Source: a virus. Taken from it: a DNA stretch of 37,023 nt. The DNA lies in IMG/VR virus record IMGVR_UViG_3300030119_000582, positions 1 to 37,023 of that record; one strand, written 5' to 3'. The notes beneath the pieces are model-generated. The model made no database searches. It saw only the letters and a program-made list of their open reading frames with translations, and was not told where the DNA came from. This document shows, in pieces, positions 1-37,023 of this stretch (position 1 is the first letter of the stretch; every line of letters begins with the position of its first letter). A program made the translations under genes and the position numbers.

Positions 1-628
1 TATTTATCTCAGTCGCAGTTGAGGTGACCGCTACATCCTCGTTGATCTTTGGCGAAGTAAGCGTCTTGTTAGTCAAAGTATCTGTTGTACCTGTCCCCAC
101 TAAAGTCGTAGTAGCCGTAGGCATACTAATCAAGGCTTCAGTGTGATTGATTACATTCGATGCAGGAATCACAGCGTAGTTACCCATATAACCATGTGCG
201 CTACATTGGTAATACAAGATGCTAGGCGTATCTTCGTCTACGTCTATTTGTGTGTAAGCACCACTGCTTCCAGGTGTTCCGTTAGTTGTAACGCCTGTCG
301 TATAAGCCGTTGTTTTATCGGCATCAAGATAAAATCTAAATGGGTGACCGCTATTTGAACTGTCTGATTGATCGAATCTGTAATAATAGCCGCTGTCACT
401 CGTTACATTATCAGCACCGTTTAAATAAATAGCAGGAGCTTCCAGCCCATCTAAGTAGTATCCTAAAGCACTGCCATCACCGTTATACACATGTCCTGCG
501 GTCTTGCTGGCTACCGTGACTGCAATTGTAATAGGCGCAGAACTGCTTCCGTATTTACCGCCAATCGCATCGACAGAAAATACTGTGTCGGTGTTTATTA
601 ATCCTTTCGATACTTTAGTTAGAGCCAT
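1..628 (-). CDS. Tail fibre with cupredoxin-like domain, C-terminus missing
   Basis: The ATG is at 626-628 and the frame stays open for 209 codons to the window edge, so only the N-terminal part is present. Residues 80-153 form a module seen in many marine phage structural proteins: a 'YYYRFDQSDSSNSGHPF' strand, then 'TTGVTTNGTPGSSGAY', then 'YYQCSAHGYMGNYAV'. It carries H95, C142, H145 and M148, spaced as the His/Cys/His/Met ligand set of type-1 copper proteins. The tail (residues 181-197, 'TTDTLTNKTLTSPKIN') is a typical fibre linker repeat. It directly follows the chaperone gene at 632-931. The fibre role is inferred from this context; copper binding is only suggested by the ligand pattern. 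Confidence 0.75.
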   Translation of the reverse strand, partial: MALTKVSKGLINTDTVFSVDAIGGKYGSSSAPITIAVTVASKTAGHVYNGDGSALGYYLDGLEAPAIYLNGADNVTSDSGYYYRFDQSDSSNSGHPFRFYLDADKTTAYTTGVTTNGTPGSSGAYTQIDVDEDTPSILYYQCSAHGYMGNYAVIPASNVINHTEALISMPTATTTLVGTGTTDTLTNKTLTSPKINEDVAVTSTATEIN

Positions 629-631
629 TCA

Positions 632-931
632 TCAACTCCCCAACTCTGGCTTAGTATCAGGAAAATCTGAGGTGCTAGGCCAATCTCTTAGTTTTTGCCT
701 ATAAGTTTTATATGCTGCATTTTGAGGATGGTCAGTAAGTAAAGAAAACATATCGGTTTGTTGTAATTCAAAATCTCTCCATTGTCTTGCATTAGTTTTT
801 CTTTCCTCTAATGGAGGAGTTTCAGCCACATAGAATTGAAACTCTTTAATCATTCCACTGTCATAAGTATCTTTTATCCAATCACCGCTCACCGGATCTT
901 TACCCGGATTAGTAATATTTTCTCTTTTCAT
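632..931 (-). CDS. Tail fibre assembly chaperone-like protein (copy A)
   Basis: A 99-aa protein whose second half has the layout of the phage tail assembly chaperone family (Phage_tail_APC type): 'NARQWRDFELQQTDMFSLL', then 'AAYKTYRQKLRDWP' and a proline-rich end. Such proteins help fold or assemble the fibre encoded next to them. The ATG overlaps the stop of the 212-aa structural gene (ATGA at 928-931), and the partial fibre gene starts 3 nt after its stop. Bases 701-777 of this gene are repeated exactly at the window end, where a second copy has a different C-terminus (KPTLDG instead of KPELGS). Confidence 0.65.
   Translation of the reverse strand: MKRENITNPGKDPVSGDWIKDTYDSGMIKEFQFYVAETPPLEERKTNARQWRDFELQQTDMFSLLTDHPQNAAYKTYRQKLRDWPSTSDFPDTKPELGS
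701..777. repeat. 77-bp exact repeat, internal copy
   Basis: These 77 bases match the last 77 bases of the window (36947-37023) exactly and in the same orientation. The base before the match differs (T at 700, G at 36946), and the 55 or so bases before that are homologous but diverged. A match that ends precisely at the sequence edge looks like an assembly-graph overlap. Confidence 0.95.
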
Positions 932-1566
932 GCTCCAGTAATTCCTAATTGATGATATTGAACATAAGCGCGATTATAGTCAGAAAAAGTAAGAACCGCT
1001 GAAACATAATCTTCAAACTTAAAGCTTCTTTCTGCGTAAAGCATTAGGTAACCTGCTTGGTATTGGTGCATTGGTTGTTCAGCAGTATCATATCTAATTT
1101 GTCCGTTATGCTCTTGTGTGACCCCCGGATAACCTAACGGATACCCTCTACCATTAGCACCGTTAGTGGTGCTTTGAGAATCCATAAACAAACTTCCAAC
1201 TACGAGTCTTCCTTGAAAATTTGCAGTATCAATAATGTGTTCAACGCCATCTACTGTAATTCTAAATTTATGGTCTGAAGTTGCGTTAGAGGTTCTTCCA
1301 ATCATTGCTCCAATAACTATTGGATAAGTCAAGTTTGTTAAATTAACAACGGTTACATAAGCATTTAGTGTGCTTGAAAGAACGCTATCTCCTCCGTAAT
1401 ACCCCCAAGCACTTGTCATAGTAGTCCCTGTACTGGTTACACCTGCCGAAGTTACAAGTCTTGGCTGATCTAAAGAATAACCTCTATATATAGGTAGCTT
1501 TGTTGGATCTTTTGTTAAATTACCAAAAGGTAAAGCGTCAGATTTCGTTTTAGTTAATCCTGCCAT
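928..1566 (-). CDS. Tail/fibre structural protein, 212 aa
   Basis: I do not recognise a named family. The protein is rich in Thr, Ser, Gly and Tyr with no membrane segment, as expected of a beta-structured virion protein. It starts MAGLTKTKSDALPFGNL at the ATG at 1564-1566, preceded by GAGG; an in-frame upstream start would lack a better ribosome binding site. It lies between the 103-aa beta-rich protein and the fibre chaperone with a 1-base gap and an ATGA overlap, so it is translationally coupled to both. The position next to a chaperone suggests a distal tail or receptor-binding component; this is inference from context. Confidence 0.7.
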   Translation of the reverse strand: MAGLTKTKSDALPFGNLTKDPTKLPIYRGYSLDQPRLVTSAGVTSTGTTMTSAWGYYGGDSVLSSTLNAYVTVVNLTNLTYPIVIGAMIGRTSNATSDHKFRITVDGVEHIIDTANFQGRLVVGSLFMDSQSTTNGANGRGYPLGYPGVTQEHNGQIRYDTAEQPMHQYQAGYLMLYAERSFKFEDYVSAVLTFSDYNRAYVQYHQLGITGA

Positions 1567-1567
1567 A

Positions 1568-1879
1568 TTAAGCCTCGTCAAATCCCATCATTAGAGCGTT
1601 TACTGAAGCGGCAGAAGAATAAGCTATAATATAATCGTTTGCTTCTGCTACCACTGGTGAAAATGTCATGGAACTATTAGCGGCAAGAGACTCATTATAT
1701 AAAATATACCTGGCATCCTGAAAAGTTGCGCTGCTTGTCCCAAGACCGAGCCTGACTGTTACATCACTTGCTGATCTGTTGGTAATAGTAACTGAATAAC
1801 TACCGCCACTTGACCCTGCTTGTCCTACGTTTGCTGCCGTGGCGGCTGATAAATCTACACCGTCTGCTTTGACTGCCAT
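1568..1879 (-). CDS. Small beta-rich structural protein, 103 aa
   Basis: The protein is Ala/Ser/Val-rich, with alternating hydrophobic strands ('GGSYSVTITNRSASDVTVRL', later 'SSMTFSPVVAEANDYI') that resemble a small beta-sandwich accessory domain of a virion protein. There are no Cys residues, membrane segments or catalytic motifs. Its ATG overlaps the stop of the 249-aa fibre gene (TAATG at 1877-1881). Located within a run of fibre genes, it is probably a tail decoration or fibre-tip protein. No family was recognised with certainty. Confidence 0.7.
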   Translation of the reverse strand: MAVKADGVDLSAATAANVGQAGSSGGSYSVTITNRSASDVTVRLGLGTSSATFQDARYILYNESLAANSSMTFSPVVAEANDYIIAYSSAASVNALMMGFDEA

Positions 1880-2628
1880 TAGAGTTGTCCCATAAAAAAG
1901 GTTTTAGTAATGGACACGCCTGAAGAGACGGTCCCCCAACTTGTATTTCCACTGCCATCAGTTTTTAGAATTTCATTTGCGTTTCCATTCGTTGGCGGTA
2001 ATTGGAAATTAACATTCCCAGAGTAGCTTGAGTGCGGAGGGCTTTTTACCTCAATATAGTGCTGATTCGAACTCTCGCAATAGAATTTTAACGATGAAAC
2101 GCTGCCACTATTTTTCAGATCAATTGCGCCAGAACTAATGCTTACGCCAGTTGCAGCAGTTCCGACTGTGAAGGTGCCGCCAATATCTAAATCAAGAAGC
2201 GCATCCTTCACGGCGGCTCCACTTCCTGCACCATCCGTATAGATAATCTTCGATTTACCGTTCTCAATCGTTACGTTTCCTCCGCTCCCTTGGCTTATCG
2301 TGATTGATTGGCTGCCAGTGGTTGCATTCTCGACAATCCAAAGTTTGCTGATTGTGTTAGGCGCAAAAGTTAATGTGCGGGTAGCTGTCAGGCTCACAGC
2401 ACTCGTTATCTTTAAAAACAGCGATCTGAACTCGTCAGCAGCACCGTCAGCCATTGTGATTGTGGCATCGGCATCGCCGGCCATTTGCTCTATGCCAGCG
2501 CCAAGAGCTCCAGCAATGCTTGTGAGGTTGACGTTTGTTTTCGAGCCCCAATCATTGGGTGCTGACCCTGCGCCCTCGCCGACCGCAATGAGCTCAAGTC
2601 TCAAATCGTTTGTATATGTGCTTGGCAT
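1879..2628 (-). CDS. Tail fibre protein, marine-phage type, 249 aa
   Basis: The N-terminus ('TYTNDLRLELIAVGEG', then 'NDWGSKTNVNLTSIAGALGA') is the recognisable start of a large family of marine phage tail fibre proteins that continue with 'MADGAADEFRSLFLKIT' and 'SKLWIVENATTGSQSITI'. Both are present here, followed by a repetitive beta-rich distal part ending near 'NANEILKTDGSGNTSWGTV', a pattern common at fibre tips. It would form part of the host-contacting tail. The start has an AGAGGAAG Shine-Dalgarno, and the gene follows the Trp/Gly-rich protein at 2645-2941. Confidence 0.8.
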   Translation of the reverse strand: MPSTYTNDLRLELIAVGEGAGSAPNDWGSKTNVNLTSIAGALGAGIEQMAGDADATITMADGAADEFRSLFLKITSAVSLTATRTLTFAPNTISKLWIVENATTGSQSITISQGSGGNVTIENGKSKIIYTDGAGSGAAVKDALLDLDIGGTFTVGTAATGVSISSGAIDLKNSGSVSSLKFYCESSNQHYIEVKSPPHSSYSGNVNFQLPPTNGNANEILKTDGSGNTSWGTVSSGVSITKTFFMGQL

Positions 2629-2644
2629 TTATTTCTTCCTCTTT

Positions 2645-2941
2645 TTAGGCGGCTTGTTTGGTCCAGGTGGTGGTTGCTGCGGCTTGTTTTTGCCAACGAG
2701 TCCGCGCAGCCACTGCCACACTCGAAGTACCTTGGATCGCACATTGGACAGAAAATACCTCACTCGCGCTAACCGCGACTGAACACGCACCGTTAATAAC
2801 CGCACTCGCGCTAGACGACTCAGTGGCACCAACAGTGACTGAGCTTGTTCCTGTAATCGTTGCCGAAACATCTTCATTGCTCTCCTGGCCCCACAGGCCA
2901 TAACCCCAAGCGCTTGAGCCCCAACCCGACTCTACGCTCAC
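2645..2941 (-). CDS. Tail-associated WG-rich protein, 98 aa
   Basis: It starts at a GTG (2939-2941) that overlaps the stop of the preceding gene (GTGA). The N-terminus 'GWGSSAWGYGLWGQE' is the Trp-Gly motif seen in many marine phage tail proteins. The middle holds three degenerate repeats of about 19 residues built on 'ITGTSSVTVGA', 'INGACSVAVSA' and 'IQGTSSVAVAA'. The end 'WQKQAAATTTWTKQAA' is also typical of this group. No enzymatic motif is visible, and it is likely a fibre-associated structural protein. A 90-aa basic frame over the same bases (2629-2901) is judged a shadow. Confidence 0.75.
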   Translation of the reverse strand: MSVESGWGSSAWGYGLWGQESNEDVSATITGTSSVTVGATESSSASAVINGACSVAVSASEVFSVQCAIQGTSSVAVAARTRWQKQAAATTTWTKQAA

Positions 2942-3318
2942 GCTAAGTTAATATCCAAATCGCCAGCGGGGACTCGTAAAACATCTCCGCTAACAATGCT
3001 TTTACTTGCTGTAAGATTTCCAAAAGCTAGCAAGTTGCCACTTGTACTCGCATCGAACACCCCTACGGCCACAATGGTTCCCCAGTCTGCCGTTGCGGTT
3101 GGAAACTCAACGGCTCCTGTATTGGAGCTCTGTTGCGCAGTGGTCGTAAATGCAACTGTCTGCCGCACATAGCCGTTTCCTGAGAGCTCTGTACCGCCAC
3201 CAGATGCAGTAGGTGCTGATGTATACAAAGCAAGATAAAACGTACCTGGCGGCGTAAATGCATTGCCAGAAAAGACATCGTCTAATATCTCACCTGCTAA
3301 ATAATTCGAAAAAGCCAT
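2938..3318 (-). CDS. Tail fibre-associated structural protein, 126 aa
   Basis: This is a full-length member of a common phage structural family. Its landmarks are the N-terminal 'SNYLAGEILDDVF', the strand 'TFYLALYTSAPT', 'GNGYVRQTVAF', 'FPTATADWGTIVAVGVFDAS' and the closing 'GDVLRVPAGDLDI'. Members lie among tail fibre and adaptor genes in podoviruses and are thought to be minor tail or fibre proteins. Here the gene sits between the head-tail adaptor and the WG-rich protein, with a GTGA overlap to the latter. The exact role is unknown. Confidence 0.75.
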   Translation of the reverse strand: MAFSNYLAGEILDDVFSGNAFTPPGTFYLALYTSAPTASGGGTELSGNGYVRQTVAFTTTAQQSSNTGAVEFPTATADWGTIVAVGVFDASTSGNLLAFGNLTASKSIVSGDVLRVPAGDLDINLA

Positions 3319-3324
3319 AGTCTT

Positions 3325-3942
3325 TTATCCTAATACTGCCGCTCGCATGACCACCGAAGTTTGCCCAGTGGTGCGCTGATCGCTTATGTAAATGTCTTCT
3401 ATTTTTTTCTGATATAAAGCATTCCAAACTGAAAGCCGATTGTCGTCTTGCAAGTAAGGGGCTGATTGCATAAGCGATCCATACAAATAAATATCAGGCG
3501 CTAAAGTCAGCAGCCAATTCGTTGTCTCGCTATCTGACAGACTAGGGATTTTCGAGTAGTACACCATCTCGGCGGTATGGTCCCCGCTCGGAACTGGATA
3601 AACCTGAATCTCCGTTCCGATCATCGTGTAAAACAAAGGCTTACCGTTCGCAGTGCTCTCCGCTCGTTTTGCGTTAAGCGCTTCGGGCGTTAAATATTCG
3701 AGCGTTGTGACCGGGTCAGTCTCTAAAATCAAAGTCTGAGTTTGAAACCAATCAGTGGGTGTCTGCGTGTATTCAGAATTAATCGTTGCATCAGCGCGAG
3801 CAATCATTTTGCGGTGACGCAAATTTCGCGTGAGCTCCGCTTCTGCGAGCTCAATAAAACTTGGTATCACGCTCGTTAGATCGTCCCTATTAAGCCAATC
3901 TGCGATTGCGCTTTTCAATTCTGAATAAGTTGATATCGCCAT
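3325..3942 (-). CDS. Head-tail adaptor protein, SU10-like
   Basis: At 205 aa it has the size and pattern of podovirus adaptor proteins that bind beneath the portal ring and connect it to the tail. The N-terminal helical part reads 'TYSELKSAIADWLNRDDL' then 'IPSFIELAEAELTRNLR', followed by a beta-rich middle ('LFYTMIGTEIQVYPVP', 'AEMVYYSKIPSLSD') and a helical end with 'LYGSLMQSAPYLQDD'. This layout matches adaptors paired with SU10-type capsid proteins, such as the one encoded at 4269-5249. It is spaced 6 nt from the next gene and abuts the 108-aa gene upstream. Confidence 0.8.
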   Translation of the reverse strand: MAISTYSELKSAIADWLNRDDLTSVIPSFIELAEAELTRNLRHRKMIARADATINSEYTQTPTDWFQTQTLILETDPVTTLEYLTPEALNAKRAESTANGKPLFYTMIGTEIQVYPVPSGDHTAEMVYYSKIPSLSDSETTNWLLTLAPDIYLYGSLMQSAPYLQDDNRLSVWNALYQKKIEDIYISDQRTTGQTSVVMRAAVLG

Positions 3943-4269
3943 TTAGATCGTCCCGCCTCTGGTCCTGTAATATTTATTGTCAGGGTCATTTAGCCATTTC
4001 TTAAACGCTTTCTTATCGTCCAAGATTCCTTGCTGCTTCAGATCAAAATAAATAGAGAGAGGCAGTGATGCGACTTTGGACCATTCACCCCAGGGTTGAT
4101 GCTTATCTACCTGGTTCAAATCTTGTTTATTACGGCGAATGATGTCAGTCACATCCTGCGTCGTCTGGATTACGAACTTATCTTGAGACGGCTTGTCTCC
4201 CGCCTCGAAGATAAATTCGTTTTTAATCCCTGTTAAAGGATCAAAATCCAGCGTCCTCTTGTCACTCAT
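3943..4269 (-). CDS. Conserved phage protein beside capsid gene, 108 aa
   Basis: This small soluble protein recurs next to the major capsid gene in podoviruses. Recognisable stretches are 'IQTTQDVTDIIRRNKQ', 'WGEWSKVASLPLSIYFDL' and 'KKWLNDPDNKYYRTRGG'. No catalytic motif is visible and its function has not been established to my knowledge. Its ATG overlaps the stop of the capsid gene (4267-4271) and its stop abuts the adaptor start, so it is co-translated with both and is probably an assembly or connector-associated factor. Confidence 0.75.
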   Translation of the reverse strand: MSDKRTLDFDPLTGIKNEFIFEAGDKPSQDKFVIQTTQDVTDIIRRNKQDLNQVDKHQPWGEWSKVASLPLSIYFDLKQQGILDDKKAFKKWLNDPDNKYYRTRGGTI

Positions 4270-5249
4270 CAGCTTGTCGTCAAGTCCGCTGCCACGCCGA
4301 GGCCAGCTTCGTTGTTAACCTGTAGGCCATACTCCACGAGGGTCATAAATTTGGAACTATCTCCCGTTTTGGCCAGTTCGGTCACTGCCATGTCACGCAA
4401 AGTGACAAGCTCCACCATATCGGGGTCAACAAGATAAGCATCTCTCTCCCTGCTGAACCTATTGGGGACAACTTGCAACGTCCCAAAGTCGCTCATATAG
4501 ACGTCGGCGGCTCCTATGATTGTCGTAGGGCTATCACTTGGGGCCATGTACCTCTGTGCTGCGATACCACTAAAACCACTAACTGCCTGTTTATTAAATG
4601 GACCAACCATTAAGAACTGGGGCTCACCACCCGCGCTCCAAGTTGACTGAATTACGGCCTTCAAAATTGTTTCGGTAAAGGCTCGCATATTTCCCGCTGA
4701 CGCATCAGTGGCAGCAGCATTTGGCATACCATTCGATAATGTGCCTGATGCCCCTCCTGTACCCCGCGATACGTTACTGGTGAGCCAAGCAGAAAGCGAG
4801 GCAGTTTTCCTGGCTGTGCCAGCGGCTCCAGAGACTGCTGCAACGTTCACACCTACGAGGTTGAACTCCATATCGCGCTTGAGCTCATTTCCTTTTTTGG
4901 TGATCTGATATGCAAGCTGCGATCTTAGCCCAGCCTGGTCGATAGCCCCATTCAAGTTATCTGCAATAATTGCGTCTTTACGCGAAATCATTGTGACATT
5001 GGAGAGCTTCGTAGTTGCCGTAATGGCAGTGAAACTCGATAGGTCGTCTCCATCGATTTGTGCATTACTTGAGGCACTGGCGAGACTATCGATTTGCCAC
5101 TCGAAAATTGTATTGGTTGCCTTTCTTCTTCGACTCATGTTCGAAATAAAAGGCGTGGTTGTGGGCGAGATCGAATATATTATGTCAGAGAAGTCCTCTC
5201 TGATGCCGTTGACCGAATATCGCGTTGCGGTATTGGTAATAATAGCCAT
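4269..5249 (-). CDS. Major capsid protein, SU10/DUF5309 type
   Basis: A 326-aa protein with the signature of the SU10-like major capsid family: 'SDIIYSISPTTTPFISN' near the N-terminus, 'FEWQIDSLASASSNAQIDGD' (residues 49-68), an N-terminal helix region with 'AYQITKKGNELKRDMEF', then 'GGEPQFLMVGPFNKQAVSG', and the C-terminal 'VDPDMVELVTLRDMAVTELAKTG'. It forms the HK97-fold icosahedral shell. A strong Shine-Dalgarno (TAGGAG, 8 nt before the ATG) fits a highly expressed protein. It directly follows the scaffold gene, as is usual for phage head modules. Confidence 0.9.
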   Translation of the reverse strand: MAIITNTATRYSVNGIREDFSDIIYSISPTTTPFISNMSRRRKATNTIFEWQIDSLASASSNAQIDGDDLSSFTAITATTKLSNVTMISRKDAIIADNLNGAIDQAGLRSQLAYQITKKGNELKRDMEFNLVGVNVAAVSGAAGTARKTASLSAWLTSNVSRGTGGASGTLSNGMPNAAATDASAGNMRAFTETILKAVIQSTWSAGGEPQFLMVGPFNKQAVSGFSGIAAQRYMAPSDSPTTIIGAADVYMSDFGTLQVVPNRFSRERDAYLVDPDMVELVTLRDMAVTELAKTGDSSKFMTLVEYGLQVNNEAGLGVAADLTTS

Positions 5250-5259
5250 GGTATAGCTC

Positions 5260-6270
5260 CTATCCTAAAAGCGATTCAACTAAATTAGCCGCATCATCAA
5301 TGCGACCACCTTTTGCAAGACGTTGACGTTGGGTCTTCACCCGCTTGGAGCCCGGTTTTACCTGAGCGCTTCTTGCACCAGGTTGCACCGCATTTTTTCT
5401 CCGAGCCTTGGTCGCTTTTTTCACGCGCCTAGCTCCTCTATCAAACAACATGGCTTTTCGAAGCACGTTAATATGGTTCGCTCTTACGAGTGATCCCATC
5501 TCCTCCTCTGAGATTCCTTGGTCTGCAAGATAGGATTTGAGCTCTTCACTCTCCTTCTTCGCAACCTTCTCATCCTTCCAACTTGGGATGAGCTCAGGGA
5601 GCTTACTCACTTCGTTGTTCAGCAAAGTTTGCATTTGCTCTTGTTGCTCTTTGGCCTGAGCATCCATCACTCGCTTTTGCTCTGCCTGAATCGCCACAAG
5701 TTTTTGCTGCCGTTCTTGCTGACGCTTAGTCCACTGTCGTTCTTGCCTAGTCGCTTCGATTGGATCGGTTTCAAATAACTGATCAAAATCCGGCGCTGGC
5801 TCGTCTGTTGCTCCAATCTGCGCTTGCAATGCTCCAAGAAGTTGAGCGTATTGCTGGCGCTCAAGAGACACGGCATCACGTTCTTGCATGAAGAGCTTTC
5901 GCTCTTCTGATAATGCCTGACTCTTTTTCGTATAATCTGATGTCCGCGAGTAACCCGATTTCAGTTCCGCCAGGTCTACTTCAACTTCTTCGCCGTTAAC
6001 TTTAACGGTGAATGTTTCCGCGACCTCGGGCTCTTCATCGAGCTCTTGCTCATCGTCCACCAGTTCGGCATCGTCGTCCTCAAACTCTTCGTCTCCTTCG
6101 AGCTCTTCGTCCTCTAACACCTCGCCTTCTTCGTCCAAAGAAGACTCGTCAATCGTCTCTTCAGGGCTATCAGCTTTTTCCTCTTCAGGAGCCAGTAAGT
6201 CCATAATTCGACTTTGCGCATCCGAAATCCCAGATATGGGATTCGGTTCATCTGTTATTTTATCATCCAT
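5260..6270 (-). CDS. Scaffolding protein
   Basis: A 336-aa highly charged protein with three zones. The N-terminal third is very acidic (residues about 27-82 are mostly Asp and Glu). A short beta segment follows, 'ETFTVKVNGEEVEVDLAELK', then a long Gln/Glu/Lys-rich coiled coil of about residues 110-230. A basic Arg/Lys-rich C-terminus (about 280-325) is suited to binding capsid subunits. This acidic-coil-basic layout, and the place between portal and major capsid gene, are those of podovirus scaffolds that guide procapsid assembly and then leave. The gene overlaps the 81-aa gene by 8 nt. Confidence 0.85.
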   Translation of the reverse strand: MDDKITDEPNPISGISDAQSRIMDLLAPEEEKADSPEETIDESSLDEEGEVLEDEELEGDEEFEDDDAELVDDEQELDEEPEVAETFTVKVNGEEVEVDLAELKSGYSRTSDYTKKSQALSEERKLFMQERDAVSLERQQYAQLLGALQAQIGATDEPAPDFDQLFETDPIEATRQERQWTKRQQERQQKLVAIQAEQKRVMDAQAKEQQEQMQTLLNNEVSKLPELIPSWKDEKVAKKESEELKSYLADQGISEEEMGSLVRANHINVLRKAMLFDRGARRVKKATKARRKNAVQPGARSAQVKPGSKRVKTQRQRLAKGGRIDDAANLVESLLG

Positions 6271-6508
6271 TGATCATACCGTCCTTTTGCTTCTCGAAAG
6301 CAATCGAGTCCGCCGCACTGCGTAAATGCGTGAGCGCTTGTTCGAGCACTTCCAGTTTTGCATAGATGCGATCACGCTCATCGAGCTTTGAAGATCGCGA
6401 CCACTCTTCAAACAACTCCCACTTCATCCGCTTCACCATCTCTTCAAAGTAGGGGTCGTTGAAAAATTGTTGTAAGGCTAGGTGATAGCCTCGATCATTG
6501 TCCGCCAT
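6263..6508 (-). CDS. Small helical head-module protein, 81 aa
   Basis: An 81-aa, mostly helical protein ('LALQQFFNDPYFEEMVKRMK', later 'AKLEVLEQALTHLRSAAD') with many charged residues and no membrane segment. It overlaps the end of the portal gene by 14 nt and the start of the scaffold gene by 8 nt. Small proteins in this slot occur in other podoviruses but their role is not settled; a portal- or scaffold-associated assembly factor is plausible. I recognise no domain. Confidence 0.7.
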   Translation of the reverse strand: MADNDRGYHLALQQFFNDPYFEEMVKRMKWELFEEWSRSSKLDERDRIYAKLEVLEQALTHLRSAADSIAFEKQKDGMING

Positions 6509-8597
6509 TCATCGGTCCTGGTTGAGGTTGCGTTAATGCTTTGACCATCTCTCGATCACGCTCGGCGTTTGCTTTAATCGCAGCAGTGTCGATTTGCGTG
6601 TTGTACTTGGCTGCGATCTCAACGGCCCTGAGCTCAAAATTCATTTCAGTTTCGTCGCGTCGCCGGTCATCCTCTCTGACCATCTTTTCTCTTTCGAGCT
6701 CGAGCTCTGCCGCTTTCTTTTGGATGTTGGCTTGTATCTCTGACATCTGAACCTGAATAAGTTGCTCATTGATATCGGGCTTAGGCGGCTCCTGCGGAGC
6801 TTGTGGTTGATATTGAGCCGGGTCATTAAAAAACCGGGCCACATCTTTTATACCGCCGAGCTCCAGGGTCGATACCAAAGTGTTGTAATAATTCTGAGGG
6901 CTCACAATTGGATTGTCTGGCCCAAGTTGTTGTAAAAGTTTTTCTTGAATCTGATTTATTTGACCAAGAAGCGCGAGGCGTTCCTGGTTACCGCCCACGC
7001 CGAGTGCGACGTTGGTGACAACATCCATATTGGTGCTGAATTGATCGGGCTGCACTGGGATAAATTCGTTTCGTAAGCGCACTAACTTCGGTTGCTCCTG
7101 GTAGGTGTGTACCAGTTTCAAAACCCCTTTGTATAAACGCTTCATGCCATTCTCAGCAAAGATTCTTGCGACCATTTCTATGCGTTGTTGAGCGGCACTG
7201 ATCGTCTGCGTGACTGCTGCCAAGGTTGAGCTCTGCAATTGATCTGGGGATAGCCCAGCAGCTGCCTTTGAGATCCCTGTACGGTTTTCTCGGAGCTCAT
7301 CTAAGTATTGCAGCATGGGAAAGGCTTCCTTGCCTACGAACGGCAAATTGAACGGCTGCACGGCTCCAGCGTTGCGCATTCTAATTATGCCACCCGCTTC
7401 GACGTTCAAAACGTCCTCGAGGGACACCTGGCCCTCGACTACGCCAACTCTCGGATGCGTAGACATCGCCAAAGAGTCAAGGGAGCTCCTGAGCACTGCG
7501 CTTTTAATTCGCTGAATATCCATAGTGAGATCAGCAATGCTCAATCCAAAAAACGAATGCGGCTCGGGGTCCGGGTTAAAAAACGCAAAGGGAATGTCGT
7601 CGGCTGGCTCGTTCCTTAGAATTTCGTAACTCGGTCCTGCCGTGCAAATTTTGCGGAGCTCACTTACACCGTCACCGCTGGTATCGAGTTGCATATAGGC
7701 TTCGACATACAGGACGCGTCTCCTCGAGTCGTCGTCCTGGTAGTCCCGGTTTTCGCCTAGCGGTTCTCGTTGCCTGGCCTCTTGATTTTTCAAATCAAAA
7801 TCTTCGTCGGAAGTCGAAAGAGATAACATCTCCTCAAAGTCGTAACCCATCTCGACGAGCTCACTAACCGTCACCAACTTTCGATGCGCAACAATGTCAG
7901 CATCACTAAAACTTCGAGCGTAACGGTTAATTAAAAATTCTTCGGGCGGAACAGCTGCAACGACGACGCGACCGTTCATAGATCGCCGTGTTACCGTCAC
8001 CGAATGAATCGGAACACCCTCCTCGCTCATGCTTGTGTCGAGCCGGGTTACTTCTACGTTTTCATCTGAGTTGAGCGCGGCCAAACCTTCGTCAGTCAGC
8101 TGGTCCAGGTCTTCGCTTTCAATGCTTTCTGTTTCTCTCCAGTCATACTTTAGGACTCCGCAACCTTTTACCAATGCATCCTTGAATGTTTGATATAAGA
8201 TTTCGATATAACTTTGCTCCTGATCGTTCTCAAGAATGTAGTTCACGTAATCAGTCGCTTGCTTGGCCATCTTAATGTCTTCGGGCCCTCGAGGTGCGTA
8301 CTCGACGACTTTTTCTGATCCACAAAAAATTCTTATTAGGCTTGGCAGCATGGCTTGCACGGTGTCGCGCACATCCATCGTTTGCGCCTGGCTCCTGCCT
8401 TCTTGCTCATTTCCGAGCGGAGCGCCTTCGTAATAATCAGCAGCCTCTGCCCGGCGAGGACTCATGGTGTTGTCGATGAAATCAACGGCGTCCTCAATGG
8501 CGAGTCGGACCACGCTCTCTAAATTTTCATCGCCGCCTTGGTCCTCCATTGCGTCTTCTTCAAATTGATCGTCTTGTACGATTTCTAATTCGCTCAT
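6495..8597 (-). CDS. Portal protein
   Basis: A 700-aa portal of the large podovirus type. It starts with an acidic stretch, then 'RLAIEDAVDFIDNTMSPRRA' and 'YYEGAPLGNEQEGRSQAQTM', where the Arg-Ser run precedes 'VRDTVQAMLPSLIRIFCGSE'. This combination is common to portals paired with SU10-type capsids. The middle has 'ADLTMDIQRIKSAVLRSSLD', and the C-terminus is a long coiled coil ('QMSEIQANIQKKAAELELER') that would form the barrel. Twelve copies form the vertex through which TerL packages DNA. It overlaps the 1114-aa gene by 4 nt and lies upstream of the scaffold and capsid genes. Confidence 0.9.
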   Translation of the reverse strand: MSELEIVQDDQFEEDAMEDQGGDENLESVVRLAIEDAVDFIDNTMSPRRAEAADYYEGAPLGNEQEGRSQAQTMDVRDTVQAMLPSLIRIFCGSEKVVEYAPRGPEDIKMAKQATDYVNYILENDQEQSYIEILYQTFKDALVKGCGVLKYDWRETESIESEDLDQLTDEGLAALNSDENVEVTRLDTSMSEEGVPIHSVTVTRRSMNGRVVVAAVPPEEFLINRYARSFSDADIVAHRKLVTVSELVEMGYDFEEMLSLSTSDEDFDLKNQEARQREPLGENRDYQDDDSRRRVLYVEAYMQLDTSGDGVSELRKICTAGPSYEILRNEPADDIPFAFFNPDPEPHSFFGLSIADLTMDIQRIKSAVLRSSLDSLAMSTHPRVGVVEGQVSLEDVLNVEAGGIIRMRNAGAVQPFNLPFVGKEAFPMLQYLDELRENRTGISKAAAGLSPDQLQSSTLAAVTQTISAAQQRIEMVARIFAENGMKRLYKGVLKLVHTYQEQPKLVRLRNEFIPVQPDQFSTNMDVVTNVALGVGGNQERLALLGQINQIQEKLLQQLGPDNPIVSPQNYYNTLVSTLELGGIKDVARFFNDPAQYQPQAPQEPPKPDINEQLIQVQMSEIQANIQKKAAELELEREKMVREDDRRRDETEMNFELRAVEIAAKYNTQIDTAAIKANAERDREMVKALTQPQPGPMNGGQ

Positions 8598-11500
8598 AAT
8601 CCTGCTGCCGATAGTAATGAACTGCCAATTAGCCTTGCTCGATCAGGCAATTGATTTATGGCACGTTCTGGTGTTTGGAGAATGCGCGAGCGGTCATAAA
8701 TATTGCCTAGCGCATTAAGTAAGTTGGAATTATTAATTGCGTTGCCGATAGCGCGTTGTGCGTTCTCGGTATATTCCTGGCCAAGCGCACCAGGTTGAAA
8801 ATCCATTTGTGCTAATCGACGCGCTTGGTTTTCTCGTATTTGTGATGTAGGCGTATCAGTTAATAATGCTTCCATCAATGTGAAAGGCGCTTCGCTAATT
8901 GGCGCAATCAACGCCTGGCCAGCGTTAGCGGCTGCATCGAGAATGCCTTGGAATTTTTCTTGAGTATTTGGTTCGGTTGCAAGTTGACGCTGGACATTGA
9001 GCAACCCGGTATATGGCGCAGGCTCACTCGGTGGTGGCGGCACTGTAACCCCCATGCCACCATCTGGTGTATCAGATTGGAAAAATTGCGGTGCAGCTAA
9101 AGCAGTTGTTCCTGCCCCGCCAGCAATGCCAAGGGCTAGTCGCGGGTCGATTGCTCCTTGCTGACCTGGGCCAGGGCTTGTTCCGCTTCCCTGATCTCCC
9201 ATTCCAGCCTCGCGATAGAACTCTTCGAAACGCTCTCTTGCTGGTTTGAAGCCGTAAAAATCTTGTCGTTGTGCATCAAGATCGACTTCATCGTTCTCAA
9301 GTTGTTTAAGGTATTTTTCAGACGCTCGCTTGGACTTGACGTTGACGTCAAAGTACGAAGGGTTTGCGTTGGCAATCTGCGGGAATTCAGATCTAAGGGC
9401 GTTTCCAATTCGGTCGAAATTTTGGAATTGTTCACGAACATACCTATCGTAGTCTTGGGGTGAAATTGTAGCAAAACGCTCAGGATTTGCAAATTGTGGA
9501 ATATCTAAAATACGCATTCCGACAACGCTGTTTGCATCTCTAGGATCGACCACCATTGTGTAGCCAAGAAGATCGTTTTCTAGCAATCGATTTTCGATAT
9601 CTTTAATTAAAGGAGAGCCAGCTTGAACAGGATCTTTGAAATAAATTTCTGTGCCAACATTGAAAAGCCCAGGGTTTCTCTTGCCTAACCTATCTTCTCT
9701 TCGCGCAATGAAAAAACTATTTTGCTTATCTGCAACCGCCTGTTTTGTAGCAGCGTCTAGCACATCAACTGGCAGCATATCTTGCTTGCTAACGATGTCG
9801 ATATCCATTCCTGTCTCTTGATCACCCATAAAAGCGCTGCGAGTTGGCAATCCTTTTGTAGCTCTAATATCTGGGTCAGTTGCACCCGCTGCGAGAATTT
9901 CTTTTGCCGTGCGCTCGCTCTCTGCTGGAGTAGGAATAAAATCATTACCCTGGAATCTTTGGCTTTGCTCTCGACTTAAACCTAAAAACAAAGATTCAAC
10001 AGGATCAGCATCCATCATTGTCTCGAATGACCCGCCCTCTCCCTGAGTGCTGGTCCATCCTTTTTTAGTCCAGAGGTCTTTTTCAGCAAACCACTGCAAA
10101 GCCTGTACATCTCGAGGATCTAGTCCCAAGCCAGTTGCTGCATTAATCTTTGCTGTTGCATCAGCAATGACATCTTGGCCAAAGCCAAACTCAAGACTAT
10201 TTCTAAAATTTTCTGTGTCTACAATGTTTCCAGTTACGCCATTTTCTGCCATCGATGGAATGGGTTTTTGTCCTGCGTGTTTTCGCAAGTTACGCGCAGA
10301 CCAAACATCTATCGTTGCTTGTTCAGATCGTCCTGTAAGGTTGCCGCTGAAGTTTTTTGCTTTAGGAGCTCCTCCAGGTCTCAGCACTCGCCAACGGTCA
10401 GCAAGCGCAATCATTGCGTTATAAGAATTAATACCGTAGTTTTTTAGCTCGCCAGTTTCTGGATCTCGCTCAATTTGTTTTATGGTGTTGGCATTCGCTT
10501 GCAAATTCTTGCTTATGTTTTTTGCCTGATCTTCTAGTTGCAAATAATATGGATCTAACTCAGCTGCTTTTTTTGTTCGTCCAGCCGCCTTTTGATTCTC
10601 TAAATACGCAGCCGCTTCATCTTGCAATGCATAACGACGATCAAGCGCATCAGCAAAACCATTCATTAACTCATCAAAATCGCCTCGCGTGGCTCTCTGC
10701 AAAATATCTTGAGAAAATTTAAAATTAGTAGCGACCGGGGTGTTTGGGCTGGTAGCGCCAAGAATGTCTCCCATCATTTGACTGAAGCTGCCGTATTCGC
10801 TCCGCATTCTTGACTCGACGTTTTTATACCACCCAGCGTTATTCATTATCCGAGTTGCAGCAGGGTCACCCGCTCGGCTAAGTCGCTCTATTTCAATTAT
10901 TTCATTTGCAAGATTATCGCTAATTTTATTGAAAGCTGGCGAACCTGGCGTGATAAATTTGCCCTGTTTATTTTTGTTAAAACCATAAGGAATGTTTTTA
11001 GTTAAAAGTTTTAACTCGCCTTTATCGTTTTGTTGTATTCCTGTTATTTCTGGTTGAGCCCAATCGCTTTTCGGATGTCTTTTTTTAAAATCTCTCGCTA
11101 AATTGAACGCATCAATTTCTTTAATTTTTTTGCCTTTAATGCTAGACCGAATTTTTTCTTTTTCGTTTGCGCTGAGAGCGACTCGATTGGCTACGTTGCG
11201 TTGGCCTCGACCAATGCCAAGTTCGTCCGCTTCTGTTCGTTTTGCAATGTCGATTGATTCGCGTAACGCTTTTGAAGCCTGGTTCAGTAAACCAGCTTCG
11301 GCATCTTCTGGCTGCAAGGCAGCGGCTCCTAAAAGGCCAGTAGCAACAGGCGCTGCGCTGGCTAGAAGGTTTCTGCTTTCTGTTTTAGCTGGGTCAAATT
11401 CTGCGTTGATAGATCGCAACTGATTAGAATTAAAAAGAATATGACTATTGCTATTACCGTCTCCCTCAAAAATATTTTTGTAAGTTATCGAATCATAACC

Positions 11501-11938
11501 CTCGGACTTTACGAGGTCGCGAAGTTGATTTAGATATTTTTTGTTTTCTGAAAAACCAAGCGAAGGGGCTCCGCCTTTTTTTATTTGTATTTCGTCTTGC
11601 AAAGATAACAACTCTTCGCCGTATTTTTTTCCAATATCGGAATAAAAAAGAGATTCAGCAACATTAGAAGGATCATTCCAATCAGTGGCATCGCCAGTTT
11701 GCAAACTTTTTCCCAAGTTTGCTTTTAAGGGCATTATTTGTGCGCCCGTTACATCGGTCTTGCCACCTAATATCCCTTTTCGTAATGCTCGATCTGATGC
11801 TTGCTCAGGAGTTCCAACATGGAAACCAAAATCTCCACGCTTGAACTCATCAAAATCTGATCTTGTTCCATGATAAACATTTTCATCAAAACCCGATTTT
11901 TTTGCGCGAGCTAGTCGAGTAAGTAAAGGGATTGCCAT
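8594..11938 (-). CDS. Polyvalent protein with N-terminal ADP-ribosyltransferase-like domain
   Basis: An 1114-aa multidomain protein. Residues 20-184 resemble ADP-ribosyltransferase domains of phage polyvalent proteins (ART-PolyVal type): 'VYHGTRSDFDEF' (H23-G24-T25), 'FGFHVGTPEQASDRA', 'SEGYDSITYKN' and 'HILFNSNQLRSINAEFDP'. A hydrophobic Ala/Gly stretch follows (about 191-208). Residues 369-412 ('GWYKNVESRMRSEYGSF', then 'ILGATSPNTPVATN') and a 'RSEQATIDVWSARNLRK' segment look like another domain found in polyvalent proteins. The C-terminal 200 residues contain Gly/Ala- and Pro-rich, weakly hydrophobic stretches. It lies between TerL and portal, so it is probably packaged and delivered with the DNA. 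ART activity is inferred, not shown. Confidence 0.75.
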   Translation of the reverse strand: MAIPLLTRLARAKKSGFDENVYHGTRSDFDEFKRGDFGFHVGTPEQASDRALRKGILGGKTDVTGAQIMPLKANLGKSLQTGDATDWNDPSNVAESLFYSDIGKKYGEELLSLQDEIQIKKGGAPSLGFSENKKYLNQLRDLVKSEGYDSITYKNIFEGDGNSNSHILFNSNQLRSINAEFDPAKTESRNLLASAAPVATGLLGAAALQPEDAEAGLLNQASKALRESIDIAKRTEADELGIGRGQRNVANRVALSANEKEKIRSSIKGKKIKEIDAFNLARDFKKRHPKSDWAQPEITGIQQNDKGELKLLTKNIPYGFNKNKQGKFITPGSPAFNKISDNLANEIIEIERLSRAGDPAATRIMNNAGWYKNVESRMRSEYGSFSQMMGDILGATSPNTPVATNFKFSQDILQRATRGDFDELMNGFADALDRRYALQDEAAAYLENQKAAGRTKKAAELDPYYLQLEDQAKNISKNLQANANTIKQIERDPETGELKNYGINSYNAMIALADRWRVLRPGGAPKAKNFSGNLTGRSEQATIDVWSARNLRKHAGQKPIPSMAENGVTGNIVDTENFRNSLEFGFGQDVIADATAKINAATGLGLDPRDVQALQWFAEKDLWTKKGWTSTQGEGGSFETMMDADPVESLFLGLSREQSQRFQGNDFIPTPAESERTAKEILAAGATDPDIRATKGLPTRSAFMGDQETGMDIDIVSKQDMLPVDVLDAATKQAVADKQNSFFIARREDRLGKRNPGLFNVGTEIYFKDPVQAGSPLIKDIENRLLENDLLGYTMVVDPRDANSVVGMRILDIPQFANPERFATISPQDYDRYVREQFQNFDRIGNALRSEFPQIANANPSYFDVNVKSKRASEKYLKQLENDEVDLDAQRQDFYGFKPARERFEEFYREAGMGDQGSGTSPGPGQQGAIDPRLALGIAGGAGTTALAAPQFFQSDTPDGGMGVTVPPPPSEPAPYTGLLNVQRQLATEPNTQEKFQGILDAAANAGQALIAPISEAPFTLMEALLTDTPTSQIRENQARRLAQMDFQPGALGQEYTENAQRAIGNAINNSNLLNALGNIYDRSRILQTPERAINQLPDRARLIGSSLLSAAGL

Positions 11939-11941
11939 CGA

Positions 11942-12073
11942 TTACTTTTTCTTTTTTGCCTTGCGCTTTTTCTTCATGCCGCTTGCGTTAAGTATGATTG
12001 CGACGTCCACGGCTGCATCTCGAAGTCCTGCTGGACCGCGCTTATAAGGCTTGGGGTTTTCAGTCATTGCCAT
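11942..12073 (-). CDS. Tiny basic protein, 43 aa
   Basis: A 43-codon frame fills the gap between TerL and the 1114-aa gene. It starts 'MAMTENPKPYKRGPAGLRDA', has a short hydrophobic helix ('VDVAIILNA') and ends in a poly-Lys/Arg tail that closely resembles the tails of the plus-strand basic proteins at 15042-15892. A GGTGG sequence lies 7 nt before the ATG. The alternative start is the second Met, 2 codons in. The compact fit between neighbours and the biased composition support a real gene. Function is unknown; nucleic-acid or DNA-end binding is plausible. Confidence 0.65.
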   Translation of the reverse strand: MAMTENPKPYKRGPAGLRDAAVDVAIILNASGMKKKRKAKKKK

Positions 12074-12116
12074 GTAAGACCACCATATATGGGGTTAAAG
12101 GTAGTCTATTATTTTA

Positions 12117-13523
12117 TCAAACGATGGAGAGGTTGCGCCTCAAGGGTTGGTTCCAATCGCTTGTGAGTGATCCGCCGTGCATCACGGTTGCGCCCTCTAC
12201 GGCGAAGGTGAGGCACACCGCATCACCATGGTCTGGCGAATTGAGTCCGCGTCTTTTCATCTCATCCTTACTTTCAATTTGCAACTTGCCCGAGCTAGTG
12301 AATTTATACTTAACTGAGACCAACTCAGCGAGTAAATCATCGTCTTTCGGGATCGAACAATCTCTCGCTTCCAGGTAGGCTTTTAGCTTGAACCAGAGCT
12401 CCGCTCTAAGGTTTAAGTAAGTGGCCCTTAGTGCAGGAGCCTCGGCGGTGTTGATGCCAATAGCGGGCAGCCCAAGCTCCCTCAAGCGGTCACACACTCC
12501 GCCACCTACGCCAATGGAATCGATGCAAATTCGCTGGGGTTGCAGCCTGGGATGCAGACTCTCATATTCTGCAACCACTGCCCCTGCCAGCCTCATTAGG
12601 TCTAAATTTTTCCACGACGTCAGCGCGAGAATCTTCCGGCCCTGGCGCTTACACAACACGCTCTTAGCACTACCAAAACGCGCAACGTCCAGCCCCCAAA
12701 TTATAGGCTCGTCTTCTAAGATTTCAACTTCTCTGTTTTGCGCAGCTTCTACGAGCTCGAGGGGAATTGCGGTGTCGTCGTCTCTCGCCGGAAACTCGCC
12801 AAGCACCCGCACTCTAAATGCGTTGCTCTCTTCACCGTATCTTCTGGCCATTTCTTGTATGTAATCGTCAGACACTCTCGGACTGTCTGCGCAACTCACT
12901 TTTCGGGTCCACCAATCATTTGCCTGGCGATGATGCGTATCAAAGAAAAAACCTGAGCTTCGGGTTGGATTGCCCAGCAAGATCGTACAAGCGTTCTCGC
13001 CAGACATCGATCCAGCTGCGGCCTCAAAAACGGCCTCTGGAATCGCGGACGCCTCATCGCAAATCAATAGCACGTTCTCTGAGTGGACGCCCTGAAGCGC
13101 CTCGGGCGTTTCTGCGCGACTTGTTCGGCAGCTAATGAATGCCTCAGAGGGCGCTGCTTTGTGGCTCACACGGTCGCTCTTAACGTCTAAAATCTCTTTG
13201 AGTGGTGCTGGGAGCTCGTTGATCCAGCGCTTGAGCTCTGCAAACAATGCATCGAACAACTGAGCACTCGTTGGTGCCGTCACTACGATCTTGACCGGGT
13301 AGCGGGTGATCAAAAACCAGAGCATTGCCCAGGATGCCGTCGTACTTTTTCCGACCCCATGACCCGAGCGAATTGAGATTTTACGCTCGCCAGATTGGAT
13401 GGCGTTTAAAAGATCGGACTGCCAGGCGTCGGGCTCAGTCTTAAGCACCTGACGCACGAACGCCACCGGATCATGCCGGTAGCGCTTGAGAAAATCTTTG
13501 AAAGGGTTAGCTGCGTTCGACAA
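12117..13523 (-). CDS. terL: Terminase large subunit (TerL)
   Basis: A 468-aa packaging ATPase-nuclease. The ATPase domain has Walker A 'SGHGVGKST' (residues 53-61), an adenine/arginine-containing stretch 'VVTAPTSAQLF', Walker B 'VLLICDEAS' with D156/E157, and the coupling motif 'ILLGNPTR'. The C-terminal RNase H-like nuclease carries acidic residues in 'IIWGLDVARFG', 'ICIDSIGVGGGV' and 'NSPDHGDAV'. It starts at TTG (13521-13523), overlapping the recombinase stop by 17 nt, with only a weak AAGG upstream, so translation may depend on coupling. Its partner TerS is not adjacent but at 16947-17390. Confidence 0.92.
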   Translation of the reverse strand: MSNAANPFKDFLKRYRHDPVAFVRQVLKTEPDAWQSDLLNAIQSGERKISIRSGHGVGKSTTASWAMLWFLITRYPVKIVVTAPTSAQLFDALFAELKRWINELPAPLKEILDVKSDRVSHKAAPSEAFISCRTSRAETPEALQGVHSENVLLICDEASAIPEAVFEAAAGSMSGENACTILLGNPTRSSGFFFDTHHRQANDWWTRKVSCADSPRVSDDYIQEMARRYGEESNAFRVRVLGEFPARDDDTAIPLELVEAAQNREVEILEDEPIIWGLDVARFGSAKSVLCKRQGRKILALTSWKNLDLMRLAGAVVAEYESLHPRLQPQRICIDSIGVGGGVCDRLRELGLPAIGINTAEAPALRATYLNLRAELWFKLKAYLEARDCSIPKDDDLLAELVSVKYKFTSSGKLQIESKDEMKRRGLNSPDHGDAVCLTFAVEGATVMHGGSLTSDWNQPLRRNLSIV

Positions 13524-14187
13524 TGGCCTTCACGGTGTTGTGATTAATTTTGTAACTATACTCTTTCGAAATGCGATCAGCTACTGCCCGCAAAGAACTG
13601 CCAGGACCGCCCTTCTTAACCATGGATTTCATGCGCCACACGGCCTCATCTCTGCGCGGAAATAATGGGACTAACTTTGCATCTTGGCCTTCGCCCTCAA
13701 CTTTCATGGCCCAGGGCACTTTGCCGCCAATGTAACCGCCCTTCTTCGACTTGGCTTTTTTGCCGTTGGCCATTCGCATGCGAATGGTTCGCCTTTCGTG
13801 ACCTGCAAAGACTCCGAGGATCTCGAACATAAAGCGAGAGTAAAGATTGCTGTCATCCGTGACGTCGCCGTGGCCATTGATAATTAGCTTAACTCTTCTC
13901 TCCTTGAGCTCATGCACGGCGTTTAAGCAATCGCGCATATCCCTAGAGAAACGATCTAAAGCAGAGACGATAATCACATCGCTGTTGCGAAACACTTTAG
14001 GCGCAACGGCTGGTCGCTCCATAAAAGGCTTCACGCCAGATATGCCGCCGTCCTCGAGCCAGACGATTTTGTTGTCCGGCAACTGATTAGCTTTCGCAAC
14101 GCCCTCTATCATAGATTTTTGAGTTTCCAAAGAGGTGTTGTCGATCTGGTCTTCGGTGCTGACTCTTATGTAACCGTAGATTGTCAT
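13507..14187 (-). CDS. Serine recombinase (resolvase/invertase family)
   Basis: A 226-aa protein with the full N-terminal catalytic domain of small serine recombinases: 'YGYIRVSTEDQ' with the nucleophile at S10, 'VSALDRFSRDMRD' with conserved arginines, 'VKLIINGHGDV' and 'GVFAGHERRTIRMRMANGK'. A short 'recombinase'-type extension ('GGYIGGKVPWAMK') precedes a C-terminal helix-turn-helix-like end, 'LRAVADRISKEYSYKINHNT'. It is much shorter than large serine integrases (about 450-700 aa). It sits where TerS normally lies and shares 17 nt with terL. Possible roles are site-specific inversion or resolution, or phage integration. Confidence 0.88.
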   Translation of the reverse strand: MTIYGYIRVSTEDQIDNTSLETQKSMIEGVAKANQLPDNKIVWLEDGGISGVKPFMERPAVAPKVFRNSDVIIVSALDRFSRDMRDCLNAVHELKERRVKLIINGHGDVTDDSNLYSRFMFEILGVFAGHERRTIRMRMANGKKAKSKKGGYIGGKVPWAMKVEGEGQDAKLVPLFPRRDEAVWRMKSMVKKGGPGSSLRAVADRISKEYSYKINHNTVKAIVERS

Positions 14188-14206
14188 AATGATCCCCTTG
14201 ATGTAT

Positions 14207-14509
14207 TTATAAGCCGATTTGAATTCTGTTGGGCGCTTTTTGTTCGGCTTTAAAAGCCTTCCTCAATCCTTCTATCCTTTCGAAAACAGTCGAGACTGTT
14301 GCTTCATACCGTGCGGTCGCTTTTTCAGCGGACACTCGTCTTTCTGCCTCCTCGGTTAAGCTGGCAATTTGTGGCTCTATAGCCTGGTCGATAACAAATG
14401 CTCGCGCCTTGCGTTTCTGGTTAGCAATGGATTGGTCGGGCCAGTGTTGATCCACTGCCCATTTTGGGATTGAAAACTCGACTCTTACCGTTATCATTTC
14501 TTCGCTCAT
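14207..14509 (-). CDS. Unknown protein, 100 aa
   Basis: I do not recognise it. The N-terminus 'MSEEMITVRVEFSIPKWAVDQ' is followed by a helical, Ala/Glu/Arg-rich region ('LTEEAERRVSAEKATARYEA') likely to form a coiled coil. There are no Cys residues or membrane segments. Its ATG overlaps the stop of the LPD29-like gene (ATGA), and it ends 19 nt before the recombinase start, placing it among the first genes of the late transcript. Confidence 0.65.
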   Translation of the reverse strand: MSEEMITVRVEFSIPKWAVDQHWPDQSIANQKRKARAFVIDQAIEPQIASLTEEAERRVSAEKATARYEATVSTVFERIEGLRKAFKAEQKAPNRIQIGL

Positions 14510-14895
14510 GCGGCCGCTCCCGTGTAAACGTAGGGCTTTTTATAATCACCGAACTTAATGTCGGTGTAGTGAGCCAGGTGGAAATAGTCGGTCATACTGT
14601 CGCTGTGATCGAACCACTTAGGGCCTTTCATCGCGTCGTTGAGCTCAGAGAGAAAAGTCCCAGCCTCACCGAGCCACACGTTTCCCTTGGGGCCATGAGT
14701 GAACGAAAGAGTTTCGCCGGCGTACAGCGACTGTCCCTGGTGCAATGCATCTAGATCGAGGTCGCCGGACTTGAGCTTAACCACTAACGTGGAATAGTGA
14801 TTGATTGAGATAGTGCCTTTAACACCATATTTGTTGAGGACCGCTTTAATAGCCGGAGTGAGTTCTTTCTTTTCTTCCTGTGAAATATAAGCCAT
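14506..14895 (-). CDS. LPD29-like phage protein, 129 aa
   Basis: The start at 14895 is set by AAGGAG 7 nt upstream; the longer upstream frame runs through the promoter and is excluded. The sequence 'MAYISQEEKKELTPAIKAVL', then 'YGVKGTISINHYSTLVVKLK' and 'MTDYFHLAHYTDIKFGDYKK' matches a small protein found in many phages and plasmids, which I associate with the large polyvalent protein-associated domain LPD29. Its biochemical role is unknown. A good promoter lies directly upstream, so this is the first gene of the minus-strand late operon. Confidence 0.75.
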   Translation of the reverse strand: MAYISQEEKKELTPAIKAVLNKYGVKGTISINHYSTLVVKLKSGDLDLDALHQGQSLYAGETLSFTHGPKGNVWLGEAGTFLSELNDAMKGPKWFDHSDSMTDYFHLAHYTDIKFGDYKKPYVYTGAAA

Positions 14896-14935
14896 TTTGT
14901 TTCTCCTTTTTTTGTCTGCTTGTGAATATCCGACA

Positions 14936-14965
14936 AGTATACAGTTTTTTTGTATAAAGTGTAAA
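14936..14965 (-). promoter_or_regulatory. Sigma70-like promoter for the late minus-strand block
   Basis: On the minus strand, TTTACA (14960-14965) and TATACT (14936-14941) are separated by 18 nt. The predicted start is near 14929, giving a leader of about 34 nt that contains the AAGGAG of the 129-aa gene. The surrounding DNA is AT-rich and lies between divergent transcription units. Confidence 0.6.
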
Positions 14966-14980
14966 CAGATTGTTAACACT
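14958..14980. promoter_or_regulatory. Operator-like imperfect palindrome
   Basis: AGTGTAAAC and GTTAACACT flank a 5-nt spacer; 8 of 9 arm positions pair. It covers the -35 box of the minus-strand promoter, so a dimeric regulator bound here could block the late block. The phage-encoded binder, if any, is unknown; the Cro-like protein at 22453-22668 is one candidate. Confidence 0.45.
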
Positions 14981-15041
14981 TTTATTGAATTATTCGATTT
15001 TTTTTTAAAAAATGAGCACTTAAACAATGAGGAGCCAATCA

Positions 15042-15164
15042 ATGGACAAAAAAGGCCAAAAATCACAAAAAACATCCGGCAAAGGCACAAAAGAAAATAA
15101 AAATGCTGCCATGGTTGGCGGGATCACGGTATCAGGCAGCAAGCCCGGCTATCCGCCTAAGTAA
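15042..15164 (+). CDS. Tiny lysine-rich protein, 40 aa
   Basis: Forty residues: 'MDKKGQKSQKTSGKGTKENK', then a short non-polar part 'NAAMVGGITVSGSKPGYPPK'. GAGGAG lies 7 nt upstream of the ATG, and the stop overlaps the next ATG (TAATG at 15162-15166). It is the first of five small basic genes on the plus strand, divergent from the late operon. No family is recognised. A nucleic-acid-binding or head-internal role is guessed from charge only. Confidence 0.65.
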   Translation: MDKKGQKSQKTSGKGTKENKNAAMVGGITVSGSKPGYPPK

Positions 15165-15418
15165 TGGCCACGCCTCGCAAGGGTAAGGCCAGGGTCAAGG
15201 TTACGAGCTCCGGCAAAAAAGTGAGCTACGGGCAAGCTGGACGCGCTAAGGACGGCGGACCTCGAGTTCGGGCTGGCACCAAAAAAGGCGATGCCTATTG
15301 CGCTAGGAGCGCTGGGCAAATGAAACGCAGCCCAAAAGCTGCCAAAAACCCAAACTCTCCCCTGCGGCTATCTAGGAAGCGCTGGAAGTGTGCCGGGACA
15401 AAATCGCGGAGAAAATAA
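15164..15418 (+). CDS. DUF6321-like basic protein, 84 aa
   Basis: An 84-aa Lys/Arg/Gly-rich protein with 'ARVKVTSSGKKVSYGQAGRA', 'VRAGTKKGDAYCARSAGQMK' and the ending 'SRKRWKCAGTKSRRK'. This pattern matches DUF6321, a small family frequent in marine phages and of unknown function. The two Cys residues and basic termini could suit nucleic-acid binding. It is translationally coupled to the 40-aa gene by TAATG and is followed by the 58-aa gene after a TAAATG junction. Confidence 0.8.
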   Translation: MATPRKGKARVKVTSSGKKVSYGQAGRAKDGGPRVRAGTKKGDAYCARSAGQMKRSPKAAKNPNSPLRLSRKRWKCAGTKSRRK

Positions 15419-15595
15419 ATGGCAAAAGGCGTAAAGCATTACAAACGAGACGGAACTGTATTTGAGGGAAATATGCACAAGATGCCAAATGGCCAGCTGC
15501 ATTCAGGAAAAACACACGGCAAAACGTCAGTGAGATTATTTCATTTCGGGCAGCTGTCGGAGACTGCCAAAAAAAAAGCTAGGAGGAAAAAATAA
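15419..15595 (+). CDS. Small basic phage protein, 58 aa
   Basis: Fifty-eight residues. Landmarks are 'MAKGVKHYKRDGTVFEGNMH', 'KMPNGQLHSGKTHGKTSVRL' and 'FHFGQLSETAKKKARRKK'. Closely similar small proteins accompany DUF6321-like genes in other marine phages. It is rich in His and Lys, with no membrane segment. The ATG follows the previous stop with no gap, and the coding end contains AGGAGG, which serves as the Shine-Dalgarno for the next gene at 15596. Function is unknown. Confidence 0.75.
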   Translation: MAKGVKHYKRDGTVFEGNMHKMPNGQLHSGKTHGKTSVRLFHFGQLSETAKKKARRKK

Positions 15596-15781
15596 ATGCC
15601 AGCAAAAAGAGGTCTTTACGCAAACATTGCAGCTAAAAGACGCAGAATTAAAGCAGGATCGGGCGAAAAAATGAGAAAACCCGGCACCAAGGGAGCACCA
15701 ACGGCAGCCCAGTTTAAAGCAGCTGCTAAAACTGCCAAAAAACCAAAAGCAAAGAAAACAACAAAATCCAAAAAAAGATAA
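15596..15781 (+). CDS. Small basic phage protein, 61 aa
   Basis: A 61-aa protein, 'MPAKRGLYANIAAKRRRIKA', 'GSGEKMRKPGTKGAPTAAQF', ending in a Lys/Ala tail. This is a recurring small protein of marine phages ('KGLYANIHAKRKRIAAGSGEKM' type). Its charge and Ala-Lys tail recall histone H1-like or protamine-like tails, but DNA condensation is only a hypothesis. AGGAGG lies 9 nt before the ATG, a strong ribosome binding site implying high expression. Confidence 0.78.
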   Translation: MPAKRGLYANIAAKRRRIKAGSGEKMRKPGTKGAPTAAQFKAAAKTAKKPKAKKTTKSKKR

Positions 15782-15796
15782 AAAGGAGAAAATATA

Positions 15797-15892
15797 ATGC
15801 CTCAAGGCAAAGGCACGTACGGAAACAAGCGCGGTAGGCCGCCAATGAAGAAAAAACCAATGAAAGGAAAGAAAAAAAGAAAAATGTATTGA
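15797..15892 (+). CDS. Tiny basic protein, 31 aa
   Basis: Thirty-one residues: 'MPQGKGTYGNKRGRPPMKKK' followed by a Lys-rich tail ending Met-Tyr. AAAAGGAGAAAAT precedes the ATG, an excellent ribosome binding site. The 'GxYGNKxGRPP' stretch resembles an AT-hook core (GRP), which binds the AT minor groove. It is the last of the five-gene basic cluster, ending about 90 nt before the terminator hairpin. Confidence 0.7.
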   Translation: MPQGKGTYGNKRGRPPMKKKPMKGKKKRKMY

Positions 15893-15979
15893 TGGTTGGC
15901 TTTGTCGGTTTTTTGTTCCGCCCTCCCCTTGCTTGGTTATTCCAAGAATTTGGGCGTTTTTTTGGCCGACTAAGAGAGA

Positions 15980-16003
15980 GCCTCGCTTCGGCGGGGCTTT
16001 TTT
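15980..16003 (+). terminator. Rho-independent terminator after the basic-protein cluster
   Basis: GCCTCGC and GCGGGGC pair over 7 bp (one T-G pair), closed by a TTCG tetraloop and followed by six T residues. It ends directly against the ATG of the next gene at 16004, so its 3' arm also supplies the only purine-rich sequence that could act as that gene's ribosome binding site. Confidence 0.85.
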
Positions 16004-16375
16004 ATGACTAAACATTACTACGGATTTGAACTCTCGCGGGTCATTGATCCAGGCACCCTCGAGGGCGTGATTGACCTCGGGTTCAATATGTTTCTAAAAG
16101 CAAGAGTGGAGTTTTTTGGGTTAATTTGGCCAAGACTTGATAGTTGCGACCTAAGAGAGAAAGAAGCGGCTAAGAAAGCAATAGAAGGATTACTCAATAT
16201 CGTTCGAGGCGAAGAGATAGAGATTTACTCGCATTCATTTGCAAACGGCCTGGTGTCGGGTGTGCCTTTCGTTTGGATTCAAGATTGCAAAATTAATTTG
16301 TGCGAGGCGCTTGTGAATAGCGGGTTTGCAAGGCCAGATAGCATTGGAAATAGGGGGGCATGGTTCAATGATTAA
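16004..16375 (+). CDS. Degenerate SNase-like (thermonuclease-fold) protein
   Basis: A 123-aa protein aligning by eye with small staphylococcal-nuclease-like phage proteins. It has 'FELSRVIDPGTLEGVIDLGF', where the family has R-V-x-D-G-D-T followed by 'IDLGF', then 'RVEFFGLIWPRLDS', and a C-terminal 'INLCEALVNSGFAR', the family's 'LN..LV..G.A' end. Several catalytic positions are lost: the DGDT motif is D-P-G-T, and the D-x-P-E motif is absent. It is therefore probably not an active nuclease. The ATG abuts the terminator T-run with no separate Shine-Dalgarno. It overlaps the next gene by 8 nt. Confidence 0.6.
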   Translation: MTKHYYGFELSRVIDPGTLEGVIDLGFNMFLKARVEFFGLIWPRLDSCDLREKEAAKKAIEGLLNIVRGEEIEIYSHSFANGLVSGVPFVWIQDCKINLCEALVNSGFARPDSIGNRGAWFND

Positions 16376-16547
16376 AAGATTGTTTCAAGTCTATGCGATG
16401 CGACAGAAAATTGCTGCGTTGAAAAAAAAATTAGCGAAACAAAGCGACAGAGTCGATAAAAAAATTCCTCGAGAAGAGTTGGCAATGCTGGAAAACCAGG
16501 TTTGGCTCTCGCAGCCTTGGGTTTTGAACGAAAAATCTGGTGAGTGA
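16368..16547 (+). CDS. Small coiled-coil protein, 59 aa
   Basis: The ATG at 16368 overlaps the end of the SNase-like gene by 8 nt, with a GGGGGG run 9 nt upstream. The protein is basic and helical ('VYAMRQKIAALKKKLAKQSD', then 'IPREELAMLENQVWLS'), with heptad-like spacing suggesting a coiled coil. No family is recognised. It is the last plus-strand gene before the convergent junction, and its stop lies inside a 16-bp perfect palindrome. Confidence 0.6.
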   Translation: MIKRLFQVYAMRQKIAALKKKLAKQSDRVDKKIPREELAMLENQVWLSQPWVLNEKSGE

Positions 16548-16561
16548 GGGGCTAGCCCCTC
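16546..16561. repeat. 16-bp perfect palindrome
   Basis: GAGGGGCTAGCCCCTC reads the same on both strands with no loop. It begins at the stop codon of the 59-aa gene and is followed by a C-rich stretch (CCACCCCCGCCCC). There is no T-run, so it is not a classic terminator; it could be a protein-binding site or part of a bidirectional transcription end. Otherwise I see nothing clear in 16562-16741. Confidence 0.6.
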
Positions 16562-16741
16562 CACCCCCGCCCCGGTATAGTCAGAAGGGGGGTCAATGTT
16601 GGTAAGTCATTGATTTTATTAGGTATGTTGTCTGTCTATTTAAACAATCATACAGCCTTCCTACAAGCATACACTCGTAAGCCCTTGTTTTTGTTGATCT
16701 TTTTCCGTTTCTTCCCCGCGCATTTGCCCTCCCTGCCTCTC

Positions 16742-16981
16742 TTACTGCGTGAGAGAGCGGCTATCCTCTATCGCCAGTGTATTCTTCGGTCGAACCACTG
16801 GTTTGCAGTAGGCTGTAATATTCTGTTGAGGGCCAGTGTTCATACGGTCTTTGGAGGTCGCTTGCCTCTCTGTGTAGAGGGCGTATCGGTTACAATCGAA
16901 GGCGCTCTCAAACAACATTCGCGGATCACTCTCCGCGTCGGAGCCCTCAATCACCACGACCAGAAGGAAGAGCATCTTCAC
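16742..16981 (-). CDS. Small protein with signal-peptide-like N-terminus, 79 aa
   Basis: It starts at GTG (16981) or the ATG two codons on, overlapping the end of terS by 35 or 29 nt. The N-terminus 'MKMLFLLVVVIEGSDAES' is short and hydrophobic like an export signal. Two cysteines follow, in 'ESAFDCNRYALYTERQAT' and 'NITAYCKPVV', a spacing seen in small secreted phage proteins. A plus-strand frame (16610-17029) covers the same bases but would run into terS, so I favour this one. Function is unknown. Confidence 0.55.
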   Translation of the reverse strand: MKMLFLLVVVIEGSDAESDPRMLFESAFDCNRYALYTERQATSKDRMNTGPQQNITAYCKPVVRPKNTLAIEDSRSLTQ

Positions 16982-17390
16982 TGTTGTTTATATCCTTCAA
17001 TGCTTGTAGATGTTCCGATTGTAAATTGATCTGCACAGCTGGTCCTTGCTTCTCACCGTATCGCTCTGGGTCTACCTTGCCAGCAACCCAACGTCTCGCA
17101 TCAATCCTTACCTTTGCTATCTGCGCGTCCGCAGTGTCGATGCAAGAGTCTGCGATCTTAATGGTCTCATCGGCCAGAGTCTCTGCAAAATGCCTTTGAG
17201 CGCGTTTGTACTCGTCTCTGCGTCCAGGTTTACGATCTAGCCAGCCATACCATATACGCTTAGAAACCTGATATTTCCTAATCGCCTCGGTCACTGGCAG
17301 CCCGGTTGCCAAATCCTCAAAAATGTCCTGCTCGCTCAAATCTAACCGAGCATACAACTGCTTAGTAATCTTTTGACCACTCACTTTCAT
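16947..17390 (-). CDS. terS: Terminase small subunit (TerS), Sf6-like
   Basis: A 147-aa protein with the layout of Sf6-type small terminases. An N-terminal helix-turn-helix ('DIFEDLATGLPVTEAIRKYQ', 'VSKRIWYGWLDRKPG') recognises DNA. A central helical part ('HFAETLADETIKIADSCIDT') follows, then the family hallmark 'RIDARRWVAGKVDPERYGEK'. It would bind the packaging start site and regulate TerL, which here is encoded 3.4 kb away. The ATG at 17390 follows AGGAG closely; a TTG one codon upstream is the alternative. It overlaps the zinc-ribbon gene by 29 nt. Confidence 0.88.
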   Translation of the reverse strand: MKVSGQKITKQLYARLDLSEQDIFEDLATGLPVTEAIRKYQVSKRIWYGWLDRKPGRRDEYKRAQRHFAETLADETIKIADSCIDTADAQIAKVRIDARRWVAGKVDPERYGEKQGPAVQINLQSEHLQALKDINNSEDALPSGRGD

Positions 17391-17682
17391 CAACTCCTAT
17401 CTCTCGTAAAATATCGCTCTCGAGCTCATCAAACTCGTTGTAACCGCCTTTCGGAACAACCAGTGCATCACGCTCCCAATCATTTGCTCGCCTCGTAAGA
17501 GGCTTAGGTTTCGCCTCCAACACCACTGGCAATTTACGCTCGCGAACTGGCCGCGTAAAGTAACTTTCGCGTGTGTTAAATCTGCATCCACATTCTTTAC
17601 ACTCTCTTCTACGTATAACGCTCTGAGAGTCCTTCTGAGTGTCCACAACAAAAGTTTGACCAGAACATTGGGTACAGATCAT
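17362..17682 (-). CDS. NrdR-like zinc-ribbon protein, 106 aa
   Basis: The first 45 residues mirror the zinc ribbon of NrdR: 'MICTQCSGQTFVVDTQ' and 'IRRRECKECGCRFNTRES', giving a CxxC...CxxC metal site and the RRRxC stretch that contacts DNA. The ATP-cone domain of genuine NrdR is absent; the rest (residues 46-106) is charged and unrelated. It may be a DNA-binding regulator of phage or host genes. It lies between the nuclease and TerS with an ATGA overlap upstream and a 29-nt overlap downstream. Confidence 0.75.
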   Translation of the reverse strand: MICTQCSGQTFVVDTQKDSQSVIRRRECKECGCRFNTRESYFTRPVRERKLPVVLEAKPKPLTRRANDWERDALVVPKGGYNEFDELESDILREIGVDESEWSKDY

Positions 17683-18029
17683 AAAAGCTCTCCTTGCGCC
17701 TCAGATTTGCTCTTACGAGGTTTCCCACGCACCACTCTAGCCACTTGGTCCAGCGCAGTACGATTAGACACCATTGTGCCAGTGAACCTAAGCACCCGAT
17801 AACCGTGCTCTAATGCTAAATTATATTTTTCGCAGTCCTTGTGAAAACCAGCACCAGTCGTATGCCTTCCACCCGACCAGGTTCCTCCCTCGATCTCGGC
17901 AACCAACCAATGCCGAGGAAAGAGGAAATCAAACCGAAACCTTCGACCAGGTATCAACATTTTCTCCCGCACATATCGGATGCCAGCTTCATCCAATTGT
18001 GCAGCAAACTTCTCCTCTAACTTACTCAT
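17679..18029 (-). CDS. PD-(D/E)XK endonuclease-like protein (DUF559/VSR-type), 116 aa
   Basis: I place the start at the ATG at 18027-18029 (MSKLEEKFAAQLDEAG); a longer frame would run into the TA repeat. The core 'RRFRFDFLFPRHWLVAEIEG' has the D...ExE pattern of this nuclease fold, followed by 'GGRHTTGAGFHKDCEKYN' and 'GYRVLRFTGTMV', a combination standard in a phage nuclease family. Possible roles include recombination intermediate or nick processing, or end processing in packaging, given that TerS is two genes downstream. No clear Shine-Dalgarno is visible; the upstream DNA is the repeat-rich region. Confidence 0.78.
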   Translation of the reverse strand: MSKLEEKFAAQLDEAGIRYVREKMLIPGRRFRFDFLFPRHWLVAEIEGGTWSGGRHTTGAGFHKDCEKYNLALEHGYRVLRFTGTMVSNRTALDQVARVVRGKPRKSKSEAQGELL

Positions 18030-18032
18030 AAT

Positions 18033-18268
18033 TTGCGCAACTGCGTAGGTTGCGCAATATATATATATATAGAGCAACTTACGCACTTACGCACACCTCT
18101 TAACCCATTGATTCCATTGCAATTTTTCCTTGCGTAAGTTCATAAAACAAACCTACGCACCCACGAACTTACGCACTTCTGCAAACCCTTGGTACATAAG
18201 GCTTTGCGAGTGCGTAGGTTGTATAATCTGCGTAGGTTCGCAACTTACGCACTTACGCACTTACGCAC
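18033..18268. repeat. Iteron-like repeat region beside an AT tract; possible origin or packaging site
   Basis: Eleven copies of the core TACGCA (or TGCGTA) occur in about 230 nt, mostly as TTACGCAC or CTACGCAC preceded by AA. Forward copies begin at 18079, 18087, 18153, 18169, 18245, 18253 and 18261; inverted copies lie at 18042, 18131, 18211 and 18229. The last three forward copies are head-to-tail every 8 nt. Two TTGCGCAA palindromes (18033 and 18050) flank one inverted copy, next to an alternating TA tract at 18057-18071. Clustered iterons beside an easily melted tract fit an origin; TerS or regulator binding are alternatives. Confidence 0.8.
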
Positions 18269-18323
18269 TTTTTCCGAGTAAATAACCAGCTAAAAACCCG
18301 GCTACAAAAACAATCTCAATCAT
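18261..18323 (-). CDS. Possible 20-aa membrane peptide
   Basis: The frame MIEIVFVAGFLAGYLLGKSA starts at an ATG overlapping the stop of the EF-hand gene (ATGA at 18320-18323) and stops inside the repeat array. It would be a single hydrophobic helix with a Lys near its end. The coupling and hydrophobicity are suggestive, but length gives little statistical support. Confidence 0.3.
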   Translation of the reverse strand: MIEIVFVAGFLAGYLLGKSA

Positions 18324-18601
18324 TTATTTCCGTTCCGTTTGAGCACCACTTGGCTGCCATATGCAGCAGCAATTACCCCAGCCATTGAGATGTAAAATAG
18401 ATCGCTGATTGACCCGATTGTTTGCAGCCGATCAGCATCGATGGGTAGCAATGCGAGGAACGGATAAACGCACATCGCAGTGATCGCCAGCCAGGACTGC
18501 GACAACATGGTCGAGTCTTTCTCAAGCTTGCTAGCCAGTTGTGCTTCTTCTTGTGTAATTTTTCCATCACCATCTATATCTAGTTCTATGTCTGGGCTCA
18601 T
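18320..18601 (-). CDS. Membrane protein with EF-hand motif, possible holin
   Basis: The start is the ATG at 18599-18601, overlapping the methyltransferase stop (ATGA). The 93-aa protein begins 'MSPDIELDIDGDGKITQEE', a canonical EF-hand loop (D-x-D-x-D-G-x-I-x-x-E). Two membrane segments follow, around residues 35-53 ('SWLAITAMCVYPFLALL') and 65-85 ('SDLFYISMAGVIAAAYGSQV'). Marine phages often carry this EF-hand plus two-helix arrangement near lysis genes. Calcium binding and holin activity are plausible but unproven. The endolysin is far away at 35553-35909. Confidence 0.7.
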   Translation of the reverse strand: MSPDIELDIDGDGKITQEEAQLASKLEKDSTMLSQSWLAITAMCVYPFLALLPIDADRLQTIGSISDLFYISMAGVIAAAYGSQVVLKRNGNK

Positions 18602-19881
18602 TCTTCCTCCTCTATCTGTTCGTTTAGCACGATCCATGCTTTAGCTGCTGTTTGTGGCACTACTCCGTTACCCAAGAGTCTAAGTCGGTCTACGCGGTTT
18701 TTTTGATCACTTGTCACCCTTGGAATTCCCAGTTCCCAAGATCCGTCCAGCCAAGAGGCAACCCCATCAAACCCTCGACCCAAGTTGAGTTCAACGTCGC
18801 AGATCTCTGATCCTTGTTGTTGGTGTGCTGAACTGCTACGTCCAGTGTGTCCATGCTCACCTTCCCATTGCGAATCCTGCCTCCCTTGTAACCTCCCTTG
18901 TGATCTCTCGTTGATGGTGTTGGCCACTTCCTCACCGCTTGCTCTAGCTTTGCCTCGTAACCTACTTTTTTGAGTCGTTTTTCCACGCTCTCCGTGCTGT
19001 CGGTCATTGCTCCGCTTGCTCTTGGTGTTGGCCATTGTCTCTTCGGTTTGTCCGACAAGCTGTCTTTCACCGCTGCCCCTATGTTCCATCCATGGCCACC
19101 GTTCTCGTGGGAGGGTGCGACTCCTGTCCCCCCCGTCATCGCTGTTGGGGTTGGCCATAGATCCTTCTTGACCGCTGTTTCCAGTCCATCCCCACTGTTC
19201 TGACTCACTCCCTTGCGATTGTAGTTGCCGTGAAGAGTCGGGGTTGGCCAATTCTTGGGTTCCTCGTGTACTTGGTTCCGTAGCCTCGCTTGAGTCGTCC
19301 GACCTTTTTCCTTGTACTTCTGCCACGCTTCCGCACTCCCCTTTCGTCCCGCATCCTCCACTGATACGGTTAGCCAAGATGAAGACTCGTTTCCTTTGGT
19401 GCGGTGCGCCAACTTCACTCGCGCTGAAAATTCCAAACGTCGTTTTGTAATTAAGTCCTTCCAGGTCTTCGATAACTTCTCGAAGTCCGAGAGAGATGTG
19501 TCCTTCGACGTTTTCGAAGAAACACTGAACAGGTCTAACTGCTCGAATAATGTCGTAGATGTACGGCCAGAGGTGTCGGGGGTCGTCTTTGCCTTTTCTT
19601 TTCCCTGCTGCGGAAAATGGCTGACAAGGATAGCCGCCAGTGAGGACATCAACTCTGTCTCGAAAGCAGTCCACTGGCAGGGTTTTAAGATTCGACCATA
19701 TAGGTGCGGCATCCAACTGACCCGCTTCCATCTTTGCAACCAGGTTCGCAATGGCGAAGGCTTCGATTTCCACATGAGCGACGACTCGATGTTCAAATCC
19801 GGCAAGCTCAAATCCTCTTTCGATTCCACCATAGCCGGTGCAAAGGCTAAGGACAGTGGGTAGTTCTTCGGGAGAATCCAC
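18598..19881 (-). CDS. DNA cytosine-5 methyltransferase (Dcm-type)
   Basis: A 427-aa C5 methyltransferase starting at GTG (19879-19881). Motif I is 'LSLCTGYGGIERGFELAG' (residues 11-28), motif IV 'GGYPCQPFSAAG' with catalytic C86, motif VI 'FFENVEGH' (E123-N124-V125), motif VIII 'GAPHQRKRVFILA', and the closing motif 'LLGNGVVPQTA' (402-412). Residues about 180-370 are a low-complexity, Ser/Gly/Gln/Arg-rich region with four repeats of the A-N-(P/T) type ('LANPDSS', 'MANPNSD', 'MANTKSK', 'VANTINE'), occupying the target-recognition region. It would methylate phage DNA, likely against restriction. It shares nearly all its length with another open frame. Confidence 0.92.
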   Translation of the reverse strand: MDSPEELPTVLSLCTGYGGIERGFELAGFEHRVVAHVEIEAFAIANLVAKMEAGQLDAAPIWSNLKTLPVDCFRDRVDVLTGGYPCQPFSAAGKRKGKDDPRHLWPYIYDIIRAVRPVQCFFENVEGHISLGLREVIEDLEGLNYKTTFGIFSASEVGAPHQRKRVFILANRISGGCGTKGECGSVAEVQGKRSDDSSEATEPSTRGTQELANPDSSRQLQSQGSESEQWGWTGNSGQEGSMANPNSDDGGDRSRTLPRERWPWMEHRGSGERQLVGQTEETMANTKSKRSNDRQHGERGKTTQKSRLRGKARASGEEVANTINERSQGRLQGRQDSQWEGEHGHTGRSSSAHQQQGSEICDVELNLGRGFDGVASWLDGSWELGIPRVTSDQKNRVDRLRLLGNGVVPQTAAKAWIVLNEQIEEEE

Positions 19882-19883
19882 AA
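18714..19883 (-). other. 389-codon open frame overlapping the methyltransferase, WPTP repeats
   Basis: A same-strand frame shifted relative to the methyltransferase stays open for 389 codons, with a TTG start 2 nt upstream of the methyltransferase GTG. It contains four W-P-T-P repeats ('NWPTPTLHGNYN', 'LWPTPTAMTGG', 'QWPTPRASGAM', 'KWPTPSTRDHKGG') and ends 'LNSTWVEGLMGLPLGWTDLG'. This resembles the C-terminus of database phage proteins (E-W-L-M-G-F-P-x-G-W-T type) usually annotated as methyltransferase-associated. The repeats are the same bases that encode A-N-T/A-N-P in the methyltransferase frame. It could be a genuine overprinted gene, a frameshift product, or a shadow. Confidence 0.4.
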
Positions 19884-19884
19884 T

Positions 19885-20268
19885 TTATTTCTTCCTCCTC
19901 AGTGCGAATATCTTGTCAGCGCTGCGCAGCCCAAAGGACGCGCTAATGGCCAGGAACAAGAGATAGGTGTACCACTCATCAAGCTCGTTCAGCACATCAA
20001 AGCCATGCCGCACTCTCTCAATGATCTCCGGGTTATCAACAAACACGCCGTAAAAGATAGCGATCAATGGCGAGGCCAGGATTAAGCACCAAAACTCATC
20101 CTTATAACTGTTGGTCGTAGCATCGGCCATCTTGCTTTCCCAATCACTGGTGCTCTCTAATACCTTCATCTTTTGCGAGTGCTTCGCTTGGGCTAACTCG
20201 CCTCGATTCTTAATTATGGACCCAGCAATGTTTGCCACTGGCTGGATTAAACTCGTTAAAATACTCAC
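19885..20268 (-). CDS. Holin-like membrane protein, 127 aa
   Basis: The GTG at 20266-20268 is chosen because GGAGGAGG lies just upstream and it overlaps the previous stop (GTGA). The protein starts 'MSILTSLIQPVANIAGSIIK', has a charged amphipathic stretch, then hydrophobic segments around 'FWCLILASPLIAIFYGVFVD' and 'WYTYLLFLAISASFGLRSAD', and ends in a basic tail (RRKK). Size, order and charged tail match the phage 'holin of 3TMs' type proteins. It would permeabilise the inner membrane for the M15 endolysin. It sits 4 nt before the methyltransferase start. Confidence 0.72.
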   Translation of the reverse strand: MSILTSLIQPVANIAGSIIKNRGELAQAKHSQKMKVLESTSDWESKMADATTNSYKDEFWCLILASPLIAIFYGVFVDNPEIIERVRHGFDVLNELDEWYTYLLFLAISASFGLRSADKIFALRRKK

Positions 20269-20465
20269 CGCTCCTCCTCCATTAGTTTTAAGTGGTGCCA
20301 CTTATCAATCACGTTTTCTGTTTGTTCTTTTTCTAAGCCGTGCCACACTTTGAAATTTTTCACGATTAATTTTCGCAGCTTCCGATCAAAGCCTCTTGCA
20401 CTTACGTCCTTTAAAACCGCAATCGCATCTAATTGCTTATGTAAATGCTGCACATCCAAACTCAT
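20265..20465 (-). CDS. Small unknown protein, 66 aa
   Basis: AAGGAGA ends 4 nt before the ATG at 20463-20465, which sets this start over a longer in-frame one lying inside the terminator. The protein is helical and charged ('MSLDVQHLHKQLDAIAVLKD', 'RGFDRKLRKLIVKNFKVWHG'). Its C-terminal codons (MEEER) double as the Shine-Dalgarno of the holin-like gene, so expression of the two is linked. I recognise no family. Confidence 0.65.
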   Translation of the reverse strand: MSLDVQHLHKQLDAIAVLKDVSARGFDRKLRKLIVKNFKVWHGLEKEQTENVIDKWHHLKLMEEER

Positions 20466-20479
20466 AATCTCTCCTTTAC

Positions 20480-20534
20480 AAAAAACCGCCCACCGTCGCA
20501 TCCTGGTCGAACTTTTATTTTTAGGCAGTGGGCG
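20480..20534 (-). terminator. Terminator downstream of the primase gene
   Basis: CGCCCAC (20528-20534 on the minus strand) pairs with GTGGGCG (20487-20493), separated by 34 nt that may fold further, and is followed on the minus strand by G and six T residues. It lies between the primase stop and the 66-aa gene, so it would separate the replication transcript from the lysis/methyltransferase transcript. Confidence 0.65.
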
Positions 20535-20543
20535 ATTCTTTTC

Positions 20544-22460
20544 TCAAAACGGCGCTAGCTCTTCGCTTGGCCAAAGCGGCCTCACGTATGAAAAACTCCG
20601 CCGTGCTTTTGCATCCACCATCTCAAAAATTTCGAACTGGCCGTTGTCGATCCATACCTCCATCAATTGCTTGATCTTGCTTTTAACGCTCGCCTCTAAA
20701 ACATCGAGTTCCAGCACCTCGGCCACGGCATTGCCAAACCAGTGCTTGCTCCTTACATCCAATCGCCAATCGCCCTCCTTCATCCGCCCTTTGACTGCCT
20801 CGAGATCCTGCACAGTGATATCGCTAAACGCATCTGGCCAAGACCACGCCTCAACCACGCCGACGTTATCGCCGTTGGGCAAATCAATTGACCGCATCTC
20901 CCGCCAGGAGTTGTCCGTTGTGGGTGGTGCGAGGTTGTCTTTGCTGTCTGCTTCTCTCGTGTAACGCCATGCCGTGCTCTCATCTATTCCAGCAAGCCTC
21001 GCTTCATCAGGCGTCATCTTCACTAAACGACGAACATGGCGAGCTTTATCGGTAAGAGCGCTTGCACCTCTGGCGTCGTCATAACTGACGCTCGACCTCA
21101 TCGCTTGCGCTTTCCTAGTGTGATGCACGATCTCGATCGCGCAATTTGCCCGGTCAGCAACAACAGCCCATTGCGTAACGACTGCATTCATGGCCATGTT
21201 GTCATTTTCATTTATGTCGTGGGTCGCAACAAAAGGATCGATAATCACCACATCAATTTGGCAGCGGGTAATGAACTCAACTAACAAATCAACAACTGGT
21301 GTCGGCACAATTTGATCACCAATTTTTTGCGTGACCATTAGCCGATCATCGCGGCCACTGTTTACAAAAAGAGACTCTTCGTATTCCTCTGGGTCGATTC
21401 CGTAATGCAGCATGATCGCTGCGAGTCTGCGATGGAGCTCCTCGAGCGGGTCTTCTAAATTCCACACCCACACCCTGCGCTTTTCTGTTTCTATGCCTAA
21501 CAAATTTCTGCCAGTGGCCATTGCTACCGCCTCGGCCATCGTGAGGGCAGTCTTGCCCGTTCCACCACCAGCCACCGTCACGCTCAAAAATTTGCGAATG
21601 TAATGCCGACCATAGACCCATTCTCTTTTAGGAATGGCTGCAAAATCTGTGATTGCAAACGGCTTAGGTTGTAATCGGTGCGAGAGCTCTTCCTGCACCT
21701 CTTCTAACTCTTTAGCTTTTTCTTCTTGTTCTCTGTTCCAAGCTTGGACAATGCCCTGGACCGTGCGAATGACTTCGCTGCGGTGTAACGGTGGTTGATT
21801 GTGTTCGTTCCACTGCAAGAGATCGTCAATAATTTCCGATTGCGTGTAACCTCGATTTACTAAGACGCCAGCCTTGCGGCAAGCCTCTGCATTTCTGTTG
21901 CCCTCCTCCACACCAAGTTTTGAAGGATCAAGAAGAAACCCTCCCTTGTTGTAGTCTTCGATGCGCAAAACGTCTGCCTGGAACACAGGCGGCAACTCTC
22001 GCCAGTCTCCGTCGAACCCCTCGACCACTTCCTCGGTATACACCGCACCGCTCTCATGCACTGAGCCTGGAGCAATGACGATGCCGCCCTTTCCCCTCAC
22101 ATCGATCTTGGCATTGGCATTGGTGCTGTTTCTGATTTCTAAATTAGGGCTTGCCTGAAAATAAAAATGTCGGCCCCGCGAAGTTTTAACCGTGCGCGGC
22201 GTAAATGGCAGATTCTCTTTTATCCAAACTTCTGCCTCCTGACTATCGGCATCAATTACCACTAATTGTTTGCCGCACACGATCGCGTAGTTTGCGCCCT
22301 CGAATTCTCTACCGAGCCATCGCTCAACTAAATGAGCAGGCGGGTCTTCTGTTTGCCACTGAGCCCAAGGGACAAGAGGATGTTTGCGAACAGGGTGTGC
22401 GGGGATGACTGTTAGCCCTTCCTCAATTAATCGTTGCGCTTCGTCACGGGCACTAACCAT
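20544..22460 (-). CDS. Bifunctional primase-polymerase / RepA-like helicase
   Basis: The start at 22460 is the ATG overlapping the stop of the HTH gene; GGAGG lies 12 nt upstream. The N-terminal ~200 residues form a Prim-Pol (archaeo-eukaryotic primase-like) domain with 'EGLTVIPAHPVRKHPLVPWA', the catalytic acid pair in 'LVVIDADSQ', and 'TSRGRHFYFQ'. After a helical linker comes a RecA/RepA-type ATPase: Walker A 'AGGGTGKTALT', Walker B 'VVIIDPFVATHD', and 'EIVHHTRKAQ'. It primes and unwinds phage DNA. With no phage DNA polymerase visible, elongation probably relies on the host replisome. Confidence 0.88.
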   Translation of the reverse strand: MVSARDEAQRLIEEGLTVIPAHPVRKHPLVPWAQWQTEDPPAHLVERWLGREFEGANYAIVCGKQLVVIDADSQEAEVWIKENLPFTPRTVKTSRGRHFYFQASPNLEIRNSTNANAKIDVRGKGGIVIAPGSVHESGAVYTEEVVEGFDGDWRELPPVFQADVLRIEDYNKGGFLLDPSKLGVEEGNRNAEACRKAGVLVNRGYTQSEIIDDLLQWNEHNQPPLHRSEVIRTVQGIVQAWNREQEEKAKELEEVQEELSHRLQPKPFAITDFAAIPKREWVYGRHYIRKFLSVTVAGGGTGKTALTMAEAVAMATGRNLLGIETEKRRVWVWNLEDPLEELHRRLAAIMLHYGIDPEEYEESLFVNSGRDDRLMVTQKIGDQIVPTPVVDLLVEFITRCQIDVVIIDPFVATHDINENDNMAMNAVVTQWAVVADRANCAIEIVHHTRKAQAMRSSVSYDDARGASALTDKARHVRRLVKMTPDEARLAGIDESTAWRYTREADSKDNLAPPTTDNSWREMRSIDLPNGDNVGVVEAWSWPDAFSDITVQDLEAVKGRMKEGDWRLDVRSKHWFGNAVAEVLELDVLEASVKSKIKQLMEVWIDNGQFEIFEMVDAKARRSFSYVRPLWPSEELAPF

Positions 22461-22668
22461 CAAGCCAAATTGCCTCCGCGATTTGATCAAGCTCAAGGTC
22501 TAAAAGCTGCATCAGATTCTTAACGTGGGTAGGTGGAATTCTTCCGCGAATGTTCCATTGGTAAATGGCGTGGCGAGAAATATTTAGGTCGTTTGCAAGT
22601 GCCGTGATGCCATAATTTTTTATTGGACTCCACACATTTTCTGGCAGCATTTGTAACAAACCGTTCAC
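22453..22668 (-). CDS. Cro/CI-like helix-turn-helix regulator, 71 aa
   Basis: It begins at GTG (22666-22668). Residues 19-37 ('YGITALANDLNISRHAIYQW') form a helix-turn-helix of the Cro/YdaS type, followed by 'RGRIPPTHVKNLMQLLDLEL', a normal continuation of the family. It faces the plus-strand early operon across a 129-nt spacer containing two inverted repeats, the classic position for a repressor that controls both divergent promoters. Its last 8 nt overlap the primase start. Confidence 0.8.
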   Translation of the reverse strand: MNGLLQMLPENVWSPIKNYGITALANDLNISRHAIYQWNIRGRIPPTHVKNLMQLLDLELDQIAEAIWLDG

Positions 22669-22797
22669 AATTAGAGGTCAATTTTTACGTTAAAGAGAAA
22701 TTGATTTCAAGAGTATGGCGTAAAACTTTTCTAAATTAGTTGCCACTTTTAAAAAACTGCTATATCTTTGACTTAAACAGTCAACGAGAGGCAACCT
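22669..22797. promoter_or_regulatory. Divergent regulatory region between Cro-like gene and early operon
   Basis: This AT-rich 129-nt spacer carries TTTTACG (about 22684) and its complement CGTAAAA (about 22719) about 28 nt apart, and a second, tighter inverted repeat at 22768-22784. On the minus strand TTGAAA and TAAAAA are 17 nt apart, a possible promoter for the Cro-like gene with a very short leader. On the plus strand TTGCCA (22740-22745) and TATATC (22761-22766) are only 15 nt apart, a weaker candidate. GAGAGG is the ribosome binding site of the first early gene. Confidence 0.55.
22768..22784. promoter_or_regulatory. Operator-like inverted repeat
   Basis: TTGACT and AGTCAA, perfect 6-bp arms around a 5-nt spacer (TAAAC), lie 13 nt before the ATG of the early operon. 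They cover the expected transcription start of the plus-strand promoter. The Cro-like protein encoded next door is the natural candidate binder. Confidence 0.55.
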
Positions 22798-23217
22798 ATG
22801 TCACATCTAGAAATCGTCAATCACAACGAGCCCGACCTGGATCAGCTGGCAGAAATTTGGCTAATGCAAAAGGCTTGTGAGGAAGCTGCAAGGAAAAAGC
22901 GCTTAGAGGTCGAGCAACGAATGCTGCCTTTGCTGGAACAAAAAGTCGAAGGCCAGGCCACCACAACCACGCGCCACAACAAAAAGATTGTAGTAAAAAA
23001 ACAAATCAAACGCAGCTTTGACGGCAAAGCCTTAAACGAAGTTCGTGATCAAATTCCAGTTGATATGTTGCCGCTGAAAATTAGCGAAGTGCTGGACATC
23101 AAGCGACTGCGATATTTACAAAACAATGAGCCTGAAACTTATAAGATTCTTTCGCGTTGCATCGTCAGTGAACCTCAAAAACCCAATATAAAAATCGAAC
23201 AAATATCTGAGCTCTAA
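22798..23217 (+). CDS. Early helical protein of recombination operon, 139 aa
   Basis: The first early gene, with GAGAGG 7 nt upstream of the ATG. It is a helical, charged protein: 'LDQLAEIWLMQKACEEAARK', 'VEQRMLPLLEQKVEGQ', then a basic beta segment 'TRHNKKIVVKKQIKRSFDGK', and a C-terminal 'LPLKISEVLDIKRLRYLQNN'. Proteins of this layout commonly precede Sak4-type ATPase genes in phages, but their function is not established. A strong terminator directly follows, so this gene can be expressed separately from the rest of the operon. Confidence 0.72.
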   Translation: MSHLEIVNHNEPDLDQLAEIWLMQKACEEAARKKRLEVEQRMLPLLEQKVEGQATTTTRHNKKIVVKKQIKRSFDGKALNEVRDQIPVDMLPLKISEVLDIKRLRYLQNNEPETYKILSRCIVSEPQKPNIKIEQISEL

Positions 23218-23234
23218 ATCCCCTGGCACCACGG

Positions 23235-23280
23235 CTGGCGGGAGAGAGCTCAGAAAATTCATGCCTCCCGCCAGTTTTTT
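23235..23280 (+). terminator. Intra-operon terminator/attenuator
   Basis: CTGGCGGGAG and CTCCCGCCAG form a perfect 10-bp stem around a 20-nt loop, followed by six T residues. It lies between the first early gene and the Sak4-like gene and is the strongest hairpin seen in the early operon. Partial read-through or antitermination would be needed for downstream expression unless a promoter exists in the 20 nt that follow. Confidence 0.85.
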
Positions 23281-23300
23281 AAAAAACAAAAGGAAAACGT

Positions 23301-24098
23301 ATGGCTATAGATTTATCGGCGATTAAAAAAACCAAGGGGCTTGATAGCCCACCAATGATTTGCATCCACGGCACCAGCGGGGTTGGTAAGACTACCTTCG
23401 CTAGTCAAGCACCCTCCCCCATTTTCATTCAGACCGAAGCAGGGCATGGGATGCTTGAAATCGACACATTCCATTTTGGAAGCGAAGGCATTGCGACGAG
23501 TTACGAGGAAGTCCTCGAGGCCGTAGACAGTCTTCTAAACAACGACCACAAATACGGCACATTGGTCGTTGATTCAATTGACCACCTCGAGCCTTTGATC
23601 TGGGCAGACCTGTGCCACAAAAACGGCTGGGCCAACATCGATAAGGCTGGCTATTCGCATGGTTACAATGCTGCCGCGCAGGAATGGCGAGTCTTCTTGA
23701 AAAAGCTTGAGACACTTAGGAAAACGAAGAAGATGGCAATCGTTTTGATTGCGCATAACCAGCAAAAGAAAATCGACGATGCCGAGTACGGCCAATTAGA
23801 CAAGCACGATCTCAAACTGCATCAGAAGAGCTCAAGCGTTGTTGCCGAAACCGTGGACTGTGTTTTTTTCGCAAAGCACAAAATTACATTGCGCAAAGAA
23901 GATAAGGGCTTCGGCCAAACTCGCAACAAAGGCATCGACACTGGGGAGCGCGTCCTGGTAACCACTGGTAGCCCACATTACACGGCCAAGAATCGTTACA
24001 ACTTGCAAGGTGAGATACCGCTAAGATGGAGCGCATTCATGGCTGCATTAAAAGAATCAACCAATCCAGAAAAGAAGGAGCAAGCAGTAAATGGGTAA
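23301..24098 (+). CDS. Sak4-like RecA-fold ATPase (single-strand annealing/recombination)
   Basis: A 265-aa AAA_24/Sak4-type protein. Walker A is 'CIHGTSGVGKTTFASQA' (about residues 22-38), Walker B 'YGTLVVDSIDHLEPLIW', followed by 'MAIVLIAHNQQKKIDD' and 'VAETVDCVFFAKHK'. This short RecA-like family acts as a phage recombinase together with a single-strand binding protein, here probably the DUF669 protein encoded next. AAGGAAAAC precedes the ATG. Its stop overlaps the DUF669 start by 8 nt. Confidence 0.88.
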   Translation: MAIDLSAIKKTKGLDSPPMICIHGTSGVGKTTFASQAPSPIFIQTEAGHGMLEIDTFHFGSEGIATSYEEVLEAVDSLLNNDHKYGTLVVDSIDHLEPLIWADLCHKNGWANIDKAGYSHGYNAAAQEWRVFLKKLETLRKTKKMAIVLIAHNQQKKIDDAEYGQLDKHDLKLHQKSSSVVAETVDCVFFAKHKITLRKEDKGFGQTRNKGIDTGERVLVTTGSPHYTAKNRYNLQGEIPLRWSAFMAALKESTNPEKKEQAVNG

Positions 24099-24606
24099 TC
24101 TAAATTTTTCAATCCAGAACGAGTCTGAAGATCAAGATCAGGGCTCTTACGACAACACACCAATCCCGCCAGGGAATTACCATGTAGTGATTTTTGATAG
24201 CGATCAAAGAGACAACAACCAAGGAACCGGGAGATGGTTGCGACTTGGTTTCGAGGTGAAAGGCGGCCCACAGGATGGTAAGGACTTCAGTGTTTTTTAT
24301 AACATTAAGCATAGTAATCCTGTTGCTGAGAAAATTGCGGTTGAGGAGCTTTCTCGATTGTGCAGGGCAATTGGCCTTTCCGGCACGGCAGAAAACGAAG
24401 AGGACATCTTGAATAATGAGCTTATCGTTGAAACTAAAATTGACGTAGACAAAGAAGGCACGGAACGAGTAGCGGTCAAGAAATACAAACCGCTCCCTAA
24501 AGCAGCCCCGGCTCCTCAAGCACCCACGAAGGCAGCCAACCAAAACAACTTCGATGATCCAGTGCCTAACCTTGGCGGCGAGGAAAAAGCCCCTTGGCAG
24601 AGCTAG
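24091..24606 (+). CDS. DUF669-family protein, probable single-strand DNA-binding partner
   Basis: A 171-aa protein with the DUF669 pattern: 'NTPIPPGNYHVVIFDSDQRD', 'GTGRWLRLGFEVKGGPQDGK', 'NIKHSNPVAEKIAVEELSRL' and 'VETKIDVDKEGTERVAVKKY'. The C-terminus is a Pro/Ala-rich linker ending in an acidic tip 'NLGGEEKAPWQS', like the disordered tail of single-strand binding proteins. DUF669 genes nearly always accompany Sak4-type recombinases and are thought to supply SSB function. The start has AAGGAG 10 nt upstream, and it overlaps the nuclease gene by 13 nt. Confidence 0.85.
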   Translation: MGNLNFSIQNESEDQDQGSYDNTPIPPGNYHVVIFDSDQRDNNQGTGRWLRLGFEVKGGPQDGKDFSVFYNIKHSNPVAEKIAVEELSRLCRAIGLSGTAENEEDILNNELIVETKIDVDKEGTERVAVKKYKPLPKAAPAPQAPTKAANQNNFDDPVPNLGGEEKAPWQS

Positions 24607-25619
24607 AGCTCATCGAAGCAATCGACCTGGCCGTGGCGGAAAACAATCCGCCATCGGTCGGGAGGCACTACCTCGGCGGAAGTCAGATCGGCGAAGAGTG
24701 CGAGCGGAAACTCTGGTACTCATTTCGTTGGGCGATGCTAATTGTCTTTGGTCCTCGCATCTTGCGCCTTTTCGATAGAGGCCATCGCGAGGAACCCGCA
24801 TTAATAAAATATCTGACCGACGCTGGCGTTGATTGTTACGAGGTTGATGAAAAAACTGGTGAGCAATTCGCAGTGAGTTTTGCCTGGGGGCATGGGGGCG
24901 GACATCTGGACGGCGCATTAAAAAATTTGCCAGATCATCCTGATTGGCACCTAGCCGAATTCAAAACTTCGAGCGACAAAGAATTTAAAAAGGTGCAGAA
25001 AGCAGGGGTGAAAGAAGCAAAGCCAGTCCACTACGCGCAGATGCAAATTTATATGCATCTATCTGGCCTTAAGTTTGCGGCTTACATTGTTGTAAACAAA
25101 AACGACGACGCCCTTTATTTTGAGCGAGTTGTATATGACCCAGACGAAGGAGCTAGGATCGAGGCAAAGGCCGAAGCGATTGTGGCTGCCGAGTCTCCGC
25201 CAACGAAGTTGAGCGAAGATCCTACGTTTTTCAAATGCCGCTTCTGCGACTATAGAGAGCTCTGTCACTACGAGCAAACGCCCCAGGCTAACTGCCGGAC
25301 TTGTGTTCATGCAACGCCAGAGAAAGAAGATGGCCGCTGGCTATGTGAAAAGAAAAACTTGGAGCTCACGCGCCAATTGCAAAAGCAAGGGTGTGATCAG
25401 CACCGCTTTATTCCGCACTTAATTGAAAACTGGGCGGAGTTTATAGAGATGGACGGCGAGAGCGTTAAGTACAAAAACACTCAGAACGGAAAAGAATTTT
25501 TTAACGGCGAGCCAGGATATTCCTCTATTGAGATCAGTTTGGTAAACGACGTAAGGATCATCGGCAACGAAACCGTCGATGAGATTAAACAAACATTTGA
25601 TGGGAGACTCGCGGGATGA
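24594..25619 (+). CDS. Cas4/RecB-like PD-(D/E)XK exonuclease with Fe-S cysteines
   Basis: A 341-aa nuclease beginning at TTG (24594). It has 'GGSQIGEECERKLWYSFRWA' (first cluster cysteine), a conserved His region 'LFDRGHREEP', the nuclease core 'GGGHLDGAL' and 'HLAEFKTSSDKEF' (D...ExK), 'YAQMQIYMHLSGLKFAAYIV' and the closing 'FKCRFCDYRELCHYE' that supplies three more cysteines for a 4Fe-4S cluster. A second group (CRTC...C...C, about residues 233-263) suggests another zinc site. It would resect DNA ends to feed the Sak4/DUF669 pair. Confidence 0.87.
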   Translation: MAELELIEAIDLAVAENNPPSVGRHYLGGSQIGEECERKLWYSFRWAMLIVFGPRILRLFDRGHREEPALIKYLTDAGVDCYEVDEKTGEQFAVSFAWGHGGGHLDGALKNLPDHPDWHLAEFKTSSDKEFKKVQKAGVKEAKPVHYAQMQIYMHLSGLKFAAYIVVNKNDDALYFERVVYDPDEGARIEAKAEAIVAAESPPTKLSEDPTFFKCRFCDYRELCHYEQTPQANCRTCVHATPEKEDGRWLCEKKNLELTRQLQKQGCDQHRFIPHLIENWAEFIEMDGESVKYKNTQNGKEFFNGEPGYSSIEISLVNDVRIIGNETVDEIKQTFDGRLAG

Positions 25620-25741
25620 CGAAAATTACAATCGAGATTGACGACGATGATGCTCGAGAGGCGCTTGAGTGGGCCGGAGAGGTGACTGCTTTATTAGAAA
25701 AAATTGTATCGATCTTAGAAAACAAAAAAGAGGATTCTTAA
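25616..25741 (+). CDS. Small acidic protein, 41 aa
   Basis: A 41-aa frame coupled on both sides: its ATG overlaps the nuclease stop (ATGA) and its stop overlaps the next ATG (TAATG). Sequence 'MTKITIEIDDDDAREALEWA' continues as a helix 'VTALLEKIVSILENKKEDS'. No family is recognised. Tight coupling in an otherwise gapless operon supports it being translated. Confidence 0.65.
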   Translation: MTKITIEIDDDDAREALEWAGEVTALLEKIVSILENKKEDS

Positions 25742-27039
25742 TGGAACCAGTACAAGTAGGAGAGCTTTATAATTTTGTGATGCGAGCCCTCGATAAACCC
25801 AACAACTTGCCAAATTACGAATATATGGTGCAACAAAACGACGGTCCATTTTCCATGACACATTCGTTGACGGGAAAAAAAGTACATCTAAAAAACATAA
25901 AAAACTATAGAAAAAAATGGTGTAAGAATTTACGAACAGAGTTACGCATTGCAAAGCGTTTTGATGTAGAGAACGATCTTATGAATTTCGTTTGGGATAA
26001 TTATGTTTCTGAAAAAACACCAAACGAATTTTATAATTATTTTGATAACTTTCGTTTACCGTTTCCTCGAGTATGGGTTGAGTTTGATTCAAAAACTATC
26101 GAACACGGTTTTGAGTTTGGCAGTTACGACGATTATGGCCCAGAAATGAAAAATTTGATTAACGCACAATCAAGAACATTTGGTTGTTTAATTACTGAAA
26201 GTAAGCAGCAAATGGAGGGTAGAGAGAATCCTGTCAACGCATTGAACTTTAAATTTTTCCATGAAAATTATTTTCATGCGCCTGTCATCGTAATCCCGAC
26301 AGATCGTAGTGATCGAAATATTAGGGAACTTCGCGCACATAATTTTGATGTTGAAACCAATGAGCGAATCGACGAAATTCAACAATATACGTCATTACAC
26401 GCATTCGGTTTCACTTTGATGCCGCCTGGAATTTTTATAGATCGACAGGGCCGCACACTCACTTATGAAGATAACACATATGATGGCGAACGCACGTATC
26501 GTCATTGGGATGAATCTAAGGGATACATTTATTATGGAAATGACAGTTATCGCAATTTATGTGACAACGTGCGTATCGACGACAACTTTAGTTTCGCATT
26601 TCGAGAAAATCACAAGTCACTAAATATTTTATATTTATCATATATTCCCACTGCATTACGTTTCGTAATTTATTTAATGAACGTGCTGAATTATCCCTGG
26701 ACTAAAACAGAGAAGGTGATGGGCGTAATTGGCAGAAAATCTAAAACGCCAAGAATTGCGCCGCAAGATCACTACTATCGTGCAAAGATTGCTTTGCCAA
26801 AAGAGGGCATCGAAATACGCGATCCCCTCCCTGGTCGAGAGGAGCATTACGGCGTAAGGCAGCATCAGGTTCGAGGACATTGGCGTATATTAAGAAATGA
26901 GCACGGCGAGTTTAAAAGAAGAACTTGGGTCAAAGCGCATACGCGAGGCGATTCAAAACTCGGTGTGGTGCATAAAGATTACGCCCTCGAGGCAGACAAA
27001 AAAGAAATAGCAGAAAGAGCAAATTATGAGCGCTTATGA
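25741..27039 (+). CDS. Unknown 432-aa protein of the early operon
   Basis: The start is the ATG at 25741, preceded by AGAGG and overlapping the previous stop. It is rich in Tyr, Asn, Phe and Asp, and visibly more AT-rich than its neighbours. No ATPase or nuclease motif is evident. The C-terminal ~60 residues ('YGVRQHQVRGHWRILRNEHG', then 'RRTWVKAHTRGDSKLG') form a basic motif that recurs in phage hypothetical proteins and may bind nucleic acid. The middle ('YTSLHAFGFTLMPPGIFIDR') is predicted mixed alpha/beta. Its place between the nuclease and the DUF3310 gene implies a replication, recombination or host-takeover role; function unknown. Confidence 0.75.
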   Translation: MEPVQVGELYNFVMRALDKPNNLPNYEYMVQQNDGPFSMTHSLTGKKVHLKNIKNYRKKWCKNLRTELRIAKRFDVENDLMNFVWDNYVSEKTPNEFYNYFDNFRLPFPRVWVEFDSKTIEHGFEFGSYDDYGPEMKNLINAQSRTFGCLITESKQQMEGRENPVNALNFKFFHENYFHAPVIVIPTDRSDRNIRELRAHNFDVETNERIDEIQQYTSLHAFGFTLMPPGIFIDRQGRTLTYEDNTYDGERTYRHWDESKGYIYYGNDSYRNLCDNVRIDDNFSFAFRENHKSLNILYLSYIPTALRFVIYLMNVLNYPWTKTEKVMGVIGRKSKTPRIAPQDHYYRAKIALPKEGIEIRDPLPGREEHYGVRQHQVRGHWRILRNEHGEFKRRTWVKAHTRGDSKLGVVHKDYALEADKKEIAERANYERL

Positions 27040-27322
27040 CAAACAAATTGGCGGCGATCATTACAAAGGCATGGCGATTCAGCCCATAGAATATATTCAA
27101 GCCAACGGATTAAGTTATATCGAAGGAAATATTGTGAAGTACATCTCTCGGTGGCGCGAGAAAAATGGAATTGAAGATTTAAAAAAGATAAAGCACTACG
27201 TCGAATTTTTAATAGAAGAAGTCGAAGGCAAAAAAGAAAAAGAGCTCGGAGAAGTGAACGATCAAAAACTGCAAGCATACATGGAACAAACTGGATGCGA
27301 AGGAGGAACATGCGAATTTTGA
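27026..27322 (+). CDS. DUF3310 protein, 98 aa
   Basis: The hallmark 'QIGGDHYKGMAIQPIEYIQA' followed by 'YIEGNIVKYISRWREKNGIE' and 'DLKKIKHYVEFLIEE' identifies DUF3310, a small family widespread in phages and sometimes labelled nucleotide kinase without firm evidence. The last third is a Lys/Glu-rich tail with two Cys at the end. It overlaps the 432-aa gene by 14 nt and the next small gene by 13 nt. Confidence 0.85.
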   Translation: MSAYDKQIGGDHYKGMAIQPIEYIQANGLSYIEGNIVKYISRWREKNGIEDLKKIKHYVEFLIEEVEGKKEKELGEVNDQKLQAYMEQTGCEGGTCEF

Positions 27323-27435
27323 AGAGACGAAGCTGGGGAGACAACCCTGGCGATTGGAGAGAGAGAATTGCATGGCCAAACGTTTATGGCTATGCGTTGA
27401 CCATAATAGTTTTAGTAGGAGTTTTAGTGTTATGA
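27310..27435 (+). CDS. Small single-pass membrane protein, 41 aa
   Basis: AGGAGG ends 3 nt before the ATG at 27310. The protein begins with a basic, Trp-rich part 'MRILKRRSWGDNPGDWRERI' and ends in a hydrophobic helix 'YALTIIVLVGVLVL', so the N-terminus would stay cytoplasmic by charge. It overlaps DUF3310 by 13 nt and the AlpA-like gene by 4 nt (ATGA). Function is unknown. Confidence 0.7.
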   Translation: MRILKRRSWGDNPGDWRERIAWPNVYGYALTIIVLVGVLVL

Positions 27436-27629
27436 ATTTGTTGTCGTTAAAAGAAACAGCAAAAAAATGCGGAATCAGCACACGCACAATTTATCGAATG
27501 TTGGAGGACGGCGGGAGTTTTCCAAAACCAAGCAAGCCTTATGGACGCCGCCACTATTTTGTCGAAAGCGAAGTTGATCAATGGCTCAAGGAAGCAACAT
27601 CCGAAAAAGCAAAGTCCTCATACTCTTGA
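27432..27629 (+). CDS. AlpA/excisionase-like DNA-binding protein, 65 aa
   Basis: The start is the ATG at 27432. The sequence 'LSLKETAKKCGISTRTIYRM', 'SFPKPSKPYGRRHYFVESEV' and 'DQWLKEAT' is a complete MerR-type winged helix of the AlpA/HTH_17 family, which includes prophage excisionases and transcription activators. It is the last plus-strand gene. On the opposite strand its final 52 nt overlap a fragment resembling the C-terminus of a tyrosine integrase, which is where an excisionase gene would be expected in a temperate phage. Confidence 0.82.
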   Translation: MNLLSLKETAKKCGISTRTIYRMLEDGGSFPKPSKPYGRRHYFVESEVDQWLKEATSEKAKSSYS

Positions 27630-27724
27630 ATTAATTTAACGCGCCTGTCGGAAAGGTCGGTCCTCATGTACGCCGCGAGGACCGCATTTCTTTCTCTATG
27701 CCCGAGTTGGCGATCTGCGTCCTC
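27578..27724 (-). pseudogene. Tyrosine integrase C-terminal remnant
   Basis: Forty-eight codons ending at a TGA (27578-27580) read 'EDADRQLGHRERNAVLAAYM' then 'RTDLSDRRVKLIQEYEDF'. This matches the end of P4-type tyrosine recombinases: the box-II 'LxH' followed by N-x-V-x-A-A-Y, with the catalytic Tyr in 'AAY', and the closing R-R-x-x-x-x-x-W/Y-x-x-F helix. Upstream, the similarity stops and a TAG closes the frame about 11 codons earlier, so the rest of the integrase is missing. It overlaps the AlpA-like gene in convergent orientation. Confidence 0.6.
27658..27684. repeat. Perfect 8-bp inverted repeat downstream of the early operon
   Basis: CGGTCCTC and GAGGACCG flank an 11-nt spacer. On the plus strand a T-rich stretch (CATTTCTTTCTCT) follows, so it could weakly terminate the early operon. 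A related GTCCTC recurs at 27719-27724. The repeat lies inside the integrase remnant. Confidence 0.6.
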
Positions 27725-27799
27725 TCGAGTTCCTGCCCCTCCGCCACCAATGCTCTACAGCCCAGTAAAATCAATAGGTTTAGTTTTTAGGGGGCTCTT

Positions 27800-27823
27800 A
27801 GGGATACCAATAGGGATACCAAT
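27800..27823. repeat. Tandem 12-bp direct repeat
   Basis: AGGGATACCAAT occurs twice head-to-tail. It lies between the integrase remnant and the 689-aa gene, the only sizeable non-coding stretch at this convergent junction. It could be a recombinase arm site or a slippage duplication; nothing decides between them. Confidence 0.75.
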
Positions 27824-27840
27824 TGTTTTTGCCGTTGGTT

Positions 27841-29910
27841 TTAGGGCATTAAGAGTTGTTGCTGTTGCTGGTTTAACCCCCTGGCTTCAAATGGGTCAGC
27901 AGTTGCAGCGTTACCACCTACTATATTGCCAACTAGGGGAGCTCGAGTAAGCCCCTGGCCAATGAAGGGCAAGACCCTATCCATGAACTCAGGGGCGTTT
28001 CTCCTAACTACAGTAAGCAAATCTCCACCGCCTAATAGCTCTTCTTGGATTCTTTTTAGCCTGACAGGATCGACCTCGGTCATCATCTTGGCAAGTTCAT
28101 TGGACATTTCCATCAAAGCAACGTCCTGACCAACTGCTGATCTTTCGCGCAAATTGTTGAAGATGATTTGATTCATATCGCGCGGAATGTCTGTGCTTAA
28201 CGCAACATCGTTTCGCATCATGCTTGTGAGCTCTCGCCTTTGCTGCGTTGCGGAGTTCATCCCGGCTCGTTCAGTAACGTGCATTTGTGATTCGCGCAAA
28301 AGGTTGTCGTAAAAAATGTCAAAATCTTTCTGCCCTTTTTCATTGGGTGGAAAAGACAATCGAAGCAGTTCTTTTTTGCGCGGCGTTTTAAATAAGTTAA
28401 ACGCAATATTTGCAGTCTCGGGTGAGATGTCGAGTTGATCCTGGTACGCATTCAGAGCACCAAGTCGAAAGCCCTCGAGCTCTGAAGGATTCATTTGTCT
28501 CAGTGCAGCCAGGAGCTCATCGGTGTCTTTGGTTCTGAGAAAGTCTCGACCAGTTTCCATTGCGTTCATAACCGCTGTATCACCCGCATAAGTATTTCTT
28601 GCTGTTTTGTAAAGCGGATTTGCATTGTCTAACCAATCAAGAAATCCTTTTCGAAAATCTCTTGTGGCCATTACTTCAGTCGCACCAATTCCCTCTTGTG
28701 GCATTTTAGGAAACGCCACATCATCAATGCCCATTTTCAAATAATGTAAAAACTGAGTCGGCACCCCATTTACCAGATCGCCTTTATCATTAATTATCTG
28801 ACCTTGGTCCGTGAGCCTAAAGTTAACGCCGTCAGTTTCATTCTTAATGGCAGCGATCCGCATTCCTTTTCTGTATGCATCTTGCATGACAGGGTTTTGC
28901 ATCATCATTTGCAATTCGTTGTCATAAGGAATGAGTTTTTTATTTGCGCTTTCGTAAAGTTTTTCTGCCGCTGCACCCCTGGCCGATTTGACCGCCTGAA
29001 AGTCTTTATAGAAACTTGCTTCATTTCCAAATGCTTCCTGCAAAAAACCTTCGATTCGAGCGCTCCTTCCTAACCTCCTTTGATTAAGAAAATTGTTTGC
29101 TTGAATTTTACCGGGGCCAGGTAACACGCTAATGGCATCAGTCAATGCTTGTGTGTTTTGGTTCAAATCAGCAAGCGAATAATTTTTTCCCTCAAGCGCA
29201 GCAACTCTTTGAATTGCTTCTTCGACTGATAGACCCTCACTTTCTATTGCATCAATTAGGTATTTCTTAGCGAGCTCCCTGCCGTCTTTTTTCATGCGGC
29301 GATTGCCTGATTGAAAAACAGCTTTGTATGCCTGGGCAAATGGACCACTTAATAAATCAATGCCGCCTTGAGTCGTTAACCCAGCAACGGTTCCAATCGC
29401 ACCAGAAGAGAGGCGATCAGTTGCGTCTCCTTCGCCAGCCATGAATCCAGATAGTCCTCCTGAGCCACCAGCTAACGCTAAGTTTTTACCAACAGAGCGA
29501 GTAGCACCCATTGGACCACCTGTCGCAAAACCGCCTAGCGTTTCAAGTCCTAAAGCACTGACCGGGTTGTCTTGTGCAAATTGTCGCAACGGCCTACGCT
29601 CGAGCTCCGTGGCAATGTCTTGTTGAGAGAATTGATTCGCTGGCCCATATTGTTCGTTTAGGGCTTGAGTGATTGCAGCGTCTTGCGGTCCCATAATGCT
29701 AGGCAAAAAGTTTCTAAGAGCCCCGGTAAATTCATCTCCTGCACTAAAGGTCGCGCCCTGCAAAATTGTCCCTAATTCTGCTGGCGCTATACTGCCCTTG
29801 TTGATTGCATCGATGAGCATTTGTCCCTCTTCAGAAAGTCTACCCTCTCGTTGCATTTGCACCAGGCCTTGATAAAACTCTTCTAATTTTTCCCGCGTTA
29901 CATTACTCAT
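27841..29910 (-). CDS. Large ejection/internal virion-type protein, 689 aa
   Basis: A 689-aa protein with an N-terminal helical part ('MSNVTREKLEEFYQGLVQMQ'), a Gly/Ala-rich amphipathic region at about 120-185 ('VSALGLETLGGFATGGPMGA', 'SGGLSGFMAGEG'), and then a long helical, charged body with no enzymatic motif. The Gly/Ala segment could enter membranes. Size, composition and place at the end of the late block next to other coiled proteins resemble podovirus ejection proteins that form a conduit for DNA. The assignment is by context. It overlaps the upstream gene by 1 nt and ends in a Gln-rich tail. Confidence 0.65.
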   Translation of the reverse strand: MSNVTREKLEEFYQGLVQMQREGRLSEEGQMLIDAINKGSIAPAELGTILQGATFSAGDEFTGALRNFLPSIMGPQDAAITQALNEQYGPANQFSQQDIATELERRPLRQFAQDNPVSALGLETLGGFATGGPMGATRSVGKNLALAGGSGGLSGFMAGEGDATDRLSSGAIGTVAGLTTQGGIDLLSGPFAQAYKAVFQSGNRRMKKDGRELAKKYLIDAIESEGLSVEEAIQRVAALEGKNYSLADLNQNTQALTDAISVLPGPGKIQANNFLNQRRLGRSARIEGFLQEAFGNEASFYKDFQAVKSARGAAAEKLYESANKKLIPYDNELQMMMQNPVMQDAYRKGMRIAAIKNETDGVNFRLTDQGQIINDKGDLVNGVPTQFLHYLKMGIDDVAFPKMPQEGIGATEVMATRDFRKGFLDWLDNANPLYKTARNTYAGDTAVMNAMETGRDFLRTKDTDELLAALRQMNPSELEGFRLGALNAYQDQLDISPETANIAFNLFKTPRKKELLRLSFPPNEKGQKDFDIFYDNLLRESQMHVTERAGMNSATQQRRELTSMMRNDVALSTDIPRDMNQIIFNNLRERSAVGQDVALMEMSNELAKMMTEVDPVRLKRIQEELLGGGDLLTVVRRNAPEFMDRVLPFIGQGLTRAPLVGNIVGGNAATADPFEARGLNQQQQQLLMP

Positions 29911-31196
29911 TATTTTTTCTCAAACCTTTTTAACCCTTTGCTAACGTCGGGTTGCATATTTAAAGCGGAGGCTGCTTGCGCTTTCAAACGTAAGACATCA
30001 GCGCCTCTAAATTCTGGGCTTTGTTGTATTTGGAAAAGTTTCCTTTCCCAGCCATTTTTAAAAGTGGTCGGATCAAATTTATAATTTTCCATATTTTTTT
30101 CTGTGTAGTCTAACCACTCGCGCTGGATTAACCTGGCTCTCTCTAGCTCAATCATTTTAGTTTGTATGATGATCATGTTGCCGATTGGAGTTTTAGAAAG
30201 GTCTGCTGCTGCCGTCCCAATGAGCTCCATGTCTCTGTCAGTAGGATTAACACCGAGTGTTTTAGCAAGAGGTAAAATAAAGCCAGTGGCTAATCCGCTA
30301 AACACTTGTTCCATCGTGGGGTCAGCGTCTGTTAGTCCTAAATTGAAACCAAGGTTTTGCAATCCAGTAATGAGCTCCTGGCCACCACCAGTCCGAGTGC
30401 CTTGCTCTAACAAAGTTTTCATATCAGACAAGCGCTTTAATTGCTCTGCTGCACCGTAAGAATTTTCAGAATAAGTAGTACCTAAACTTAAAACTGTTGC
30501 TTGGTTTTTTTCTGCTAATGTATCTCCCAGTTTTTTTCTTCTTTGAGATTCGAAAGGACCAATTGCTGGCTCTTGTCTATCAGTCGAAAATCCTGCGGGT
30601 GGTAAGCTTGTGCCTGTCCTGCCTTTTATTAAATTAGCCTGATCCTGATTTAATTCTGGACCTGGCTGCGAAAAATTTTCGTTTAGATAATACTCTTGTA
30701 TCTCTTTCGGCAGATCAGTCACTTTTGTAATTTCGCCAGTCATTTTATTTTGCGTGTACATGTTTCCGGCTGGCCCATAAAAAGGCTTAGATTGTCGTTC
30801 TTTTAAAATATCACCCAACATTTCAATAGAAGCATTGTTTGCAATATTTGGATCGACTCCGCGCTCTATCATTGCCGATCTAAAATTTTGCTCTTTGCGA
30901 GTGGCATCCATACTCCTCATTAAATCGAATTGGCTTGCCAAATATTTTTGGTTCGCCAAAATTCCTTGGGGATCTGGTCGAGTTCCATACTTAATGCCGA
31001 TTTGATTTCTCAGATTACCAAAAATATTCCCAATGGCTTGCCCAAAGTTTTCTGGCCTTCTAAATTGATAAGGCAAAATGGTTTCCTGATTATTAAAACT
31101 TTGCATAAATTGTTGTTGTTGCGCAGGAGACAATCTATCAAACATTTCTCTCAAAGCTGCTTGATCATCCTGGCGCGTTAAATCCATTTCGCTCAT
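29910..31196 (-). CDS. Probable ejection/internal virion protein, 428 aa
   Basis: A 428-aa, mostly helical protein rich in Gln and Asn ('LSPAQQQQFMQSFNNQETIL'). A central conserved-looking region reads 'ENSYGAAEQLKRLSDMKTLL', 'FSGLATGFILPLAKTLGVNP' and 'LSKTPIGNMIIIQTKMIELE', then 'REWLDYTEKNMENYKFDPTT'. This type of protein recurs beside the large internal protein in marine podoviruses. No catalytic motif is visible. It overlaps its neighbours by TAATGA and ATGA junctions, and I infer a role in DNA ejection. Confidence 0.65.
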   Translation of the reverse strand: MSEMDLTRQDDQAALREMFDRLSPAQQQQFMQSFNNQETILPYQFRRPENFGQAIGNIFGNLRNQIGIKYGTRPDPQGILANQKYLASQFDLMRSMDATRKEQNFRSAMIERGVDPNIANNASIEMLGDILKERQSKPFYGPAGNMYTQNKMTGEITKVTDLPKEIQEYYLNENFSQPGPELNQDQANLIKGRTGTSLPPAGFSTDRQEPAIGPFESQRRKKLGDTLAEKNQATVLSLGTTYSENSYGAAEQLKRLSDMKTLLEQGTRTGGGQELITGLQNLGFNLGLTDADPTMEQVFSGLATGFILPLAKTLGVNPTDRDMELIGTAAADLSKTPIGNMIIIQTKMIELERARLIQREWLDYTEKNMENYKFDPTTFKNGWERKLFQIQQSPEFRGADVLRLKAQAASALNMQPDVSKGLKRFEKK

Positions 31197-31510
31197 CCTA
31201 ATAAACTCCCAAGGATTAACTGATCTGTGTTGAGGTAGTTGGGCATTTGGTTTATAAATCCACCTTGCATGGTTGGCATTTGTAAATTCATGCCAATTTG
31301 AGGGATTTGATTGCTGCGACTTTTCCCTCTTCCCTTATTTTTCATTTGATTCATCATAAACTGTTCAAAGTTTTTTGGATCTTGCATCAAAGCCAAAACT
31401 TCATTGTTGTTTATCGCGTTATCAATCATGCCCATCGGGTCCATAAAATTGTCACCGATCTGTCCGATTCGATCTCCGATTCCACCAATAATTGCATCAA
31501 GTATTTTCAT
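31193..31510 (-). CDS. Small internal virion-region protein, 105 aa
   Basis: The ATG at 31508-31510 overlaps the upstream stop (ATGA). The N-terminus 'MKILDAIIGGIGDRIGQIGD' is an amphipathic helix, followed by Asn/Met/Gln-rich sequence ('MGMIDNAINNNEVLALMQD', 'FEQFMMNQMKNKGRGKSRSN'). It is uniformly Met-rich and lacks Cys. A membrane-active helix and a position between two putative ejection proteins suggest a minor ejected component, but nothing more can be said. Confidence 0.65.
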   Translation of the reverse strand: MKILDAIIGGIGDRIGQIGDNFMDPMGMIDNAINNNEVLALMQDPKNFEQFMMNQMKNKGRGKSRSNQIPQIGMNLQMPTMQGGFINQMPNYLNTDQLILGSLLG

Positions 31511-32772
31511 CAAATTATTCCTGCGTTAAATCCTCTAGATCTTGATCTCGACACTAGCGGATTCGGCAATATTCCCGCCGCGCCTCTTAACACATCAAAC
31601 ATTCTGAGAGGGAAGTCTCTTTCGTCTTGGAACCTGGCAAACAGATCATCGAGGATTCTTTGGGACTGTTGTTGCTGCATATCACCCACACCAAGGATTG
31701 CATTCATGTCTGCAAAGGTGGTGCCTCGTAAATCTTGGCCAAGTGAACCGAGTTGGTTCGCCGCATTCATCCTTAATCTCGCTGCGTCACTAAGGGCGTT
31801 CTGATTGGCAAGCGCTGCCCGAAGTCTGGCATCCTGGTTGGCACGGCCTGTTTGGAATCTCGTTGATTGATTTGCCAGCGCAGCCCTTAAGGCATTTTGA
31901 GCATTTTGAGATTGGCTTTGGAAATCCGTTGATTGATTGGCCAATCTTGCTCGTAATGCATTTTGGGCGTTTTGAGCCGCCCTGGATTGCTCCGCTGCGA
32001 GGTTGCTCCTAGCTGCTGTTAAGTTTGCTCCCTGATTGCTGCGAGCGGCTGCGAGGTTGCTTGCCTGATTCAAACGGTCAGCGGTCAAGGCGCGATTGGC
32101 ATCGGCCTCAAGTCGTTTCGCTGCTGACTCAAAACCACTCTGCCGCAATCCGGCTGCCGTCTTTGCGGCTTGTTCCAGGGCTGCACGATTAGTTTCCGCT
32201 TCAACAATGCCTTGCCTATCTCCACCAAACGCTCCAGCGCTAATTGCGCTTGCAGCGTTTTGGTTTTGCTGCATTTGCCTCGCTCTCTCAATGTCACCTA
32301 ATGCAGAATCAACGACCGTATCTTCGAACGTATTCATGTAGGGAGTGAGGCTCTGATCTCGGAATCTTTCTGCACCTACTTGATCAGCACCAATGTTTTG
32401 AGCGTTGATCGCTGCGAAGGGATTTATCCTTTCTTCTGCAATGAACCCTGGACCAATGTCCCTCGAACCAACTCTTTCCATACCAATTGTATCTGCGCCA
32501 ACTGCCAGTGGATTGAAATTAGTTAGAGCACCAGTTGTGTTGATGGCATTCATCAACTCGTTCTGGCCAATGCCAGCCTGAGCGGCATCCACAACACCCT
32601 GCATTCCGGCAAGTTGCATCGGGGACAATGGAGCCACGGTGGCTGCATTGTATGGTGCATATTGAGTGGTGTTATAAAGATTTCTTCCCGTGTTAAAAAC
32701 GTCCAGTAAGGCCGATTTCAATTCTGGGTCAAAAGTCTGTTCACTGCTTGATTTGTTTTTTCCAAAGCCCAT
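31510..32772 (-). CDS. Repetitive Ala/Asn/Gln-rich helical virion protein, 420 aa
   Basis: The start is the ATG at 32770-32772 (MGFGKNKSSSEQTFD), overlapping the upstream stop (TAATG). The N-terminal third has 'LDVFNTGRNLYNTTQYAPYN' and 'VAPLSPMQLAGMQGVVDAAQ', a pattern recurring in marine podovirus proteins next to ejection genes. The middle (about residues 205-345) is a long Ala/Asn/Gln/Arg-rich helical repeat; one unit, 'AQNALRARLANQSTDFQ', recurs as 'AQNALRAALANQSTRFQ'. Such repeats suit an extended coiled-coil tube. I infer an ejection or internal protein. Confidence 0.7.
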   Translation of the reverse strand: MGFGKNKSSSEQTFDPELKSALLDVFNTGRNLYNTTQYAPYNAATVAPLSPMQLAGMQGVVDAAQAGIGQNELMNAINTTGALTNFNPLAVGADTIGMERVGSRDIGPGFIAEERINPFAAINAQNIGADQVGAERFRDQSLTPYMNTFEDTVVDSALGDIERARQMQQNQNAASAISAGAFGGDRQGIVEAETNRAALEQAAKTAAGLRQSGFESAAKRLEADANRALTADRLNQASNLAAARSNQGANLTAARSNLAAEQSRAAQNAQNALRARLANQSTDFQSQSQNAQNALRAALANQSTRFQTGRANQDARLRAALANQNALSDAARLRMNAANQLGSLGQDLRGTTFADMNAILGVGDMQQQQSQRILDDLFARFQDERDFPLRMFDVLRGAAGILPNPLVSRSRSRGFNAGII

Positions 32773-33488
32773 TATGATTGTCCTGAAAATCTGCGCCACT
32801 CATCATCGGTGACAAATCCTGAAAGGTCGAAATCTGCGCCCTGACTAATGGCGCTGCTTTGATTTCTCATTGCTTGTTCTCGCGTCATACCTCGACCCAT
32901 AAGTGTTTGAATTCTTTGTTCGTATGGCGATACCTGCGGCGAGTTGCCCGCTGCCTGATCCAAAATCGGTGCGCTCGAAGTGTTAGTCGCTTGCTGATTT
33001 TGTTGTTCCATAGGTTGTGAGGCGGTGTTAGTCGCTTGCTGATTTTGTTGCAAAACCCGCAAATCAATTCTTCCAAAAGGCGTATCAATGAAGGGCGGCA
33101 TATCATATACCGGGCCTTGAGGTTGCGTAGGCTCTGGCGTTGGGTCTGGATTCACTGGCTCGGGAGGCGGCGCGTAGTTGCTGCCCGGTGCCATGAATTG
33201 CTGATAGTATCCAGGGTTGGGCTGATTCACTAGCAAGCGTCCGTTAAATTGACTTGGCCCAAAAAAATCTAAGCCAGGTCGGTAATCACTTTGGAAACCT
33301 GGTGTCATGCGATCAAACAATCGGTTGCCTGGATTATAAATATTTTGGGTGTTCGATGGCTGATACATTTGCATTGGCTGTTGGTAGAATCCGCCACCCA
33401 TTGGCTGCACAGCACCGCCAGTTTTTAACCCACCAGCACTCCTATTCTGGCCTCCGCCTTTCCCAGCGCTTTTCCCTGACGCGCTCAT
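32772..33488 (-). CDS. Pro/Gln/Asn-rich disordered protein, 238 aa
   Basis: A 238-aa low-complexity protein: Gly/Lys-rich start, then Met/Gln/Tyr/Pro-rich ('GGGFYQQPMQMYQPSNTQN'), a Pro stretch ('PPPEPVNPDPTPEPTQPQG'), a duplicated 'QQNQQATNT' segment, and a C-terminal more ordered piece 'LMGRGMTREQAMRNQSSAIS' and 'FVTDDEWRRFSGQS'. It is probably intrinsically disordered. Between the GNAT-like and the repeat protein it is likely a virion assembly or internal component. ATGA coupling upstream and TAATG downstream. Confidence 0.65.
   Translation of the reverse strand: MSASGKSAGKGGGQNRSAGGLKTGGAVQPMGGGFYQQPMQMYQPSNTQNIYNPGNRLFDRMTPGFQSDYRPGLDFFGPSQFNGRLLVNQPNPGYYQQFMAPGSNYAPPPEPVNPDPTPEPTQPQGPVYDMPPFIDTPFGRIDLRVLQQNQQATNTASQPMEQQNQQATNTSSAPILDQAAGNSPQVSPYEQRIQTLMGRGMTREQAMRNQSSAISQGADFDLSGFVTDDEWRRFSGQS
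32980..33050 (-). repeat. In-frame 26-bp direct repeat
   Basis: A 26-bp sequence beginning GTGTTAGTCGC occurs exactly at 32980-33005 and 33025-33050. The 45-nt offset is a multiple of three, so it duplicates 15 codons within the disordered protein and gives the doubled NQQATNT segment, a typical in-frame slippage or recombination product. Confidence 0.9.
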
Positions 33489-33877
33489 TTGACCTCCTTA
33501 TACATAGTAACGTGCGCAACCTTGTAATCTAAATCTGCGAGTGCTTTCACCCAACCTTTGCGCCCGGACAAACTAATGAACTGTGCATCAAGTTGTTTTG
33601 CCCATTTGCCAAGCGTTTCGTCGATGCTTTTAATTTCTGATAAATCTCCTGCTGCTAAGAAAATATGCAAAGCTCTCATGTTTGGGTACTCACAAATCTC
33701 TGTGACTAAACAAGATTTTTCCATCGGCCAAAACTGCATGTCCTGGCTGGCAACGCCTCGCACGATGTCTCTGAACGAATGCGTGTTATGACCAAACTCT
33801 AATGCCTTTTCGAGCATTTCTTGATATGGCAGCATCGCCTCGAGTGGTGTTGCAGCTTGTAAACTTTGCTCTCTCAT
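33485..33877 (-). CDS. GNAT-like internal virion/assembly protein, 130 aa
   Basis: A 130-aa protein resembling small podovirus proteins with an acetyltransferase-like fold (comparable in size and location to T7 gp13): 'DMQFWPMEKSCLVTEICEYP', 'MRALHIFLAAGDLSEIKSID', 'WAKQLDAQFISLSGRKGWVK' and the end 'VAHVTMYKEV'. The acetyl-CoA-binding Q/RxxGxG/A motif is not evident, so catalytic activity is doubtful. Such proteins help incorporate internal virion proteins. ATGA junctions on both sides. Confidence 0.65.
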   Translation of the reverse strand: MREQSLQAATPLEAMLPYQEMLEKALEFGHNTHSFRDIVRGVASQDMQFWPMEKSCLVTEICEYPNMRALHIFLAAGDLSEIKSIDETLGKWAKQLDAQFISLSGRKGWVKALADLDYKVAHVTMYKEVK

Positions 33878-34080
33878 ATTGCGCTCGCTGATAAATTGCC
33901 CGAGTTATCGACGGCGATTTGATATCGGGTGCCGTTTGGGCTTTTAATAATGACTCGACCATCACCTACTTCAATGTCCTGATTCTTTTTGTGATTCAAA
34001 TAGTCGGCTTGCTCAATTGCCAGGTTAGTTTGTGCAATAGTCACTCTGTCGTATCGATCATTTGGTGTCGGAAGGATCAT
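33874..34080 (-). CDS. Small tail-region protein, 68 aa
   Basis: A 68-aa protein: 'MILPTPNDRYDRVTIAQTNL', 'AIEQADYLNHKKNQDIEVGD' and a beta-hairpin-like end 'VIIKSPNGTRYQIAVDNSGN'. It overlaps the gp10-like gene upstream and the GNAT-like gene downstream by 4 nt each (ATGA). No family is recognised; the context suggests a minor tail or assembly protein. Confidence 0.65.
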   Translation of the reverse strand: MILPTPNDRYDRVTIAQTNLAIEQADYLNHKKNQDIEVGDGRVIIKSPNGTRYQIAVDNSGNLSASAI

Positions 34081-35552
34081 CGTTTGCCTCCCGCGACGGC
34101 ATCAAGTCGCATGGTGCCAACTCGCCAATCACTATTTTCTGCTGCATCAATTCTCATAGAAACTTGCCGTCCCTGGAATCTTACGCTAGTCGGGTTTGAC
34201 ATCGTGAATGGACCGTGGCTTGTTTCTGCGCCATTCGGATAAAGGCGCGTTTTAAAAGTCGCTGTAACGTCACCTTGGTTTTTTTCATCAGGGATCAACT
34301 GTCGGGCCACCATCAAATTGTCGCCGTTCCCGAGTTCCACAGGACCGCTCTGAACAAAAGGCGAAGCGCCGTCATATGCATACCCGACCTCATGCTCATA
34401 AACGTAGCCGTCGGTGCCTACCATTTGCGGGTAAAGGAAAACACCCGAATCTGCACCAGCTGTTCGAGCAAGTGTGCCAATGTTCCAATGGTTGTCGCGG
34501 TAATTCCAAACAACATAGCTGTCGTTCTCAATGCTATTGACTGAGGGATAAAACCACCAAACCTCATTGAATTCAGAATTCAAAACACCAGCAATTTTAG
34601 ATCGCTGCGCTTTGTTGATGTTGGAAAAGAAGAAGTCACCGACCGCGCTCTTCAGTACTTTTACTGATCCATCATATATATGGAAACTATTGAGGCCAGG
34701 CCAGACGGCAAACTGGTCAGCTGCAACACAACCATTTGCGCTCACGGTTCCGCAGCCGTCTCCAACTCGCTGAAAACTGTAAACGAATGGCGGGCCCGAA
34801 TATCTAGCAACGTGAGCGTCGGTAGTTGTTAGCAGCAACGTCTCACCTCGCAGACTGTGGCCACTGATAAGAGAGCCATCGGTTGTGAGGTTCTGGCCGC
34901 CAGCTTGATTAGTCGCAGCGGCGGTCCAGGTGTTGTTGTTTTCCTGGTCGCACCATTCAACCCGGTTGTTTTCTCCGCCAGCACCCAGGGCAAAAATAAA
35001 CCGCTCGTCCGTCACGACAATTGCCGTCGTGCTGGTCGGTGCATTGCTGAGAACGGCAGCCGCTGAACCAGTATTGTTTATCCACTGGTAAATCTTGCCG
35101 TCCGACGTAGCACAAGCAATCGTATACTCGCCCCAGGTATCTAGCGACCAAGTGTCCGCAACCGAATAAGCGCCAGTGTCTGGCCGCAAAGTTCCCCATT
35201 CGAAGCTGCCCCAGGTCGATCCGCCCCAAGCAAGATTTTGGTCTGCATCAGCGTTGCCAGTTGTAAATCCAGCCGGCGTAATATCGTAAATCTGACCAGC
35301 TTCTAAAATCACGTATAACTTCGTATTTGATCCTGCGACCGTTCGTCGGTTGCTCGAATTGTCAATGTAAGTGAGCAATGCTCGAACGCTTCCTGCCAGC
35401 GCACTTACTGATCTTGTTCGCCACCCCTTAATCGGCTGTAACGCACTCTCATACCACCTAACCAAGTTCCCATCGTTCCAGCTATTGAGTTGTTGAAACT
35501 CGGTGCCGTTCTTAACGATGCCTGGAGGGATTGCGAGAGGAATTAATGCCAT
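34077..35552 (-). CDS. P22 gp10-like tail hub/DNA-stabilisation protein
   Basis: A 491-aa beta-propeller-like protein. The start 'PLAIPPGIVKNGTEFQQLN' and 'GNLVRWYESALQPIKGWR' are the recognisable N-terminus of the P22 gp10 (Phage_stabilise) family, followed by 'TKLYVILEAGQIYDITPAGF', a Trp/Gly segment 'WGGSTWGSFEWG', repeated blade motifs ('SLRGETLLLTTTDAHVARYS', 'EFNEVWWFYPSVNS', 'VVWNYRDNHWNIGTLAR') and a C-terminal beta-sandwich. Gp10 closes the portal-adaptor channel and connects it to the tail needle and spikes. The length fits the family. Confidence 0.82.
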   Translation of the reverse strand: MALIPLAIPPGIVKNGTEFQQLNSWNDGNLVRWYESALQPIKGWRTRSVSALAGSVRALLTYIDNSSNRRTVAGSNTKLYVILEAGQIYDITPAGFTTGNADADQNLAWGGSTWGSFEWGTLRPDTGAYSVADTWSLDTWGEYTIACATSDGKIYQWINNTGSAAAVLSNAPTSTTAIVVTDERFIFALGAGGENNRVEWCDQENNNTWTAAATNQAGGQNLTTDGSLISGHSLRGETLLLTTTDAHVARYSGPPFVYSFQRVGDGCGTVSANGCVAADQFAVWPGLNSFHIYDGSVKVLKSAVGDFFFSNINKAQRSKIAGVLNSEFNEVWWFYPSVNSIENDSYVVWNYRDNHWNIGTLARTAGADSGVFLYPQMVGTDGYVYEHEVGYAYDGASPFVQSGPVELGNGDNLMVARQLIPDEKNQGDVTATFKTRLYPNGAETSHGPFTMSNPTSVRFQGRQVSMRIDAAENSDWRVGTMRLDAVAGGKR

Positions 35553-35909
35553 CTAATAGCTCCAAATCGCAGGGCTGACCCGATTAGGATCAACGTCTAA
35601 ATGAATAAAACGCCCATCGCCTTTTTGATTGACGCCAATTCTTTCAATTCCGTGCTCCATTGCCGAGCGAATTAATCGTAAGGCTTGCTCGCCCCTTACG
35701 CTAATGTCTACGGCGTAACCATTTGCATGGGCTCCAGGCTTCGACTTTTTTGCCTCAATGGGGTGATCCGGACATCTATAACCGCTCGTGACAATAAACG
35801 GAAAACCACACTCACCACGCATGACGTTGAGTAGATCAACAATGTCTTTCTTAATTCCTTGTTTTTTGCAGTGTTGGCACATAAATTCTTCTGGGGAAAA
35901 ATAATTCAC
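35553..35909 (-). CDS. Endolysin, M15-family D,D-/L,D-peptidase
   Basis: A 118-aa M15_3-type peptidase. The start 'MNYFSPEEFMCQHCKKQG' is the usual recognition motif, 'FIVTSGYRCPDHP' follows, and the zinc ligands are H61 and D68 in 'GAHANGYAVDIS' and H103 in 'FIHLDVD'. It cleaves peptidoglycan peptides to release progeny. It begins at GTG (35907-35909), overlapping the previous stop (GTGA). Two cysteines near the N-terminus are typical. No signal peptide is visible, so it needs a holin; candidates lie at 18320-18601, 19885-20268 and 36161-36885. Confidence 0.88.
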   Translation of the reverse strand: MNYFSPEEFMCQHCKKQGIKKDIVDLLNVMRGECGFPFIVTSGYRCPDHPIEAKKSKPGAHANGYAVDISVRGEQALRLIRSAMEHGIERIGVNQKGDGRFIHLDVDPNRVSPAIWSY

Positions 35910-36133
35910 TTCTTTACGATTTCAATTTTCGGATCAGTATTTGCCATTTGTTTGATACTGGCAGCGTAAGTATTCATAAGAACTAAATTTTCTTTTTGCC
36001 GCATTTCTAAAATTTGCATCTCCTCTCGCAACTGCTGCATTCGCTCCGCCATATCCAAGGCTTCTTGCCCAAGCGCTTGCAAATCAATTTCTTCGCCATC
36101 AATGACAAATTTCAACGGTCCTCCTAATCCCAT
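35906..36133 (-). CDS. Small coiled-coil protein, 75 aa
   Basis: A 75-aa protein with a beta start 'LKFVIDGEEIDLQALG' and a long coiled coil 'MAERMQQLREEMQILEMRQK' running to the middle, then 'LVLMNTYAASIKQMANTDPK'. No membrane segment. It is coupled to the endolysin gene by GTGA, so it may act in lysis control or tail assembly. I do not recognise the family. Confidence 0.65.
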   Translation of the reverse strand: MGLGGPLKFVIDGEEIDLQALGQEALDMAERMQQLREEMQILEMRQKENLVLMNTYAASIKQMANTDPKIEIVKK

Positions 36134-36160
36134 ATCTGGGATGAAACTTAACTTCTTATT

Positions 36161-36715
36161 TTAACATTTTGGACGGCCACACTTACGCATGTTGGCTTGC
36201 CTTTCTTTCGCGTACTCAAGTTTTTTTATAGCTGACTTAAGTTGCGCATCTTGATACTCGCCGTGCAAAAACCAACCAGCCCACGCAAGAAAAATGAACG
36301 ACACTGTTATAAATGCGCTCGCAGAGATCGCTTGCATTTTTTTTCGACGCTCGGCCCTTTTTTTTCCAATCTCTTTCAAATAATTAGTGTGCTCACGCTG
36401 GCTTTTTTCCATAAGCCGCATTGCATCTTGGTAAATCTTTTGTCCGCCAGGGAGCATACGGAAATGATCTGCAAGCGCTTGTCTAGCCTGGGCAGCTTTT
36501 GCTCGGCTTGTGGCCAGCTTAATTGAGTCTGCCTGGCTAAGAGGTTTGCGGGTTTTTTTCTTGCGCTCCCATTTATCAAGGCGCTGATTTGCGTCTTGGA
36601 ATTTGTCGAGAATGCCAACCGCTTGCTCAACATTGCCGCCAGTCTCGCGCAGTGTGTTTAGGCCAGCATTAACCGAGTTTAAAATTCCGAGGATGGCGGA
36701 AATTTCCGCAAACAA
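36161..36715 (-). CDS. Single-pass membrane protein with coiled coil, 184 aa
   Basis: It begins at TTG (36713-36715). A helical N-terminal part ('ISAILGILNSVNAGLNTLR', 'QAVGILDKFQDANQRLDKWE') is followed by a basic coiled region, one strong membrane helix at about residues 132-151 ('SASAFITVSFIFLAWAGWFL') and a short charged end with two Cys. Proteins of this layout are recurrent in marine podoviruses near endolysin genes. A spanin- or holin-associated role is possible. It lies 5 nt downstream of the 54-aa gene. Confidence 0.68.
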   Translation of the reverse strand: MFAEISAILGILNSVNAGLNTLRETGGNVEQAVGILDKFQDANQRLDKWERKKKTRKPLSQADSIKLATSRAKAAQARQALADHFRMLPGGQKIYQDAMRLMEKSQREHTNYLKEIGKKRAERRKKMQAISASAFITVSFIFLAWAGWFLHGEYQDAQLKSAIKKLEYAKERQANMRKCGRPKC

Positions 36716-36720
36716 TTTAC

Positions 36721-36885
36721 TTACCCGAAATAAGAATTAAAGAACATAACCCCAAGAATCCAAGGGTAAATTGCCCAGACACTGAGTTCTAGGCGATTCA
36801 TCCTTGCTGACCCTCTCTCAAGGCGATCAAGAATGTTTTGTTGACGCTCGAGGCACAGCTTCTCGTGTGCTTTCAAATCATCCAT
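36721..36885 (-). CDS. Small XhlA-like membrane protein, 54 aa
   Basis: A 54-aa protein: 'MDDLKAHEKLCLERQQNILD' continues as an amphipathic helix 'RLERGSARMNRLELSV', then a hydrophobic segment 'WAIYPWILGVMFFNSYFG'. This soluble-helix plus C-terminal membrane helix layout resembles haemolysin XhlA-type phage lysis accessory proteins. Its ATG overlaps the end of the partial chaperone copy B by 8 nt. It probably works with the 184-aa protein and the endolysin in host lysis. Confidence 0.65.
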   Translation of the reverse strand: MDDLKAHEKLCLERQQNILDRLERGSARMNRLELSVWAIYPWILGVMFFNSYFG

Positions 36886-37023
36886 CAAGCGTTGGCTTGG
36901 TGTCAGGAAAGTCAGAGGTGCTCGGCCAATCTCTCAATTTTTGCCGATAAGTTTTATATGCTGCATTTTGAGGATGGTCAGTAAGTAAAGAAAACATATC
37001 GGTTTGTTGTAATTCAAAATCTC
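36878..37023 (-). CDS. Tail fibre assembly chaperone-like protein (copy B, 5' end missing)
   Basis: The last 48 codons of a second chaperone gene, running off the window end. It shares the 'YKTYRQKLRDWPSTSDFPDT' end of copy A but finishes KPTLDG. Bases 36947-37023 are identical to 701-777, while 36890-36946 differ from 645-700 at many, mostly synonymous, positions. The downstream genes are different from those after copy A, so this is either a duplicated fibre-chaperone pair or a recombined variant. Confidence 0.7.
   Translation of the reverse strand, partial: DFELQQTDMFSLLTDHPQNAAYKTYRQKLRDWPSTSDFPDTKPTLDG
36947..37023. repeat. 77-bp exact repeat, terminal copy
   Basis: Identical to 701-777 in the same orientation, and ending exactly at the window edge. 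A length of 77 equals a common de Bruijn k-mer size, which suggests the sequence was cut at a repeat node in the assembly. Confidence 0.95.

Follow-up and report, generated by a model that had tools for sequence, protein, structure and literature searches.

Among described C5 cytosine methyltransferases, the closest counterpart of the locus reported here is M.EcoHK31I (YGGCCR), a proven two-polypeptide enzyme whose large subunit carries motifs I-VIII and X and whose small polypeptide contributes only motif IX (PMC3404938). The gene of the large subunit also encodes the small one, in a different frame; the small subunit is short, and its start is internal to the gene. M.AquI (CYCGRG) is also a split C5 methyltransferase in which two polypeptides complete one enzyme (PMC3404938), and there motifs IX and X both belong to the small subunit. 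Multispecific phage C5 methyltransferases of the SPbeta and phi3T type hold several exchangeable recognition modules in one enzyme. In addition, a survey of P. larvae phages listed gp61 and gp62 as separate DNA-cytosine methyltransferases (PMC6070908), and the methylase gene of phage ShiLan hides an HNH endonuclease in an alternate frame (PMC11855218). Long dual-coding genes are considered rare in bacteria and their viruses, and ambiguous start sites have been called nearly undocumented, the sole bacterial example described previously being that of Thermus rnpA-rpmH (PMC9841429).

Here we describe a viral locus in which two reading frames are conserved as coding over almost the whole of one methyltransferase gene. 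It lies in IMG/VR record IMGVR_UViG_3300030119_000582, positions 1 to 37,023; this entire stretch of 37,023 nucleotides is referred to as the window. The near-complete dual coding of one DNA stretch is not a product of chance, and in all likelihood the locus encodes a two-subunit C5 methyltransferase resembling M.EcoHK31I, with its subunits in two frames, although translation, pairing, and activity are inferred. As in M.EcoHK31I, the second product (beta) is read in another frame (+1) within the gene of the first (alpha), and alpha has motifs I-VIII and X. Unlike the small subunit of M.EcoHK31I, beta begins at a start site shared with alpha and spans almost the entire gene. Furthermore, the constrained recognition modules are in beta, whereas the predicted recognition domain of M.EcoHK31I was assigned to the large subunit (PMC3404938). 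What is new beyond M.EcoHK31I is the end-to-end overlap, the shared starts, and the swappable WPTP modules. The locus differs from M.AquI in that motif X is in alpha. It also differs from the SPbeta and phi3T-type enzymes, which are single chains in one frame; here the modules are in a second frame, and multiplicity of recognition is inferred from the WPTP repeats. As in ShiLan, an alternate frame of a phage methylase gene contains a second protein, here an inferred one, but the ShiLan HNH protein is a homing insertion element and not part of the enzyme, unlike the role that we propose for beta.

Layout of the two frames

The alpha frame has recognizable motifs I-VIII, including Pro-Cys-Gln, as well as motif X, and the PF00145 match is confined to it (Table 1). 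Motif IX was not recognizable in the alpha protein of the window. The beta frame is matched by PHROG 1008, "DNA methyltransferase"; searches of beta against Pfam and NCBIfam returned no match at a meaningful score. An earlier note, made from the sequence alone, had reported a 389-codon second frame inside the methyltransferase, a C-terminal ending that it quoted, and four repeats read as A-N-T/A-N-P in one frame and as W-P-T-P in the other. All three observations held. The frame is open far beyond chance, beta ends in LNSTWVEGLMGLPLGWTDLGNWEFQG, and the WPTP motifs at beta residues 212, 242, 284, and 319 are read in alpha as LANP, MANP, MANT, and VANT, respectively. The placement of the overlap in the target-recognition region held only in part, as the overlap begins at the first alpha codon and ends shortly before motif X.

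Table 1. Features of the dual-frame methyltransferase locus, in window coordinates
Feature	Position	Strand	Details and basis
Alpha subunit, C5 cytosine methyltransferase (putative subunit)	18598..19881	-	427 aa, GTG start; PF00145 4.9e-34, PHROG 363 8e-56
Beta subunit (putative)	18714..19883	-	389 aa, +1 relative to alpha; TTG start at 19883; PHROG 1008 6e-22
Overlapping start codons TTGTG (TTG beta, GTG alpha)	19879..19883	-	Translation, comparison of relatives
AGGAGG, Shine-Dalgarno-like, common to both starts	19894..19899	-	Long spacing in the window
Catalytic motif IV of alpha, Pro-Cys-Gln (alpha residues 85-87)	19621..19629	-	Translation and alignment
Four WPTP repeats of beta	18918..19250	-	Codons start at 19250, 19160, 19034, and 18929; flank variable recognition modules (recognition role inferred)
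Beta module WPTPSTRDHKGGYKGGRIRNGKVSMDTLDVAVQ	18831..18929	-	Also in Salmonella, Escherichia, Cronobacter, and Klebsiella phages
Motif-IX-like block of beta, LNSTWVEGLMGLPLGWTDLG (beta residues 364-383)	18735..18794	-	Translation, codon-position pattern, conservation
Motif X of alpha, LGNGVVPQ (alpha residues 403-410)	18652..18675	-	Directly past the end of beta

Both frames are maintained by selection

After deduplication at 93% identity, 50 relatives were scored for beta-frame stops, and the counts were compared with the number expected when the alpha protein was held fixed and synonymous codons were drawn from the usage of 185 flanking ORFs; the third frame served as a control for shared ancestry and composition. 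No beta stop was observed over alpha codons 1-100, where 284 (sd 13) were expected, over codons 101-170 (150 expected), or over codons 171-368 (126 expected). Stops in the third frame were close to expectation over codons 1-100 (302 vs 308) and 101-170 (174 vs 172). Over codons 171-368 that frame was somewhat depleted too (315 vs 464 expected), which leaves this stretch less clean when taken alone. With beta held fixed in the reverse test, 370 alpha stops were expected across the recognition and IX region and none occurred, while the third frame had 359 stops against 269 expected. Because stops are depleted in both directions, we conclude that both frames are kept open across the overlap. The relatives are phylogenetically linked, and the third-frame control covers the stop test but not every measure that follows.

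The distribution of substitutions revealed which frame is the more constrained in each segment. In the IX block, the three alpha codon positions vary at 0.36, 0.13, and 0.21, the most variable being the third position of beta. In the X block, which lies past the end of beta, they vary at 0.13, 0.19, and 0.55, the pattern of a single normal frame. The fraction of identical codons at conserved alpha residues was 0.61-0.72 over residues 1-172 and 0.78 in the IX block, compared to 0.45 in the X block. Synonymous change is suppressed under the overlap, which supports dual coding. A module with the form WPTP...DHKGGYxGGRIRNGK occurs in the family of the window and in Klebsiella, Salmonella, Escherichia, and Cronobacter phages; within it, 20% of beta residues and 60% of alpha residues differ, and the differences at the first, second, and third beta codon positions are 0.20, 0.13, and 0.52. 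The window and a spring-water podovirus (L003) share a second module at about 80% identity (judged by eye), and their alpha N termini are only 41% identical. Alpha dominates in the N-terminal half, over motifs I-VIII, and in motif X; beta dominates in the WPTP modules and the motif-IX-like block. Since the beta frame leads there, the low complexity of alpha in that region is a passenger effect of beta. The stop, synonymous-site, and codon-position evidence indicates that the overlap carries purifying selection on both frames.

These results bear on the remaining claims of the earlier note. Its proposal of large-scale overprinting is supported by the two-way stop depletion, the suppressed synonymous change, and the codon-position patterns, and its suggestion that the low complexity of a frame may stem from constraint imposed by the other one held, with alpha as the passenger. 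The note had also named three findings that would refute overprinting, namely, purifying selection in the methyltransferase frame only, a lack of stand-alone homologs of the second frame, and stops in that frame in close homologs. The first is contradicted, and so is the second, as beta ORFs outrun any overlapping methyltransferase in six loci (L010, L082, L171, L181, L234, and L246). The third was met with only rarely, once early in the outlying lineage L088/L089 and once later in a truncated record (L067). At L088:2564 and L089:314, the beta stop falls near codon 100 and is followed two codons on by a beta-frame ATG, a configuration that is likely to be a stop-and-restart cutting beta in two. 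Because this lineage breaks and restarts there, the N-terminal part of beta may be dispensable as one piece.

A shared start site

The start codons of the two frames coincide. The last base of the beta start codon doubles as the first base of the alpha GTG in 45 of 48 relatives, the pair reading ATGTG in 41, GTGTG in three, and TTGTG in one; in two of the ATGTG relatives, the alpha start is an ATG one codon downstream. The pair in the window is TTGTG, with the TTG of beta beginning 2 nt upstream of the overlapping alpha GTG (19881). An alpha-frame TAA, which is the stop of the upstream gene, lies 4-6 nt before this GTG, so alpha cannot start further upstream in the window. The distance from the Shine-Dalgarno sequence to the ATG (DtoStart) is 12-15 in 33 of the 40 relatives in which it could be measured. 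Spacing in the window is longer (18/20), and there is no ATG. Given this spacing, it is possible that re-initiation after the upstream stop adds to translation in the window, an inference from sequence. No internal start with a good Shine-Dalgarno sequence that would yield a short beta was found in the window.

Experiments in E. coli provide a guide to how such sites may behave. AUGUG at a spacing of 12/14 yields both products with AUG favored, and at 13/15 and longer the AUG product predominates (Kohl et al., PMC9841429). By analogy with this spacing rule, beta would be the favored product in many relatives; dual start use has not been measured. The family resembles the E. coli AUGUG and GUGUG sites and Thermus rnpA-rpmH in having two start codons at one Shine-Dalgarno site, each heading one of two overlapping frames (PMC9841429). 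Unlike at those sites, the start pair here is kept across a whole gene family, and the products are apparently parts of one enzyme.

Motifs IX and X and the proposed identity of beta

Beta ends in a conserved LNPxWVEWLMGxPxGWT block (general form LNxxWVExLMGxPxGWT) just before motif X. In the six loci where beta outruns alpha, alpha ends after motif VIII and the beta frame runs through IX into X, which is the split of the M.AquI type. Positions 206-374 of PHROG 116 match the catalytic domain and positions 409-489 match the beta of L010 (6e-9), separate ranges from which we infer that this family spans both parts of the enzyme. The assignment of motif IX to beta is itself inferred from position, appearance, and PHROG 116. 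No significant similarity emerged when the beta IX block was compared by profile with two canonical phage enzymes (P 0.36), and the input was flawed, two of its six rows having been taken from the wrong frame. We make no claim about the fold of beta, which AlphaFold2 modeled poorly on its own (mean pLDDT 52) and for which Foldseek returned no match. A PDB profile search with beta gave chance matches only, and no counterpart is known for the first 130 residues of beta.

The arrangement of these motifs varies among individual loci. L082 belongs to the window's own family and has a beta frame that carries both IX and X (L082:2195-3081), which we infer from sequence to be a natural switch to an M.AquI-like split within that family. 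Compared with L017, the window has about 17 extra codons between IX and X (18650-18750), which alpha reads as SWLDGSWELGIPRVTSDQK. This extra stretch resembles GTWADDTWEEGIPRVIEDCANRKDRIRL in the beta of L082, and the beta of the window terminates within it. Rhodococcus phage ReT1v-1 (L011) shows another rearrangement, with recognition modules in the +1 frame and IX and X in the alpha frame. In an alphaproteobacterial MAG (L163:2236-3216), the recognition modules are read in the beta frame but IX in that of alpha. We considered this last locus as a same-frame bridge and set it aside, as its folded recognition and IX region was of low confidence and a fusion, an indel, or an assembly error is possible. 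No alignment of short motif fragments to L163 was obtained.

Distribution and annotation of relatives

A tblastn search with beta matched 96 phage records; IMG/VR gave 98 matches, many of which were the same contigs found by both queries. In nearly all relatives, no stop interrupts the +1 frame between the alpha start and the vicinity of motif X, and the alpha frames range from approximately 255 to 502 codons, stop to stop. The WPTP modules are common to distant phages, and their number varies among relatives. It is likely that variable numbers of exchangeable modules set the sequence or sequences that are methylated, an inference made without data on module targets or role. Annotation of the gene is inconsistent between phage records. 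For example, both frames are annotated, nested, in Paenibacillus phage Tadhana (L002 1014-2084 and 1216-1920), only the beta frame is annotated in Cronobacter phage JC01 (L005), and the annotated gene of ESSI2 and SEN4 is the alpha frame.

Scans with a beta profile recovered 333 relatives from genomes of bacteria and archaea, and viral contigs yielded at least another 581. The broad beta alignment was too diverse for a collection scan, and a closer alignment was substituted; the scan relied on the IX motif, and relatives lacking it were undetectable. A recognizable alpha was present in 155 of the best 160 loci. In 150 of these, beta is in the +1 frame and alpha extends past IX; among the other five, alpha ends before IX in four, and IX is in the alpha frame in one. 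To our knowledge, this distribution is unreported in the literature that we searched, in which coverage of subscription papers was poor.

A second clade, which includes bacterial chromosomes, has a different start arrangement (L115, L120, L123, L133, L148, L150, L154, L186, L196, L201, L205, L208, L225, L236, L241, L242, L251, L252, L263, L266, and L267). In 21 of 23 loci, the alpha start codon is followed four bases on by the ATG of beta (RTGAATG and similar), which is the spacing of AUGGAUG in Thermus rnpA-rpmH. Alpha begins MNEL... and beta MSW..., and the two are nearly equal in length, as in Pseudomonas trivialis (L150; 337 and 340 residues). Over codons 1-100, there were 7 beta stops against 41 expected, and the IX block varies at 0.30, 0.14, and 0.11. 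Variation in the first 20 codons follows the pattern of an ordinary alpha frame, which makes constraint on the N terminus of beta less clear in this clade.

Interpretation and rival explanations

We interpret beta as a subunit of the methyltransferase. This is an inference, drawn because alpha has no recognizable motif IX, beta ends in an IX-like block, motif X joins the beta frame in six loci, PHROG 116 spans both parts, and M.EcoHK31I provides a precedent. Under this model, ribosomes using one Shine-Dalgarno site would start either at the beta codon (ATG or TTG) or at the alpha GTG two bases on. Alpha would supply the AdoMet-binding and catalytic motifs I-VIII and motif X, with a low-complexity read-through linker in between, while beta would supply the WPTP-flanked target-recognition modules and the motif-IX-like segment and would bind alpha to complete the enzyme. 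Exchange and number of modules would then set the methylated target or targets. For the phage, the probable use would be shielding its own DNA from host restriction. We have no expression, peptide, or methylation data, and the translation of both frames in cells, the pairing of alpha with beta, the role of the modules, the activity, and the biological use are all inferred.

Three other explanations deserve consideration. A programmed frameshift from alpha to beta after motif VIII could produce one chain with motifs I-VIII, the modules, and IX, without a separate beta. Such a chain would regain the canonical motif order up to IX, and the frames of TinaFeyge and other two-ORF phages do overlap near motif VIII. 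Yet a late frameshift has no need of an open beta frame over alpha codons 1-100, where 284 stops were expected and none occurred, nor of a beta start codon beside that of alpha in 45 of 48 relatives, and the chain would require a second shift to reach motif X. No conserved slippery site was noticed, although the search was not systematic. The frameshift that the earlier note had offered as an alternative, swapping the C-terminal half, is not favored given the separate starts at a shared site and the need for alpha's own frame to reach motif X; we regard it as unlikely, while it has not been formally excluded.

More doubtful still is the view that beta is a protein with a separate role, such as a regulator or anti-restriction factor, that merely overprints the methyltransferase. 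In its favor, beta alone has no recognized fold, and its N-terminal region has no known counterpart. Against it, the end of beta resembles motif IX, which is not recognizable in alpha, the split loci place motif X in the beta frame, and PHROG places beta among DNA methyltransferases; we consider a separate role very unlikely. Finally, alpha could be the sole protein, with the open beta frame resulting from composition and a conserved alpha sequence. Long open frames do arise commonly by chance, and beta is unrecognized by Pfam and NCBIfam. However, codon resampling predicts hundreds of beta stops where none was observed, while the third frame conforms to expectation. Moreover, substitutions within the modules and IX are absorbed by the third positions of beta and not those of alpha, and in six loci beta ORFs continue beyond the point where alpha stops. 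This explanation is all but ruled out.

Returning to the two-subunit reading, a bolder version can be put forward: that a widespread class of phage and bacterial enzymes uses one ambiguous site (ATGTG or RTGAATG) to make both subunits from almost completely overlapping frames, with swappable modules in the second. We lean toward this version, by a modest margin. As part of it, the first 130 residues of beta may have arisen by overprinting. With a family of at least 150 loci across many phyla, dual coding and ambiguous starts become directly testable. If the reading is true, many annotated methyltransferases are half-annotated, with the probable specificity subunit either absent from the record or alone on it, and the odd low-complexity region found where a recognition domain is expected in many phage methyltransferases would be explained. 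The subunits would also be inseparable in inheritance, and specificity would be changeable by module exchange.

Neighboring genes

Other small proteins are encoded near the locus on the same strand of the window. One at 17362-17682 (-) has an NrdR-like zinc ribbon (PF22811 2e-7), with other parts of NrdR not recognized. The methyltransferase itself is flanked by two small proteins of unknown function, of which that at 18320-18637 (-) contains a weak EF-hand-like stretch and that at 19885-20301 (-) is a member of PHROG 2524.
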